Made by a program: the position numbers and the translations under genes
Assembly (NCBI RefSeq): GCF_914271545.1
Contig: NZ_CAJZAH010000002.1
Span: 1,488,001-1,552,000 of the forward strand
DNA length: 64,000 bases
From: Cupriavidus respiraculi
GTDB taxonomy: Bacteria; Pseudomonadota; Gammaproteobacteria; Burkholderiales; Burkholderiaceae
Reading direction: 5' to 3'
In this document: piece after piece, positions 1-64,000 of the stretch
How the letters are laid out: each line of letters begins with the position of its first letter
Numbering within the stretch: position 1 is the first letter of the stretch
Notes under the pieces: model-generated
Database searches by the model: none
Told to the model about the DNA's origin: nothing
The model's input: only the letters and a program-made list of their open reading frames with translations

Positions 1-207
1 CTTGGCCAGTTCGGCGAAGGCCGGCAGCCCCTGGATCGTCGCGCGGTTCGGGTTGACCGGGTAGATGCCGCCGGCAAAGCCGTGGCGGCGCATGTAGTCG
101 ATGGGCCGGCCGCCCGCCTTGATGGCGTTGTCCGAGGCGCCGAGGATGGCCACCGAGCGGGGCGAGAGCAGCTGCAGCAGCGCGTCGGGTTGCATGTGGC
201 TGGCCAT
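1..207 (-). CDS. Acyl-CoA synthetase (NDP-forming), N-terminal part
   Basis: Partial gene: 69 codons are visible and the rest runs off the left edge. The translation has the start of the CoA-binding Rossmann domain of ADP/GDP-forming acetyl- or acyl-CoA synthetases, with SVAILGASDN near residue 17 and YPVNPN near residue 49. Enzymes of this family make an acyl-CoA from a free acid in the cytoplasm. The ATG at 207 lies one base past the TGA of the Bug receptor gene, so the two are probably co-transcribed; ATG 195 is an alternative start. The substrate cannot be read from this fragment. Confidence 0.8.
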   Translation of the reverse strand, partial: MASHMQPDALLQLLSPRSVAILGASDNAIKAGGRPIDYMRRHGFAGGIYPVNPNRATIQGLPAFAELAK

Positions 208-208
208 C

Positions 209-1219
209 TCAATCCACCTTGACGTTGGCTTCGGTGGCCACGCGCTTCCATTTCGCGAGTTCGGATTGCACGAACGTGCCGAACTGGTCCGCCGTCATGG
301 TGCCCGGCGAGGTGCCGCTTTCGGCGAGATTGGCCTTCGCCTCCGCGGTGTTCATGCTGGCCACCGCGGCGCGGTTGAGCCGCTCGACCATGCCCTTGGG
401 CAGGTTCGCCGGGCCGTAGAAGCCGATCCACGTGATGGCCTCGTAGCCGTTCACGCCCTGCTCCGCGATGGTCGGCACATTGGGCAGCGCCTCGCTGCGC
501 TTGGCCGAGGTCACGCCGATGGCCTTGACCTTGCCCTCCTTGACCAGCGGCGCCATCGTCATCACGTCATGGAACAGCGCCGGGATCTGGCCGCCCAGCA
601 GGTCGGCCATCGCGGGCGTCGCCCCCTTGTACGGGATATGCACGATGGGCGCCTTGGTCATCAGCTTGAGCAGTTCTCCGGACATGTGCGTCGCGCCCCC
701 GATGCTGGACGAGCCGTAGGACAGCCCCTCCTTCTGCTTCTTCGCGTAGGTCAGGAACTCGGGCAGGTTCGACGCCGGCACGTTGTTGTTGACCACCAGC
801 AGATTGGGGGTGGTAGCCAGCAGCGCGATCGGCGTGAAGTCCTTGGCCGCGTCGTACGGCAGCTTCGCCCGCACCGCGGGGTTGATCACATGGTGGGTGG
901 CCGAGACCAGCAGCGTGTAGCCGTCCGGCGTCGCGCGCGCGGCCATCTCGGTGCCGATCTGGCCGCTGGCGCCGGCGCGGTTTTCCACCACGAAGGACTG
1001 CTTGAACTGCGTCTGCATGTCCCTGGCGATGCGGCGCGCCAGCACGTCGGTCATGCCGCCGGCGGGAAACGGCACGATGATCGTGACGGGCTTCTGCGGC
1101 CAGTTGTCCTGCGCGAGCGCGCTGGCGGAGGGAGCCAGCGCGGCCGCGGCCACGATGGCGGCGGCAAGGGCCGCATGGCGCGGGCGACGGATGAAGCGGT
1201 TGGCGTGTTGGTTGGACAA
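209..1219 (-). CDS. Bug/TctC-family periplasmic solute-binding protein
   Basis: 336 residues. A signal peptide ends near the Ala-rich stretch before AQDNWPQKP. The mature start KPVTIIVPFPAGGMTD and later VPYKG-like and QIPALF segments are typical of the tripartite tricarboxylate transporter receptor (Bug) family, which binds carboxylates in the periplasm. No TctA or TctB membrane partner is visible here. I chose the TTG at 1219 because GAGGAG lies just upstream; there is no in-frame ATG at a sensible position. It sits between a carboxylase gene and an acyl-CoA synthetase gene, suggesting import of an acid that is then activated and metabolised. The ligand is unknown. Confidence 0.85.
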   Translation of the reverse strand: MSNQHANRFIRRPRHAALAAAIVAAAALAPSASALAQDNWPQKPVTIIVPFPAGGMTDVLARRIARDMQTQFKQSFVVENRAGASGQIGTEMAARATPDGYTLLVSATHHVINPAVRAKLPYDAAKDFTPIALLATTPNLLVVNNNVPASNLPEFLTYAKKQKEGLSYGSSSIGGATHMSGELLKLMTKAPIVHIPYKGATPAMADLLGGQIPALFHDVMTMAPLVKEGKVKAIGVTSAKRSEALPNVPTIAEQGVNGYEAITWIGFYGPANLPKGMVERLNRAAVASMNTAEAKANLAESGTSPGTMTADQFGTFVQSELAKWKRVATEANVKVD

Positions 1220-1284
1220 GATGGTCTCCTCTGTTGTTATGTGTGCGCGGATGCGTACCGTGCGTGGGCGCATCCGAGCGTCCG

Positions 1285-2832
1285 CTACGGACGGATGCCG
1301 AACTTGCGCACGCCCGGTTCGCGCAGCGGCGCGGCCAGATTGGCGAACTCGCACAGCAGCGAGCGCGTCTCCCGCGGATCGATGATGTCTTCCACCACGA
1401 ACGCCTCGGCGCTGCGGAACGGCGAGGTCAGGCTGCGCACGCGCTGCTCGATCTCGGCGCGCTTTTGCACCGGATCGTCGGCGCCTTCGATCTCGGCCTT
1501 GTAGGCCACCTCCAGCCCGCCCTCGATGGGCAGCGAGCCCCAGTTGCCGGAGGGCCAGGCGTAGCGGAAATTGAAGCGCCCCATGTGCTGGTGGCCGGCT
1601 GCAGCCACGCCATAGGCGCGGCGCAGGATGATCGAGCACCACGGCACGGTGGCCTGGTAGACCGCCGCCAGCGCGCGCACGCCGTAGCGCATGGTGCCGG
1701 CCTTCTCGGCCTCGAGGCCGATCTGGAAGCCCGCGATATCGACCAGGTTCACCACCGGCAGATGGAAGACCTCCGCCAGGTCGACGAAGCGCGTGAATTT
1801 CTCCGCGGTGGGGCCGTCCCAGCCGCCGCCGTAGAAGTACGGGTCGCTCGCCACCACCGCCACCGGCCAGCCGTCGATGCGGGCCAGACCCGTGACGATG
1901 GCACGGCCCCAGTGCTTGCCGACCTCCAGGAAGGAATCGGTGTCCACCAGCGACTGCACGATGGGGCGGATCTTGTAGACCGCGCGCGGATCGCGCGGAA
2001 TGGCCGACAGCAGCCATTCGTCGCGCCGCCCGGGGTCGTCCGTGGGTTCGCGCCGCGGCGGCAGTTCGTGCACCGAGCTGGGCAGATAGGACAGGAACTG
2101 GCGCGCGCGCGCGAAGCCCTCTTCCTCGCTGGCCACCTCGTCGTCCACCACACCGTTGCGCGTATGGATATGGCTGCCGCCCAGCTCGTTCTTCTCCAGG
2201 TGCTGGCCGATGCGGGCCACCACCGGCGGCCCGGCGTTGAACAGTTGCGCGGTGCCCTTGACCATCAGCGAGTAGTGACTGGCCGCGACGCGCGCCGCGC
2301 CCATGCCGGCCACCGAGCCCAACGCCAGCGACACCACCGGCACCACCGACATGTTCTCCACCACGTGCTGCCACACCTTCATGGTCGGGATCAGCGTATG
2401 GCCCTTCGTCTCGATATTGCGCACCGAGCCGCCGCCGCCGGTGCCGTCCACCAGCCGCACCATCGGCACGCGCAGGTCGCGCGCCATCTTCTCGGCATGG
2501 ATGAGCTTGTCGCCGACCGCGCCGTCGTTGGCGCCGCCGCGCACGGTGAAGTCGTCGCCGACCAGCACCACGGGGCGGCCCTCGACGCGGGCGCGGCCCA
2601 TGATCAGGTTCGACGGCGTCAGATCGACCAGCTTGCCGTTGCTGTCGTAGTGGCCGCTGCCGCTGAGCGCGCCCACCTCGCGGAAGCTCCCGGCATCGGC
2701 CAGCGCGTCGATCCGCTCGCGCACGGTCAGCTTGCCGGCCGCCTTGTGGCGCTTGACCTTTTCCTCGCCGCCAAGGCGGGCGGCCAATTGCTTGCGATAG
2801 GCCAGTTCATCGATTTCGGGCTGCCACGACAC
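1285..2832 (-). CDS. Acyl-CoA carboxylase beta (carboxyltransferase) subunit
   Basis: 515 residues, the normal length for propionyl/methylcrotonyl-type carboxyltransferase subunits (COG4799). The N-terminal half has GKLTVRERID and GGSVRNIETKG; the C-terminal half has VVNLVDIAGF and GGGWDGPTAEKF, placing it in the crotonase-fold family that moves CO2 from biotin to an acyl-CoA. The start is the GTG at 2832, preceded by AGGAG; an ATG at 2868 lies upstream of that ribosome site and is less likely. First gene of a minus-strand operon behind a sigma-54 promoter. No biotin-carboxylase partner is seen next to it, so the substrate and alpha subunit are unknown. Confidence 0.88.
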   Translation of the reverse strand: MSWQPEIDELAYRKQLAARLGGEEKVKRHKAAGKLTVRERIDALADAGSFREVGALSGSGHYDSNGKLVDLTPSNLIMGRARVEGRPVVLVGDDFTVRGGANDGAVGDKLIHAEKMARDLRVPMVRLVDGTGGGGSVRNIETKGHTLIPTMKVWQHVVENMSVVPVVSLALGSVAGMGAARVAASHYSLMVKGTAQLFNAGPPVVARIGQHLEKNELGGSHIHTRNGVVDDEVASEEEGFARARQFLSYLPSSVHELPPRREPTDDPGRRDEWLLSAIPRDPRAVYKIRPIVQSLVDTDSFLEVGKHWGRAIVTGLARIDGWPVAVVASDPYFYGGGWDGPTAEKFTRFVDLAEVFHLPVVNLVDIAGFQIGLEAEKAGTMRYGVRALAAVYQATVPWCSIILRRAYGVAAAGHQHMGRFNFRYAWPSGNWGSLPIEGGLEVAYKAEIEGADDPVQKRAEIEQRVRSLTSPFRSAEAFVVEDIIDPRETRSLLCEFANLAAPLREPGVRKFGIRP

Positions 2833-2896
2833 GGGTTGTCTCCTGCATGTAGTTGTGTCCGCGCCCACCGGGCGCTCGGATATGGGCCATCACAAC

Positions 2897-2911
2897 GCAC
2901 CATCCGTGCCA
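2897..2911 (-). promoter_or_regulatory. Sigma-54 (-24/-12) promoter of the carboxylase operon
   Basis: Read on the minus strand the site is TGGCACG-GATG-GTGC: the -24 block is perfect, the -12 block differs from TTGC by one base, and the invariant GG and GC are ten bases apart as required. It lies about 65 bases before the GTG of the carboxylase gene and faces away from the divergent sigma-54 activator gene. Both the match and the context make this a strong call. Confidence 0.85.
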
Positions 2912-2972
2912 CGCCGCAAACCCTTGCCGGCATTGAGGTTTGCGGCGATGGCTGTTACTGTGACCGCGACAA

Positions 2973-3011
2973 GGACACAAGAATGTCCACGGTGGAGACA
3001 GCGATATGTCG
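2973..3011. promoter_or_regulatory. Tandem inverted repeats GACA-N6-TGTC, likely activator sites
   Basis: Two copies of GACA-N6-TGTC occur at 2974-2987 (arms extended to GGACA/TGTCC, 2973-2988) and 2997-3010. Their centres are 23 bases apart, about two helical turns, and they lie roughly 65-100 bases upstream of the -24 element, the usual place for enhancer sites of a sigma-54 activator. The second copy overlaps the activator's own ATG, so autoregulation is possible. A further repeat TGTCGT-N5-ACGACA (3007-3023) overlaps it. Binding is inferred from position and symmetry only. Confidence 0.55.
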
Positions 3012-4739
3012 TCAACAACGACACATGGGGGCGGCGGACCGAGTGTGCCGCCCCGGATCGGCGTGGTGGTGCTGACGCACGACGGCGCCCAGGTCGCCGC
3101 GTGCGGGGCCGGCGCCGACCCGGCGGTCGCCCATGCCGCGGTGGCGGCGTGGCAGCACGCCGCGAGCGTCGCGGCGGGGAACGGGAAGGCGGACGACGGC
3201 GCGGGCCGGCTGTTCGAGGTGCCCGCGTCCGCGGCGGGCCAGGGCTACCTGGGCCTCGCGCTGGAGGACGAGGCGCACCGGCTGCTGCTGCTGCATCCCG
3301 CCGGCAACGGCACGGCGCTGTTCGATTTCCTCGCGGCGGTGCCGTTTGCCGGGGCCATCCTCGACCATTTCATCACCAACCCCTACCAGGCCATCACGGT
3401 GGCGGACCGCGACGGGCGCATGCGCTATATGAGCCCGGTCCACGAGGCATTCCTCGGCCTGCGCCCGGGCGAGGGGCGCGGGCTGCCCGCCGAGCAGGTC
3501 ATTCCCAATTCGCGGCTGGCGCAGGTGGCCGCCAGCGGAAAGGCCGAGATCGGCCAGTTGCAGCGGATGAACGGCGTCACGCGCGTGGTCAACCGCATTC
3601 CCATCGTGCGCGATGGCGAGGTGCTCGGCGCCATCGGCCAGGTCCTGTTCAAGGAGCCGGAGGCGATTGCCCGCATGCACCGCGAGGTCACGGAGCTGCG
3701 CTCGCAGGTGGCGCACTACCGCCGCGAGCTCGACGGCCTGCGCGGCCGCGACAGTGCCACCGGCATGCTGATCGGCGACAGCGCGCCGATGCAGCGGCTG
3801 CGGCGCGAGATCGAGACGGTGGCGCGGCTGGACGTGCCGGTGCTGGTGCTGGGCGAGAGCGGCACCGGCAAGGAACTGGTGGCGCGCGCCATCCATGGCG
3901 CGAGCCGCGCGCTTGACGGCAAGCCGCTGGTCAGCCTGAACCTGGCCGCGCTGCCGGCCACGTTGATCGAAGCCGAACTGTTCGGCCATGTGGGCGGCGC
4001 CTTTACCGGCAGCCACCGCAACGGCCAGGTCGGCAAGCTCGAACAGGCGGCCGGCGGCACGCTGTTTCTCGACGAGGTCGCCGATATCCCGATGGAGATG
4101 CAGGTCAAGCTGTTGCGGGTGCTGGAGGACCATCTGGTCGAGCGCCTGGGCGCGCGGCAGGCGCGGCGCGTGGAGTTCCGGCTGGTGGCCGCGACCAATC
4201 GCGATATCCAGGCGCTGATCGACGCCGGGCGCTTCCGGCTGGACCTGTACTACCGGCTCAGCGGCGTGGTGCTGCGCATTCCGGCCCTGCGGCAGCGGCG
4301 CGAGGATATTCCGGCACTGCTGCACCATTTCGTGCGGGGCTTTTGCGAGCGCAACGGCGTGCCGGTGCCGTCGATCGCGCCGGAGGTGGCGCGCCATCTG
4401 GCCGAGCGGCCATGGCCGGGCAATGTGCGGCAGTTGCGGCAGAAGATCGAGGAAGCGCTGGTGTTCTGCGATGGCCGCGCGCTACGGGCGGCCGACTTCG
4501 CGCGCGGCGAGGAGTTGCCGGCCCCCGCCGAAGCCGGGCGGCATTTTCCGCTGGCGCCGGTGGCGCAGCCGGACGACGAGGCGATATCGGGCGCCCCCGC
4601 CGGGTTGCGCGATCTGGCGTATGACGCGGTGGTGGAGGCCGTGGCGCGCCACGGCGGCAACAAGAAGCGGGCGGCGGAGCAACTGCGGATCTCGCGCTCG
4701 CACCTTTACAAGATTCTGGAGAGGGGGCGCGGGGGGTAG
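3006..4739 (+). CDS. Sigma-54-dependent transcriptional activator with PAS domain
   Basis: 577 residues. A PAS-like sensor region covers about residues 115-220, followed by a short linker helix. The AAA+ domain has Walker A GESGTGKE (283-290) and Walker B GGTLFLDE (350-357), and a Fis-type helix-turn-helix ends the protein (about 535-573). The sigma-54 contact loop reads GAFTGS (331-336) where GAFTGA is usual. It is divergent to the carboxylase operon, whose promoter is sigma-54 type, so that operon is the obvious target. GGAG lies eight bases before the ATG. The signal sensed is unknown; a metabolite of the imported acid is a reasonable guess. Confidence 0.9.
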   Translation: MSSTTTHGGGGPSVPPRIGVVVLTHDGAQVAACGAGADPAVAHAAVAAWQHAASVAAGNGKADDGAGRLFEVPASAAGQGYLGLALEDEAHRLLLLHPAGNGTALFDFLAAVPFAGAILDHFITNPYQAITVADRDGRMRYMSPVHEAFLGLRPGEGRGLPAEQVIPNSRLAQVAASGKAEIGQLQRMNGVTRVVNRIPIVRDGEVLGAIGQVLFKEPEAIARMHREVTELRSQVAHYRRELDGLRGRDSATGMLIGDSAPMQRLRREIETVARLDVPVLVLGESGTGKELVARAIHGASRALDGKPLVSLNLAALPATLIEAELFGHVGGAFTGSHRNGQVGKLEQAAGGTLFLDEVADIPMEMQVKLLRVLEDHLVERLGARQARRVEFRLVAATNRDIQALIDAGRFRLDLYYRLSGVVLRIPALRQRREDIPALLHHFVRGFCERNGVPVPSIAPEVARHLAERPWPGNVRQLRQKIEEALVFCDGRALRAADFARGEELPAPAEAGRHFPLAPVAQPDDEAISGAPAGLRDLAYDAVVEAVARHGGNKKRAAEQLRISRSHLYKILERGRGG

Positions 4740-4759
4740 GGTGTGCGGGCGGCGGGAGG

Positions 4760-4902
4760 ATGGCGGGCGGTCACCCTCACCTCCGGCCCCTGTCCCGCGC
4801 GCGGGACAGGGGAGCGAACCCGCAGCGATTCCACATCCGACGGTGTGCTCCCCTCTCCCGCCAGCGGGAGAGGGGGGGTGAGGGTGAGGGCGAAAGCCCG
4901 CC
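4760..4902. repeat. Nested palindromic element between convergent genes
   Basis: The outer arms ATGGCGGGC (left) and GCCCGCCAT (right), each followed inward by CCTCACC-type sequence, enclose two hairpins: a perfect 26-base palindrome at 4787-4812 and a 12-base-pair stem with a two-base loop at 4850-4875. It separates the sigma-54 activator from thiE, which converge on it. It resembles the extragenic palindromes scattered in high-GC proteobacterial genomes and may also act as a two-way terminator. A related hairpin occurs at 61401-61432. Confidence 0.7.
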
Positions 4903-4915
4903 ATCCCCAAGACAT

Positions 4916-6064
4916 TCAAACCGCGACAGCATCCCCCGGAAACAACGCCAGCAAACCCTCCACCGCGGCCGGCACGTCGCTCGCCTCGGTGATCGCCCGC
5001 ACCACCGCCGCGCTGCCCACGCCTTCGGCCAGCACCTGCGGCAGATTGTCCGCGTTGACGCCCCCAATGCCCACCAGCGACGGCACCTGCCCACGCATCA
5101 GCCGCGTATAGGCATGAAAGCGCCCCAACCCCTGCGGCGCGGTCGGCATCACCTTGGTGGTAGTCGGGAAGATCGCGCCCAATGCCAGATAGCTGGGCCG
5201 CAGCGGCGCCACGCGCAGCATCTCGGCATAGCCGTGGGTCGATACGCCCAGCCACAGCCCGGACTTGCGCAGCGCGGGCAGGTCGGCCTCGTCCAGATCC
5301 TCCTGTCCCAGATGGATGCCGTCGATGCCGCTGCCCGGCCCATGCTCGGCGTGATAGTCGAGCGCGGCGCGCCAGTGGTCGTTGATGAACAGCCGCGACC
5401 CGGTGCCGCGCACCGCCCGCGCCGCGCGCGCGATCTGCTCGCGCACCGCGTTGGGGTCGTCCGACTTGAAGCGCAGCTGCAGCGTCGGAATGCCCAACTG
5501 CGCCACCCGCTCGATCCAGTCCGCGTTCGGCAGCACGGCATAGAGGCCGAGGCGCTGCGGGCACGGCGGGAACGGTTCGGCCCGCGCCTCGGGCGCGACC
5601 AGCGCGGCATGGCGCACGCGCGGAAAGCGCGCGAATTCGTCCGGCCAGTCCAGCGTGCCCGAACGCCATGCGCGGGCCAGGCACAGCGCGTCGTGCGCGG
5701 GGAAATGCAGCGACAGGCAGGCCAGCAGCACCGCGACGAAGGCGGGGGAATGCGGGGTGTCGCCGTCGGCCGCACCGCCGAAGACCCAGGTGCCCATTGG
5801 CGAGCGCACGGTGTCGATCCACTGGCCGCCTTCGCGGTCGGTCTCGATCAGCGTCGCGCCGGCCGCGGCCACGCGGTCCAGCGCCGCGCCGTCCGCCTCG
5901 CCGTCGAGCAGCAGCACATCGGCCGCGCCCAGGGTGGCGGGCGCATCCGGCAGGCGCCAGGCGCGCCACGGCGTCTCGTTGGCGCCGAAGGTGGCGGCAT
6001 GGCGGGCCAGCACTTCGGCGTGCAGCGCCGCGTCGGCGGCGGCGGGCACGGGCTGGCGCGTCAT
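4916..6064 (-). CDS. thiE: Thiamine-phosphate synthase with extra N-terminal domain
   Basis: 382 residues, well above the roughly 210 of ordinary ThiE. Residues about 171-375 are the ThiE TIM barrel (LGLYAVLPN start, IHLGQEDL, ALGAIFPTTTK, VGIGGV), which joins the pyrimidine and thiazole halves of thiamine. The first about 165 residues look like the end of a ThiD-type pyrimidine kinase: a GDTPHSPAFVAVLLACLS segment stands where the kinase has its DxHGTGC anion hole, but the catalytic residues are gone. The ATG overlaps the thiG stop as ATGA. Last gene of the thi operon. Confidence 0.9.
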   Translation of the reverse strand: MTRQPVPAAADAALHAEVLARHAATFGANETPWRAWRLPDAPATLGAADVLLLDGEADGAALDRVAAAGATLIETDREGGQWIDTVRSPMGTWVFGGAADGDTPHSPAFVAVLLACLSLHFPAHDALCLARAWRSGTLDWPDEFARFPRVRHAALVAPEARAEPFPPCPQRLGLYAVLPNADWIERVAQLGIPTLQLRFKSDDPNAVREQIARAARAVRGTGSRLFINDHWRAALDYHAEHGPGSGIDGIHLGQEDLDEADLPALRKSGLWLGVSTHGYAEMLRVAPLRPSYLALGAIFPTTTKVMPTAPQGLGRFHAYTRLMRGQVPSLVGIGGVNADNLPQVLAEGVGSAAVVRAITEASDVPAAVEGLLALFPGDAVAV

Positions 6065-6897
6065 GCGTGGCCCTCCTGCGTCTCGGCGTGCCAGAACGGC
6101 ATGCCGACCACCGGCGTGCTGGCCTGCGCGATTTCGCGCTCGGGCATCGGACCGGCGAGGAACGCGGTGCGCCCGGCCTCGACCGCCTGCGCGAACGCGC
6201 GGGCCATCTGCACCGGATAGGCGGCCTGCGCGACCGCGGTGTTCAGCAGCACGCCGTCGTAGCCCCATTCCAGTACCTGGGCCGCGTGCGACGGCAGGCC
6301 CAGGCCCGCGTCGACGATCAGCGGCGTATCGGGCAGGCGCTCGCGCAGCACGCGCATCGCGTGCGGATTGACCGCGCCCTTGCCGGTGCCGATCGGCGCG
6401 GCCCACGGCATCAGCGCCTGGCAGCCCACGTCCAGCAGGCGGCGGCACAGCACCAGGTCCTCGGTGCAGTACGGCAGCACCTTGAAGCCTTCCTTGATCA
6501 GCACCTCGGCCACCGACGGCAGGTTCAGCGTATCGGGCTGCAGCGTGTAGTCGTCGCCGACCACCTCCAGCTTGATCCAGTCCGTCTCGAACACCTCCCG
6601 CGCCATCATCGCGGTGGTGATGGCCTCCTGCGGCGCCATGCAGCCGGCGGTATTGGGCAGCACCGGCACGTTCAGGCGCTTGAGCATCTGCCAGAACGCC
6701 TGGCCGCCCTCGCCCTCGCCCACCGCGCCCTGGCGGCGCAGCGCCACCGTCAGCATGGCAGGGCGCGAGATCTCGACCGCCGCCTGCAGCGTGGCCAGAG
6801 AGGGATAGCGCGCGGTGCCCAGCAGCAGCCGCGAATCGAACGACTGGCCGTACAGCACGAACGGATCGCGCGCTGCATCGGAGGGTTGGAATGTCAT
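6061..6897 (-). CDS. thiG: Thiazole synthase
   Basis: 278 residues. ThiG builds the thiazole phosphate ring from deoxyxylulose phosphate, dehydroglycine and the ThiS thiocarboxylate. The sequence has the family's LLLGTARYPS opening, VLPNTAGC, WIKLEVVGDD and VNPHAMRVL, with the catalytic lysine expected in the IKLEV strand. Its stop overlaps the thiE start and it lies four bases after thiS, so the genes are translationally coupled. Confidence 0.95.
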   Translation of the reverse strand: MTFQPSDAARDPFVLYGQSFDSRLLLGTARYPSLATLQAAVEISRPAMLTVALRRQGAVGEGEGGQAFWQMLKRLNVPVLPNTAGCMAPQEAITTAMMAREVFETDWIKLEVVGDDYTLQPDTLNLPSVAEVLIKEGFKVLPYCTEDLVLCRRLLDVGCQALMPWAAPIGTGKGAVNPHAMRVLRERLPDTPLIVDAGLGLPSHAAQVLEWGYDGVLLNTAVAQAAYPVQMARAFAQAVEAGRTAFLAGPMPEREIAQASTPVVGMPFWHAETQEGHA

Positions 6898-6901
6898 CGG
6901 A

Positions 6902-7099
6902 TCAGCCTCCGGTCACGGGTTGTACGAGGTCCAGCCGATCGCCGTCGGCCAGCGGGGTCGCCGCGTGCGCCGCGCGCGGCACGAACTGGCCGTTGAGCGC
7001 GGCGGCGAAGGGCGGCGGGATGTCGGCCGCCGCCACCGCCTCCGCCAGCGTGGCGGTATCGGCAAGGGTCAGCGGGCGGCCATTCAACAGGATTTCCAT
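6902..7099 (-). CDS. thiS: Sulfur carrier protein ThiS
   Basis: 65 residues from the ATG at 7099 (MEILLNGRPL), the usual ThiS start and length. The C-terminal Gly-Gly needed for adenylation and thiocarboxylate formation is present. An in-frame ATG at 7114 would add five residues and overlap the thiO stop; either could be used. It is a ubiquitin-fold carrier that delivers sulfur to ThiG, encoded directly downstream. Confidence 0.9.
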   Translation of the reverse strand: MEILLNGRPLTLADTATLAEAVAAADIPPPFAAALNGQFVPRAAHAATPLADGDRLDLVQPVTGG

Positions 7100-7115
7100 G
7101 GTCTCGGTATTCATC

Positions 7116-8300
7116 TCAATGCAAGACGGCACCGCCGCTCACCGGCGCGATCATGCCGGGCCAACGCGTGGCGGCGGGCACCATATGGGCGGCGGGGTCG
7201 TTGTCCAGCAGGGCCTGCACCACCTCGCACGCGGCCTCGGTGACCGCGGGGGCGATCAGGAAACCGTGGCGGTACAGGCCGTTGACGCGCACGATGCGGG
7301 CCTCCTGGTCGATATGGATGGCCGGCAGGTGGTCCGGGAGCGTCGGCCGCCGCTGCACGTTCAGCTCCAGCACCCGCGCCTCGCCGAAGGCGGGGTGCAG
7401 CGAATACGCGGCCGACAGCAGCTCCAGCGCGGAGCGCACGCTGACCGGCGAATCGTCCTCGCTCTCCAGTTCGGTGGCGCCGATCACGTACAGGTCGTTG
7501 GGCTTGGGCGCGATATAGATCGGATAGCGCGGATGGAGCATGCGCACCGGCCGGTGCAGCTTCACGTCGGGCGCATGCACGCGCACCACCTCGCCGCGCA
7601 GGCCGCGCAGGGCCGAGGCCGGCGGCGCATCGGCCGCGCCGGGGACGCCGGCCTGCCGCGCGGGCCATGCGGCGCGCGCACCCAGGCCGCGGCAATCCAC
7701 CACCACGCCGGCGCGCACGCCAAGCCGCGGCAGGTCGCCGGCCTCGACCGCCCCGGCTTCCCAGACGCAATGCACGCCGTGGCCGACCACGCAGCTGAGC
7801 AGGGCGCGCAGCACCCCGCGGTTGTCCAGCTGCCCTTCCCCGGCCAGCAGCAGTCCCTGCGGGAAACGGCCGGCCAGTTCAGGCTCCAGCTGCGCGACGC
7901 CCGCGGCATCGAGCGCGCGCATGCGCGCGGCCACCAGTTCGGGCGGCGCCACCGCGCGCACGCGGCTGGTGAACATCGACATTTCGCCGCGGTCGCGCGC
8001 GTGCCACACCACCAGCGTGCCGTCCTCCTGGAAGAAGACTGGCTCGGGCAGTTGCGGAATCCACGCCCGCCACAGGTCCACGCTGGCGATGCCCAGATCT
8101 ACGATGCGGCGCTCGGCAATGGCCGATTCGGCCAGCGGAGCCAGCATGGCGGCGGCCACATGGGCCGCCGCGCCGCTGCCGTCCGGCCCGGCCCGCTCCA
8201 CCAGCGCCACGCGCTGGCCCTTGCGGGCAAGGAGCCAGGCCAGAAGGCGCCCCGACAGGCCTGCGCCGAGAATGGCGACGTCGAAAGACTGCTGTGTCAT
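7116..8300 (-). CDS. thiO: Glycine oxidase (FAD-dependent)
   Basis: 394 residues from the ATG at 8300. An N-terminal FAD dinucleotide fold VAILGAGLSGRLLAW is followed by a DadA/ThiO-like oxidase body, with GLYRHGFLIAP near the C terminus. ThiO oxidises glycine to the imine used by ThiG. An upstream ATG at 8330 adds an ordinary-looking tail with no clear ribosome site, so I use 8300. Placed between thiC and thiS in the operon. Confidence 0.9.
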   Translation of the reverse strand: MTQQSFDVAILGAGLSGRLLAWLLARKGQRVALVERAGPDGSGAAAHVAAAMLAPLAESAIAERRIVDLGIASVDLWRAWIPQLPEPVFFQEDGTLVVWHARDRGEMSMFTSRVRAVAPPELVAARMRALDAAGVAQLEPELAGRFPQGLLLAGEGQLDNRGVLRALLSCVVGHGVHCVWEAGAVEAGDLPRLGVRAGVVVDCRGLGARAAWPARQAGVPGAADAPPASALRGLRGEVVRVHAPDVKLHRPVRMLHPRYPIYIAPKPNDLYVIGATELESEDDSPVSVRSALELLSAAYSLHPAFGEARVLELNVQRRPTLPDHLPAIHIDQEARIVRVNGLYRHGFLIAPAVTEAACEVVQALLDNDPAAHMVPAATRWPGMIAPVSGGAVLH

Positions 8301-8376
8301 AGGGTGGATTGTGCCAGCCCCGGCGACCACGCCGCCAAAGGCCGGCCTGCGCTCCCTCGAAATGGCGGCCCGCGCC

Positions 8377-8401
8377 GGTCCGCCGCGCCTCGCGGCGGAC
8401 C
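8377..8401. other. Hairpin between thiC and thiO
   Basis: A perfect 11-base-pair stem (GGTCCGCCGCG and its complement) with a three-base loop lies just after the thiC stop in the intercistronic gap. There is no T run, so it is more likely an mRNA stability or processing structure than an intrinsic terminator. Confidence 0.5.
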
Positions 8402-8417
8402 GTCTGCGCGGTGCGCG

Positions 8418-10442
<2,025 letters not shown>

Positions 10443-10445
10443 TCA

Positions 10446-10530
10446 TGAAACTTCCCACGCCGGTACTAACCGGATCGGGTTCGAAGGGACTCTCTCAGCC
10501 GCGCGGCCCATCCGCACGGCACCCCTGTTT
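10446..10530 (-). promoter_or_regulatory. TPP riboswitch (THI element) of thiC
   Basis: Read on the minus strand the segment carries the conserved parts in order: GGGGTGCC, GGCTGAGAG, ACCCGATCCGG and ACCGGCGTGGGAAG. These form the pyrimidine-binding and pyrophosphate-binding arms of the TPP aptamer. It lies about 135 bases before the thiC ATG and should lower expression of thiCOSGE when thiamine pyrophosphate is plentiful. I could not define the expression platform between it and thiC. Confidence 0.95.
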
Positions 10531-10768
10531 CATCCAACGGGGTGAATTTAAGCACAAGCCCCTGCGCCGCGCCAGCACGGATTGACGCACGACAGCGATG
10601 CATCGGCGTAAGGAATCGGCTTGCTGCGCCGCACGATCGGCAGCCCGTGGGCACGCCGGCGCACAAATTGGTCCGCATGGGCGCGCATCCAAGGGCACAC
10701 CACCCTGCCCGCGAGGCGGCCGTTGCCCTACCATGCAGCCAGGGCACCAGACCCGGCAAGGAGACTCC
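10531..10768. other. Divergent intergenic region, thiC leader / aidB
   Basis: Non-coding stretch between the TPP aptamer and the aidB-like gene. The minus strand has TTAAAT shortly before the aptamer, a possible -10 for thiC, without a convincing -35. On the plus strand only the ribosome site AAGGAG before the ATG at 10769 is clear. No other structure stands out. Confidence 0.35.
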
Positions 10769-12466
10769 ATGACCAGCGCATCCTTCGCAGACCCCGCCGA
10801 CCAACCCGCCACGCACCGCGTCTTCAACCAGGTGCCGGACCTGTCCGGCTACAACCTCTTCGACATCGACGCCGCGCTGCGCGGCGCGCTGGAGCGCCTG
10901 GGCGGCGGCTGGCATGCCGGCGCGCTGCACCGCTTCGGCGCGACGCTCGGCCAGCCGGAAGTGATGGCGTGGGCCGCGCGGGCCAACCGGCTCGAACCCG
11001 AGCTGCATACGCACGACCGCACCGGCGAACGCGTCGACCGGGTGGACTTCGACACCAGCTGGCACGCGCTGCTGTCGCTGCTGCGCGGAGAACAGCTGCA
11101 GGCGCTGCCGTTCGCGCAGCCGCGCGCCGGGGCATGGGCCGCGCGCACCGCCGGCTACTTCCTGCAGGCGCAGATCGAGTCGGGCACGCTGTGCCCCACC
11201 ACCATGACCTTCGCCAGCATCCCGGTGCTGCGCCGCGAAACGTCGCTGTTCGCCGAGCTCGAGCCCCGCCTCTATGGCACCGTCCACGACCCCCGCGACC
11301 TGCCCTGGCGCGACAAGCGCTCGGTGCTGATCGGCATGGGCATGACCGAGAAGCAGGGCGGCTCCGATGTGCGCGCCAACACCACCGTCGCGCGCGCCGT
11401 GCGTGGCGAGGGCCGCGGCGCGGAATACGCGCTGACGGGGCACAAGTGGTTCTTCTCCGCGCCGATGTGCGACGCGCATCTGGTGGTGGCGCGCATGGGC
11501 GCCGAGGACGGGCCGCTGTCGTGCTTCTTCGTGCCGCGCTTTCGCGACGACGGCAGCCGCAACGCGGTGCAGATCCAGCGCCTGAAGAACAAGCTCGGCA
11601 ACCGCTCCAACGCCAGCAGCGAGGTGGAATTCCGCGGCGCCACCGGCATCCTGATCGGCGAGGAAGGGCGCGGCATCCCGACCATCATCGAGATGGCCAC
11701 CAATACCCGGCTGGACTGCGTGATCGGCAGCGCCGCGCTGCTGCGCGCGGCGCTGGTGCAGGCGATCCACCATGCGCGCCACCGCATGGCCTTCGGCCGC
11801 CTGCTGGCGGACCAGCCGCTGATGCGCAACGTGCTGGCCGACCTCGCGCTGGAGAGCGAGGCCGCCACGCTGCTGACGATGGAACTGGCCCATGCCTTCG
11901 AGCATGCCGAGGGCGAGGCGGCCGATCCGGTCGCGGCGGCATGGAAGCGCATCGTCACCCCGGCGGCCAAGTTCTGGATCTGCAAGCGCACGCTGGAGGC
12001 CACCGGCGAGGCGATGGAAGTCTGGGGCGGCAACGGCTACGTCGAGGAAGGCCCCATGGCCCGCTTCTATCGCGAGGCACCGGTCAATTCCATCTGGGAG
12101 GGCTCGGGCAACATCATGTGCCTGGACGTGCTGCGCGCCATCCAGCGCAACCCGGACGACGCCATGCGGCTGCTGCACGATCTCGGCCAGCGCGCCGGCG
12201 GCCATGCGGCGGTACGCGCGGAACTGGCGTCGCTGCAGGCCATGCTGCGCGCCGCGCCGGAGGAGCAGGAGACGGCGGCCCGCCGCTTCGCGCAGGGGCT
12301 GGTGCTGACCGCGCAGGCGGCGCTGCTGCTGGCGCATGGCGATGGCGAGGTGGCGGAGACGTTTATCGCCAGCCGGCTGGGGCGGCAGCATGGGCGCGTG
12401 TTCGGCACGCTGGACGGCGGTGCGGCGGCGCTCGGGCGGCTGGTCGAGCGCGCGTGGCCGGTGTAG
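10769..12466 (+). CDS. AidB-like acyl-CoA dehydrogenase
   Basis: 565 residues. The N-terminal NQVPDLSGYNLFD signature and overall length match the AidB branch of acyl-CoA dehydrogenases, flavoproteins linked in E. coli to the alkylation response. The flavin region has GMGMTEKQGGSDVRAN, and the C-terminal part has EVWGGNGYVEEGPMARFYREAPVNSIWEGSGN with the conserved active-site region. AAGGAG precedes the ATG. E. coli AidB binds DNA and has weak isovaleryl-CoA dehydrogenase activity; the role here is open. Confidence 0.85.
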   Translation: MTSASFADPADQPATHRVFNQVPDLSGYNLFDIDAALRGALERLGGGWHAGALHRFGATLGQPEVMAWAARANRLEPELHTHDRTGERVDRVDFDTSWHALLSLLRGEQLQALPFAQPRAGAWAARTAGYFLQAQIESGTLCPTTMTFASIPVLRRETSLFAELEPRLYGTVHDPRDLPWRDKRSVLIGMGMTEKQGGSDVRANTTVARAVRGEGRGAEYALTGHKWFFSAPMCDAHLVVARMGAEDGPLSCFFVPRFRDDGSRNAVQIQRLKNKLGNRSNASSEVEFRGATGILIGEEGRGIPTIIEMATNTRLDCVIGSAALLRAALVQAIHHARHRMAFGRLLADQPLMRNVLADLALESEAATLLTMELAHAFEHAEGEAADPVAAAWKRIVTPAAKFWICKRTLEATGEAMEVWGGNGYVEEGPMARFYREAPVNSIWEGSGNIMCLDVLRAIQRNPDDAMRLLHDLGQRAGGHAAVRAELASLQAMLRAAPEEQETAARRFAQGLVLTAQAALLLAHGDGEVAETFIASRLGRQHGRVFGTLDGGAAALGRLVERAWPV

Positions 12467-12533
12467 GGGCGCCGTGGGCGCCCGGTGGCCGCCCGGTCAG
12501 TACCCGGTAAGCCCGCGCCGCGCAAGGGCGCGC

Positions 12534-14213
12534 TCAGGCCAGCGCCGGCTCGCCGAGCCGCAGGGTCACGCGCGGTCCGTAGCGGATCAGGTCGTGGGCG
12601 CGCTCGCCGATCATGATGGCGGCCGCGTTGGTATTGCCCCCGATCAGCGTGGGCATGATCGACGCGTCGACCACGCGCAGGCCCTGCACGCCGCGCACCC
12701 GCAGCTGCGGATCGACCACGGCGCCCGCATCGACGCCCATGCGGCAGGTACCGACCGGGTGATAGATGGTGTCGGCCCGCGCGCGGACCAGTGCGCGCAG
12801 TGCCTCGGTGTCGTCGCGCTCGATGCCGTCGCGCAGATGCCCGGGACACAGCGTCTCGCCGCCGAACGCCGCCAGCGCCGGCTGCGCGAAGATCCGGCGC
12901 ACGACGCGCAGGCCGGCCACCATGTCGTCCAGGTCGGCCGGATCGCTCAGATAGCCGGGATCGATGCGCGGCGCGCGGCGCGGATCGGCCGATGCCAGCC
13001 GCACCATGCCGCGGCTGCGCGGACGCAGCACGCAGACATGGCAGGAATAGCCATGGCCGCGATGCAGCGTGCGCAGGTGATCGTCGGCCATGCCGACGAC
13101 GAAATGCAGCTGCAGGTCCGGCTCGTCCAGGTCCGGGCGGCTTTTGACGAAGCCGCCCGCCTCGGCGAAATTCGACGTCAGCATGCCCGTGCGCGCGCGC
13201 CGGTAGCGCGCGATCTCGCGCAGCAGCCGCAGCGCGCCCGCCAGCGACAGGCCGAACAGCGCCGGTGCGCGCGCCTGCGCCGGCAGCCGCTTGTGCAGGG
13301 CGATATCGAGATGGTCCTGCAGATTCGCGCCGACGCCGGGCAGCTCGTGCACCAGGGCCATGCCGTGCTCGCGCAGATGCGGGGCCGGGCCCACGCCCGA
13401 GACCATCAGCAATTGCGGCGAGCCGATCGTGCCGGCCGACAGGATGACTTCGCGGCGGGCGTGAATCACCTGCTCCCGCCCGTCGCGCCAGACCAGCACG
13501 CCGGTGGCGCGGCGCCGCGCGAACAGCACGCGCAGCACGCGCATGCCGGTCAGCACGTGCAGGTTGTCGGGAGCGAGCGTGCCGTCGCCGCGCAGATAGG
13601 CGCGCGCCGCGTTCCAGCGCTCGCCCGCGCGCTGCGTCACCTGATACCAGCCCACGCCTTCCTGCACCTCGCCGTTGAAGTCGCGGTTCGGCGGCAGGCC
13701 CGCCTGCACGGCTGCCTCGATGAAGTGCCGCGCGAAGGCGTTCGGGGAGCGCAGGTCCGAGACATGCAGCGGGCCGGTGCCGCCGTGCAGCGGATCGTCG
13801 TCCCGGCCGGCCACGCGTTCGTTGCACTCGCTGCGCCGGAACACGGGCAGCACGTCGTCCCAGGACCAGCCGTCGCAGCCGCCGCTCGCCCAGCCGTCGT
13901 AGTCGCCGGGCGTGCCCCGTGTGTAGATCATCGCGTTCAGCGACGAGCTGCCGCCGAGCCCGCGCCCGCGCGGCTGGTAGCCGCGGCGGCCGTCCAGGCC
14001 GGGCTGCGGCGCCGTCAGATAGCCGTAGTTGCGCCTGCCGGCGCGCGGCAGCATCAGCGCGCCGGCCGCGGGCGTGGTGACCAGCGCGTGGTCATCGCTG
14101 CCGCCCGCCTCGATGATCGCGACGCTGTCGTCGCCGCTCGCGGCAAGCCGTCCGGCCAGCGCGCACCCGGAGGAGCCGGCGCCGATGACGACGAAATCGA
14201 AGGTGGTTTCCAT
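12534..14213 (-). CDS. GMC-family FAD-dependent oxidoreductase (choline dehydrogenase-like)
   Basis: 559 residues. The N-terminal FAD-binding motif VVIGAGSSGCALAGRL, the GMC signature GRGLGGSSSLNAMIYTRG near residue 83, GTIGSPQLLMVSGVGP near residue 260, and the C-terminal HPVGTCRMG and GGNTNAAAIMIGERA motifs are all present. Family members oxidise primary or secondary alcohols. AGGAGACCA precedes the ATG. Neighbours give no clue to the substrate, and betaine genes are not nearby. Confidence 0.88.
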   Translation of the reverse strand: METTFDFVVIGAGSSGCALAGRLAASGDDSVAIIEAGGSDDHALVTTPAAGALMLPRAGRRNYGYLTAPQPGLDGRRGYQPRGRGLGGSSSLNAMIYTRGTPGDYDGWASGGCDGWSWDDVLPVFRRSECNERVAGRDDDPLHGGTGPLHVSDLRSPNAFARHFIEAAVQAGLPPNRDFNGEVQEGVGWYQVTQRAGERWNAARAYLRGDGTLAPDNLHVLTGMRVLRVLFARRRATGVLVWRDGREQVIHARREVILSAGTIGSPQLLMVSGVGPAPHLREHGMALVHELPGVGANLQDHLDIALHKRLPAQARAPALFGLSLAGALRLLREIARYRRARTGMLTSNFAEAGGFVKSRPDLDEPDLQLHFVVGMADDHLRTLHRGHGYSCHVCVLRPRSRGMVRLASADPRRAPRIDPGYLSDPADLDDMVAGLRVVRRIFAQPALAAFGGETLCPGHLRDGIERDDTEALRALVRARADTIYHPVGTCRMGVDAGAVVDPQLRVRGVQGLRVVDASIMPTLIGGNTNAAAIMIGERAHDLIRYGPRVTLRLGEPALA

Positions 14214-14397
14214 TGGTCTCCTCGCCCAGTCCAGGGTCCGGCGCCGGCCTGTTGCGCATGGCGTCGTGGGACGCGCAGCGTGTGGCCGGTTCTATCGAGA
14301 AAACCAGTGTAGGCGCTTTGGCGGGGGCTGGAAACGACGGGCAATCACCAGTGCGGCGGACCGCCCGGCCGCCCCGGGGCGGCCGCCGCGTCCGCGC

Positions 14398-15381
14398 TCA
14401 GTCGGCGAGCATGGGGCGGCCCAGCATGCGCGAGAGCACGGCTTCGGGCGAGTGGGTGTGATCCGCGATGGCCTTCGGATCGAGGTAGAAGGTCTGCTCC
14501 ATCATCGCGCGTCCGCGCATCGCCGCGTGCAGCACCTGGTCGCTGAAGACGATCCAGGTGGACCCCGGCGGGAAATGGAATTCCTGCTGCGGCACCGCGG
14601 CCTGATAGTCCAGGTCGGCCTTGGCCAGGTCGTGCAGCTGCAGCATGCGATGGTCGTACTCCGAGCGCTCGCGCTTGGTGATGTGCAGCTGCTTCATCAG
14701 CCACGCCTGCCCGGGCCACATGCCGCGCGTCTGCGGCACGAAGCGGCGCGCGAAATCGCCGAAGGGCTCGCCCACGCGCCACACGCGCGGCGCCTGCGGG
14801 TCGATATTGTGGAACACGCGCAGCAGCCGCTGGCCGCGCAGCGGGTTGGAGGGAAACGAATCGACATGCAGGCGCGTATCGTCCTTGCGCCAGCTCACCG
14901 GCCGCCCCGCGATCTCGCTCGGGCGCAGCGACGTGCCGGCGCGCTGCATGTGCGGGCCGTACTCGGGAAACAGCGTCAGCACCAGCGACTCGCTCAGCTG
15001 CGCGTAGCGCCGGATCAGCGCGTACAGATCGGACAGGTCCTGCGGGCTGCCCATGGCGCCGCGCACCGCCGTGTCGTTGGCGCGCAGGTTGATGTTCTTG
15101 CTCTTGCCGTCGGACCAGCGGCTGTCGAGAAAGCGCTCCTCGCCCGGGGCGAAGCGGAAATGCAGGTCGGGGAAGAACAGCACCGCGCCCTGCTCGAGCT
15201 GGCGGCGCAGCGTGGCGGCGGTCTCGGCCGTGACGCGCGGCTCCCACTCGGTGTACGGCTGCGGGCGGATCAGGTCCAGCGGCGCCGGCGCGGCCGCGGT
15301 CGGCGCGCCGGCGGCGACCGCCGCGGCGGTCCCGGCTGCGGCCTCGGTGGCGGAGCGGCTGGCGGTGGATTCGGTGTTCAT
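14398..15381 (-). CDS. kdoO: Kdo hydroxylase (Fe(II)/2-oxoglutarate dioxygenase)
   Basis: 327 residues from the ATG at 15381, which has GAGG upstream. The sequence resembles the Kdo hydroxylases described from Burkholderia and Yersinia, which hydroxylate the outer Kdo sugar of the LPS core. The iron facial triad is visible as H172-x-D174 (HVDSFPSNPLRG) and H285 (SDQVLHAAMRG). The first 40 residues are Ala/Thr-rich and probably disordered. It is monocistronic and lies about 4 kb from two lipid A acyltransferase genes. The identification is from remembered family features. Confidence 0.75.
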   Translation of the reverse strand: MNTESTASRSATEAAAGTAAAVAAGAPTAAAPAPLDLIRPQPYTEWEPRVTAETAATLRRQLEQGAVLFFPDLHFRFAPGEERFLDSRWSDGKSKNINLRANDTAVRGAMGSPQDLSDLYALIRRYAQLSESLVLTLFPEYGPHMQRAGTSLRPSEIAGRPVSWRKDDTRLHVDSFPSNPLRGQRLLRVFHNIDPQAPRVWRVGEPFGDFARRFVPQTRGMWPGQAWLMKQLHITKRERSEYDHRMLQLHDLAKADLDYQAAVPQQEFHFPPGSTWIVFSDQVLHAAMRGRAMMEQTFYLDPKAIADHTHSPEAVLSRMLGRPMLAD

Positions 15382-15517
15382 GGGCAACCTCGGCATGAGC
15401 GGCGCGGACGGCGTTGGCACGCCACGCCGGTAAGCGGTTCTGGTACGCGGTATCGGTACGCGCGGGTGCGCGCCATGGCCCGGATTCTACCCCCTGCCGA
15501 GACTCGATTTGCGACCT

Positions 15518-15545
15518 CTTGAAGTCGCAGCGGGCAGCCCTACAT
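15518..15545 (+). promoter_or_regulatory. Sigma-32-like heat-shock promoter
   Basis: CTTGAAG at 15518-15524, then 13 bases, then CCCTACAT at 15538-15545, close to the sigma-32 pattern CTTGAAA-N11-16-CCCCATNT. It lies about 115 bases before the first of two small heat-shock protein genes, which is where such a promoter would be expected. Confidence 0.65.
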
Positions 15546-15661
15546 TCGAAACGAAGCGCCAGCCGGCCCCGCCCCGCGGAAGGCCCGGACGCGGCGCGAA
15601 GCGGGTGCGGCCGCCGCGTGGCGCCGCCACGGTTCGACGATTCATTGGAAGGAGATCGGCC

Positions 15662-16177
15662 ATGTACACATCATTGCTCAGTGCTCCGGGCGGGCTGTTT
15701 GCCGAGTTCGATCGGCTCCAGCGCGAACTGCAGCAGGCATTCGCCACCCCCAGCAGCATCCGCGCGGTCGCGCGCGGCAGCTTCCCCGCCGTCAACATCG
15801 GCTCCACGCCGAACAGCATCGAGGTCTACGCGTTCGCACCCGGCATCGATCCGGCCACGCTCGAGGTCAACGTCGACCGCGGCGTGCTGAGTATCGCCGG
15901 CGAACGCACGGCGCAGGGCGCGGGCGAGACGCAGGCCGCGGGCGCGGATGGTGGATCGCAGCAGGACTCGCAGCAGGCTGCGCAGCAGACCGCGCCGGCA
16001 CGCCAGGACACCAACGTCTACGTGCGCGAACGCTTCACCGGCCGCTTCCGCCGCGCGGTGAGCCTGCCCGAAGACGCCGACCTGTCGCGCGTCGAGGCCA
16101 CCTATCGCGACGGCGTGCTGCGCATCTCGGTGGCGCGCCGCGAGGCCGCGCAGGCCAAGCGGATCACGGTGCAGTAA
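15662..16177 (+). CDS. Hsp20-family small heat-shock protein (1)
   Basis: 171 residues. The alpha-crystallin domain spans about residues 40-171, with FPAVNIGSTPNSIEVYAFAPGIDPATLEV at its start and the conserved YRDGVLRISVARRE near the end. A Gln/Ala-rich insert (about residues 85-118) interrupts the middle. Small heat-shock proteins hold unfolding clients for the ATP-dependent chaperones. GGAGATCGGCC precedes the ATG, and a sigma-32-like promoter lies upstream. It forms a pair with the next gene, as class A Hsp20 pairs often do. Confidence 0.9.
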   Translation: MYTSLLSAPGGLFAEFDRLQRELQQAFATPSSIRAVARGSFPAVNIGSTPNSIEVYAFAPGIDPATLEVNVDRGVLSIAGERTAQGAGETQAAGADGGSQQDSQQAAQQTAPARQDTNVYVRERFTGRFRRAVSLPEDADLSRVEATYRDGVLRISVARREAAQAKRITVQ

Positions 16178-16258
16178 ATGGACACGCAAGCGGACAACGC
16201 AAGGCAATCAGCCACGACATCGGACAGCAAGCGCTCCGCATTCTTTGGGAGAAGGATC

Positions 16259-16666
16259 ATGAACGAACAAGCCATTGCAAAGCGCGACGACAGCAAGCGT
16301 GAGGACACCCGGCGCGACGAGGCCGACCGCCAGGCCACGCCCCTGGTCCCGCGCGTCGACGTGTCTGAGGACGCCACCGGCATCACGCTGCTGGCCGACC
16401 TGCCCGGCGTGTCGCGCGAGGCGCTGCAGGTGCGCGTCGATCACGACAGCCTGACCGTCGAGGGCGAGATCCGCCCCGATCTGCCCGAAGGGCTGGAACC
16501 GGTCTACGCCGAGGTTCAGGTCGCGCGCTACAAGCGCGTCTTCACCCTCAGCCGCGAACTGGACACGAACGCCATCTCGGCGGTGCTCAAGGATGGCGTG
16601 CTGAACGTGCGCATTCCGAAGCAGTCGCACGCGCAGCCGCGCCGGATCGAAGTCCGGGTGGCATGA
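16259..16666 (+). CDS. Hsp20-family small heat-shock protein (2)
   Basis: 135 residues from the ATG at 16259, preceded by GGGAGAAGG. After a charged N terminus, residues about 35-135 form the alpha-crystallin domain (PRVDVSEDATGITLLADLPG, LKDGVLNVRIPK). It lacks the Gln-rich insert of the upstream paralogue. The 81-base gap and shared orientation suggest one heat-inducible transcript. The pair may form mixed oligomers, which is known for other Hsp20 pairs but not shown here. Confidence 0.9.
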   Translation: MNEQAIAKRDDSKREDTRRDEADRQATPLVPRVDVSEDATGITLLADLPGVSREALQVRVDHDSLTVEGEIRPDLPEGLEPVYAEVQVARYKRVFTLSRELDTNAISAVLKDGVLNVRIPKQSHAQPRRIEVRVA

Positions 16667-16707
16667 CGCGGACGGGACGCGCCCGCCCGGGCGCCGTCCC
16701 GCTGGCC

Positions 16708-16754
16708 ACACCCCGGGCGCCGGACCTCGTCCGGCCCCGGGGTGTTTTGCTTTT
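16708..16754 (+). terminator. Intrinsic terminator after the Hsp20 pair
   Basis: A long GC-rich stem beginning ACACCCCGGG and closing with CCGGGGTGT is followed by TTTTGCTTTT on the plus strand. It lies 40 bases after the second hsp20 stop. Confidence 0.75.
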
Positions 16755-16776
16755 CGGGCCCCCGGCGGCCCCGGGC

Positions 16777-17559
16777 TCAGAAGGTCCTGGTCAGCGACGC
16801 CCAGGCGGTGGCGCGCCCCATGTAGCGGCCGCGGGCGTTGGTGTACACCCTGCGGTCGGCATTGGTGTCGATATAGGCCACCGCCAGCGTGAACTGGTGG
16901 CCGAGGTCCTTGCTCAGGCCGATCTTCCAGTCCGCATACGAGGCGGACGCGACCGGCACGCGCTGATAGCCCGCATGCGCGTTCAGCGTCAGGCCCCACA
17001 CGTCGAGCGGCACGTTGGCCGTCAGGTCGACATACCAGCTGCCCTTGCTGTCGGCGAAGCCGAACAGGTTCGTCGGCGCGTAGGAGACCTTCAGCGTGAC
17101 GGGCCCGTGACCCACGCCCGCGTACAGCTCCGTGGTATGCGGCCGCGTATATCCGGCCGGATAATCGCCGGGGTAGTAGTACTGCAGCACGCCGAGATCG
17201 TAGGACCAGTCGCCAGCCGCCGCGCGCAAGCCACCGTAAAAGTCCATCTCCGCCGGTGCCGACACCTCGGCACGGCTGTCTCCAAGCCAGCTGATGCTGG
17301 AATTCCAGTTGCCCAGGTAGAAGCCGCTCGCATGGCTGTAGTCGAAGCCGCCCTGCACGGCGGGCCGGCGATTGGTCTGCATCAGGCCGCGATAGCGGTA
17401 GTCGCTCACCACGGACAGATTGGCGGTGAACGCGTGCGGCGACGCGCCGGCGTCGGGCCCGGACTGGGCCAGGACCGGCGCGGCGGCGGTAGCGAGCACG
17501 GCGGCGGCGGACCACGCGAGCAGCGTGGGCACGGGAGAACGGACGGTCATCGGTGTCAT
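16777..17559 (-). CDS. TorF-family putative outer-membrane porin
   Basis: About 260 residues. A signal peptide ends at APVLAQ near residue 36. The mature part opens with FTANLSVVSDYRYRGLMQTN, typical of the TorF/TIGR02001 family, and shows alternating beta-strand pattern to a C-terminal Phe, the outer-membrane insertion signal. The start may be 17559 or the in-frame ATG at 17550; neither has a strong ribosome site. The transported substrate is unknown. Confidence 0.8.
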   Translation of the reverse strand: MTPMTVRSPVPTLLAWSAAAVLATAAAPVLAQSGPDAGASPHAFTANLSVVSDYRYRGLMQTNRRPAVQGGFDYSHASGFYLGNWNSSISWLGDSRAEVSAPAEMDFYGGLRAAAGDWSYDLGVLQYYYPGDYPAGYTRPHTTELYAGVGHGPVTLKVSYAPTNLFGFADSKGSWYVDLTANVPLDVWGLTLNAHAGYQRVPVASASYADWKIGLSKDLGHQFTLAVAYIDTNADRRVYTNARGRYMGRATAWASLTRTF

Positions 17560-17700
17560 CACAAGAGTGGAGAAAGCTCCTCGCCGGAGCCTCTGCACGA
17601 TATGACCGGGCGTCTAAAAACGGCATCAAAAGGCGCCGCGCGCGTATGTGGATTGCGTAAAGACGTCCCCCCGGAGGGCGCCGCGAATGCGGCGCTCATG

Positions 17701-17733
17701 AAAAAAGGGCCGGGCCCTTTCGGACCCGACCCT
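17701..17733 (-). terminator. Intrinsic terminator after metK
   Basis: On the minus strand an 11-pair stem with two G-U pairs (GGGTCGGGTCC / GGGCCCGGCCC) and a GAAA loop is followed by six T residues. It lies about 30 bases after the metK stop. Confidence 0.8.
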
Positions 17734-17761
17734 CTTGCGGCCGTTCGCCTCGCGGGGGGTG

Positions 17762-18925
17762 TTACAGACCGGCGGCGGCGCGCAGCGCGGCGGCCTTGTC
17801 GGTCGCCTCCCACGAGAATTCTGGCTCCTCGCGGCCGAAGTGGCCGTAGGCGGCGGTCTTCTCGTAGATGGGACGCAGCAGGTCCAGCATCTGCACGATG
17901 CCCTTCGGGCGCAGGTCGAAGTGTTCCATCACCAGCTTGGCGATGGCCTCGTCCGAGATCTTGCCGGTGCCTTCGGTGTAGACCGTCACGTTGATGGGAC
18001 GGGCCACGCCAATCGCGTAGCTGACCTGCACCTGGCACTGGCGCGCCAGGCCGGCCGCGACGATGTTCTTGGCGACATAGCGGGCCGCGTAGGCCGCCGA
18101 GCGGTCGACCTTGGACGGGTCCTTGCCCGAGAACGCGCCGCCGCCGTGCGGCGCCGCGCCGCCGTAGGTGTCGACGATGATCTTGCGGCCGGTCAGGCCG
18201 CAGTCGCCCTGCGGGCCGCCGATGACGAAGCGGCCGGTCGGGTTGACCAGATACTTGGTCTCCTTGAGCATGGCCGCCGGCAGCACCGGCTTGATGATCT
18301 CCTCGATCACGGCCTCGCGGATCTGCTCCTGGCTGATGTCCGGCGCGTGCTGGGTCGACAGCACCACCGTGTCGACGCTATGCGGCTTGCCCTCGACATA
18401 GCGCACCGTGACCTGCGACTTGGCGTCGGGACGCAGCCAGGGCAGGCGGCCGTCGCGGCGCAGCTGCGACTGGCGCTCGACCAGGCGGTGCGAGTAGTAG
18501 ATCGGGAACGGCATCAGTTCCGGGGTCTCGTCGCAGGCGTAGCCGAACATCAGGCCCTGGTCGCCGGCGCCCTGGTTCAGGTAGTCGTCGGAGGCGCGGT
18601 CCACGCCTTGCGCGATATCGGGCGACTGCTTGTCGTAGGCGACGAGCACGGCACAACCCTTGTAGTCGATGCCGTAGTCGGTATTGTCGTAGCCGATGCG
18701 CTTGATGGTGTCGCGGGCGACCTGAATGTAATCGACATTCGCGGTCGTGGTGATTTCGCCGGCCAGCACCACCAGGCCGGTATTGCACAGCGTTTCCGCG
18801 GCGACGCGGGCGTATTTGTCCTGGGCCAGGATGGCGTCGAGGACCGCGTCCGAGATCTGGTCGGCGACCTTGTCGGGATGGCCTTCGGAAACGGATTCCG
18901 AAGTGAACAGGAAGTCGTTTGCCAC
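17762..18925 (-). CDS. metK: S-adenosylmethionine synthetase
   Basis: 387 residues, full length. MetK makes SAM from methionine and [22 protein letters not shown] at the N terminus, [12 protein letters not shown] and [19 protein letters not shown] are the family's signature motifs for ATP, metal and phosphate binding. The start is a GTG with GGAG nine bases upstream. The 130-base leader carries a SAM-II-like riboswitch, so product feedback on translation or transcription is likely. Confidence 0.97.
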
Positions 18926-18980
18926 GAACTTATTCTCCAGGTTGGCTATTGCGCGCCAACCTCTTCAGTCCGGGCGGCGA

Positions 18981-19053
18981 CGCTTTAGCGGTATTTTCAG
19001 GCCGTCCGCAAAGGACGGTATCGCCCCGCAAGTTGTCAGTTAACTCGGCGATG
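18981..19053 (-). promoter_or_regulatory. Candidate SAM-II riboswitch, metK leader
   Basis: On the minus strand the core reads ATCGCC, GAGTTAACTGACAACTTGCG, GGCGAT, an inserted CCGTCC/GGACGG hairpin, then CTGAAAATACCGCTAAAGCG. P1 is ATCGCC/GGCGAT. The pseudoknot can pair CTTGCGG with CCGC..AAG, leaving UA bulged. These parts follow the order of the known SAM-II core (UCGC..GAUUUAAC..UUGC..GCG..AUAAAU..GCUAAA). The RNA starts where a TATAAT at 19060-19065 would place the transcript start. A second hairpin (GGTTGGC/GCCAACC) sits before the GTG. The family call is from memory of the consensus. Confidence 0.7.
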
Positions 19054-19059
19054 CGCGGT

Positions 19060-19065
19060 ATTATA
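19060..19065 (-). promoter_or_regulatory. -10 element of metK
   Basis: Perfect TATAAT on the minus strand, seven bases before the riboswitch P1 stem. No good -35 is seen 16-18 bases further upstream (best TGTGCC). It lies in the divergent space shared with the lipid A acyltransferase operon. Confidence 0.6.
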
Positions 19066-19192
19066 CGCGGCTACGCGGCATGGCACAGCCCGCGCGCGGC
19101 AAGGCCCGATGCCTCGGGACCTGGCTGGATAACGGCAAAATCCGCGACAAATAAAACCCGCCGGCCCCCAGCGCCGGCCCTTGTCGGACTCC

Positions 19193-20074
19193 ATGACCTT
19201 TCTCGCCTGGCTGATCTCCCGTGTTCCCCTGGTCTTGCTCGAGATCGTCGGCGGCTGGCTCGGCGTGCTGGCGGCGCGCCTGCCCGGCCGCTATGGCCGC
19301 CGCCTCAAGGAGAATTTCCGCCAGGCGTTTCCCGATGCGACCGACGCGATGATCGTCGAAGCCGCGCGCTCGACCGGACGCATGGTCATCGAGATGCCGT
19401 ATTTCTGGAGCCGCAAGCGGCTGACGGCGAAGCTGGCGGGGTTTTCCGAACACACGTGGCCCGAACTGGACCGGCTGCTGGCCAAGGGCAAGGGGCTGAT
19501 CATCCTGGTGCCGCACCTGGGCTGCTTCGAAGTGTTGCCGCAGGCCTACGCGCAGCGCGGCAAGAGGGTCACCGCGCTGTACAAGCCGCCGCACCAGCCG
19601 TGGCTGCGCGACTGGATCGAAAAAATGCGCACGCGGCCGAACCTGACCATGGCCCCCGCCACGCCCCGCGGCGTGCGCACGCTGGTCAAGGCCCTCAAGC
19701 GCGGCGAGTCCATCGGCATCCTGCCGGACCAGGTTCCTACCGGCGGCGACGGCGTGTGGGCGCCGTTCTTCGGCAAGCCCGCGTACACCATGACGCTCGT
19801 GCAGCGGCTGCAGCAACTGAGCGACGCGCCGATCGCCCTGGTGTTCGCCGAGCGCATCAAGCATGGCTCGACCTACGTCGCCCACATGCGGGTGATCGAG
19901 GAGATGCTGCCCGAGGACCCGGTCGCCGCCGCCACCCTGCTGAACCGCACCATCGAATCGCTGATCGCGGAGGCACCCACGCAATACCTGTGGGGCTACA
20001 ACCGCTACAAGCATCCGGCCGGTGCCGAATTGCCGCCGCAAACGATCGCGCAAGGCGCCACTGAAACCCCATGA
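19193..20074 (+). CDS. LpxL/HtrB-family lipid A acyltransferase (1)
   Basis: 293 residues from the ATG at 19193; a TTG four codons upstream is possible. An N-terminal membrane helix is followed by the acyltransferase motif H-x4-E (HLGCFE) near residue 103, the family's catalytic pair, and later LPDQVPTGGDGVWAPFFG. Members add secondary acyl chains to Kdo-lipid A at the inner membrane. Its stop overlaps the start of a paralogue as ATGA, so the two are probably made together and act on different acyl positions. Confidence 0.88.
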   Translation: MTFLAWLISRVPLVLLEIVGGWLGVLAARLPGRYGRRLKENFRQAFPDATDAMIVEAARSTGRMVIEMPYFWSRKRLTAKLAGFSEHTWPELDRLLAKGKGLIILVPHLGCFEVLPQAYAQRGKRVTALYKPPHQPWLRDWIEKMRTRPNLTMAPATPRGVRTLVKALKRGESIGILPDQVPTGGDGVWAPFFGKPAYTMTLVQRLQQLSDAPIALVFAERIKHGSTYVAHMRVIEEMLPEDPVAAATLLNRTIESLIAEAPTQYLWGYNRYKHPAGAELPPQTIAQGATETP

Positions 20075-20964
20075 GCCGTCTATTCACCTGGCTGGGCATC
20101 GGTCTCCTGACCGTGCTCGGCAAGCTGCCCTATCCCTTTGTCGCGCGCTTCGGCGAGGCGCTAGGCAGCGTGCTGTATCTGATTCCCAGCGGACGCCGCA
20201 ATGTGGTGCGCGCCAATCTGCGGCTGTGCTTTCCGGAGAAATCGGACGCCGAAATCGAGGCGCTGGCACGCGCCTCGTTCCGCGAGGTCTTCCGCAGCTT
20301 CGCCGAGCGCGGCATTTTCTGGACGGGCAGCGAGGCGCAGATGCGCCGCTGGGTGCAGATCGACGACCAGGCCGACCTGGTGGCGCTGGACGGCACGCCG
20401 CATATTCTGGTCACGCTGCACCTGTCGGGCGTCGAGGCCGGGTCGGTTCGCCTGACCATGCACCTGCGCGACCATGTGGGCCGCTCGGGCGCGTCGCTGT
20501 ACACCACGCAGAAGAACCCGATGTTCGACGACTTCCTGAAGAAGGCGCGCGGACGCTTCGGCGCGAACCTGATCTCGCGCAACGACAGCGTGCGGGAGGT
20601 GGTCCGCACCCTGAAGAAAGGCGAGGCGCTGCAGTTGATCGCCGACATGGACTTCGGCGAGCGCGATTCGGAGTTCGTGCCGTTCTTCGCCACCTCGGCG
20701 CTGACCCTGACCTCGGTGTCGCGGCTGGCGCGCCTGACCGGCGCCAAGGTCGTGCCGATCTATACCGAGCAACTGCCCGACTACCAGGGCTACGTGCTGC
20801 GCATGCTCCCCGCCTGGACCGACTATCCTGGCGAGAGCGTGTGGGACGACACGCGGCGCATGAACGCCTTCTTCGAGGACTGCATCCGTCCGCGCATTCC
20901 CGAGTACTACTGGGTGCACAAGCGGTTCAAGCGGCGCCCGCCCGGCGAACCCGCGATATATTGA
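20071..20964 (+). CDS. LpxL/HtrB-family lipid A acyltransferase (2)
   Basis: 297 residues. The H-x4-E catalytic motif is HLSGVE near residue 117, and the later block reads [18 protein letters not shown] in place of the paralogue's DQVPxGGDG segment. An N-terminal hydrophobic helix anchors it in the inner membrane. It overlaps the upstream paralogue by four bases. It is the more diverged of the two: the Gly after the catalytic His-Leu pair is replaced by Ser. The position it acylates cannot be deduced. Confidence 0.85.
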
Positions 20965-21013
20965 AGTGCTGTCTGCCCGCGGACCGACCGCAACCGCCAC
21001 TACCATCGCCGCC

Positions 21014-21880
21014 ATGAAACTGAAATTCACCAAGATGCACGGCGCCGGCAACGACTTTGTCGTGCTGGACGGCATCAACCAGACGCTGGACCTGTCCACC
21101 GAGCAATGGCGCGCATTGGCGAGCCGGCATTTCGGCGTGGGCGCGGACCAGATCCTGATCGTGGAGAAGCCCACGCGCGACGACGTCGACTTCCGCTATC
21201 GCATCTTCAACGCCGATGGCGGCGAGGTCGAGCACTGCGGCAACGGCGCACGCTGCTTCGTGCGCTATGTGACCGAGCACGGCTTCACGGACAAGCGCTC
21301 GGTCCGGGTGCAGGTGATGAACGGCGTCATCACGCTGACGCTGCAGGACGACGGCCAGGTCACGGTCGACATGGGGCCGCCCGAATTCGAGCCGGCCCGC
21401 ATCCCGTTCGATCCGCAGGGGCTCTCCAGCCGCGCCGATGGCGACGACACCCTGTACGGCCTGGAGGTCAACGGCCGCACCGCGTGGATCTCCGCCGTCT
21501 CCATGGGCAACCCGCACGCGGTCCAGGTGGTGGACGACACCGAGCTGTTCCCGGTGCGCGAGGACGGGCCGGTGATCGAGAACCACCCGAGCTTCCCCAA
21601 TCGCGTCAATGCCGGCTTCATGCAGGTAGTGGACCGCCATACCATCCGGCTGCGCGTGTTCGAGCGCGGCGCCGGCGAGACGCTGGCCTGCGGCACCGGC
21701 GCGTGCGCGGCGGTGGTGGCCGGCATCCGGCGCGGGCTGCTGGATTCGCCGGTCAGGGTGCACACCCATGGCGGCGACCTCAATATCGCCTGGCACGGCG
21801 CGGGTTCCCCGGTCGAGATGACCGGCCCGGCCACCACCGTGTTCGAAGGCACTATTGACCTCGCCGCGCTGCCGGCCTGA
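21014..21880 (+). CDS. dapF: Diaminopimelate epimerase
   Basis: 288 residues. DapF converts LL- to meso-diaminopimelate for lysine and peptidoglycan. The two catalytic cysteines are visible in [10 protein letters not shown] (about residue 76) and [16 protein letters not shown] (about residue 225); [13 protein letters not shown] is the N-terminal signature. The start is 49 bases after the second acyltransferase stop, so it may share that transcript. Confidence 0.97.
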
Positions 21881-21927
21881 GCATAGGGGCATCGCAATCC
21901 GGGCCGCGAGGCCCGCACGGAGCCCCC

Positions 21928-22737
21928 ATGTCGCTGGATGACTATCGCATCGAGGCCGGCAAGACCTTCAGGCTGGCGGATTTCGACCCGGGCGCCAAGC
22001 CCTTTTCCAGCGGCGACAAGGAGGCGGACCGCACCCGCATCGCCCAGCTCAGCGAGCAACTGGACGCGGTCCAGGACATCTTCTACGCCGAAGGCAGACG
22101 CAAGCTGCTGGTGGTGCTGCAAGGCATGGACACCAGCGGCAAGGACGGCACGGTGCGGGGCGTGTTCCGCAGCTTCGACCCGCTGGGCATCCGCGTGGTC
22201 AGCTTCAAGGCGCCGACCTCCGAGGAACTGGCGCGCGACTACCTGTGGCGCATTCACGCGCAGGTGCCGCGGCGGGGCGAGATCGTCGTGTTCAACCGCA
22301 GCCAGTACGAGGACGTGCTGGTCACGCGCGTGCACGGCTGGATCGACGAGGCCGAATGCCGGCGGCGCTACGCCCAGATCCGCGCGTTCGAGACCATGCT
22401 GGCCGAAACCGGCACGGTCATCGTCAAGTGCATGCTGCACATCTCCAAGGACGAGCAGAAGTCACGGCTGGAGGTGCGCCTGGCGGATCCGCACAAGCAC
22501 TGGAAGTTCGATCCCAAGGATCTGGAGGAGCGGCGCTACTGGAACGACTATATGGATGCCTACCAGGACGCCATCGCGGCAACCGCGACGCCGCAGGCGC
22601 CCTGGTATGTGGTGCCCGCCGACTCCAAGACGCACCGCAACCTGATGGTCGCGCACATCCTGGCCGACGTCTTCGCCCGTCTCAAGCCGGACTATCCGCC
22701 GCCCCAGCCGGGGCTGGCGAAGCTGAAGGTGGTGTAG
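21928..22737 (+). CDS. Polyphosphate kinase 2 family protein
   Basis: 269 residues, a single PPK2 domain. Walker A is GMDTSGKDG near residue 67, and the Walker B/lid region is FNRSQYEDVLVTRVHGW near residue 122; HWKFDPKDLEERRYWNDYMDAY follows, as in PPK2 kinases. These enzymes phosphorylate nucleoside mono- or diphosphates with polyphosphate. Which nucleotide is used cannot be read from the sequence. It follows dapF by 47 bases. Confidence 0.88.
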   Translation: MSLDDYRIEAGKTFRLADFDPGAKPFSSGDKEADRTRIAQLSEQLDAVQDIFYAEGRRKLLVVLQGMDTSGKDGTVRGVFRSFDPLGIRVVSFKAPTSEELARDYLWRIHAQVPRRGEIVVFNRSQYEDVLVTRVHGWIDEAECRRRYAQIRAFETMLAETGTVIVKCMLHISKDEQKSRLEVRLADPHKHWKFDPKDLEERRYWNDYMDAYQDAIAATATPQAPWYVVPADSKTHRNLMVAHILADVFARLKPDYPPPQPGLAKLKVV

Positions 22738-22745
22738 CGGGACGC

Positions 22746-23423
22746 TCAGACGCCGTAGCGCTGGCGGTAGGCGGCCACCGCATCGCGCGAGGCGGCCAGC
22801 GACGCGTCCTGCGACGCATCCAGGTACGCCAGCAGATCGGTGAGGCTGGCGATGGCGATCACCGGCACGCCATATTCGCGCTGCACGTCCTGCACGGCCG
22901 AATGCGCGCCGATCTGGTCGGCGGTGCCGCTGCGCTCCATCCGGTCCAGCGCGATCAGCACGGCCGCCGGTTCGGCGCCGGCGGCGCGGATCAGCTGCAT
23001 CGATTCGCGCACCGAGGTGCCGGCGCTGATCACGTCGTCGATGATCACCACCTTGCCCTGCAGCTTCGCACCGACCAGCGTGCCGCCCTCGCCATGGTCC
23101 TTGGCTTCCTTGCGGTTGTAGGCGAAGCCCACGTCACGCCCCATGCCGGCCAGCGCCACCGCCGTGGCCGACGCCAGCGTGATGCCCTTGTAGGCGGGCC
23201 CGAACAGCACGTCGAACTCCACGCCCGAGGCCAGCAGGGTTTTCGCATAGAATTGCGCCACCTGACCGAGCATCGCGCCCTGGTTGAACAGGCCGGCGTT
23301 GAAGAAATACGGCGACTTGCGGCCGGCCTTGGTGACGAACTCACCGAACGACAGCACCCCGGCGCCCAGCGCAAAGCGGATAAAGGTCTGGCTCAGTCCT
23401 TCCCCGCCGTCTTTCTGCGTCAT
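22746..23423 (-). CDS. pyrE: Orotate phosphoribosyltransferase
   Basis: 225 residues from the ATG at 23423, preceded by AAAGAGAG. PyrE makes orotidine monophosphate from orotate and PRPP. The PRPP motif [18 protein letters not shown] (about residue 130) and [16 protein letters not shown] and [11 protein letters not shown] are typical. It is divergent from the exonuclease III gene with only 29 bases between starts. Confidence 0.96.
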
Positions 23424-23452
23424 CTTTTCTCTCTTTAGCAAAATTTCCCGAG

Positions 23453-24229
23453 ATGTTACGGATTATCAGCGCCAACCTCAACGGCATCCGCTCCGCGTCC
23501 AAGAAAGGCTTCTTCGACTGGATGGGCAAGCAGGAAGCGGACATGGTCTGCGTGCAGGAGCTCAAGGCCCAGGCCGCGGACATGACCGAGGCCTTCCTGG
23601 CGCCGCACGGCTACCACGGCTTCTTCCATTACGCGGAGAAGAAGGGCTATAGCGGCGTCGGGCTCTACACCCGCCATGCACCCGAACGCGTGGTCACGGG
23701 CTTCGGCAACGCCGAGTTCGACAGCGAGGGCCGCTATGTCGAGGTGCAGTACCCGCACCTGGCCGTGATCTCCGTCTATGTGCCCTCGGGCTCCAGCGGC
23801 GAAGAGCGGCAGCTGGCGAAATTCCGCTTCATGGAGGCGTTCCTGCCCCACCTGCTGCAGCTCAAGGCGAGCGGGCGCGAGATCGTGCTGTGCGGCGACG
23901 TCAATATCGCCCACAAGGAAATCGACATCAAGAACTGGAAGGGCAACCTGAAGAACTCCGGCTTCCTGCCCGAGGAACGCGCCTGGATCGGGCAGCTGTT
24001 CGACGTGCACGGCTATGTGGACGTGTTCCGCAAGCTGGACCCGCGCCCGGACCAGTACACCTGGTGGAGCAACCGCGGCCAGGCCTACGCGAAGAATGTG
24101 GGCTGGCGCATCGACTACCACCTGGCCACGGCGAAGATCGCCGACACCGCGCAGGCCTGCGCGATCTACAAGGACGAGAAGTTCAGCGACCACGCGCCGC
24201 TGTCGATCGACTACGACTTCCCCCTGTAG
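23453..24229 (+). CDS. xth: Exodeoxyribonuclease III
   Basis: 258 residues. AP endonuclease/3'-exonuclease of base-excision repair. Catalytic motifs in order: [10 protein letters not shown] (N7-equivalent), CVQELKAQ (metal-binding Glu), [19 protein letters not shown] (Asp/Asn pair), [22 protein letters not shown], and [12 protein letters not shown] with the C-terminal catalytic Asp-His. Length and motifs are full. Confidence 0.95.
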
Positions 24230-24388
24230 GCCCTGCCCACGTTTTGCTGCGACGCGGGGGCAACCTCGCTACAATGCAGGGTCGCCGCCCCCGCGGGCGG
24301 CGTTGTCATTTGGAGCGCGGTGCGCCGCCGTGGCGCGCTCCAGAATCACTTTCCCGTATTGCAGTTCGATTCACCGAGCGAGTTCACC

Positions 24389-25336
24389 ATGGCATTCAAA
24401 GTGTTCGTCGACGGCCAGGAAGGCACCACCGGCCTGCGCCTGCTCGATTATCTGTCCGGCCGCACCGACGTGGAGCTGCTGCGCATCGACGAGGACAAGC
24501 GCAAGGACCCCGCCGAGCGAGCACGGTTCCTGAACGCCGCCGACGTCGCCTTCCTGTGCCTGCCCGACGTGGCTTCGCGCGAGGCGATGACCCTGGTGAC
24601 CAACCCGACCACCTGCGTGATCGACGCCAGCACGGCGTTCCGCACGTCGAACGACTGGGTCTACGGCCTGCCGGAACTGGCGCGCGGCCACCGCGAGAAG
24701 ATCCGCGCGAGCAAGCGCATCGCGGTGCCTGGCTGCCACGCCAGCGCGTTCGTGCTGGCGGTGCGTCCGCTGGTCGATGCCGGCGTGATGCAGCCCGACT
24801 ACCCGGTCACGGCCTTTTCGCTGACCGGCTACAGCGGCGGCGGCAAGAAGATGATCGCGGAGTTCGAAGCCGGCGGTAATCCGCGCCTGGACAGCCCGCG
24901 CTCGTACGCGCTGGGCCTGGAGCACAAGCACCTGCCGGAGATGCGCGTGCAGACGGGCCTCGCGCAGGCGCCGATCTTCAGCCCCATCGTCGGCAAGTTC
25001 TACAAGGGCCTGGCGGTGACGGTGCCGGTCTATCCCGACCGCCTGGCGCGCAAGGTCTCGCCGGAGCAGATCGCGGACATCTACCGCAAGCACTACGAAG
25101 GCGAGCAGTTCGTCCGCGTGATGCCGGTGGCCAGCGACGACAACCTGGACGACGGCTTCTTCGACGTGCAGGCCAACAACGACACCAACCGCGTGGACCT
25201 GTTCGTGTTCGGCTCGGCCGAGCGCATGGTGCTGATGGCCCGCCTGGACAACCTGGGCAAGGGCGCGGCCGGCGCCGCGGTGCAGTGCATGAACGTGGTG
25301 GTGGGCGCGGACGAGGCGACCGGGCTGAACGCCTGA
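24389..25336 (+). CDS. argC: N-acetyl-gamma-glutamyl-phosphate reductase (short type)
   Basis: 315 residues from the ATG at 24389. It is the shorter type of ArgC, carrying out the NADPH-linked third step of arginine synthesis. [18 protein letters not shown] is the nucleotide-binding start, the catalytic cysteine lies in [10 protein letters not shown] near residue 117, and the substrate histidine lies in [12 protein letters not shown]-rich hairpin at 24284-24302 lies in the leader. A strong terminator follows. Confidence 0.95.
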
Positions 25337-25354
25337 TCGCGCCGCGCCGTGCCG

Positions 25355-25390
25355 AAGGCCCATGACCGCCGTCATGGGCCTTTTCTTTTG
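25355..25390 (+). terminator. Intrinsic terminator after argC
   Basis: AAGGCCCATGAC, a four-base loop, and GTCATGGGCCTT followed by TTCTTTT. It begins 19 bases after the argC stop. Confidence 0.9.
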
Positions 25391-25493
25391 GGGCATGACG
25401 GTGCGGCGCGGGAACCAAGCCGGCGCACGGGGGTCCGTTTCACGGGTGTGCCGTGCTGCACCAGATCACCCCCCTTCCGTATGGAGCCGTCGC

Positions 25494-26531
25494 GTGAAAC
25501 CCGTTCTCCCCACCGTGGCGCTGGCCGCCACCCTCGCCGCGTCCTTCGCCTCGTTCTCCGCCGCCGCGCAGTCCGGGCAGGCCGCAGACCGGCCCGCCTA
25601 TGGCGCGCAGCTCGAAGGCTTCTCCTATCCGCACCCGATCCAGCACTTCACGTTCCAGTCGCAGCGCCAGGACCTCTCGATGGCCTATATGGACGTGGCA
25701 CCGACCGCCAACGCCAACGGCCGTACCGTGGTGCTGCTCCACGGCAAGAATTTCTGCGGCGCGACCTGGCAGGACACCATCGAGACGCTGACCCGCGCCG
25801 GCTACCGCGTGATCGCGCCGGACCAGATCGGCTTCTGCGCGTCCACCAAACCCGCCGCCTACCAGTTCAGCTTCGGCCAGCTGGCGGCCAACACCCGCGC
25901 ACTGCTGCAAGCGAAGGGCATCGAGCGTGCGATCATCGTCGGCCATTCGATGGGCGGCATGCTCGCCGCGCGCTTCGCCGTGCAGTACCCGCAGGCGGTC
26001 GAGCAGCTGGTGCTGGTCAACCCGATCGGGCTGGAGGACTGGCAGGCCGAGGGCGTGCCCTACGCCACCATCGACCAGCTGTACCAGGGCGAGCTGAAGA
26101 CCAGCTTCGATTCCATCAAGGCGTATCAGCTGCGCTTCTACTACAACGGCAAGTGGAAGCCCGAATACGACCGCTGGGTCGCGATGCAGGCCGGCATGTA
26201 CGCCGGCCCGGGCCGGGAGGCGGTGGCCTGGAACCAGGCACAGACGTCGGAGATGCTGTTCTCGCAGCCGGTGGTGCACGAATTCGGCCGCATCGCCGCG
26301 CCCACGCTGCTGCTGATCGGCGGCAAGGACCGCACCGCGCCAGGGGCCAACCGCGCGTCGCCCGAGGTGGCGAAGCGGCTGGGCGACTATCCGGAACTCG
26401 GGCGCAAGGCGGCCCGCGCGATTCCGAATGCGACGCTGGTCGAATTCCCCGAACTGGGCCACTCGCCGCAGGTGGAGGCGCCGGGCCAGTTCCACGAGGC
26501 GCTGCTGCGGGGCCTCTCCGCGCGGCGCTGA
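25494..26531 (+). CDS. Exported alpha/beta-hydrolase
   Basis: 345 residues from a GTG at 25494 preceded by GGAG; an overlapping ATG at 25481 is out of frame. The N-terminal 25 residues are a signal peptide ending in SAAAQ. The alpha/beta-hydrolase fold shows the oxyanion strand VVLLHGKNFCGATW, the nucleophile elbow GHSMGGMLAARF and a C-terminal GHSPQ histidine, so a Ser-His hydrolase is expected in the periplasm. The substrate is unknown. Confidence 0.85.
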   Translation: MKPVLPTVALAATLAASFASFSAAAQSGQAADRPAYGAQLEGFSYPHPIQHFTFQSQRQDLSMAYMDVAPTANANGRTVVLLHGKNFCGATWQDTIETLTRAGYRVIAPDQIGFCASTKPAAYQFSFGQLAANTRALLQAKGIERAIIVGHSMGGMLAARFAVQYPQAVEQLVLVNPIGLEDWQAEGVPYATIDQLYQGELKTSFDSIKAYQLRFYYNGKWKPEYDRWVAMQAGMYAGPGREAVAWNQAQTSEMLFSQPVVHEFGRIAAPTLLLIGGKDRTAPGANRASPEVAKRLGDYPELGRKAARAIPNATLVEFPELGHSPQVEAPGQFHEALLRGLSARR

Positions 26532-26538
26532 ACGGGCC

Positions 26539-27540
26539 TTACCGGGGCAGCGGCTTGGTGCGGTTGTCGTCGCCGCTGTCCACCGGCGCGCCGCCCAGGT
26601 TCGCCATGTTGGCGCGGTAGGGCGGCAGCTTGTCCACCGTGGTGTTGATCGAGCGGGCGTAGAGCGGCAGCACCTGCGGCATGTGCTTTTCCAGCTCGGC
26701 GATGCGGGTGCGGCCGGACGGGTGTGTCGACAGGAAATCGACCGAGGCGCGCGAGGACGAGGCCGTCTCCGACGCCTTGCCCATCTTCTGCCACAGCGTG
26801 ATCGCCGCCCGCGGGTCGTAGCCCGCGCGCGCGGCGATGTCCATGCCGATCAGGTCGGCCTCGGTCTCGTCCGAGCGCGAGAACTTCAGCGACAGCAGCT
26901 GCGCGCCGGCGCCCAGCGCGATATTGCCCAGGTTGCCGAAGCCGAACAGCTGCGACACCACGTTGGCGCCCAGGTTGGTGATCTCCGACTTGGCGGCGCG
27001 CTCGCGCGCATGCTCCTGCAGCGCGTGGGCGATCTCGTGGCCCATCACCATCGCGACTTCATCGTCGGTCAGCTTGAGCTGGTCCAGCAGCCCCGTGTAG
27101 AAGGCAATCTTGCCCCCGGGCATGCAGAACGCGTTGATCTCCTTGGACCCGATCAGGTTGATCTCCCACTTCCAGTCCTTGGCACGGTCGTTCCAGCGCG
27201 AGGTCTGCGGCAGGATGCGCTTGGCGATGGCGCGCAGGCGGATCAGCTGCGGATTGCTGTCGCCGGCCAGCGCGCGCTTGGCGCGCGCCTCGTTCTTGAG
27301 CTGCTCGTACTCCTGCACGGCCTGCTGCTCGATGGCCTCTGCCGGCACCAGCTTGCGCACCGCGGCACCGCCGCGCTGCAGCTCGATGCCGTCGGACTGC
27401 GCGGCCGCGGGCGGCACGTAGGCGGCCGCCGCGCCCGCGAGCAGCATCGCCGCGAACATCGGCAAGCGCGCTGCGCGGTGTGCGACCGGTACGGGGATGG
27501 AGGAGCCTTTGGCGCAAGTCGCGGTCATTTTCGGCGGCAT
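26539..27540 (-). CDS. M48-family periplasmic metalloprotease
   Basis: About 333 residues. The start is uncertain: ATG 27540 is used, with ATG 27528 and TTG 27558 possible and no strong ribosome site for any. A signal peptide ends near PPAAAQ. The zinc motif HEIAHALQEHARERA lies about residue 167, and the third ligand is in ETEADLIGMDIAARAGYDP, as in BepA/LoiP-type M48 proteases that act on outer-membrane proteins. It is divergent from the AmpG-like permease. Confidence 0.88.
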   Translation of the reverse strand: MPPKMTATCAKGSSIPVPVAHRAARLPMFAAMLLAGAAAAYVPPAAAQSDGIELQRGGAAVRKLVPAEAIEQQAVQEYEQLKNEARAKRALAGDSNPQLIRLRAIAKRILPQTSRWNDRAKDWKWEINLIGSKEINAFCMPGGKIAFYTGLLDQLKLTDDEVAMVMGHEIAHALQEHARERAAKSEITNLGANVVSQLFGFGNLGNIALGAGAQLLSLKFSRSDETEADLIGMDIAARAGYDPRAAITLWQKMGKASETASSSRASVDFLSTHPSGRTRIAELEKHMPQVLPLYARSINTTVDKLPPYRANMANLGGAPVDSGDDNRTKPLPR

Positions 27541-27620
27541 GGAAAAACGGTGATGCAATAATACACGGCGCCGTTTCCGCCAATCCGCCGGAAGCCGGAC
27601 GCCGAACCGCCCGCGCCTTC

Positions 27621-28877
27621 ATGACCTTCCAAGCCTATCTCGATATTTTCCGCAACCGCCGCGTCGGCGCCATGCTCACACTGGGCTTCGCCTCCGGGCT
27701 GCCCCTCGCCCTGACCTCCGGCACCTTGCAGGCCTGGATGACGGTCGAGGGCCTGGATATCAAGACCATCGGCTTCTTCTCGCTGGTCGGCCAGGCCTAT
27801 ATCTTCAAGTTCCTGTGGGCCCCTCTGATGGACCGCTACACCCCGCCGCTGCTGGACCGGCGGCGCGGCTGGCTGCTGCTGACGCAGCTGGGGCTGGTGC
27901 TCGGCATCGGCGCGATGGCATTCTTTCCGCCGCGCGAGGCGCTGTGGACGCTGGCGGCGCTGGCCACGCTGGTGGCCTTCCTGTCCGCCTCGCAGGACAT
28001 CGTGTTCGACGCCTACAGCACCGACGTGCTGCGCCCCCCGGAGCGTGGGGCCGGCGCGGCGGTCAAGGTGCTCGGCTACCGGCTGGCGATGCTCGTCTCG
28101 GGCGGCCTCGCGCTCTGGCTGGCCGACCGCGTGCTGGGCTGGCAGCAGACCTACCTGCTGATGGCGGCGCTGATGTTCGTCGGCCTGCTGACCTTGTGGT
28201 GGGCGCCGCAGCCAGAGGCCCCGGCGCGTCCGCCGCGCAGCCTGGAGGAGGCCGTGCTCGGGCCGCTGCGCGACTTCTTTGCGCGCCGCGGCGCCTGGTG
28301 GCTGCTGCTGCTGATCGTGCTGTACAAGCTGGGCGACGCCTTCGCCGGGAGCCTGTCCACCACGTTCCTGATCCGCGGCGTGGGCTTTTCGGCCGGCGAG
28401 GTAGGGCTGGTCAACAAGACCATGGGGCTGGCCGCGACCATCGTGGGCGCGCTCTTCGGCGGCACGCTGATGGTCCGGCTCGGCCTGTACCGCTCGCTGA
28501 TGCTGTTCGGCGTGCTGCAGGCGGTGTCGAACTTCGGCTACTGGGTGCTGGCCGTGACGCCGGCGCATCTGTGGACCATGGGCGCGACCATCGCCATCGA
28601 GAACCTGTGCGGCGGCATGGGAACGGCCGCCTTCGTCGCGCTGCTGATGGCGCTGTGCAACCGCTCGTTCTCGGCCACGCAATACGCGCTGCTGTCGGCG
28701 CTGGCCTCGGTGGGGCGCGTCTATGTGGGGCCCACCTCGGGCTTCGCGGTCGCGTCCGTGGGCTGGGCGCCCTTCTATCTGGGGACGGTGCTGGTCGCGG
28801 TGCCGGGCCTGGTGCTGCTGTACCTGATGCGCAATACCATCGACCGCTACGAGGCGCAGGCCCGCGCCGGCAATTGA
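27621..28877 (+). CDS. AmpG-like muropeptide permease (MFS)
   Basis: 418 residues with about twelve membrane segments. Family features include LTLGFASGLPLALTSGTLQAWM at the start and SASQDIVFDAYSTDVLRPPERGAGAAVK, characteristic of AmpG, which imports anhydro-muropeptides from the periplasm for cell-wall recycling. No beta-lactamase regulator is adjacent. The start is the ATG at 27621. Confidence 0.85.
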   Translation: MTFQAYLDIFRNRRVGAMLTLGFASGLPLALTSGTLQAWMTVEGLDIKTIGFFSLVGQAYIFKFLWAPLMDRYTPPLLDRRRGWLLLTQLGLVLGIGAMAFFPPREALWTLAALATLVAFLSASQDIVFDAYSTDVLRPPERGAGAAVKVLGYRLAMLVSGGLALWLADRVLGWQQTYLLMAALMFVGLLTLWWAPQPEAPARPPRSLEEAVLGPLRDFFARRGAWWLLLLIVLYKLGDAFAGSLSTTFLIRGVGFSAGEVGLVNKTMGLAATIVGALFGGTLMVRLGLYRSLMLFGVLQAVSNFGYWVLAVTPAHLWTMGATIAIENLCGGMGTAAFVALLMALCNRSFSATQYALLSALASVGRVYVGPTSGFAVASVGWAPFYLGTVLVAVPGLVLLYLMRNTIDRYEAQARAGN

Positions 28878-28899
28878 GCGCGGCGGGGCCGGCCCCGCC

Positions 28900-29721
28900 C
28901 TACTGCTTGTAGTAGACGATCTGGTGCGAGCTGGCGATCAGCTCGCCGGCGGCGCTCCACATCTGCGCGCTCTGGTCGAAGAATCCCTGGCGGAACACCT
29001 GGGCGCGGGCGCTGCCCAGCACGTGCTGATCGCCCAGCGCGGCCAGCGTCGCCGCATCGGCATGGAAGTAGGTGGTCATCGACACCGTCCCGGCCGGCAC
29101 GAAACCGGCGCGCTTGAGGAAGATGCGCGGGTAGAAGCTGTCGCACCAGCTGGCCACGGCGGCATAGTCGGGCGTGCGCGCCGGATGGTCGCGCAGCCAG
29201 AACTGCGTGATGCTGTCGGGATGCTCGGTGCCGGGCTCGGCGGACGGCTTGGCGCCGCGCACCGGCCGCATGTCGTAGGCGCCGAGCCAGCGCACCGGCG
29301 CGAAGCCCGCGGGCAGCGGCGGCACGGCGTCCGCCGGCGGCACGTCGGGGAACACCGCCTCGCCGCAGCCCCAGGTCTCCCGCCGCACCGCGAACACCGC
29401 GCTGGCGGTGGTCGCGATCTCGCCGTTCTGGGTCAGGGTCAGGTTCCAGTGCTGCGTCGACCGGTTGGTACGGGTCGGACGCGCCTCGATCGCGAACGGG
29501 CCCTCGGCGATGGGCCCGGCGAAGTTGACCGTCAGCGCGATCGGGTCGCCCAGCCGCGCCGGATGCGACAGCGCGGCGTTCAACAGCGTCGCGGCGGTGA
29601 TGCCGCCGAACGGGCCGATCATGTTCCAGTAGTGCGAGGTGGTCGCACCCTCGTACACATGCTCGCCGGCGGGCCGCAGCCCGATGGCTTCGTCGAAGGG
29701 ATGGAGGGACGGTGCGGTCAT
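28900..29721 (-). CDS. Acyl-CoA thioesterase (double hotdog fold)
   Basis: 273 residues matching the TesB-like/acyl-CoA thioesterase domain family: an N-terminal hotdog with HYWNMIGPFGGITAATLLNAAL and a second with ASWCDSFYPRIFLKRAGFVPAGTVSMTTYF. These enzymes release fatty acids from CoA. A perfect inverted repeat lies 10 bases upstream of the ATG, suggesting repression by a TetR-type protein. The substrate is unknown. Confidence 0.82.
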   Translation of the reverse strand: MTAPSLHPFDEAIGLRPAGEHVYEGATTSHYWNMIGPFGGITAATLLNAALSHPARLGDPIALTVNFAGPIAEGPFAIEARPTRTNRSTQHWNLTLTQNGEIATTASAVFAVRRETWGCGEAVFPDVPPADAVPPLPAGFAPVRWLGAYDMRPVRGAKPSAEPGTEHPDSITQFWLRDHPARTPDYAAVASWCDSFYPRIFLKRAGFVPAGTVSMTTYFHADAATLAALGDQHVLGSARAQVFRQGFFDQSAQMWSAAGELIASSHQIVYYKQ

Positions 29722-29731
29722 GGGATAAATA

Positions 29732-29743
29732 GAACGGTCGTTC
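29732..29743. promoter_or_regulatory. Inverted repeat GAACG-GT-CGTTC, candidate TetR-type operator
   Basis: A perfect 12-base palindrome-like site just upstream of the thioesterase start, embedded in an AT-rich stretch unusual for this DNA. The AACG-N2-CGTT shape is common for TetR/FadR-like acyl-CoA repressors. No adjacent regulator gene matches it, so the repressor is probably encoded elsewhere. Confidence 0.5.
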
Positions 29744-29829
29744 GATAAACCATGACGGTAGCCGCGCCGCCGGTTCGCGTCAATCCGCGGGTATTCCCGC
29801 CCCGCGGCCCGCTCCCTCCCGTTGCGCCC

Positions 29830-30453
29830 CTACCGGCCGCAGACCCGGTACACCGCCAGGCTGCCGCGCCAGTTGACGCCCCAGTTCACCGTCACCCCCT
29901 CGTGCATCACGACCCGGTCCACGATGCGCAGGCCCACCTTGGGCGCCAGCGCCTCGAAGTCGCTGATGGTCAGCACGCGCACGTTGGGCGTGTCGTACCA
30001 CTGGTAGGGCAGCGCCTCGGAGACCGGCATGCGGCCGCGGAAAATCGACATCCGGTGCGGCCAGTAGCCGAAGTTGGGGAACGACACGATGCATTCGCGC
30101 CCGACCCGCAGCGTCTCGCGCAGGACCTGGGCGGTGTTGTGGATGGTCTGCAGCGTCTGCGACAGGATCACCGTGTCGAAGCTCTTGTCCTCGAACAGCG
30201 CGAGGCCGCCCTCCAGGTCCTGCTGGATGACATGCACGCCCTTCTGCGCGCAGGCCAGCACGCCCTCGTCGCGGATCTCGATGCCATAGGCCTGCACGTC
30301 GAGCTCGTCCTGCAGCACGCGCAGCAGGCTGCCGTCGGCGCAGCCCAGGTCCAGCACGGTGGCATTGGGTTCGATCCAGCGCGCGATGGCGCGAAAGTCC
30401 GGGCGCTGGGCCAGCACGCCGCTGGCCGCGGCCGACATTGCCTTGGCGTTCAT
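29830..30453 (-). CDS. metW: Methionine biosynthesis protein MetW
   Basis: 207 residues, a class I SAM-methyltransferase fold with [16 protein letters not shown] as motif I and [11 protein letters not shown], a MetW signature. MetW accompanies MetX in many proteobacteria and is needed for full homoserine acyltransferase activity. GAGGAGGTGG precedes the ATG, which overlaps the metX stop (ATGA). Confidence 0.93.
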
Positions 30454-31619
30454 GCGCCCACCTCCTCGGCGATGCGGTTGTAGTAGGCGCGCATCAGGTC
30501 GTGATAGCGCGGATCGTCCAGCAGGAAGGCATCGTGTCCGTGCGGCGCGTCGATCTCCGCGTAGCTGACCGGGCGCTTGTTGTCGAGCAGCGCCTTGACC
30601 AGCTCGCGGCTGCGGCTGGGGGCGAAGCGCCAGTCGGTGGTGAAGCTGGCCACCAGGAAGCTCGCGCGGGTCTGGGCCACCGCGCGCGTCAGGTCGCCGC
30701 CAAAGGCCAGCGCGGGATCGAAGTAGTCCAGCGCGCGGGTGATCAGCAGGTAGGTGTTCGCGTCGAAGTACTCCGCGAACTTGTCGCCCTGGTAGCGCAG
30801 ATAGCTCTCGACCTGGAACTCGACGTCGAACGAGAAGCGGATGTCCTCGGTCTTGAGCGTGCGGCCGAATTTCTCCGCCATGTCCTCGTCGGACAGATAG
30901 GTGATGTGGCCGATCATGCGGGCCACGCGCAGGCCGCGCTTGGGCTTGACGTTGTGCGCGTAGTAGTTGCCGCCGTGAAAGTCCGGGTCCGACAGGATGG
31001 CGCTGCGGGCCACCTCGTTGAAGGCGATGTTCTGCGCCGACAGCTTGGGCGTGGACGCCACCACGATGCAGTGGCGCAGCCGGTCCGGGTACATCAGGCT
31101 CCAGGCCAGCGCCTGCATGCCGCCGAGGCTGCCGCCCATCACCGCGGCGAACTGCGCGATGCCGAAGGCGTCGGCCACGCGCGCCTGCGCGTTGACCCAG
31201 TCCTCCACCGTGACCACCGGAAACGCGGCGCCGAAGGGCTGCCCGGTGGCCGGATTGAGGCTCATCGGCCCGGTCGAGCCGAAGCACGAGCCGAGGTTAT
31301 TCACGCCGATCACGAAGAAGCGGTCGGTATCGAGCGGCTTGCCCGGACCGACCATGTTGTCCCACCAGCCGAGCTCGCCGCCCTCGGCGTAGATGCCGGC
31401 GACATGGTGGGAGGCGTTCAGCGCGTGGCAGACCAGCACGGCATTGCTGCGGTCGGCGTTCAGCGTGCCGTAGGTCTCGACCATCAGGTCGTACCCGGCG
31501 AGGGAAGAGCCGTTGCGCAGCGGCAGCGGCTCGGCGAAATGCATGCGCCGCGGCGCGACGATGCCGACCGAGTCGGGCGGCAGGTCCAGCGCGGCGGGCG
31601 GCGAAGCAACGTCAGTCAT
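30450..31619 (-). CDS. metX: Homoserine O-acyltransferase
   Basis: 389 residues from the ATG at 31619, the first enzyme of methionine synthesis from homoserine. The alpha/beta-hydrolase fold has nucleophile [12 protein letters not shown] near residue 163 and the histidine in [28 protein letters not shown] is a MetX signature. Acetyl versus succinyl use cannot be told safely. AAGGAG lies a few bases from the ATG. The leader has a SAM-II-like riboswitch and a terminator. Confidence 0.95.
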
Positions 31620-31669
31620 GAAGGAGGCCGTCGGCAAGGGGTACTGGATACAGGGACAAAACGGGCATG

Positions 31670-31717
31670 AAAAAACCCGACCGGCATTTGCGTGTGTCCA
31701 CGCAGCCAAATCGGGTT
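31670..31717 (-). terminator. Intrinsic terminator in the metX leader (attenuator)
   Basis: Minus strand: outer stem AACCCGA/TCGGGTT, inner stem TGCGTG/CACGCA with a GACA loop, then six T residues. It lies 80 bases downstream of the riboswitch core and 50 bases before metX, so it can stop transcription before the gene. Confidence 0.8.
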
Positions 31718-31798
31718 GTTCACGCGAGCCGGTTCGTTCTTCCGTTCCTCGCCGCGCGCCGCCGCCTGTGCCGAAAATTCGGGGATGGGCGCCGACCA

Positions 31799-31890
31799 CC
31801 TCTTTAGCCGCATTTATAGTGGCAGCCGGCGATCCCTCCAGGAGTCTCCGCTGCCGCGCGCCCGCAAGCCAGTCATCAAATCGGCGCGAC
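31799..31890 (-). promoter_or_regulatory. Candidate SAM-II riboswitch, metX leader
   Basis: On the minus strand: TCGCGCC, GATTTGATGACTGGCTTGC, GGGCGCG, an inserted hairpin closed by GGCAGC/GCTGCC, then ACTATAAATGCGGCTAAAGAGG. P1 is CGCGCC/GGCGCG, and the pseudoknot can pair CTTGC with GC..AAG across a UA bulge. The order and the invariant GATTT, TTGC, ATAAAT and GCTAAA blocks fit the SAM-II (metA-type) aptamer, which shuts methionine genes when SAM is high. The start coincides with that predicted from TATAAT at 31897-31902. Confidence 0.75.
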
Positions 31891-31896
31891 CGGCAG

Positions 31897-31902
31897 ATTA
31901 TA
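31897..31902 (-). promoter_or_regulatory. -10 element of metX
   Basis: Perfect TATAAT on the minus strand, seven bases before the first riboswitch base. A -35 match is poor. The same geometry is seen at metK. Confidence 0.6.
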
Positions 31903-31962
31903 GTGCAAAGCGGCGCACCGCCGCCATTGCCAGGTGCGCACGATGGCGGCCCGTCGTCCGCG

Positions 31963-32628
31963 CTACCCCAGCAATACCCGCAGCTGCGCATCGATCTGCT
32001 CGCCGGGCAGCTTGCGAAAGCCGCTCTTGACGAAGCGATGCCAGTGGCCCTGGACCGCGGCGACGATCAGCGCGGCCCGCATGCCCACCTCGGCCTCCGC
32101 GGCGAACGCGCCCTGCGTGACCGCCACCTTCAGGCACTGCCGGATCGAGGCTTCGAGCCGGTCCACCATCTGGTTGATGCGCTCCTGCAGGCGTTCGTGC
32201 TCGCCCACCAGCGCCTCGCCGGTCAGCACGCGCGTCATGCCGGGATTCTTCTCGGCGAACGACAGCAGCATCCGCACGATGGCGTGGACCTGGCGCAGGC
32301 CGTGGTCCTCCTGCGCGGTGATCTGGTTCACCAGCCCGAACACCGTCTGCTCGCTGAACACGATCAGGCCCTCGTACATCTGCGCCTTGCTGGCGAAATG
32401 CCGGTACAGCGCGGCCTCGGAGACGCCAAGGCGCGCGGCCAGCGCGGCGGTCGTGATCTTTTCCCAGCGCGGGTGTTCCAGCATCGCGGCCAGCGTCTGC
32501 AGGATCTGCTCGCGCCGCTCGCCGGGACGCGGCCGCTTGCGCCCGGCCTGCGGGCCTTCCGCGGGCGCGCCGCCCTCGCCCGCGTCCGCGATGGCAGCCC
32601 CCGGCTGGCTAACGTTGCTTTGCGTCAT
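31963..32628 (-). CDS. slmA: TetR-family regulator, SlmA-like nucleoid occlusion factor
   Basis: 221 residues from the ATG at 32628. After an acidic, Pro/Gly-rich N terminus the DNA-binding domain reads [34 protein letters not shown], almost the SlmA helix-turn-helix. SlmA binds chromosomal sites and blocks FtsZ ring assembly over the nucleoid. Its ATG overlaps the stop of the upstream nucleotidase gene. TetR family is certain; the SlmA role is from similarity. Confidence 0.85.
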
Positions 32629-33596
32629 GACCCGATTCCCCGCATTCGTCGTAGCAGTTGATGCGTGGATTGTACTTTTACGCTCACATAGCCGGGACGA
32701 TGGACGGGCCTGAGCCGGGTGGAGGGACCCTGGGCGGTTTCGGCCGGAGCGGCGGGGGAGGACTGCGCCTCCGCGGCAACCAGCGTGACCGCGGTTTCCT
32801 GGATCGCGGGCGCGGCATGCTGCGCGCTCTCGGCCGCGAGCGTCTCGCGGACCGCGGCATCGGTGGCCGCGCCGGCGACGCCGGCCTCCGCCGTCGCCAG
32901 CGCCTGCGGGCGCGACGGGGCGAAGCTGCGCAGATAGCCGGTGACCCACGCGGTGCGGATGCCCAGGCCCGCATAGCGCTGCAGATGCGAGACCGTGTCC
33001 TCCACCAGCACCGCGCGCGACGGCGCGACGTCCAGTTCGGCCAGCAGCCGGCGCAGCATGCGGCGGTCGGGCTTGGGACGCAGATGCCCGTGCACCCACA
33101 TCTGCTCGATCGCGATCACGCGCTCGAAATGGCGATCGATGCCGGCGATGCGCAGCACCGCCCGCGCATAGGCCTCGGGCGCATTCGTCAGCAGGATCTT
33201 GCGGCCAGGCAAACCCGCCAGCAGCGGCGCCAGCCCGCGCCGCACGCGCACCATGTCGGCCAGTTCGGGAAAGTCGTGCGCCTCGTGCAGGAACTCGGCC
33301 GGGTCCACGCCGTGGTGGCGGATCATGCCGAGCAGCGTGGCGCCATAGCGCTTCCAGTAGTCGGTGCGCACGCGGCTGGCGGTCTCGAGATCGCTGCCCA
33401 GCACGCGCGCGACATAGGCGGTCATGCGGCGGTTGATCGCCGGAAAGATCGCGTGCGAGGCGTCGTGCAGGGTGTTGTCGAGATCGAACAGCCAGACGGT
33501 CTGGCCGGTGCGGTTGCCCACGGGAGCGCGCAGCAGGCGGCGCGAGGGACGAAGGCGCGGGCGCGCCGAAGCGGTGGAACTGGGGGAGGCGGCCAC
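32625..33596 (-). CDS. Pyrimidine 5'-nucleotidase (HAD family) with long C-terminal tail
   Basis: About 323 residues. Residues about 34-245 form a HAD domain: nucleophile motif FDLDNTLHD (D38/D40), LLTNAP, and the VEDTVSHLQ acidic motif, as in SDT1/PHM8-type pyrimidine nucleotidases that dephosphorylate UMP and CMP. The last about 80 residues are an Ala/Glu/Pro-rich linker and a basic end, unusual for the family. The start is unsure: GTG 33596 is used, GTG 33521 gives 298 residues; neither has a good ribosome site. The gene overlaps slmA and follows argB. Confidence 0.82.
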   Translation of the reverse strand: MAASPSSTASARPRLRPSRRLLRAPVGNRTGQTVWLFDLDNTLHDASHAIFPAINRRMTAYVARVLGSDLETASRVRTDYWKRYGATLLGMIRHHGVDPAEFLHEAHDFPELADMVRVRRGLAPLLAGLPGRKILLTNAPEAYARAVLRIAGIDRHFERVIAIEQMWVHGHLRPKPDRRMLRRLLAELDVAPSRAVLVEDTVSHLQRYAGLGIRTAWVTGYLRSFAPSRPQALATAEAGVAGAATDAAVRETLAAESAQHAAPAIQETAVTLVAAEAQSSPAAPAETAQGPSTRLRPVHRPGYVSVKVQSTHQLLRRMRGIGS

Positions 33597-33640
33597 GAGG
33601 AAGTCGGTGAGCGGCGCGCCGGGCGCGCCGCTGGGCCCGC

Positions 33641-34675
<1,035 letters not shown>

Positions 34676-34820
34676 CTAGCGCAACGCCACCGGCGCGCCG
34701 CGCGCCGCCGCGACAAGCCGGGTACGGGCCACGGCGCCGTTCGATTCTCGCAACAGTGCGCCCGTCATCGGCCGCCTTTCGCCATCCGTGCCATCCGCGC
34801 CATCCGCCGCCGCAGCCGTC

Positions 34821-35042
34821 ATGACCCAGCCAGTCCGACCACCCGCCGCCGTACTGACCGGCCAGCTCCGGCCCGTCGAGCGCTGTTCCCGCTGCGGCAC
34901 GCGCTTCGTGTGCGGGCACGCCGCCGGCCTGCCCACCTGCTGGTGCGCCTCGCAGCCGTTGCTGCCCGCACGCCTGATCGTGGCGGGCGCGCATTGCCTG
35001 TGTCCCGCATGCCTGGAGCACCGGCGCCAGGAGCGCGGCTGA
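34821..35042 (+). CDS. Cysteine-rich CWC family protein
   Basis: 73 residues from the ATG at 34821. The pattern C-x2-C-x5-C-x8-CWC followed by C-x-C-x2-C gives eight cysteines, matching the small Cys_rich_CWC family, whose function is unknown but which probably binds a metal. An in-frame ATG 33 bases upstream exists. It stands alone in front of a LysR gene. Confidence 0.75.
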   Translation: MTQPVRPPAAVLTGQLRPVERCSRCGTRFVCGHAAGLPTCWCASQPLLPARLIVAGAHCLCPACLEHRRQERG

Positions 35043-35114
35043 ACGACCGCGCTTGCGCGCGCGGATCGCGAAATGAATTTCCCATTCTGACGTCGGCCGT
35101 TTAACATTCGTCCG

Positions 35115-36050
35115 ATGAATGATCTACGCGGTATCGACCTGAACCTGCTGGTGGTGCTCGAGGCGCTGCTGGCCGAACGACATATCTCGCGGGCGGCGCT
35201 GCGCCTGCATCTGAGCCAGCCGGCGGTCAGCCACGCGCTCGCCCGCCTGCGCCAGTTGCTGGACGACCCGCTGCTGGTGCGCGGCCAGGGCGGCCTGGTA
35301 CTGACCGAGCGCGCCCACGAACTCGCCGCGCCGCTGGCCGAGGCGCTGGCCCAAGTGCGCATCCTGCTCGGGCCGTCGGGCTTCCAGCCCGCCACGGCCC
35401 GGCGCAGCTTCCGGCTGGCGATGTCCGACTACGGCACGATGGTGATGCTGCCCCGGCTGCTGCGCGCGGTCCGCAAGGCGGCGCCCGGCATCGAACTGGT
35501 GGTGACGCAGGCCAGCCGCGAGGCGATGGTGGCGCAGGTGGCGGACGGCGAAGTGGACCTCGCCATGGGCGTGTTCGGGCAACTGCCCGACAGCGTGCGC
35601 GGCGAGACCCTGTTCGAGGATGGGTATGCGTGCGTGGTGGACGCCGCCACGGTGCGCGACACCGGCCGCCTGGACCAGGTCGCCTATCTGGCCCGCTCCC
35701 ATGTGCTCGTGTCCGCTGACCGGGAGCGCGTCGATCCCATCGACGCCGTGGTCGCCAGGCAGGGCGGCCGCCGCAAGATCGCCTGCGCGCTGCCCCACTA
35801 CAGCGTCGCGCCGACGCTCATCGCGGGCACCAACCTGGTCCTGACGACCGCGCGCCGCAGCCTCGCGGCGTTGGCCGAAGACCCGCGCTTTGCCATCTTC
35901 GCGCCGCCGTTCGCGGTGCCCGATTTCGCCTTCGGCGCGATCTGGCAGCAGCGGGTGGAGGCCGACCCGGGACACACGTGGCTGCGCGCGCGGGTTGCCG
36001 CCGTGGCGGCCGGTCAGGAACCCGACGAGTCGATCAGCTTGCGCAGCTGA
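35115..36050 (+). CDS. LysR-family transcriptional regulator
   Basis: 311 residues. The N-terminal winged helix-turn-helix reads IDLNLLVVLEALLAERHISRAALRLHLSQPAVSHALARLR, and the rest is the two-lobed LysR effector domain. The form resembles regulators of the NodD/LinR branch. No divergent target is adjacent, so its regulon is unknown. Its 3' end overlaps the convergent small basic-protein gene by 37 bases. Confidence 0.92.
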   Translation: MNDLRGIDLNLLVVLEALLAERHISRAALRLHLSQPAVSHALARLRQLLDDPLLVRGQGGLVLTERAHELAAPLAEALAQVRILLGPSGFQPATARRSFRLAMSDYGTMVMLPRLLRAVRKAAPGIELVVTQASREAMVAQVADGEVDLAMGVFGQLPDSVRGETLFEDGYACVVDAATVRDTGRLDQVAYLARSHVLVSADRERVDPIDAVVARQGGRRKIACALPHYSVAPTLIAGTNLVLTTARRSLAALAEDPRFAIFAPPFAVPDFAFGAIWQQRVEADPGHTWLRARVAAVAAGQEPDESISLRS

Positions 36051-36241
36051 CGCCGGGCCGCGGCGCGTTGGGCCGCGCTGTCCTTGCGATGCGCACCAGC
36101 CTTGCGCGCCTTGGCCAGCGTTGCCAGCGGATTGCGCGGCTTGGCCGCGGGAATGGTGATCGAGATGGTGTTGCGCGACGGGTTGTCCCGGTTCGCGCGA
36201 AAGACCTGCTTCTGGCGGGTTCCCTGCGTCTTGTTGGCCAT
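36014..36241 (-). CDS. Small basic protein, unknown function
   Basis: 75 residues, rich in Arg, Lys and Ala, with no membrane segment or cysteine. The ATG at 36241 has the strong ribosome site GGAGG six bases upstream, so it is probably translated. It overlaps the convergent LysR gene. Its composition (RQKQVFRANRDNPSRN near the start) suggests nucleic-acid binding, but I recognise no domain. Confidence 0.65.
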   Translation of the reverse strand: MANKTQGTRQKQVFRANRDNPSRNTISITIPAAKPRNPLATLAKARKAGAHRKDSAAQRAAARRQLRKLIDSSGS

Positions 36242-36288
36242 GGCGCCTCCGCTATCGTCGATGGGACGGCGCCGGCCACGGCGCCGCC

Positions 36289-36789
36289 TCAGTGCTTGTG
36301 ATGCCCGCCGCCGGCCGTGCCGGGGCCCATCGCGGTCAGATCGCGCACTTCCGCCTTGACCACCTGCTCCGTGCGCTTGCCGCCTTGCTCGATGGTCAGC
36401 GTTACCGGCACCACCTCGCCGGCCTTCAGCGGCGCCTTCAGGCCGCTGAGCATCACGTGGTAGCCGCCCGGCTTCAGTTCCACGTCCTTCATCGCGGGCA
36501 GCTCGATGCCGTCGACCGCCCGCATCCGCATCACGTTGTTCTCCATCTTCATCTCATGCAGTTCGGCCGTCGCCGCCGCGGGCGTCGCCACGCCGACCAG
36601 GCGGGCCGCCGCGTGGGCATGCAGCGTCATGAAGACGCCGGAGGCGGTCTGCGCCGGCACCGTGCCGCGCGCCCAGGCATTGCTGACGGTGACCTGCGCC
36701 AGTGCCAGCGGCGAGAACAAGGCTGCGGACACCGCGAGGCACGCGGCTGCGCAAGCGGCCGGCATGGCGGCGCGAATCCTGACTGTCAT
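36289..36789 (-). CDS. Periplasmic copper chaperone PCu(A)C
   Basis: 166 residues with a signal peptide ending at PLALAQ. The copper site of the family is seen as HEMKMENNVMRM followed by HVMLSGL, the H-M-x10-M-x-H-x-M arrangement that binds Cu(I) in the periplasm. It delivers copper to cytochrome oxidase CuA sites in other bacteria. The C terminus ends in a His-rich GGHHKH tail. AGAGGGAC precedes the ATG. Confidence 0.9.
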   Translation of the reverse strand: MTVRIRAAMPAACAAACLAVSAALFSPLALAQVTVSNAWARGTVPAQTASGVFMTLHAHAAARLVGVATPAAATAELHEMKMENNVMRMRAVDGIELPAMKDVELKPGGYHVMLSGLKAPLKAGEVVPVTLTIEQGGKRTEQVVKAEVRDLTAMGPGTAGGGHHKH

Positions 36790-36970
36790 TTCTAAGTCCC
36801 TCTGTCGGAAAGCAATCATTAGACCATGAGGTCACGCGGGGGCGCATGGCGGTGCGGCGCCGGGGGAAGGCGCAGTCTGGCAGCGGCGTGCGGCCGGACC
36901 AATGCGTCACGGTGTCGCATCGGCGATGCGGGCGCGGCGTCGCCGGTGACCCATTGCTACACTGCCGCCC

Positions 36971-38389
36971 ATGGAATCCGCCCTTACCCTGTCCGCCCTG
37001 CGGTCCCGACTGGCCGCGCGCCTGCGCGCGCGCGCCGCGGCCGCCCCGGCCGGCGCACCCGCCGTCCCCCCGCATGCCGGGATGCCAGCGGGCCACGGGC
37101 GCGTGAGCCTGCGCCGGCTGTTCTGGCTGCGCTGGGCGCTCCTGGGCGGCCAGGCCGTGCTCCTGGCCGCGTGCGAGGCGGTATTCGGCGTGGTGCTGCC
37201 CTTCCCCCCGCTGCTGACGGTGTTCCTGCTGCAGGCGCTGTTCAATGTGCTGACCGGGCTGCGGCTGCGCCAGCATGCGGCGCGCGGCTCGTCGCCGGGC
37301 GACGGAGAGCTGATGGGCCAGCTGATCGTCGATCTCACCGCGCTGTCCGCGATCCTGTTCTTCACCGGCGGGGCCACCAATCCCTTCGTCTCGTTCTATC
37401 TGCCGGCGCTGGCGATCGCGGCGGCCATCCTGCCGTGGCGCCTGGTTGCCGCGCTCGCGCTGTACGCGCTGGCCTGCTATTCGCTGATGCTGTTCGAGTA
37501 CGTCCCGCTGAACCTGAGCAAGCCCGAGAACGCGGTGAACTATCACCTCGCCGGCATGTGGCTGAACTTCGTTGCCAGCGCCATCATGATCGCGGTGTTC
37601 GTCACGCGGCTGTCCGGCGTGCTGCGCCAGCGCGAGGCGGAACTCGGCGAGGCGCGCGAGCGGCTGCTGCGCGAGGCGCGCGTGGACGCGCTGAACGCGC
37701 AGGCCGCGGCGGTGGCGCACGAGATCGGCACGCCGCTGGCCACGCTCGCGGTGCTGGCCGGCGAACTGCGGGCCGACGCCGCCGATGGCTCGCGCGACGG
37801 CACGCCCGTGCGCGCCTATCTGGCGGATCTGCAGACGATGGAGCAGCAGGTCGCGCTGTGCAAGTCCATCCTCGCGCGGCTGCGCGACGACAGCGGCGGG
37901 ACCGGACCGCGGCCGCTGGGCGAGTGGCTGGGCGCGTTCGCCGACAACTGGCAGCTGCGCCATCCCGCCAGCGGCCTGACGGCGGCGGTCGCGCCGCCCG
38001 CGCGCGCGCTGCCCGTCGATACGGTGCGCCTGGGGCAGATGCTCACCATCCTGCTGGACAACGCCGCGCGCAGCCAGCAGGCGGCGCAGCGCGGCGCCGA
38101 GGCGCTGGAGCTGACGGTGGCCGTGGAGCCGGGCGAGACACGGCAGCTGCTGTTTCGCGTCGCCGACCGCGGCACGGGCATTGCGCCGGCGCTGCGTGCG
38201 GCGCTCGGGCAGGCGCCGGTCGCGAGCACGCATGGCGGCCAGGGCATCGGCGCCTATCTCGCACAGAGCGCGGCTCAGCAAAGCGGCGGGCGGCTCGCCT
38301 GGCACGACCGCCCGGGCGGCGGCACCGTCGCCGAACTGCGGCTGCCGGCAGCGCCGGCTGCGAATGCGTTTTCCACGAGCCCGCCGTGA
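36971..38389 (+). CDS. regB: RegB/PrrB-type redox sensor histidine kinase
   Basis: 472 residues. Six membrane segments (about residues 50-215) contain GGATNPF at 133-139, the quinone-site signature of RegB. The phosphoacceptor H250 is in AHEIGTPLATL; the catalytic part has LDNAARS and DRGTGI. C297 (in VALCKSIL) may be the redox cysteine known from Rhodobacter RegB. It pairs with the response regulator 14 bases downstream and should sense the quinone pool. Confidence 0.9.
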   Translation: MESALTLSALRSRLAARLRARAAAAPAGAPAVPPHAGMPAGHGRVSLRRLFWLRWALLGGQAVLLAACEAVFGVVLPFPPLLTVFLLQALFNVLTGLRLRQHAARGSSPGDGELMGQLIVDLTALSAILFFTGGATNPFVSFYLPALAIAAAILPWRLVAALALYALACYSLMLFEYVPLNLSKPENAVNYHLAGMWLNFVASAIMIAVFVTRLSGVLRQREAELGEARERLLREARVDALNAQAAAVAHEIGTPLATLAVLAGELRADAADGSRDGTPVRAYLADLQTMEQQVALCKSILARLRDDSGGTGPRPLGEWLGAFADNWQLRHPASGLTAAVAPPARALPVDTVRLGQMLTILLDNAARSQQAAQRGAEALELTVAVEPGETRQLLFRVADRGTGIAPALRAALGQAPVASTHGGQGIGAYLAQSAAQQSGGRLAWHDRPGGGTVAELRLPAAPAANAFSTSPP

Positions 38390-38403
38390 ACCTTCACCGA
38401 ACC

Positions 38404-39012
38404 ATGACCGAGACCCAGACCTCTTCGCGCAACGACGCGCCCGCGGGCACGCCCTTCCTGGTGATCGACGACGACCCCGTCTTCGCGGGCGCGCTGGCGC
38501 GTGCGCTCGCACGGCGCGGCTATGTCGTGCAGACCGCGGCCAATGGCAGGCAAGCCATGGCGCTGGCCGCGCAGACCGACTTTGCCTTCATCACGCTGGA
38601 CCTGCATCTGAGCGCGCCGGCCGAAGGCGGCGGCACGGCGCCGGCGGAATCCGGCCTGCATCTGGTGGCCCCGCTGCGGGCGGCGCTGCCGCAGGCGCGG
38701 ATCCTGGTGCTCACGGGTTACGCCAGCATCGCGACCGCGGTGGCCGCGGTCAAGCAGGGGGCGGACGAGTACCTGGCCAAGCCGGCCAACGTGGATTCGA
38801 TCCTGTCGGCGCTCACGTCGGGGGTATCGGAGGGGGTGGCGCAAGCGGCGATGGAAGAGCCGATGCCGCTGTCGGTGGCGCGGCTGGAGTGGGAGCACAT
38901 CCAGCGGGTGCTGTCCGAACACGGCGGCAACATCTCCGCGACGGCGCGCGCGCTGAACATGCATCGGCGCACGCTGCAGCGCAAGCTCGGCAAGCGGCCG
39001 GTGGCGCGCTAG
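38404..39012 (+). CDS. regA: RegA/PrrA-type response regulator
   Basis: 202 residues. The receiver has D22/D23, phosphoacceptor D66 in TLDLHLS, T104 and K126. The C-terminal Fis-type helix-turn-helix GGNISATARALNMHRRTLQRKLGKRP is the RegA DNA-binding signature. Between D66 and helix 3 there is an insert of about ten small residues (71-82, Ala/Pro/Gly-rich) not usual in RegA. It is the partner of the kinase encoded just upstream, and is expected to control respiratory and redox genes. Confidence 0.9.
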   Translation: MTETQTSSRNDAPAGTPFLVIDDDPVFAGALARALARRGYVVQTAANGRQAMALAAQTDFAFITLDLHLSAPAEGGGTAPAESGLHLVAPLRAALPQARILVLTGYASIATAVAAVKQGADEYLAKPANVDSILSALTSGVSEGVAQAAMEEPMPLSVARLEWEHIQRVLSEHGGNISATARALNMHRRTLQRKLGKRPVAR

Positions 39013-39030
39013 GCGCCGATGGCGCGGCGC

Positions 39031-39285
39031 TTACAGGCGCAGCTGCACGTAATCCCAGCCCATCTCGTCTTCATTGCCGCGCTGTACCGACACGCGCATC
39101 GCGTCCGCGGCATGGCGGTCCGCCCGCGTGCGGAATTCGGCGGGCTCGACGGCCAGCACGATATTGCGCGCGGCGTCCGGCACGGCCTGCACGGCCGGCG
39201 CGGCATCCGGTCTTGCGCAAAGGAAGGCGGTTGCCGCGGCCAGGCCGCCGAGCAAACCGATCGATGTCAGTGCGATGTGTTTCAT
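39031..39285 (-). CDS. Small exported protein, unknown function
   Basis: 84 residues with an N-terminal hydrophobic signal (MKHIALTSIGLLGGLAAATAFL) and a short soluble part. GGGAGG lies seven bases before the ATG. I recognise no family. Confidence 0.6.
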   Translation of the reverse strand: MKHIALTSIGLLGGLAAATAFLCARPDAAPAVQAVPDAARNIVLAVEPAEFRTRADRHAADAMRVSVQRGNEDEMGWDYVQLRL

Positions 39286-39499
39286 GTTTGGACCTCCCGG
39301 TCAGCCCCGCGCATCACGGGCCTACAGCTTGTTGGACGAATACGGTGGCTCCCGCATCGGCTTGAGGCAACCACGGCGTCCGGGGGCATGACAGTCGGCC
39401 GGGGCGAATGGCGCAAGGCGGGATCTATCGCGGAAAAAGCATCATGCTGTGATATCAATCCTTTTCGATACATCCGCCGAGGACCAATTCGTAATGACT

Positions 39500-39528
39500 G
39501 CGGCCCCGAACCCCGGGTTCAGGGCCGC
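39500..39528. other. Hairpin downstream of the CsbD gene
   Basis: GCGGCCC/GGGCCGC with an inner GAACCC/GGGTTC stem. No T run on either side, so it may be a weak terminator or RNA-stability element. The rest of 39286-39583 holds nothing I can identify. Confidence 0.4.
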
Positions 39529-39583
39529 AAGGTTGGCATCGGCGTGGCAAGCGCGCCAGCGCGCTTACCATCGCTTACGAGGC

Positions 39584-39787
39584 TTACCAGCGGGTGTCAC
39601 GCTCCCAGGTGTTCATTTCTTCTTCCACCTGTTCCTTGGTATAGCCATAGCGCTCCTGGATACGGCCCGCGAGCTGGTCGCGCTTGCCGGCGATCTGCGT
39701 CAGATCGTCATCGGTCAGCTGACCCCACTTTTCCTTGACCTTGCCCTTGGCCTGGTCCCACTTGCCTTCGATTTGATCCCAGTTCAT
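39584..39787 (-). CDS. CsbD-family stress protein
   Basis: 67 residues from the ATG at 39787. MNWDQIEGKWDQAKGKVKEKWGQLTDDDL and the repeated helical pattern are the CsbD family signature. Such proteins are induced by general stress in many bacteria; the molecular role is unknown. It lies between two hairpin-rich gaps. Confidence 0.9.
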   Translation of the reverse strand: MNWDQIEGKWDQAKGKVKEKWGQLTDDDLTQIAGKRDQLAGRIQERYGYTKEQVEEEMNTWERDTRW

Positions 39788-39823
39788 GGTCGACTCCTTG
39801 GGTTGTGGTGATGGACTATGGGA

Positions 39824-39849
39824 CCGGTCCCCGCGCTCGCGGGGACCGG
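39824..39849. repeat. Perfect 12-bp stem hairpin
   Basis: CCGGTCCCCGCG and its exact complement with a two-base loop. It lies 2 bases from the second, larger hairpin at 39852-39890, between the CsbD gene and the Cys-repeat protein gene. Confidence 0.7.
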
Positions 39850-39851
39850 CC

Positions 39852-39890
39852 CTCTGTGTCCGCTGCCCATACCAGGCAGCGGACACAGAG
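39852..39890. terminator. Perfect 16-bp stem hairpin
   Basis: CTCTGTGTCCGCTGCC and its complement with a seven-base loop, downstream of the 39920-40504 gene on its own strand. It lacks a T run but is long and perfect; together with 39824-39849 it probably ends or protects that transcript. Confidence 0.55.
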
Positions 39891-39919
39891 CTCAGGGCGC
39901 GCGCGGCGCCCCTGGCCGC

Positions 39920-40504
39920 TTACTTGCCGTACTTCGTCTTCACGTTGGCTTCGCACTTGTCCTTGGCATCGCCCGACATGGCATCGCACTTTTCCTTGTC
40001 GGCCTTGTAGGCGGCGTCCTTGGTGTCCTTGGTCACGTCGGCACGCTTTTCGGCGACATCGGTCGACGTGCCGGTGGCGGCGGACTTGCTCACTTTGGAT
40101 TCGCCGACGGCCTTCTCGTGGGCGGCCTTGGCTTCCTTGGTGCAGACGTCCTTGTCGTTGCCCTTCTTGTCGTCGCACATTTCCTTGGCGACGTCGTAGT
40201 CACGGTCGGCCTTGGTCTTCATGGCCTTGGCCTGAGCCTTGTCGGTGCCGTCGCGCTTGGCTTCGGCGTTGGCCTTGGCGACATCGCGGTCGCGCTTGGC
40301 TTCGGCCTGGCACACGTCCTTGGCGTTGTCCTTCAGGGCATCGCACTTGGTGCGGGCGTTCTTGTAGTCCGCATCTGCCTGCTTGACCGCGGCATCGTAG
40401 TCGGCGCGCGAGCCGGCGGCGTTGCTGGTCTGGGCCAGCGCATAGCCGGCCGGGGCGGCAACCATCATCGAACAAACTGCTGCAGACAGCCATTTCTTCA
40501 TCAT
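39920..40504 (-). CDS. Exported protein with three CD-x6-KD-x-C modules
   Basis: 194 residues with a signal peptide ending at YALAQ (residue 25). The mature part is Ala/Lys/Asp-rich and probably helical. It holds three evenly built modules CD-x6-KD-x-C at residues 54-65, 110-121 and 173-184, each a pair of cysteines eleven residues apart, with no other cysteine in the mature part. In the periplasm each pair could form a disulfide staple. AAAGGAG precedes the ATG. I do not recognise a named family, though similar proteins may exist in related genomes. Confidence 0.7.
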   Translation of the reverse strand: MMKKWLSAAVCSMMVAAPAGYALAQTSNAAGSRADYDAAVKQADADYKNARTKCDALKDNAKDVCQAEAKRDRDVAKANAEAKRDGTDKAQAKAMKTKADRDYDVAKEMCDDKKGNDKDVCTKEAKAAHEKAVGESKVSKSAATGTSTDVAEKRADVTKDTKDAAYKADKEKCDAMSGDAKDKCEANVKTKYGK

Positions 40505-40709
40505 GTCGTGCTCCTTTCAGGTCGATCTTATCGGGGGCTCGAATCGGCTCGCCGGGTGGCTTGCCGCTGTCGCCACGTTGTATGGAAAGGTTATGCGTGC
40601 ACGGGAATGGCAAGCAGGCGCTGGGCTCCGAAACGGGAGTAAGACAATTCCCACATGCAGCGAACGCCGCAGCGCAGAAGCGTTTGCGGCCGGCGCGCGG
40701 CCAGCAAAG

Positions 40710-40742
40710 AAAAAAGGGCACACGAAACCGTGTGCCCTTTTC
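40710..40742 (-). terminator. Intrinsic terminator after hslU
   Basis: GGGCACACG, a short loop and CGTGTGCCC followed by T6 on the minus strand, 26 bases after the hslU stop. Confidence 0.9.
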
Positions 40743-40767
40743 CTCGCAGCCGGCGCGGCCGGCGCGC

Positions 40768-42099
40768 TTACAGGACGTAGCGCGAAAGATCCTCGTTGCC
40801 CGACAGGTCGCCCAGCCGTTCCTCGACATAGGCCGCGTCGATGGTGACCGTCTCGCCGGAGGACTTGGTGGCATGGAACGACAGGTCTTCCAGCAGCCGC
40901 TCCATCACGGTGTAAAGGCGACGCGCACCGATGTTCTCGACCTTCTCGTTGACCGAGAAGGCGATCTCGGCAAGTCGGCGGATGCCGTCCGGGGCGAACT
41001 CGAGCTGCACTTCCTCGGTCGCGAGCAGGGCCTGGTACTGCTTGGTCAGGCTCGCATCCGTCTGCGTCAGGATGGCTTCGAAATCCGACACCGACAGCGA
41101 TTCCAGCTCGACGCGGATCGGGAAGCGGCCCTGCAGCTCCGGAATCAGGTCGCTGGGCTTGCTCAGGTGGAACGCGCCCGAGGCGATGAACAGGATATGG
41201 TCGGTCCGGATCATGCCGTACTTGGTGTTGACCGTGGTGCCCTCGACCAGCGGCAGCAGGTCTCGCTGCACGCCCTGGCGCGACACCTCGCCGCCGCCCA
41301 CATCGCTGCGGCTGGCAATCTTGTCGATCTCGTCCAGGAACACGATGCCGTTCTGTTCGACGTTGGCGACGGCCTTGTGCTTCAGGTCCTCGTCATTGAT
41401 GAGCTTGGCGGCTTCCTCGTCGACCAGCAGCTTGAAGGCTTCCTTGACCTTCATCTTGCGGCGCAGCTTCTTGCCCTGGCCCAGACCCGCGAACATGCCG
41501 CGGATCTGCTCGGTCATGTCCTCCATGCCCGGGGGACCCATGATGTCCAGGCTCGGCGCGTTGGCCGCCACTTCCAGCTCGATCTCCTTGTCGTCCAGCT
41601 CGTGCTCGCGCAGCTTCTTGCGGAAGACCTGGCGGGTATTGGAGTCCTTCTCCTCCGGCTGGGCGAAGCCGATATCGCGCGGCGGCGGCAGCAGCACGTC
41701 GAGCAGCCGGTCTTCCGCGGCGTCCTCGGCCCGGGCGCGCACCTTCTTGGTCTCGGATTCGCGCGTCTGCTTGATGGCCATCTCGGCCAGGTCGCGGATG
41801 ATCGTGTCGACATCGCGGCCCACATAGCCGACCTCGGTGAACTTGGTCGCCTCGATCTTGATGAAGGGTGCGTCGGCCAGCTTGGCCAGGCGCCGCGCGA
41901 TCTCGGTCTTGCCCACGCCGGTGGGCCCGATCATCAGGATGTTCTTGGGGGTGATTTCCTGGCGCAGCGGGTCGGCGACCTGCTGGCGGCGCCAGCGGTT
42001 GCGCAGCGCCACGGCCACGGCTTTCTTGGCCTTGTTCTGGCCGATGATGTGCTTGTCGAGTTCGGAAACGATTTCCGACGGTGTCATGGTGTGCGACAT
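40768..42099 (-). CDS. hslU: ATP-dependent protease ATPase subunit HslU
   Basis: 443 residues. Hexameric AAA+ unfoldase that feeds HslV. Walker A GPTGVGKT (58-65), Walker [12 protein letters not shown] near residue 254, the pore motif EVGYVGRDV near residue 88, and the C-terminal RYVL tail that activates HslV are present. It follows hslV on the same strand by 89 bases. Confidence 0.97.
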
Positions 42100-42188
42100 G
42101 GTATCCGTTCAGTCATGAAGGACCGGCGAGGCGGCCCGGCCCTGGCAACCGCGCCCGCCGTGCGCGACGGCGGCGCGGCGACGCGCGC

Positions 42189-42725
42189 TCACTCGAGCGT
42201 CTCGATCACGAAGTTGGTATTGGTGTAGATGCAGAGTTCGCCGGCGATGCCCAGCGCCTTCTCGACGACGTCCCGCGGCGGCAGTTCGGTGTTTTCCACC
42301 AGCGCCTTGGCGGCCGACTGGGCGTAGGCGCCGCCCGAGCCGATCGCGGCGATGCCGCCCTCGGGATCGAGCACGTCGCCGTTGCCGGTGATGACCAGCG
42401 TGGTGTCGCGGTCGGCGGTGATCAGCATGGCCTCGAGCCGGCGCAGCGCGCGGTCCGAACGCCAGTCCTTGGCGAGATCGACCGCGGCGCGGGTGAGGTT
42501 GCCCTGGTACTTCTCGAGCTTGGCTTCGAAGCGGTCCAGCAGGGAGAAGGCGTCGGCAGTGCTGCCGGCAAACCCGACCAGCACCTTGCCGTTGTAGATG
42601 CGGCGCACCTTGCGGGCGGTGCCCTTCATGACGATATTGCCGAGAGTGACCTGCCCATCACCGCCAAGGGCGACCTGGTTGCCGCGCCGGACGCTGACGA
42701 TCGTTGTGCCGTGATACTGTTCCAT
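42189..42725 (-). CDS. hslV: ATP-dependent protease subunit HslV
   Basis: 178 residues. Proteasome-like peptidase. The catalytic threonine is T7, exposed by cleavage of a six-residue propeptide (MEQYHG before TTIVSVRR); E. coli HslV only loses its Met. [19 protein letters not shown] and the C-terminal region are typical. Probably heat-shock controlled by family habit, but no promoter motif is clear to me. Confidence 0.96.
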
Positions 42726-42871
42726 GGTGACTCGCGTGTATGGTTCAGGAGGCTACTTGGCGACAGCCCCGGCCGAATTCAAGAGCCAGGCGGCGGGTCG
42801 AATCCCACCAATATAGGACGGCAGCGGCGCTTGGGCGAGCCGCGGACGGCGGCGCACCGCGCGCCGCCATG

Positions 42872-42904
42872 AAAAAAAGGCCACGCCTCGCGGCGTGGCC
42901 TTTT
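42872..42904 (-). terminator. Intrinsic terminator after the Bug receptor gene
   Basis: GGCCACGCC, a four-base loop and GGCGTGGCC followed by seven T residues on the minus strand; the other strand has T4, so it could work in both directions. Confidence 0.85.
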
Positions 42905-42948
42905 GCGTGCAGCGGACCGCCCCGGGGGGCGCCCCGCGGCGATGGCGA

Positions 42949-43938
42949 TCAGTCGGCGTAGACGCCCGCCTTCTTGATCACCGGCGTCCATTTGTTGATC
43001 TCGCTGGCGAGGAACGTCTTCAGCGAGTCCGGCGTGGCGCGCTGGGCCGGGACGGCCTCGGCGCCCAGCTCCGCCATCTTGGCGCGGAAGGTCGGATCGG
43101 TGACCGACTTCTGCAGCGCCGCCGACAGCTTGTCGATCACGGCCTTGGGCGTGCCCTTGGGCGCGTACATCGCGTGCCAGATCTTCACCTCCATGCCCGG
43201 CAGGCCCTGTTCGGCGGCCGTCGGGATGTCCTTGAACGCTTCCACGCGGCGCGACTGCATGGCCGCGTAGGGCTTGAGCGAGCCGGCCTTGAGCTGGCCG
43301 GCGATATTGGTGGTCTGGTCGCACATCAGGTTGACCTGGCCGCCGAGGATGTCGGTCAGCGCGGGCGCCGTGCCCTTGTACGGCACCGTGGTCAGCTCGG
43401 TCTGGATGGCGGACATGAAGAGCAGGCCGCACAGGTGGGAGGCCGAACCGATGCCGGCGTTGGCCAGCGACAGCTTGCTGGCGTTGGCCTTGATGTACGG
43501 CAGCAGGTCCTTGAAGTTGTTCGGCGGCAGCGACTTGTTGCCGACCAGCACCATCGGCACATCGGCGATCTCGCCGACGAATTCGAAGTCCTTCAGCGGA
43601 TCGAAGCCGAGGTTGCGGTACAGCGCGGGCGCGGTGGACATGCCGATATGATGGATCAGCACGGTATGGCCGTTGGGGCTGGCCTGGGAAACCTTCTTGG
43701 CGCCGATGGTGCCGCCGGCACCGCCCAGGTTCTCGATCACGATGGTGGTGCCCAGATGCTTGGACATGATCTGCACCAGGTCCCGGGACACCTTGTCGGT
43801 CGGGCCGCCCGCCGCGAACGGCACCACGGCGGAGACCGGCTTGCTGCCGGGATATTCGTCGGCGGCGTGGGCGCCGGCATGCAGGCCCATGGTGGCGACG
43901 GCCGCTGCGGCCGCGATCATACGTACAACTTGTTTCAT
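42949..43938 (-). CDS. Bug/TctC-family periplasmic solute-binding protein
   Basis: 329 residues from the ATG at 43938, preceded by GGAGAGAG. A signal peptide ends near AHAADEYP. VSAVVPFAAGGPTDKVSR and TVPYKGTAPALTDILGGQVNLM are family signatures. It is closer to stand-alone Bug receptors: no carrier gene is next to it and a terminator follows. The ligand is unknown, commonly a carboxylate. Confidence 0.88.
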   Translation of the reverse strand: MKQVVRMIAAAAAVATMGLHAGAHAADEYPGSKPVSAVVPFAAGGPTDKVSRDLVQIMSKHLGTTIVIENLGGAGGTIGAKKVSQASPNGHTVLIHHIGMSTAPALYRNLGFDPLKDFEFVGEIADVPMVLVGNKSLPPNNFKDLLPYIKANASKLSLANAGIGSASHLCGLLFMSAIQTELTTVPYKGTAPALTDILGGQVNLMCDQTTNIAGQLKAGSLKPYAAMQSRRVEAFKDIPTAAEQGLPGMEVKIWHAMYAPKGTPKAVIDKLSAALQKSVTDPTFRAKMAELGAEAVPAQRATPDSLKTFLASEINKWTPVIKKAGVYAD

Positions 43939-44233
43939 CACTCTCTCCTGATTTCCCTGCCTGTTCCCGTCCAAGGGGTGCCCGGCCACTGGAGAACATC
44001 CGTGGCGGACATTCCTCCATCCCGCCATAACGACCCAGCCGTCCTATCCGTTCACCGGGGTTTTCCCGTGCCGGCGAACGTCGCCGCGTGTCCGGCTCTG
44101 ACCGGTGGCGGCGGCCATGACGGCCCCGGCATTCGTCGACTTCCGAGGTCGCGGGCCGGAGCGCCATGCTATCAGCGGGTATTTGGCGCAAATATCAGGA
44201 ATAACCCGTGCAAATTGCGATAAGGCGCCGCGA

Positions 44234-45133
44234 TCAGCGAAAGAATTCGAGCATCTCCTGGCGTAGGACGTCGGGCGCCTCCTCGGGGATGTAGTGGCCG
44301 CACGGAACGGCCCGGCCCGACACCTCGGCGGCCACCTCCTGCCAGAGCGCCAGCGGCTCGAAGCAGCGCGCCACCACGCCGTGCTCGCCCCACAGCACCC
44401 GCAGCGGACAGGTCAGGCGGCGCCCTGCCTCGCGGTCGGCGCGATCGTGTTCCAGGTCGATGGTGGCCGCGGCCCGATAGTCCTCGCACATGGCGTGCAC
44501 GTGGGCGGGATCGCGCATCGCCGCGGCGTAGGCGGCCATGGCGTCCGGGGCGAAGGGCGCGAGGCCCGCATGCCGCAGGCCCATCAGCTTGCTCAGGTAG
44601 AAGTCCGGCTCGGCATTGATCAGCGTCTCCGGGAACGGCGCCGGCTGGATCAGGAAGAACCAGTGCCAGTAGGCCGTGGCGAAGTCCATGCTGGTGCGTT
44701 CGTACATCGCGAGCGTCGGCGCGATATCGAGCAGCATGGCCCGCGTGACGCTGCCCGGATGATCGATGCACAGCCGGTGCGCGACGCGCGCGCCGCGGTC
44801 GTGGGCGCACAGCGCGAAGCGCTCGTAGCCCAGCTGCGCCATCACCGCGACCTGGTCCTGCGCCATCGCGCGCTTGCTGTAGCGCTCATGCCGCGCGTCG
44901 CCCGGCGGCGCCGCGCTGCTGCCGTAGCCGCGCAGGTCGGTGGCGATCACGGTGAAGCGGTCGGCCAGCGCGGGCGCGACCTTGTGCCAGATCAGGTGGC
45001 TCTGCGGATGGCCGTGCAGCAGCAGCAGCGGCGGCCCCGATCCGCCCCTGACGCCGGCGATCTCGATATCGCCCGCGCGCAGGCGGAAGGGCTCGAAGTT
45101 GGGAAACAGCAAGGCGCTGGCATCGTTCTGCAT
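44234..45133 (-). CDS. Fluoroacetate/haloacetate dehalogenase-like hydrolase
   Basis: 299 residues, alpha/beta-hydrolase fold with an aspartate nucleophile: CAHDRGAR puts D112, R113 and R116 where fluoroacetate dehalogenases have D, R, R. D136 and H280 complete the triad, and the halide pocket H157-W158 and Y219 is intact. The region YWHWFFLIQPAPFPE is characteristic of that family. It should hydrolyse haloacetates by attack on carbon. GGAGACGATCG precedes the ATG. Substrate range, fluoro versus chloro, is not predictable. Confidence 0.85.
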   Translation of the reverse strand: MQNDASALLFPNFEPFRLRAGDIEIAGVRGGSGPPLLLLHGHPQSHLIWHKVAPALADRFTVIATDLRGYGSSAAPPGDARHERYSKRAMAQDQVAVMAQLGYERFALCAHDRGARVAHRLCIDHPGSVTRAMLLDIAPTLAMYERTSMDFATAYWHWFFLIQPAPFPETLINAEPDFYLSKLMGLRHAGLAPFAPDAMAAYAAAMRDPAHVHAMCEDYRAAATIDLEHDRADREAGRRLTCPLRVLWGEHGVVARCFEPLALWQEVAAEVSGRAVPCGHYIPEEAPDVLRQEMLEFFR

Positions 45134-45218
45134 CGATCGTCTCCGTCTGTGCGTTGGCGCTGAGGCGATGATAGGCCCGGGCGCCGAAAGGCCGAAGTCC
45201 CGCCGCTCGGGCGCTGAC

Positions 45219-45231
45219 GCAACTCAATTGC
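45219..45231. promoter_or_regulatory. GCAA-N5-TTGC site upstream of zur
   Basis: Inverted repeat GCAACTCAATTGC, 32 bases before the zur ATG. The same GCAA-N5-TTGC pattern occurs at 48094-48106 before the second COG0523 GTPase, making a shared Zur operator plausible. Confidence 0.45.
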
Positions 45232-45262
45232 ATCACCATGGCGGCTATGGTTAAATCGGCCC

Positions 45263-45766
45263 ATGTCTTCGTCGATTCCCTTCCCGCCCGACGCGCTCGA
45301 AGCCGCCCAGGAACGCCTGCGCGAACTGGGCGCGCGCGTGACCCAGCCGCGCGTGGCCATCCTGGCCTGCCTGATGCGGACCGAGGCGCCGCTGACCCAC
45401 CAGGCCGTGATCGACCGGCTGCCGGGCCAGGGCGAGGCGATCGACCGCGTGACCGTTTATCGCGTGCTGGACTGGCTCGTCGAGCACGGCGTCGTGCAGA
45501 AACGGGCCGGCAACGACCGCGTATTCCGCTTCAGCCTGGTGGAGCACGAGGCCGCCCGCGCCCAGGTCCACCGCCAGCATTGCCACTTTCATTGCAGCCG
45601 CTGCGACCGCACCTTCTGCCTCGACGCGGCCAGCACGCCGGATGCCGAGGCCACGCCGGCGGTGCCCAGCGGCTTCGCGGTCGAGCACGTCGAGCTGACC
45701 GTCAATGGCGTCTGCGCGGAGTGCGGCGCGCGTCCGTCCACGGCCCGCGCGCCGCAGCGCGCCTGA
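45263..45766 (+). CDS. zur: Fur-family regulator, probably Zur
   Basis: 167 residues. Winged-helix domain RVTQPRVAILACL, VTVYRVLDWLVEHGVV, then a metal-binding half with HCHFHCSRCDRTFC and CAECG, i.e. two CxxC motifs for the structural zinc. Next to COG0523 GTPases and a ZnuD-like receptor, so zinc is the likely co-repressor. It leads a co-oriented zinc cluster. Confidence 0.85.
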   Translation: MSSSIPFPPDALEAAQERLRELGARVTQPRVAILACLMRTEAPLTHQAVIDRLPGQGEAIDRVTVYRVLDWLVEHGVVQKRAGNDRVFRFSLVEHEAARAQVHRQHCHFHCSRCDRTFCLDAASTPDAEATPAVPSGFAVEHVELTVNGVCAECGARPSTARAPQRA

Positions 45767-45853
45767 GCGACGCCGTGTCCGCCCCGCCCGCCACGCCTTT
45801 CCCGAATTAGCGGCGGCAGCCCTGCCGCCCCACCCTCCCGCGGAGATCCATCC

Positions 45854-46927
<1,074 letters not shown>

Positions 46928-47270
46928 TCGGGGAAACCCGGATGCGTCGGCCGGCAGTGCGTCAACCGCCATGCCGGGACGCATGTCCCACGCTTTTGTC
47001 CGGTTTTCTCCCGTATCTCCTAAAAAATTGTTCAAGTACAATAGTCCGGATGTGATGCGGGCAACGCGGTATCGAGCCGTTCCTCCGCATCGTATGCAGG
47101 GCGGCAGTCGTCGTCAGCATGAGACGGGGTCGCCCGCCAGGTGCGACCGCAGGCGTTTCATGCGATGACCGTCTTCCGCCGGGACCCGCCACGCGCCGCA
47201 CCGCCGGGCTGATCGAACCGACAGCCAAGGACGAGGACAGGCGTAACAGCACGCGAAAGAAAGGGGTCCC
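46928..47270 (+). other. Long leader region of dksA
   Basis: 343 bases without a gene between the first COG0523 gene and dksA. An AT-rich patch ends in TACAAT at 47037-47042, a possible -10, but the -35 is poor. That would give dksA an approximately 220-base leader, with no clear hairpin I can assign. Confidence 0.35.
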
Positions 47271-47957
47271 ATGGTAGCCGCAACAAAAACCAAAGAAGGC
47301 CGCAGCAAGACCGCCAGTGCTGCGACGCAGGCACTGAAGGCGCAGGTGGAGGAATCTGCGCCCACCCCAAGCGACGGCACGGTGCCAGCCGACGCGTCGG
47401 GGACCAAGGGGGGCACGCGAAGCAGCAAGTCTGCAGCCAGCCAGAGTGAAACGTCCGCGCCGCGCAAGCGCCCGGACACCGCATCCGAGCGGCCCGAGAC
47501 GCCGCCGGTCGCATCAACAAGAGAATCAGCAGCAACCATGAGCAGCAAAAAACTTCTGACTGAAGCTGAAATCCTGAAGATGGACGACAAGGATTACATG
47601 AACGAGGCGCAATTGGCCTTTTTCAAGAATCGCCTTGAACAGCTGCGGGACGACATCCTCAAGAACGCCGACCAGACCACCGAGCACCTGCGCGAAACGG
47701 TCATCGTGCCGGACCCGGCCGACCGGGCGACCATCGAGGAAGAACACGCGCTGGAGCTGCGCACGCGTGATCGCGAGCGCAAGCTGCTGAAGAAGGTCGA
47801 GCAGTCGCTGTCGCGCATCGAGTCGGGCGACTATGGCTGGTGCGAAGAGACCGGCGAGCCGATCGGCGTGCCGCGCCTGCTGGCCCGTCCCACCGCCACG
47901 CTGTCGCTGGAGGCGCAACAGCGCCGCGAACTGCGCCAGAAGCTGTTCGGCGACTGA
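47271..47957 (+). CDS. dksA: DksA, single-cysteine form with long N-terminal extension
   Basis: 228 residues. Residues about 90-228 are DksA, which binds the RNA polymerase secondary channel with ppGpp; the coiled-coil tip acidic motif DPADRA is at 148-153. The zinc finger keeps only C191 ([16 protein letters not shown]); the three other cysteine sites are Thr/other, so zinc is not bound as in E. coli. The first about 88 residues are a Ser/Thr/Ala/Pro-rich, Lys-rich extension. A start at 47538 (M90) would give an ordinary DksA, but the ribosome site AAAGGGG favours 47271. Confidence 0.85.
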
Positions 47958-48000
47958 AAGCGCGGCGGCCCGGCACGGCCGCCACGCCGGCACGATTCGT

Positions 48001-48026
48001 ACGGCCCGGACTTCCGGGCCGTTTTT
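48001..48026 (+). terminator. Intrinsic terminator after dksA
   Basis: ACGGCCCGG, short loop and CCGGGCCGT followed by TTTT, 43 bases after the stop. Confidence 0.9.
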
Positions 48027-48093
48027 GCGTCCGCGCGGCATGGCCCGCCGCGCCCCGCCGGTGTGCTCAGCCGGCGTTGTTTCTGATACAGTC

Positions 48094-48106
48094 GCAACCT
48101 TGTTGC
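48094..48106. promoter_or_regulatory. GCAA-N5-TTGC site upstream of the second GTPase
   Basis: GCAACCTTGTTGC, with arms GCAAC/GTTGC perfect, 46 bases before the gene. Matches the repeat before zur (45219-45231); candidate Zur operator. Confidence 0.5.
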
Positions 48107-48151
48107 AATAACCCCAACCACCAATCGCGCCGCGTCCGCCGGCGCCATGCC

Positions 48152-49447
48152 ATGGCCGACCGCCGTCTTCCCGTCACCGTCCTGTCCGGCTTTCTCGGGG
48201 CCGGCAAGACCACGCTGCTGCAGCACCTGCTGGCCAATCGCGAAGGCCGGCGCGTCGCCGTCATCGTCAACGACCTGGCCGACGTCAATATCGACGCGCG
48301 GCTGCTTGGCGACGGCATCGTGGCCCAGCGCAGCGAACGGCTGATCGAGCTGACCAACGGCTGCATCTGCTGCACGCTGCGCGAGGACCTGCTGGGCGAG
48401 ATCGGCAAGCTGGCGCGGGAAGGACGGTTCGACTATCTCGTGGTGGAATCGACCGGCGTGGCCGAGCCGCTGCCCATCGCGGAGACCTTCACCTTCGAGG
48501 ACGAGCACGGCCAGGCGCTGGACGCCGTCGCCCGGCTCGACACCATGGTCACCGTGGTCGACGCGGCCCACTTCCTGCGCGACTACAGCGACGCGGACTT
48601 CCTGCGCGAGCGCGGGCAGGCGCGCGACGACGAGGACGACCGCACCGTGGTGGACCTGCTGATCGAGCAGGTCGAGTTCTGCGACGTCATCGTGCTGAAC
48701 AAGCTGGACCTGATCGACGAGGACGCCCGCGCCCGGCTCACCACGCTGCTGCACGCGCTGAACCCGCGCGCCGACATCGTGCCTGCCTCGTTCGGCAAGG
48801 TGCCGCTCGAGCGCGTGCTGGACACCGGCCGCTTCGACTTCGAGGCGGCGGCGGCCGCGCCCGGGTGGCTGGCCGAGCTGCGCGGCGAGCACGTGCCGGA
48901 GAGCGAGGAGTACGGCATCGGCAGCTTCGTCTACCGGCGCCGCCGCCCCTTCCATCCCCGCCGCTTCGCGGACCTGATCCATACCGAATGGCTGCGCGAG
49001 CACGGCACCGTGCTGCGCTCCAAGGGTTTTTTCTGGCTGGCCACGCGCATGGACACGGCCGGCACCTGGGGCCAGGCCGGCGGCGTGTGCCGCCATGGCG
49101 GCGCGGGCGCGTGGTGGGCTGCCATCGACCCGGCCGAGTGGCCAGACGATGACGAGACGCTGGCCGGCATCCGCGCCGACTCGGAGGAAAACGGGCAGCC
49201 CGCGCCCTACGGCGACCGCCGCCAGGAACTGGTGCTGATCGGCCAGGGCATGGACCGCGCCGCGCTCGAAGCCGCGCTCGATGCCTGCCTGCTGGACGAC
49301 GCCGAGATGGCCGCTGGCCCGCAGGCCTGGGCCAGCTACGACGACCCGTTCCCGAGCTGGGAAGACGATCTGGACGACGGGCACGACGACGACCACGGCC
49401 ACCACCACCATGGCGACTGCGGCTGCCATGGCGAGCATGACCACTGA
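48152..49447 (+). CDS. COG0523 GTPase (ZigA-like), second copy
   Basis: 431 residues, longer than the first copy. Walker [10 protein letters not shown] at 13-21, CxCC motif C71-x-C73-C74, NKLDL as the guanine motif, and a C-terminal His/Asp-rich tail ending [15 protein letters not shown]. It has the extended C-terminal domain of the ZigA branch. Its ATG is immediately downstream of a candidate Zur box, and the next two genes are close and co-oriented, so it likely heads a zinc-starvation operon. Confidence 0.9.
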
Positions 49448-49847
49448 GCGCCTGGCCGGCGCCATGCGCCGGCGCGGCCTGGGCTGGTGGCCGGCGCTGT
49501 GGCTGGTCCTGTGCCTGCTGCTGGCGCAGCACGCCGGCATCGTGCACCGCGTGGTGCATGGCGGCCTGCAGCAGGCGCCGATCGCTCCGGCTGCGACAGC
49601 AACCGCCGGGGGCGCGCCCGATGCCGCGCACGCGCACCGCGCCGATAGCCTGAAGCCGTCCGGACACTCCTGCGTACTGTTCGACGCCGCCACCGCGGCC
49701 GACACGCTGTGCGACGGCCCGCCCATGCCGCGGCTCGCGCATGGCAAACCCGTCCTGCCCCCCAGCATCACCTGGCGCTGGCCCCACCTTCCCCCCGCGC
49801 GCCCCTTCCTGTCGCGCGCCCCTCCCTCGCCGTTCGCCTTCGCCTGA
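49437..49847 (+). CDS. Small exported/membrane protein in the zinc operon
   Basis: About 136 residues from the ATG at 49437, overlapping the end of the GTPase gene; ATG 49428 is an alternative. One membrane helix ([13 protein letters not shown]) then a His/Cys-containing part ([20 protein letters not shown]) and a Pro-rich end. Small proteins of this general layout are found beside TonB-dependent metal receptors, but I cannot name the family with certainty. A role in metal binding is a guess. Confidence 0.6.
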
Positions 49848-49987
49848 GATCCCGCGGCGCCCTTGCGCCGCGGCGTTCCGTCGCCGCTACCGCCGCCCGC
49901 CCCGCCACGCGCCAGATCCGCGTGCCGGCAACGCGCGCGGCCGGCGCGACGGACCGACACCCATCGACGAAAAACGAATCGCGAGCC

Positions 49988-52117
49988 ATGTCCTCCATCC
50001 AGAACACCGCCTTCCCGCGCCGCGCGCCGCTGGCCGCCGCCGCCCTGCTTGTCGCCACCAACGCCTTTGCGCAGGCCAACCCGTCCGCCCCAGCCCCGGC
50101 CTCCACCGCCGCGCCCGCCACGCTCAACGAAGTGGTGGTCACCGCCAATCCGCTGGGCAGCGCCCTCAACGAAATGGTCGCCCCGGTTTCGGTGCTGCAG
50201 GGCGACGGCCTGACGCTGCGCCAGGGCAGCACCATCGGGGAAACGCTGGACCGCCTGCCGGGCGTGTCGACCACTTACTTCGGCCCCAACGCGAGCCGCC
50301 CGGTGATCCGCGGCCTCGATGGCGACCGCATCAAGATGCTGCAGAACGGCGGCGCCACCATCGACGCCTCGACGCTGTCCTACGACCACGCCGTGCCCAT
50401 CGACCCGCTGGTGGCCGAGCGCATCGAAGTGGTGCGCGGACCGGCCGCGCTGATGTACGGCGGCAACGCGCTCGGTGGCGTGGTCAACGTCATCGACAAC
50501 CGCATCCCCAAGGAGCCCATCGAGGGCGTGACCGGCGCGCTGGACCTGGGCGCCACCATCGACGGGGACGCGGCCCGCAACGCCAGTGCGCTGATCGAGG
50601 CCGGCAACGGCCGCTTCGCCGTGCATGCCGATGCCTTCGCCCGCAAGACGAGCGACCTGCGCATTCCCGGCTATGCCCGCAGCGCGCGCCTGCGCGAGAG
50701 CCAGCCGCTGGCCGAAGGCGAGACCGAAGTCTCCGGCCGCCTGCCGAACACCAACGCCAACCAGGAAGGCGGCGCGCTGGGCGGCTCCTATACCTGGGCG
50801 GACGGCTTCGTCGGCGCCAACTACAGCACCTATCGCAACGACTACGGCACGCCGGCCGAGGAGGGCGTGCGCCTGGACATGAAGCAGGACCGCTTTGCGC
50901 TGGAAGGCGAGGCCCGCAACCTGTCCGCCAACACCCGCGGCCTGTTCGAATCGGTCAAGGCCAAGGTCGGCTTCACCGACTACGAGCACCGGGAGATCGA
51001 GGACGGGGAGACCGGCACGGTCTTCAAGAACCGCGGCTGGGATGCCCGTTTCGAGGCCCGCCACGCCAATATCGGCGGCATGTCGGGCGTGATCGGCACC
51101 CAGTTCGGCGCCACGCGCTTCTCGGCGCTGGGCGAGGAAGCCTTCGTGCCGAGCACCGATACCGACAACGCGGCGCTGTTCGTCTTCGAGGAACTGCCGC
51201 TGGACGCCAATGGCGACCTGAAGCTGAACCTTGGCGGACGCCTGGACCACAGCAAGGTCAAGGCGCGGGCGAACGGCAACGAGCGCTTCGCGGACGCCGA
51301 GCGCAGCTTCAACGCCACCAGCGCCTCCGCGGGGCTGCTCTACAAGCTGGCGCCGGCCTGGTCGCTGACGTCGAACGTCGCGTACACCGAGCGCGCGCCG
51401 ACGTTCTACGAGCTCTACGCCAACGGCCCCCATGTGGCCACCGGCGCGTGGGAACAGGGCGATCCGAACGCGAACAAGGAACGCGCGACCTCGCTGGACC
51501 TGGGCGTGCGCTTCCGGCAGGGCGACCACAGCGCCGGCGTGTCCGGCTACTACAGCCGCTTCTCGAACTACCTCGCGCTGTCGAACACCGGCAATGCGCG
51601 CGACGAGGAGGGCAACCTGGTCGAGCCCGGCAGCGAGGGCGCGCTGCCCGAGCTGCGCTACCTCGGCGTACCCGCGACGCTGTACGGCTTCGAGGCCGAA
51701 GGCAAGACCCGCCTCGCCCGCCGGCTGCTGGGCAGCGGCGACACGCTGGACTTCGAGGCCCGGGCCGACTACGTGCGCGGCGAGAACCGCGAGACCGGCG
51801 AGCCGCTGCCGCGGCTGTCGCCGCTGCGGCTGGCCGGCGCGCTGGTCTATGGCGCGGGCGCGTTCGGCGCGCGCGTGGACGTGACCTGGTCCGCGCGGCA
51901 GAGCCGCGTGCCGGCCAACGACACGCCGACCGATGCCTACACCATGCTGGGCGTGGCGCTCACCTACAAGATCAAGAGCGGCCGCACACAGACGCTGCTC
52001 TATGTGCGCGGCGACAACCTGACCAACGAGGAGGCGCGCAGCGCCACCTCCCTGCTGCGCGACATCGCGCCGCTGGCGGGCCGCAGCGTCAAGATCGGGA
52101 TGCGCACGACGTTCTGA
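49988..52117 (+). CDS. znuD: TonB-dependent receptor, ZnuD-like
   Basis: 709 residues with a signal peptide ending at NAFAQ. The TonB box area NEVVVTANP is followed by the plug domain (LDRLPGVSTTYFGPNASRPVIRGLDGDRIKML) and a beta-barrel ending in Phe. Its plug and context fit ZnuD zinc receptors of the outer membrane, a Zur target in other bacteria. It follows the small exported protein by 140 bases and closes the zinc cluster. Heme or another metal cannot be ruled out. Confidence 0.8.
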   Translation: MSSIQNTAFPRRAPLAAAALLVATNAFAQANPSAPAPASTAAPATLNEVVVTANPLGSALNEMVAPVSVLQGDGLTLRQGSTIGETLDRLPGVSTTYFGPNASRPVIRGLDGDRIKMLQNGGATIDASTLSYDHAVPIDPLVAERIEVVRGPAALMYGGNALGGVVNVIDNRIPKEPIEGVTGALDLGATIDGDAARNASALIEAGNGRFAVHADAFARKTSDLRIPGYARSARLRESQPLAEGETEVSGRLPNTNANQEGGALGGSYTWADGFVGANYSTYRNDYGTPAEEGVRLDMKQDRFALEGEARNLSANTRGLFESVKAKVGFTDYEHREIEDGETGTVFKNRGWDARFEARHANIGGMSGVIGTQFGATRFSALGEEAFVPSTDTDNAALFVFEELPLDANGDLKLNLGGRLDHSKVKARANGNERFADAERSFNATSASAGLLYKLAPAWSLTSNVAYTERAPTFYELYANGPHVATGAWEQGDPNANKERATSLDLGVRFRQGDHSAGVSGYYSRFSNYLALSNTGNARDEEGNLVEPGSEGALPELRYLGVPATLYGFEAEGKTRLARRLLGSGDTLDFEARADYVRGENRETGEPLPRLSPLRLAGALVYGAGAFGARVDVTWSARQSRVPANDTPTDAYTMLGVALTYKIKSGRTQTLLYVRGDNLTNEEARSATSLLRDIAPLAGRSVKIGMRTTF

Positions 52118-52141
52118 CCCGGTCCGGCACTGGCGGCCGCT

Positions 52142-53107
52142 TCAGGCGGCCAGCCGGTGCTCCAGCACGGCCGGCTCGCGGTCGGCGAGGATCGCATGCA
52201 GCGACGCCAGGTCGCGCGGATCGGGGTCGAGCCACGCGTCGAGGTTCTCGCGCCGGATCGGCACGATGCAGCGATCGTGGCCGGCCGCCGCCACTTCGGG
52301 CGGCGGCTCGTCGGTGATCGCGGCGAACGAGAACAGGTCCGGCTCGCCATCGCGCCCCTTGTGGAACGACCACAGGCAGGCCACCAGCATCTCGCGCGCT
52401 GGCCGCGGGCGGAATTCCAGCACCACGTTCTGCGGACGCTCGCCCTCGCGCAGCTCCCGGTGCTCGACCCGGTGGCGCGGGACGTTCTCGAAGAAGGCAT
52501 TGACGACCAGGATGCCGTGGCGATAGCCGAACAGCTCCCGCCACGCGCCTTCCAGCGCGTCGCGCCGCGCGTTGTACGTGCCCGGCTTGCGCTTTTCCAT
52601 CTCCTCGGTCCAGCCGGGCAGCCGGCACTGGTAGCGCATCGGTACCAGCTTGCGCTGGCCGTCCTTGACCACCATCACCGGGGCATAGTGGCCCGGAAAG
52701 ATGCGCGCGTCGTCGGCCGCCGGCGCGGTGCGCCGCAGGTCGGCCAGGTTGCGCTGCGCCCGCGCGATCTTGTCGGCGGCGATCCGCCGGTCGTTTTCGG
52801 CCTTCTTCGTGATTCGCGCGGCCAGGGCTCGTTCGGCCTCGGCCAGCCGCGTGCGCTGCTGGAACAGTTCGGCCTCGAAGGCGTTGGCCAGCTCGCGGTC
52901 GCCGGCCTCCACGAGACCGGCGAGCTCGCGCTCCCGTTCGTCCCGCGGCTGGGCCAAGGCGGCGCGCATCGCCTTGGGAATGCGGTGCCATCCCCCGTCG
53001 CGGCGCCGGGTCCAGAACAGTTCGACGAAACGCTCGAAGCTGAGCACCGCGCCGTACTCCCGGGAGAACCGGCGGAAGTCGGCTTCGATCTGCGCGGAGT
53101 AACACAT
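52142..53107 (-). CDS. SRAP (HMCES/YedK-family) protein with coiled-coil insert
   Basis: 321 residues. The catalytic cysteine is C2 after Met removal (MCYSAQ). The conserved later parts include GYRHGILVVNAFFENV and LEFRPRP, FSFAAITDEP, as in SRAP proteins that crosslink to abasic sites in single-stranded DNA. Residues about 60-125 are charged and helical (Glu/Arg/Ala-rich), likely a coiled coil not present in YedK. It is separate from its neighbours. Confidence 0.8.
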   Translation of the reverse strand: MCYSAQIEADFRRFSREYGAVLSFERFVELFWTRRRDGGWHRIPKAMRAALAQPRDERERELAGLVEAGDRELANAFEAELFQQRTRLAEAERALAARITKKAENDRRIAADKIARAQRNLADLRRTAPAADDARIFPGHYAPVMVVKDGQRKLVPMRYQCRLPGWTEEMEKRKPGTYNARRDALEGAWRELFGYRHGILVVNAFFENVPRHRVEHRELREGERPQNVVLEFRPRPAREMLVACLWSFHKGRDGEPDLFSFAAITDEPPPEVAAAGHDRCIVPIRRENLDAWLDPDPRDLASLHAILADREPAVLEHRLAA

Positions 53108-53320
53108 GGATGGCCTCCCTGGCGGCATGGGTGCTAACGCGGGCGCGCGCAACGCCATCATGCCATCGTCCACCGCCCTGCCGGCGGGCGCGCGCAAAGC
53201 CCGTGCTACAGTCGAACCTCCCAATCGGCCGGTGCCCGCCCCGCGCGGCGCCGCCTTCCGACGAGCAAACAGCCCGGCACGTACCGGGCGCCGTCGATAA
53301 ACTTCAGCCAGATCATTCCC

Positions 53321-54664
53321 GTGACAGCACTTTCCCTCGACGCATTCCTGGCCGGCGTTTCCCGGCGCGACCCCGACCAACCTGAATTCCTCCAGGCCGT
53401 GAAGGAAGTCATGATGACCCTGTGGCCGTTCGTCGAGCGAAATCCGCGCTATGGCCAGCAGGCGCTGCTGGAGCGGCTGGTGGAACCCGAGCGGATCATC
53501 CAGTTCCGCGTCGCATGGGTCGACGACCGCGGCCAGGTGCAGGTCAACCGGGCGTTCCGCGTGCAGCACAGCTCGGCCATCGGTCCGTACAAGGGCGGCA
53601 TGCGCTTTCACCCGACGGTGAACCTGTCGGTGCTCAAGTTCCTCGGCTTCGAGCAGACCTTCAAGAACGCGCTGACCACGCTGCCGATGGGCGGCGGCAA
53701 GGGCGGCTCGGACTTCGATCCCAAGGGCAAGTCGGACGGCGAGGTGATGCGCTTCTGCCAGGCGCTGATGACCGAGCTGCACCGCCACCTGGGCCCGGAC
53801 ACCGACGTGCCCGCAGGCGACATGGGCGTGGGGGCGCGCGAGGTCGGCTTCATGGCCGGCATGATGAAGAAGCTGACCAACGACGCGGCGTGCGTGTTTA
53901 CCGGCAAGGGGCTGGCGTTCGGCGGCTCGCTGATGCGCCCCGAAGCCACGGGCTATGGCGCGGTCTATTTCGCGCGCGAGATGCTGCACCGCCGCGGGCG
54001 CGAGTTCGACGGGCTGCGCGTGCTGATCTCCGGTTCGGGCAATGTCGCCCAGTACGCCGCCGAAAAGGCCATCGAGCTGGGCGCCAAGGTACTGACGCTG
54101 TCCGACTCCGGCGGCGTGCTGCACTACCCGGACGGCATCGACGCCGAGCAGCTGGCGGAGCTGATGACCTTCAAGAACGAGCAGCGCGGCCGCCTGCAGG
54201 ACTTCGCGCAGGCGCGCGGACTGCGCTTCGAGCCGGGCCGCACGCCGTGGCACGTGCCGGCGGACGTCGCGCTGCCGTGCGCGACGCAGAACGAGCTGAA
54301 CGCCGACGACGCGCGCACGCTGCTGGCCAACGGCGTGTTCTGCGTGGCCGAGGGCGCCAACATGCCCTCCACGCTCGAGGCGGTGGACGTGTTCCTTGCC
54401 GCGCGCATCCTGTACGCACCGGGCAAGGCCAGCAACGCCGGCGGCGTGGCCACCTCGGGACTCGAAATGGCGCAGAACGCCATGCGCCTGTCCTGGCATC
54501 ACGCCGAGGTCGACGAGAAGCTGCACGCGATCATGAAGGACATCCACCAGAACTGCATCCACCACGGCCAGAAGGAAGACGGCTATATCAACTACGTCGA
54601 GGGCGCCAACGTGGCGGGCTTCGTCAAGGTGGCCGACGCGATGCTGGCGCAGGGCGTCATCTAG
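53321..54664 (+). CDS. gdhA: NADP-type glutamate dehydrogenase
   Basis: 447 residues. It catalyses 2-oxoglutarate plus ammonia to glutamate. The active-site region GGGKGGSDFDPKGKSD with the catalytic lysine lies near residue 125, GPYKGGMRFHP is upstream, and the nucleotide-binding part has ISGSGNVAQYAAEKA. The start is GTG 53321 (first residues TALSLDAFLA); there is no good ribosome site and no in-frame ATG nearby. Length matches hexameric GDH. Confidence 0.95.
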   Translation: MTALSLDAFLAGVSRRDPDQPEFLQAVKEVMMTLWPFVERNPRYGQQALLERLVEPERIIQFRVAWVDDRGQVQVNRAFRVQHSSAIGPYKGGMRFHPTVNLSVLKFLGFEQTFKNALTTLPMGGGKGGSDFDPKGKSDGEVMRFCQALMTELHRHLGPDTDVPAGDMGVGAREVGFMAGMMKKLTNDAACVFTGKGLAFGGSLMRPEATGYGAVYFAREMLHRRGREFDGLRVLISGSGNVAQYAAEKAIELGAKVLTLSDSGGVLHYPDGIDAEQLAELMTFKNEQRGRLQDFAQARGLRFEPGRTPWHVPADVALPCATQNELNADDARTLLANGVFCVAEGANMPSTLEAVDVFLAARILYAPGKASNAGGVATSGLEMAQNAMRLSWHHAEVDEKLHAIMKDIHQNCIHHGQKEDGYINYVEGANVAGFVKVADAMLAQGVI

Positions 54665-54831
54665 CGCCCCGGCGCGCATGGGCGGCCCCGCAACCGCGGT
54701 GCGCCGCGCACCCGCGCGGGGCATCCGGAGCCTCGCCGCGGTGCAGCGCGGCACGCGGGTCTATCCGTCTTGACACCCCTGGAGGCCGCTCCCGACAATG
54801 CGGCCACACCACCACCTCACAGGGGTCTTCG

Positions 54832-56412
54832 ATGCAATCCGTTCGTCGTTCGCTGCGTGCCGCGGCGCTGGCCACAAGCCTTGCCTTCGGCGTCGCCGCC
54901 CTGCCCGTGCAGGCGGCAGGGCTGACCATCGGCCTGTCCGGCGATATCACCTCCCTCGACCCGCACTATCACAACGTCACGCCCAACGCGAACGTGGCCG
55001 AGCACATGTTCGAGACGCTGATCGCGAAGGACGAGAAGATGCGCTTCAAGCCGGCGCTGGCGACGAGCTGGAAGGCGGTCGACGACACCACGTGGGAAGT
55101 GAAGCTGCGCCCCGGCGTGAAATTCCACGACGGCAGCGAGTTCACGTCGGCCGACGTCGTGTACTCGCTGAACCGGCCCGCCACGGTCAAGAACAGCCCC
55201 TCGCCGTACACCATCTACACCAAAGGCTTCAAGGACATCGCCGCAGTCGACAAGCTGACCGTGCGCATCACCACCAACGGCCCTTACCCGCTGGTGCCGA
55301 ACGACCTGTCGACCATCTACATGGTGTCGAAGAAGGCCGCCGAGAACGCCAGCAGCGACGACTTCAACAGCGGCAAGGCGATGATCGGCACCGGACCCTA
55401 CAAGTTCGCCGCGTTCCGCAAGGGCGATCGCGTGGAACTCACCCGCAACGACGCCTACTGGGGCAGCAAGCCGGAGTGGGATACCGTGTCGCTGCGCATC
55501 CTGACCAACGACGCGCCGCGCGTGGCGGCGCTGCTGGCCGGCGACGTGCAGGTGATCGAGAACGTGCCCACCTCGGACGTGCGCAAGCTCTCCGGCGATG
55601 CCAACGTCTCGGTGTTCAAGGTGCCGACGTTCCGCATGATGTACCTGCACCTGGACAGCAATCGCGACGTCTCGCCGTTCGTGGCCGACAAGAGCGGCAA
55701 GCCGCTGGCGAAGAACCCGCTCAAGGATGCGCGCGTGCGCGAGGCCATCTCCAAGGCCATCTCGCGCCAGGCCATCGTCGAGCGCGTGATGGAAGGCGCG
55801 GCAGAGCCCACCGGGCAACTCGTCAACAGCACGCTGTTCGGCCATGTGCCCAACCTCAAGCCCGACGCGCTGGACGCGGCCGGCGCGAAGAAGCTGCTGG
55901 CCGAGGCCGGCTATCCCGAAGGCTTCCAGCTGACGCTGCACGCGCCGAACAACCGCTACGTCAACGACGAGCAGGTGGCGCAGGCGATCGCCTCGATGCT
56001 GACCCGCATCGGCATCCAGACCCGCGTCGAGGCGATGCCGTCGGCGACGTTCTTCACGCGCGCCAACAAGCTGGAATTCTCCTTCATGCTGGCCGGCTGG
56101 GGCGCGGATACCGGCGAGGCCGGCTCGTCGCTGAAGTCGCTGCTGGCGACCTATGACACGGCCAAGGGCTGGGGCGCCTCCAACCGGGGCCGCTACAGCA
56201 ATCCGGCGCTGGACGCCAAGCTGACCACGGCGCTGACGACCATCGACGACAAGGCACGCGAGAAGCTGCTGCAGGAAGCCACCGAGATCGGCGTCAAGGA
56301 CTATGGCGTGATCCCGCTGTACTACCAGATCAACGTCTGGGCGGCCAAGAAAGGCTACAAGGTGATCCCGCGCCAGGACGAGCGCACCTACGCGTTCAGC
56401 ATCACGCGCTGA
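54832..56412 (+). CDS. ABC-type dipeptide/oligopeptide-binding protein
   Basis: 526 residues from the ATG at 54832, after AGGGG. A signal peptide ends at VQAAG. LTIGLSGDITSLDPHYHN and MIGTGPYKFAAFRKGDRVELTRNDAYWG are hallmark segments of family 5 solute-binding proteins (DppA/OppA type). No permease or ATPase gene is next to it, so partners are elsewhere. The peptide or other ligand is unknown. A terminator follows. Confidence 0.9.
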   Translation: MQSVRRSLRAAALATSLAFGVAALPVQAAGLTIGLSGDITSLDPHYHNVTPNANVAEHMFETLIAKDEKMRFKPALATSWKAVDDTTWEVKLRPGVKFHDGSEFTSADVVYSLNRPATVKNSPSPYTIYTKGFKDIAAVDKLTVRITTNGPYPLVPNDLSTIYMVSKKAAENASSDDFNSGKAMIGTGPYKFAAFRKGDRVELTRNDAYWGSKPEWDTVSLRILTNDAPRVAALLAGDVQVIENVPTSDVRKLSGDANVSVFKVPTFRMMYLHLDSNRDVSPFVADKSGKPLAKNPLKDARVREAISKAISRQAIVERVMEGAAEPTGQLVNSTLFGHVPNLKPDALDAAGAKKLLAEAGYPEGFQLTLHAPNNRYVNDEQVAQAIASMLTRIGIQTRVEAMPSATFFTRANKLEFSFMLAGWGADTGEAGSSLKSLLATYDTAKGWGASNRGRYSNPALDAKLTTALTTIDDKAREKLLQEATEIGVKDYGVIPLYYQINVWAAKKGYKVIPRQDERTYAFSITR

Positions 56413-56445
56413 TGCGCGGGCGCCGTCGCGGCGCCCGCAGCGGTA

Positions 56446-56480
56446 AGGGCCGGTCCTTGGCGAGGGGCCGGCTTTTTTTA
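56446..56480 (+). terminator. Intrinsic terminator after the peptide-binding protein gene
   Basis: A GGGCCGG.../...GGCCGGC stem followed by T7, about 35 bases after the stop. Confidence 0.75.
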
Positions 56481-56493
56481 CGCCCGTTACGCC

Positions 56494-57057
56494 TTACGCG
56501 CCGTCGCGGGCTCGCGTACCGAACGATTCCGGCACCAGCGAGTACACCGCGGCCGCGCACGGCACGCCATGCAGCACCAGCCGGTTGCGCGCGATGCATT
56601 CGAGCAGCGCGCCGGTTTTCTCGGCGACGCGCCGGCTCGCCGCGTTGTGCTCGGCGGCGATGATTTCCACGCGCGTCAGGCGCAGGCGGTGAAAGCCGTA
56701 GCAGGCCATCAGCACCGCCGCCCTTGTGGCCAGCCCCTGCCCCTGCCGGCTCTGCCGGATCCAGTAGCCCAGGTTGGCCATGCCGTGCTCGGGCGCGAGC
56801 TGGTTCAGCGCGACGCCGCCGAACAGCTCGCGGCCATCGGGCGAGAACACGCCGATATCGTAGGAATAGCCGGCCGCCAGGTTCTCGCCGCACAGCTCCA
56901 CCCACAGCCGCGCATCGCGCACGCTGTAGTCGGGATGCGCCCACGGCATCCAGCGCGACAGCGTCGGCACCGACTCGCGCACCGCGGTGGCGAACTGGCC
57001 CGCGTCGGAATAGCGGAATGGCCGCAGCGAAAAGCCGGCGCCGTGCAGCGGCAGCAT
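56494..57057 (-). CDS. GNAT-family N-acetyltransferase (RimJ/RimL type)
   Basis: 187 residues from the ATG at 57057, preceded by GAGGGCC. LRPFRYSDAGQFATAV opens the fold, GYWIRQSRQGQGLATRAAVLM holds the acetyl-CoA loop and VEIIAAEHNAASRRVAEKTGA the late helix. The acceptor is unknown; this branch includes ribosomal-protein acetylases. An upstream ATG (57087) would overlap the MBL-fold gene. Confidence 0.85.
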   Translation of the reverse strand: MLPLHGAGFSLRPFRYSDAGQFATAVRESVPTLSRWMPWAHPDYSVRDARLWVELCGENLAAGYSYDIGVFSPDGRELFGGVALNQLAPEHGMANLGYWIRQSRQGQGLATRAAVLMACYGFHRLRLTRVEIIAAEHNAASRRVAEKTGALLECIARNRLVLHGVPCAAAVYSLVPESFGTRARDGA

Positions 57058-57067
57058 GCCGTGGCCC

Positions 57068-58000
57068 TCAGTCCCGGTTGACAACATCGTCGCCGTCCCT
57101 GGTAGCCGCGCCCGCCTTGTCCAGCGCGGCGATCACGTCGTCGGCGATCTGCGCCAGCGTGCGGTCCGCCATGTAGCGCGCCTGGATGCGCAGCATCAGC
57201 GGCGCCTGCGCCATCCACCCGAGCAGCGCGGCCCGCGTCATGCGGCGCTGCTCCAGCAGCTTGAACTTGACCAGCACCTTCAGCGCATGCGAGGCGTTGC
57301 GCAACGGATCGGCGCGCAGGTACGCCAGGCGTCCGCCGGCGCGTTCCAGCGCCGCGCCGACGTCGGCGAACGGGCGGCCATGGCCCGGAATCACCAGCCG
57401 CACATCGAGCGCCGCGATACGCTCGAGCACCGCCGCCTGCTCGGCGAAGCCGCTTTCGCCATCGAGCTCGGGAAAGATCACGCCGAAGCCGTGCTCCCAC
57501 AGCGCGTCGCCCGAGATCAGCAGGCGCTCCTGCGGCGCGAACAGCATCACCGCGTGCGGATCGTGCCCCGGGGCGGCAATCACCTGCCAGTCGATGCCGG
57601 CAAGCCGCATCACGGCGCCATCCGCGAGCAGGCCGTCGAAGGTGAAGCGGTCGCACTGCTGGCCGGTGGCGCGATAGGTCAGCGCGTCGACGTCCCAGCG
57701 CGACACCGCGTCGGCTTCCGCGGCGGGAATCCAGGTGGAAGGCGCCCATTGCCGCTGCAGCAGCGCGTTGCCGCCGCAGTGGTCCGAATGCAGGTGGGTG
57801 TTGATCAGGCGCTCCAGCGGCCGGCCGGCGAGGCCCGCCTGCACCAGCGCCAGCGTCTGCGGGGCGTGCGACACGTAGCCGGAGTCGACCAGCGCCGCGC
57901 CGCCATCGTCGACGAACAGCACGTTGTTGGCCGACAGCCAGCCGCGTTCGAAGACCTGCATGCCGGCGGGCAGCGCAAGGGCGGAGGCGGTGGCCATCAT
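57068..58000 (-). CDS. MBL-fold metallo-hydrolase
   Basis: 310 residues. The zinc-binding motif THLHSDHCGG is near residue 70, followed by APGHDPHA and SGDALW. Two ATGs (58000, 57997) are possible starts; 58000 overlaps the DUF1289 stop as ATGA. It belongs to the glyoxalase II-like branch; the substrate is not readable. Part of a compact minus-strand run from the leucine-degradation genes. Confidence 0.85.
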   Translation of the reverse strand: MMATASALALPAGMQVFERGWLSANNVLFVDDGGAALVDSGYVSHAPQTLALVQAGLAGRPLERLINTHLHSDHCGGNALLQRQWAPSTWIPAAEADAVSRWDVDALTYRATGQQCDRFTFDGLLADGAVMRLAGIDWQVIAAPGHDPHAVMLFAPQERLLISGDALWEHGFGVIFPELDGESGFAEQAAVLERIAALDVRLVIPGHGRPFADVGAALERAGGRLAYLRADPLRNASHALKVLVKFKLLEQRRMTRAALLGWMAQAPLMLRIQARYMADRTLAQIADDVIAALDKAGAATRDGDDVVNRD

Positions 58001-58263
58001 CGCGAAGGGTCGACAGGGGATTGCACGGTGCCCGCGGCGCGCGCCGGCAGAGCCCGCCAGATGGCGCGTTTGTCCGCATCCGGGCGCGTGCCCCAGCCGG
58101 CGATCTCCTCCAGCGTGCGCAGGCACCCCTCGCAATAGCCGTTCGCATCCATGCGGCAGATATTGCGGCAGGGCGAAGGCACCGGGCTGGCGTGCTGCGC
58201 CGCGGCGGCGCCGCGCGTCAGGTCGGCGACGAGGTCGGCAAGAAAGTCGGGATCGGCGGGCAT
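57997..58263 (-). CDS. DUF1289 family protein
   Basis: 88 residues from the ATG at 58263. CRNICRMDANGYCEGCLRTLEEIAGW is the DUF1289 signature, four cysteines that probably bind a metal. Its stop overlaps the start of the MBL-fold gene. Function unknown. Confidence 0.85.
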   Translation of the reverse strand: MPADPDFLADLVADLTRGAAAAQHASPVPSPCRNICRMDANGYCEGCLRTLEEIAGWGTRPDADKRAIWRALPARAAGTVQSPVDPSR

Positions 58264-58370
58264 GGAGGTTGTGCTGGTGTCACCGCGAAGTGTAGCGCCA
58301 ACGCGGCCCCGGAGCGGATATGGCGCCGCTTTTTGCGCTACGCCGTGCTGCCGTCTACCCGTTCCCCCGC

Positions 58371-58817
58371 TCAGCCGCGCGCGGATTCCTGCTGGCGCGC
58401 GACCTTGGCCGCCAGCCTGTCGTTGAAGCGGGCGGCATCGATCAGATGGCGCTCGTGCACGCCCTCGGAAATCTTGTCCTCGCCGTCCCACGCGCTCAGT
58501 TCGAAGCGCAGCTTGCGGCCCTCGATGGCGACCAGCTCGCCCTTGACCGTGATGGTCATGCCGGCGGGCGTCGGCGCCAGATGGGAGAAGCTGACCAGCG
58601 TGCCCAGCGACTGCTCGCGCGGCCAGTCCAGGTGTTCCAGCAGCATCTGCAGGCAGGCGCACTCCATGATGCCGACCATATAGCCGGTGGCGAGCACGTC
58701 GGGCATGTCGGCGCAGCCGGGGATGTCGTCGTACAGATTGGGCACGGTGGCCTTGGGCGGCACGGTGTACTGCCAGGTGAAGGTCTGGCCCGCGGCCAGC
58801 GGCGGTCTCGTCGTCAT
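58371..58817 (-). CDS. FlK-like hotdog thioesterase
   Basis: 148 residues. VLATGYMVGIMECACLQML followed by VSFSHLAPTPAGMTITV follows fluoroacetyl-CoA thioesterase FlK: T44, E52 and H79 match its catalytic Thr42, Glu50 and His76. So an acyl-CoA thioesterase is expected, though selectivity for a fluorinated substrate is not implied. The ATG overlaps the YbaK stop. In the leucine-degradation neighbourhood an acyl-CoA from branched-chain metabolism is the natural guess. Confidence 0.8.
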   Translation of the reverse strand: MTTRPPLAAGQTFTWQYTVPPKATVPNLYDDIPGCADMPDVLATGYMVGIMECACLQMLLEHLDWPREQSLGTLVSFSHLAPTPAGMTITVKGELVAIEGRKLRFELSAWDGEDKISEGVHERHLIDAARFNDRLAAKVARQQESARG

Positions 58818-59326
58818 GCGCTCTCCTGCGCGACATCGGCCACTTCCGCGCCGGTCATGGCCTGCAATTGCTGCGGCGTGAGATTGAACACCGCGTGCGG
58901 ATGCCCCGCGGCGGCCCACAGGCTGTCGTAGCGGAACAGGTCCCGGTCCAGCAGCATCACCGGCGCCACCGCATGGCCGATCGGGCAGACGCCGCCGATG
59001 GCATAGCCGGTCTTCTCGCGCACGAAGCGGGCGTCGGCCTTGCCCAGCGCCCCGACGCGCGCCGCCACCTTGGCTTCGTCGACGCGATTGCCGCCGCTGG
59101 CGATCACCAGCACCGGCGCATCGTCGGCCAGGCGCCGGAAGATGATCGACTTGGCGATCTGCTCGACCTGGCAGCCCAGGCCGGCGGCGGCCTCGGCCGA
59201 GGTCTTGCCGCTGGCGGGCAGCATCACGATGGGCCGGTCGTGGCCCAGGGCGGCCAGCAGGCCGGCCACGCGCCGCGCGGCGTCCGGAAGCGCTTCGCCG
59301 GCGGCATTCGCTGCGGGGTTCTGCAT
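58814..59326 (-). CDS. YbaK/EbsC-family aminoacyl-tRNA deacylase
   Basis: 170 residues. QIAKSIIFRR, VLVIASGGNRVD and KTGYAIGGVCPIGH are YbaK/ProX signatures; these proteins hydrolyse misacylated tRNAs in trans. It overlaps the thioesterase by four bases. Confidence 0.88.
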   Translation of the reverse strand: MQNPAANAAGEALPDAARRVAGLLAALGHDRPIVMLPASGKTSAEAAAGLGCQVEQIAKSIIFRRLADDAPVLVIASGGNRVDEAKVAARVGALGKADARFVREKTGYAIGGVCPIGHAVAPVMLLDRDLFRYDSLWAAAGHPHAVFNLTPQQLQAMTGAEVADVAQESA

Positions 59327-59362
59327 GCGGGAAGTCTCCTGTTCTCGTTTTCGCCGGCGCGC

Positions 59363-60298
59363 TCAGACGCAGGCGGGCGCGGCGTCCGCGGCGGACGCCC
59401 ACTTGGTGAGCAGCGCGCGGCCCACGCGCGAGCTGTTCGGGCGGCCGATGGCCTGCGAGATATAGTCCCCGGCGCGCACGACCTTGTCCAGGTCGATACC
59501 GGTGCGCAGGCCCATGCCGTGCAGCATGTACAGCACGTCCTCGGTCGCCACGTTGCCGGTCGCGCCCTTGGCATAAGGGCAGCCGCCCAGGCCCGCGACG
59601 GAGGCGTGGAAGATGGCGATGCCGACATCCAGGCTCGCCAGGATATTGGACAGCGCCTGGCCGTACGTATCGTGGAAATGCCCGGACAGGCGGTCGAGCG
59701 GGAATTCCGCCGCGGCGGCGCGCATGACTTCCTGCACCCGCACCGGCGTGCCCACACCGATGGTGTCGGCGATATCGATCTCGTCGCAGCCGATATCGCG
59801 CAGGCGGCGCACCACGTCGGCCACGGCCGAGACGGGCACCTCGCCCTGGTACGGACAGCCCAGCGAACACGAGATGCTGCCGCGCACCCGCACACCCTTC
59901 TCCTTCGCGGCGGCCGCCACCGGCTCGAAGCGCGCGATCGATTCGGCGATCGAGCAGTTGATGTTCTTCTGCGAGAACGCTTCGCTGGCGGCGCCGAAGA
60001 TCACCACCTCGTCGGCGCCCGCCGCGACCGCGCCCTCGAAGCCCTTCATGTTCGGCGTGAGCACCGAATACAGCGTGCCGGGGCGGCGCTGGATCGACGC
60101 CATCACCTGCGCGCCGTCGGCCATCTGCGGCACCCACTTGGGCGAGACGAACGAGGCCGCCTCGATATTGACGAAGCCGGCGTCGGTCAGGCGGTCGACC
60201 AGCGCCACCTTCACTTCGGTGGGCACCATCGTCTTCTCGTTCTGCAGTCCATCGCGCGGACCGACTTCGACGACTTTCACATAGTTCGGCAGATTCAT
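59363..60298 (-). CDS. mvaB: Hydroxymethylglutaryl-CoA lyase
   Basis: 311 residues. It cleaves HMG-CoA to acetyl-CoA and acetoacetate, the last step of leucine breakdown. VEVGPRDGLQNE at the N terminus, GHFHDTYGQALSN with metal ligands and GLGGCPYAKGATGN with the catalytic cysteine are present. Near the methylcrotonyl-CoA carboxylase alpha subunit, so the leucine pathway is intended. Confidence 0.95.
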   Translation of the reverse strand: MNLPNYVKVVEVGPRDGLQNEKTMVPTEVKVALVDRLTDAGFVNIEAASFVSPKWVPQMADGAQVMASIQRRPGTLYSVLTPNMKGFEGAVAAGADEVVIFGAASEAFSQKNINCSIAESIARFEPVAAAAKEKGVRVRGSISCSLGCPYQGEVPVSAVADVVRRLRDIGCDEIDIADTIGVGTPVRVQEVMRAAAAEFPLDRLSGHFHDTYGQALSNILASLDVGIAIFHASVAGLGGCPYAKGATGNVATEDVLYMLHGMGLRTGIDLDKVVRAGDYISQAIGRPNSSRVGRALLTKWASAADAAPACV

Positions 60299-60391
60299 GG
60301 CATTGCCTCGTCTCGTTGAGGCCGCGCCCGGACGACGCGGCCGTGATCTTGTCCGCCCGGATGTGTCCCCGGATCGGCCCGCACTGCGGTT

Positions 60392-61333
60392 TCAGTAGCC
60401 GCGCGCGATATCCACCACGCCGGCGATCGGCTGGCCCTGCTGCAGCGCGCGGATCTTGCCCGCGATCTGCGCGATACTGTCCTCGCGCAGGGTCAGCGCG
60501 GAGATATGCGGCGTAATGGTGATGCGCGGCTCGCGCCAGAATGCATGTTCGGCGGGTAGCGGCTCGGTGCGGAACACGTCCAGCGTGGCGCCGGCGAGCT
60601 GGCCCTGCTGCACCGCTTCGAGCAGATCCTGCTCCACCACGTGCGGGCCGCGCGCCACGTTGATCAGATAGGCACCCTTGGCCAGCTTGCCCAGCAGCCT
60701 GGCATCGATGATGTTCTCGGTCTCGTCCGTCAGCGGCAGCACGTTGACCAGCACCCGCAGGCCATCGAGGAAGGCGTCCTGGCGCTGCGCGCCGGCGTAG
60801 CCCTGCACGCCCTCAACGTCCTTGGGCGAGCGGCTCCACCCGCGCACCGGAAAGCCGAACGAGGCCAGCGTGCGGGCGATATGCGAGCCCAGCGTGCCGA
60901 CGCCCATCACGCCGATGGTGAAGTCGCCGCGCCGATAGGGCTTGAGGAATTTCCAGGTGCCGGCCTGCTGCTGGCCGGCGTAGTCGTCGAGGCGGCGGAA
61001 GTAGCGCAGCACCGCCGCGGTCACGTACTCGGCCATCTGCGCGGCCATGCCCGCATCGTCCAGGCGCACGATGGGTACGCCGGCCGGCAGCGCCTGCGGG
61101 TCGTCATCGCGCAGCCGCAGGATGCCGTCGACGCCGGCGCCGAGGTTGAATACCGCGCGCAGGTCGGTGCGGCCCTTGAGCATCGCCAGCGGCGGGCGCC
61201 ACACCACGGCGTAGTCCACCGGCTGGCCCTGCGATTCTTCCCACGTCACGCACTGCGCCTCGGGCAGGGCCTCGGCGAAGCCTTCGATCCACGGGGCATA
61301 GCGGCCGTCCGGCACGTACAACTGCAGCTTCAT
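60392..61333 (-). CDS. D-2-hydroxyacid dehydrogenase (glyoxylate/hydroxypyruvate reductase A type)
   Basis: 313 residues from the ATG at 61333. The NAD(P) fold has VMGVGTLGSHIARTL, and the catalytic arginine, glutamate and histidine lie in NVARGPHVVEQDL, FRTEPLP and TPHISA. The N terminus MKLQLYVPDGRYAPWIEGF resembles GhrA. In leucine breakdown this gene is not standard; it lies between mvaB and the carboxylase subunit. Confidence 0.85.
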   Translation of the reverse strand: MKLQLYVPDGRYAPWIEGFAEALPEAQCVTWEESQGQPVDYAVVWRPPLAMLKGRTDLRAVFNLGAGVDGILRLRDDDPQALPAGVPIVRLDDAGMAAQMAEYVTAAVLRYFRRLDDYAGQQQAGTWKFLKPYRRGDFTIGVMGVGTLGSHIARTLASFGFPVRGWSRSPKDVEGVQGYAGAQRQDAFLDGLRVLVNVLPLTDETENIIDARLLGKLAKGAYLINVARGPHVVEQDLLEAVQQGQLAGATLDVFRTEPLPAEHAFWREPRITITPHISALTLREDSIAQIAGKIRALQQGQPIAGVVDIARGY

Positions 61334-61400
61334 TGCATCTCCACCCAGGTGTCCTTGTTGATGTCGTATTGTCGCAGACGTTAGCGCCACGGTTGGTTTT

Positions 61401-61432
61401 GCTCCCCTCTCCGGCCGGCGGCAGAGGGGAGC
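61401..61432. repeat. Extragenic palindrome related to the 4760-4902 element
   Basis: GCTCCCCTCT and AGAGGGGAGC enclose a 12-base GC-rich loop, just past the stop of the carboxylase alpha-subunit gene. The GCTCCCCTCTCC core is the same as at 4848-4860. Confidence 0.65.
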
Positions 61433-61438
61433 GGACAT

Positions 61439-63472
61439 TCACGCTTTCGCCTCGAACCCCAGCAACTGCTCGCCTTCGCCGACCTGTTCGCCCACGCCGT
61501 ACAGCACCTCGCCCACCACGCCGTCCGCCGGCGCGCTGATGGTGTGCTCCATCTTCATCGCCTCCATCACCAGCAGCGGTGTGCCGCGCGTGACGCTGGC
61601 ACCGGCCTCGACCATCACGGCGATGACCTTGCCCGGCATCGGCGCGGTCAGCTTGCCGCCCTCGCCCTCGGCTTCGCCGGCATGGGCGAGCGGATCGAGC
61701 CACTCCAGCGCGACATGGCGTCCGCCGACGAAGACGTGCAGCGTTTCGCCTTCCGCATGCACCTGGCCATGCACACGCCGCGTGCCCAGATCGATGCGGA
61801 TATCGTCGTTGACGCAATGGGACGAGAACGGCGCGGCCTGGTCGGCGAAGGACAGCGTGCTGCCGCGCTCCTCGGCTTGCAGCGTGGCCTCCAGCGTCTG
61901 GCCGGCGATGCCGAACCGCAGCACGCGGCGCGCGCCGCCATTGAGCCGCCACGGGCCGGCATGGGTCCAGGGCGAATGGCGGTCGGCCGCATCGATGCGC
62001 CGCTCGCGCCTTTCGCTGTCCAGCACGGCCGCCACCGCCAGCGCGATGACCTCGATGCCGACCGGCGCCGGGGCCGGGAACAGCGCGTCGTGGTTGCGCT
62101 CGATCAGGCCCGTGTCGAGATCGGCGGTGCGGAAGGCCTGCGACGACACCAGGCGCTGCAGGAAGGCGATATTGGTGGACAGCCCGACCACGTGGTACGC
62201 GGCCAGCGCCTGGCGCATGCGCGACAGCGCCTCGTCGCGGTCGCGGCCCCAGACGATCAGCTTGGCGATCATCGGGTCGTAGTACGGGCTGATGGTGTCG
62301 CCCTCGCGCACGCCCGAGTCGATCCGCACGCCGGCCGGGCCATGCCCGCCGGTCTCGCCGGCGCCGCCGCGCATGAATTGCACCGCCGGCGGCGTGCGCA
62401 GATAGCGCAGCTTGCCGGTCGAGGGCAGGAAGTTGTTGTCCGGGTTCTCCGCGTAGATGCGCGCCTCAAGCGCATGGCCGTCGATGCGCAGCTGCTCCTG
62501 CGCGAGCGGCAGCGCTTCTCCCGCGGCTACGCGCAGCTGCCATTCGACCAGGTCCTGTCCGGTGATCATTTCGGTGACCGGATGCTCGACCTGCAGCCGC
62601 GTGTTCATCTCCATGAAGTAGAACGAGCCGTCCTGGTTGGCGATGAACTCGACGGTGCCCGCGCCCACGTAGCCGACCGCGCGCGCCGCGGCGACCGCGG
62701 CCTCGCCCATCGCGCGCCGCCGTTCCTCGCTCATCCCCGGGGCCGGCGCCTCCTCCAGCACCTTCTGGTGGCGCCGCTGCACCGAGCAGTCGCGCTCGAA
62801 CAGGTAGACGCAGTTGCCGTGCGTATCGGCGAACACCTGGATCTCGATATGGCGCGGACGGGTGAGGTACTTCTCCACCAGCACCTTGTCGTCGCCGAAA
62901 CTGGCCTGCGCCTCGCGCTTGACCGAGGTCAGCGCCGCCTCGAAGCCCTCACTCGCCTCGACCACGCGCATGCCCTTGCCGCCGCCGCCGGCGCTCGCCT
63001 TGAGCAGCACCGGATAGCCGATGCGGTCGGCCTCGCGGCGCAGCAGTGCCGGGTCCTGGTCCTCGCCGTGATAGCCCGGCACCAGCGGCACGGCCGCCTT
63101 CTCCATCAGCTGCTTGGCCGCGCTCTTGCTGCCCATCGCGCGGATCGCCGACGCGGGCGGTCCGATAAAGACCAGTCCCGCGGCAGCGCAGCCTTCCGCG
63201 AAGCCCTCGTTCTCGGACAGGAAGCCATAGCCCGGGTGGATGGCCTGCGCCCCGGTCTCGCGCGCCATCTCGATCAGGTGGTCCGCGCGCAGATAGCTGT
63301 CGCGCGCCGCCGCGCCACCGATATGCACCGCCTCGTCGCAGAAGGCCACATGGCGGGCGTCGGCGTCGGCGTCCGAGTACACGGCGACCGTGCGGATGCC
63401 GAGCCGGCGGCAGGTGGCCGCGACGCGGCAGGCAATCTCGCCGCGATTGGCGATCAGGATCTTGTTGAACAT
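61439..63472 (-). CDS. liuD: Methylcrotonyl-CoA carboxylase alpha (biotin) subunit
   Basis: 677 residues from the ATG at 63472 with AAGGAGGAG upstream. Biotin carboxylase motifs are ANRGEIACRV, ASAGGGGKGMRVV and RDCSVQRRHQKVLEEAPAP, and the C-terminal biotinyl domain has MEAMKMEH with the target lysine K640. The context with HMG-CoA lyase and bioB points to methylcrotonyl-CoA as substrate (leucine breakdown), but acyl-CoA specificity lies mainly in the beta subunit, which is not in this window. Propionyl- or acetyl-CoA would be alternatives. Confidence 0.85.
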   Translation of the reverse strand: MFNKILIANRGEIACRVAATCRRLGIRTVAVYSDADADARHVAFCDEAVHIGGAAARDSYLRADHLIEMARETGAQAIHPGYGFLSENEGFAEGCAAAGLVFIGPPASAIRAMGSKSAAKQLMEKAAVPLVPGYHGEDQDPALLRREADRIGYPVLLKASAGGGGKGMRVVEASEGFEAALTSVKREAQASFGDDKVLVEKYLTRPRHIEIQVFADTHGNCVYLFERDCSVQRRHQKVLEEAPAPGMSEERRRAMGEAAVAAARAVGYVGAGTVEFIANQDGSFYFMEMNTRLQVEHPVTEMITGQDLVEWQLRVAAGEALPLAQEQLRIDGHALEARIYAENPDNNFLPSTGKLRYLRTPPAVQFMRGGAGETGGHGPAGVRIDSGVREGDTISPYYDPMIAKLIVWGRDRDEALSRMRQALAAYHVVGLSTNIAFLQRLVSSQAFRTADLDTGLIERNHDALFPAPAPVGIEVIALAVAAVLDSERRERRIDAADRHSPWTHAGPWRLNGGARRVLRFGIAGQTLEATLQAEERGSTLSFADQAAPFSSHCVNDDIRIDLGTRRVHGQVHAEGETLHVFVGGRHVALEWLDPLAHAGEAEGEGGKLTAPMPGKVIAVMVEAGASVTRGTPLLVMEAMKMEHTISAPADGVVGEVLYGVGEQVGEGEQLLGFEAKA

Positions 63473-63576
63473 GGCTCCTCCTTGTGAATGGGGAACGGCG
63501 ACGGCGCTACCGACCGCCTGCAAACCGGCCCCCCCGTCGCCCCCCGCGCAGGCCGGTGCCCGGCGACTTTCGGGAG

Positions 63577-63614
63577 CCACTGGGATCCCGCATGCGCGGG
63601 AACGACGGGGAGGA
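63577..63614. repeat. Dispersed palindromic repeat between bioB and the carboxylase gene
   Basis: TCCCGCATGCGCGGGA (63586-63601) with flanking AACGACGG, the shape of a repeat scattered through many beta- and gammaproteobacterial genomes. The rest of 63473-63632 has no structure I can name. Confidence 0.55.
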
Positions 63615-63632
63615 CGAATCGGCTGCGCAAGG

Positions 63633-64000
63633 TCATCCCGCGTGTCCTTCCGCGCGGATGCCGAGCCGGTCCAGCAGCGCGCGGTCGCGCGCCGCCTGCG
63701 GGTTGGCGGTGGTCAGCAGCTTGTCGCCGTAGAAAATGGAATTGGCGCCGGCCAGGAAGCACAGCGCCTGCAAGGCTTCGTCCATGGCCTCGCGGCCGGC
63801 GGACAGGCGCACCATCGCGCGCGGCATGGTGATGCGCGCGACCGCGATGGTGCGGACGAACTCGAACGGGTCCAGCGGCGCCGTATCGGCCAGCGGCGTG
63901 CCCTCGACCGCGACCAGATTGTTGATGGGCACCGACTCGGGATACGGGTCCAGGTTGGCCAGCTGCGCGATCAGCCCGGCGCGCGCCTCGCGCGTCTCGC
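63633..64000 (-). CDS. bioB: Biotin synthase, C-terminal part
   Basis: The visible 121 codons include [35 protein letters not shown] and [19 protein letters not shown], unmistakable for the end of BioB. BioB inserts sulfur into dethiobiotin. The N terminus with the iron-sulfur motif is outside the window. It lies upstream of a biotin-dependent carboxylase subunit on the same strand. Confidence 0.95.

Follow-up and report, generated by a model that had tools for sequence, protein, structure and literature searches.

A conserved SAM-II-like pseudoknot ahead of beta-proteobacterial metK genes, probably a translational riboswitch of an uncatalogued subgroup

Introduction

Most SAM-II riboswitches act at the transcriptional level (PMC6061858; PMC2258182), and SAM-II RNAs with terminators were already mentioned for beta-proteobacteria by Barrick and Breaker in 2007, in passages from which the word metK is absent. 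In SAM-V, the adenine of the ligand is held by U47 and its amino acid end by A50, the U20:A48.U9 triple faces the sulfonium, and U8 contacts U47 (PMC6061858). Such RNAs may stand in series: a survey of tandem riboswitches counted 44 SAM-II doublets, some with mixed platforms (PMC9481103), and in the bhmT tandem of P. ubique a truncated SAM-II responds to SAM (PMC11508383). In beta-proteobacteria, Leyn et al. (2014; PMC4239095) described a 'metXZ' RNA element and reported that metK is not under the control of the known regulators, their own regulator search having been unsuccessful. Published work is cited here from passages of the papers concerned. Within such passages, metK goes unmentioned in PMC8632094 and the open-access literature yielded no report of a leader RNA at beta-proteobacterial metK; published expanded SAM-II alignments may include some of the sequences.

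Results

The metK leader

The window, i.e., the whole stretch of 64,000 nucleotides of Cupriavidus respiraculi DNA that was analysed, carries a SAM synthetase gene, metK (TIGR01034, 604 bits, cut-off 309), as supposed in a preliminary description of this DNA; the closest named metK gene is from Cupriavidus (97% identical), in agreement with the beta-proteobacterial host proposed there. That description had placed a SAM-II-like riboswitch with an extra hairpin ahead of the gene, and all the blocks it had named are present on the minus strand: ATCGCC, GGCGAT, the loop block GAGTTAACTGACAACTTGC, GAAAAT, GCTAAAG, and CTTGCGG (19032-19026) opposite CCGC (18991-18988) and AAAG (18986-18983), together with the inserted hairpin. 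The interval assigned to the riboswitch, 18981-19065, contains the aptamer and the -10 box (19065-19060), but the expression platform, at 18914-18981, lies outside it. The features of the leader, with the basis of each in brackets, are:

19060..19065, minus strand: -10 promoter hexamer TATAAT (sequence)
19052 to about 18983, minus strand: aptamer (sequence and covariation)
19047..19052, minus strand: P1 5' strand ATCGCC (covariation)
19046-19028, minus strand: loop block GAGTTAACTGACAACTTGC (sequence)
19040..19046, minus strand: third strand GAGUUAA, with G at the position of SAM-II U10 (alignment)
19026..19031, minus strand: pseudoknot (P2) 5' strand UUGCGG (covariation)
19020..19025, minus strand: P1 3' strand GGCGAT (covariation)
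19002..19018, minus strand: optional P3 hairpin CCGUCC-UUUGC-GGACGG, stem arms CCGTCC/GGACGG at 19018-19013/19007-19002 (sequence)
18998-18993, minus strand: block GAAAAT (sequence)
18994..18997, minus strand: A-rich stretch ahead of the pseudoknot 3' strand, A-minor candidates (analogy to SAM-V A40-A42)
18985..18991, minus strand: pseudoknot 3' strand CCGCUAA (covariation)
18989-18983, minus strand: block GCTAAAG (sequence)
18967..18981, minus strand: predicted switching strand (fold and duplex prediction)
18940..18961, minus strand: predicted hairpin GGUUGGC/GCCAACC adjoining the Shine-Dalgarno sequence (fold prediction)
18935..18938, minus strand: Shine-Dalgarno sequence GGAG (sequence)
18914..18930, minus strand: start codon region, predicted partner of the switching strand, with GUG at 18925-18923 (duplex prediction)
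17762..18925, minus strand: metK, SAM synthetase, GTG start at 18925 (TIGR01034)

A TATAAT-like hexamer (at most one mismatch) begins 20-11 nt ahead of P1 in 64 of 74 leaders, with a peak at -13/-12, whereas the other 10-nt windows hold such hexamers in 2.3 leaders on average. As the box lies just ahead of P1 in most leaders, the RNA probably begins with P1, its transcript start lying at or beside this strand. The length of P3 varies among leaders, the short ones leaving no room for it.

Conservation and covariation

Leaders were collected from 80 named metK loci and from loci recovered by searching 300 genomes of the host's order at the DNA level, in which the stretch around P1 and the loop proved conserved far beyond the genus. 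The alignment, A1, comprises 69 leaders, namely 68 of the 86 extracted and that of the window; the 18 others were omitted for their long inserts or as near-duplicates. In the alignment, 68 rows precede metK and one (L013) precedes an orphan gene.

These leaders share a conserved H-type pseudoknot (P1 and P2) with the invariant SAM-II/SAM-V core UU / UUGC / GCUAAA, placed directly behind a promoter. P1 and the pseudoknot are paired in 99.3% of 822 cells, and 77 cells are changed on both sides of a pair, compared to a mean of 20.5 (sd 3.4) in shuffled alignments, none of 500 being as high; sliding the partner by 1-3 columns left at most 9 such cells. The preliminary description would have given way had homologous metK leaders failed to keep these pairs; they keep them, and the SAM-II-like architecture it proposed is borne out on the 69 homologous leaders. 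By two other counts the alignment did not exceed its shuffles: the number of pairs with a double change (5 of 12; 256/500 as high) and the number of further pair types (12; 222/500 as high). The variation lies at P1 columns 2/36 (GC 34, AU 21, CG 4, UA 4, UG 1) and at pseudoknot columns 29/84 (GC 44, AU 21, GU 4) and 30/83 (GC 61, AU 7, one mismatch); the pseudoknot's inner four pairs are invariant. GCUAAA is identical in 69/69 leaders, as are UUGC and the two residues U11 and U12, in what we take to be the SAM-II numbering. Columns 77-79 are mostly A (46, 64 and 60 of 69).

RNAalifold, unprompted, returned P1 together with a competing hairpin, CGC-UAAA-GCG. Single-sequence folding was discarded as evidence (energy z -1.54; minimum free energy structure without P1 as proposed). 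The metK leader of L088 (about 1872-1943, plus strand) bears a small inverted-repeat insert, TTGCAGCAATGCAA, between the third strand and the pseudoknot strand; the turn therefore tolerates insertions.

Distribution

R1, a covariance model encoding P1 only, matches 79 of the 80 named metK loci (one match is cut by the locus end), the exception being L063; 28 of these 79 lie outside the training alignment. A regular expression found no element in 16 of 114 loci, several of which are loci other than metK. Among those it missed are four named metK loci; R1 matches L080 (truncated where the locus ends), L088 and L092, but misses L063. As the named loci were picked by metK similarity, 79/80 speaks for close relatives; for the order, the figure is 28 of 100 evenly drawn genomes, all of which carry metK, with an R1 match ending at most 116 nt upstream of the metK match. 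R1 finds a match somewhere in 71 of these 100 genomes, with two tandem matches in 10, and in 203 of the 300 genomes of the order. In a scan of the phylum, 49 of 398 genomes match; 20 of them are outside the order, 16 in a single gamma-proteobacterial family, where 33 of 59 genomes have a match, three of them weak. The genera among the element-bearing metK loci include Cupriavidus, Ralstonia, Paraburkholderia, Achromobacter, Bordetella, Variovorax, Polaromonas, Undibacterium and Duganella.

Kinship with SAM-II and SAM-V

Rfam 15 assigned no credible family to 281 nt around the metK leader up to E 10; matches there to Pseudomon-groES (21.2 bits, cut-off 50) and to an alphavirus frameshift element (14.1 bits, cut-off 80) were rejected as chance. 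The preliminary description had named the absence of a covariance-model hit as evidence against itself, and on this point the result went against it: the leader matches neither RF00521 (SAM-II; gathering cut-off 36 bits), which does not report it in a search of the whole genome of the host, nor SAM-V (RF01826), which gives nothing on it and nothing above cut-off in 10 genomes with strong R1 matches. The SAM-II domains that stand ahead of SAM-V, however, also fall short: in 4 loci they reach 21-29 bits vs 36 under RF00521, and three further ones are unlisted at E<=1 yet matched by R1. Missing the cut-off therefore does not exclude membership, and we take the absent match as a limit of the Rfam model. 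RF00521 exceeds its cut-off in 16 of the 100 genomes of the order and, among the matches listed, touches a metK-type element once (20.9 bits, genome G031). The Rfam consensus reads GAUUUG...GCUUGC...UUAAA...GCUAAAg, and that of the metK type GAGUUAA...ACNACUUGC...AAAU...GCUAAAGCG.

Searched with R1, fetched beta-proteobacterial RF00521 loci gave 12 matches out of 12 (25-38 bits), seven before metX, four before metZ-like genes and one before an unidentified gene. R1 scores highest on the SAM-II domains ahead of SAM-V (41-51 bits in 5 of 10 loci and 29-30 in 2; E down to 5e-12), and is weak on classic alpha-proteobacterial SAM-II (best 20.9 bits; at E<=1 it lists 14 of the 20). The ten SAM-V loci all come from one family with genomes of about 1 Mb, taken for Pelagibacteraceae. 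One of them, L218, with third strand GAUUUAA, contains the primer 1 sequence of the P. ubique bhmT tandem (PMC11508383); three others (L222, L223 and L226) have the third strand GAGUUAA in their SAM-II domains, as at metK.

The predicted ligand pocket

We take U44 and A47 to be the SAM-II counterparts of SAM-V U47 and A50, and U10 is presumably the SAM-II residue equivalent to U8 of the SAM-V third strand. By this correspondence, the U at 18987 and the A at 18984 are predicted to contact SAM, and the pocket equivalents (U18987, U19030:A18986 with the third-strand U, and A18984) are identical in 69/69 leaders. The only change of pocket in the metK type is a G for the third-strand U8 (U10 in SAM-II): A1 has G at position 10 in 65 leaders, including that of the window, and U in 4. 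This position was read with a regular expression in 76 of the 80 named metK loci, 19 of the 20 alpha-proteobacterial SAM-II loci, 7 of the 10 loci with SAM-V and 12 of the 12 RF00521 loci. It is G in 75/76 metK leaders, U in 19/19 alpha-proteobacterial SAM-II, and G in 3/7 SAM-II domains beside SAM-V, of which one or two may be misread. Because G10 also occurs beside SAM-V, the missing U10 is not decisive against SAM-II membership. G10 could still donate to the adenine-binding U, so SAM binding by the metK leader would be expected; G10 is also the point where specificity could differ.

The predicted expression platform

A permutation test supports statistically a predicted pairing between the segment directly 3' of the pseudoknot and the translation start of the very gene it precedes. 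The 24 nt after GCUAAA were paired with the start region (-10 to +12), own or permuted within sequence groups: in 73 distinct leaders, the own start gave -16.18 kcal/mol compared to -14.81 (sd 0.24) for permuted ones, with 0/5000 permutations as low. In the group of the window (13 leaders) the values were -15.6 vs -12.0 (0/5000), and in the other groups 12, 52, 960 and 1343 of 5000 permutations were as low, the last two, each of 8 leaders, being not significant. When the segment was slid along 70 to 74 leaders, a control that keeps relatedness, the effect appeared only at offsets -10, 0 and +5 (z -5.2, -5.8 and -6.0), adjoining the pseudoknot, and was absent at the eight other of 11 offsets (z -0.7 to +1.1). 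As the segment 3' of the pseudoknot pairs with the start of its own gene, translation control has direct sequence support.

For the leader of the window, the predicted duplex joins 18975-18967 to 18930-18921, spanning the GUG, and 18981-18978 to 18917-18914; folding the single strand gives 18976-18972 the P1 3' strand as partner instead. Pairing between the P1 3' strand and the switching strand was better than shuffles in 72 of 74 leaders, with no group-specific covariation among them. Predicted Shine-Dalgarno accessibility did not change when P1 and the pseudoknot were constrained (less in 7, more in 5 of 75 leaders; p 0.75), a null result that was dropped as evidence of switching. Among the folds printed as examples, those predicted with the aptamer constrained and those predicted without constraint both contain the start-pairing helix. 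These 75 are the metK leaders in which the rules found start and core; L099, whose segment is empty, was left out of the pairing tests, which used 74 leaders for the P1 3' strand and 73 distinct ones for the start. Runs of five or more T occur in 9 of the 75 leaders, none terminator-like by eye, and transcriptional control of metK was set aside on that account.

Elements at other genes

A second element lies in the window ahead of metX:

31793..31888, minus strand: metX-type SAM-II-like element (R1, 20.0 bits, E 0.0013)
31670..31716, minus strand: terminator-like hairpin and T-run after this element (by eye)
30450..31619, minus strand: metX, best model homoserine O-succinyltransferase MetX (NF047916, 680 bits)
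29830-30453, minus strand: metW, after metX (TIGR02081, 277.6 bits)

Its layout is CGCGCC-GATTTGATGACTGGCTTGC-GGGCGCG ... GCTAAAG, and RF00521 gives it 19.8 bits on 31857-31888, below the cut-off and yet the best weak match of the host genome. Most metX/metZ-type elements printed are followed, by eye, by a hairpin and T-run. The metX leader fits the published metXZ element (PMC4239095) by gene and layout. A TPP riboswitch (69.4 bits) lies elsewhere in the window at 10435-10536, minus strand.

In the 100 genomes of the order, 80 of 108 R1 matches are not at metK; where the downstream gene was examined, it was metZ-like, a small orphan or, in a few cases, another gene. The element also stands ahead of an orphan gene in a gamma-proteobacterial family that is probably Pseudomonadaceae (L139-L144, L150, L151, L228, L229 and perhaps L155). 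The encoded protein has about 101-106 residues; two of three scanned show a weak likeness to part of MetW or a methyltransferase (E 0.02-0.3), and a fold search with this orphan was not significant. At 13 other loci (L013, L145-L148, L177-L181, L184, L194, L195) the gene downstream of the element encodes an orphan protein of 95-112 residues with M(Y/F)DC at its start; these proteins are 15-53% identical to that of L147 and likely form one family. In 11 of the 13 leaders, a SAM-II-type pseudoknot coupled to a terminator stands in tandem with one of the metK type; a MATE-like transporter, named by eye, follows in five loci. No Pfam match was obtained for the four scanned; AlphaFold2 predicts a ferredoxin-like fold (pLDDT 78), for which all PDB matches were weak and designed proteins ranked first. 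Two R1 elements have no obvious methionine link, one before an AAA/MoxR-type ATPase gene (L163, G270, 193-249, plus strand) and a tandem before a 154-residue protein (L027, G170, 1383-1559, plus strand). In a 1.2-Mb genome of the family carrying SAM-V, an R1-type element with a terminator-like hairpin precedes metF, encoding methylenetetrahydrofolate reductase (L149, G633, 2327-2383, minus strand).

Discussion

We consider it probable, at roughly three chances in four, that the metK leader belongs to an uncatalogued subgroup of SAM-II-class riboswitches and represses metK translation. SAM would dock in the P2 major groove, as in SAM-II and SAM-V, and stabilise P1 and P2. With SAM bound, P2 would take up CCGCUAA and dissolve the competing hairpin CGC-UAAA-GCG, while P1 would keep its 3' strand off the downstream switching strand; the freed switching strand would then pair across the GUG start and metK translation would fall. 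Without SAM, the P1 3' strand or the CGCUAAAGCG hairpin would hold the switching strand and metK would be translated. Unlike in the metX-type elements, no terminator would be involved. The binding of SAM, the alternation between these pairings and its direction are what we infer.

The same fold could serve another ligand, the G10 variant sensing SAH or a different metabolite of the SAM cycle in place of SAM. G10 in 75/76 metK leaders, set against U10 in 19/19 alpha-proteobacterial SAM-II, speaks for this, as does the contact of its SAM-V equivalent, U8, with the holder of the SAM adenine, U47 (PMC6061858). The U:A.U triple that faces the sulfonium (equivalents of U11, U21 and A45) is nonetheless invariant, the G also occurs in 3/7 SAM-II domains read beside SAM-V, 4/69 metK-type leaders keep U10, and the metabolic logic at metK favours SAM, so that we regard a change of ligand as quite unlikely. 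A broader proposal, that the leaders form a distinct SAM-pathway sensor class on the SAM-II fold, with G10 reshaping the adenine layer and altering ligand preference or affinity and with a start-codon-pairing platform, seems to us unlikely. Were it true, the RNA would be adjusted either to SAH or to the SAM concentrations that require metK to be closed down. Passages of the open-access literature yielded no description of such a platform for SAM-II or SAM-V.

The platform would serve a protein as well as a metabolite, and the pseudoknot might accordingly be the binding site of a translational repressor protein; yet its single-stranded core letters coincide with the SAM-contacting ones of SAM-II and SAM-V, and some tandems join it to SAM-II elements above the Rfam cut-off (L013, L027; G021), which makes this highly improbable. 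An ON switch, in which SAM frees the start, or a static helix would agree with the equal accessibility predicted with and without aptamer constraints, but the switching strand takes part in both pairings and feedback repression is the rule for metK riboswitches; we hold either to be very unlikely. P1 is also a short inverted repeat beside a -10 box and could, as DNA, bind a repressor. Neither such an operator nor chance conservation fits the covariation of pseudoknot partners that are separated by tens of nucleotides, including a hairpin whose length varies, or the failure of the slid-partner controls, and we give these two almost no credence. Repression of metK translation by a SAM-II-class RNA remains the preferred reading.

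On this reading, the control of beta-proteobacterial metK, reported as unsolved after a dedicated search (PMC4239095), would receive a direct and testable answer, and SAM-II-class RNAs would reach the SAM synthetase gene itself. The metK leaders also expose a blind spot of the Rfam model, and their natural G10 series is a means to test how the SAM-II fold reads its ligand.

Among the known systems, SAM-II (RF00521) shares with the metK leader the H-type pseudoknot, the core GA-UU...UUGC...GCUAAA and the linkage to methionine/SAM genes; the metK leader differs in lying beyond Rfam detection, in its G at position 10, in the P3 hairpin between P1 and AAA, and in its target, metK, with translational control. 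The SAM-II domains ahead of SAM-V share GAGUUAA in 3/7 read, and the AAA and GCG flanks. SAM-V (RF01826) has in common the pseudoknot core, the position of the P3 stem-loop (PMC6061858) and translational control, but carries the Shine-Dalgarno sequence inside P2, whereas that of metK lies about 47 nt past the pseudoknot (18938-18935 vs 18991-18985). The SAM/SAH riboswitch (RF01727) is likewise a small aptamer ahead of metK, there in Rhodobacterales (PMC2864571); its Rfam model gives no match on the metK leader. The published SAM-II/SAM-V tandems and SAM-II doublets (PMC9481103; PMC11508383) place a terminator-coupled SAM-II before a translational pseudoknot, an arrangement that occurs here before orphan genes, whereas the metK leaders that were read contain the element singly. 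The metXZ element (PMC4239095), from the same group of bacteria, also forms a pseudoknot in the leader of a methionine gene, but has a terminator and metX or metZ as its target, both of which the metK leader is without. We therefore file the metK leader as a SAM-II-class RNA with a new subgroup, a new target and a new platform.
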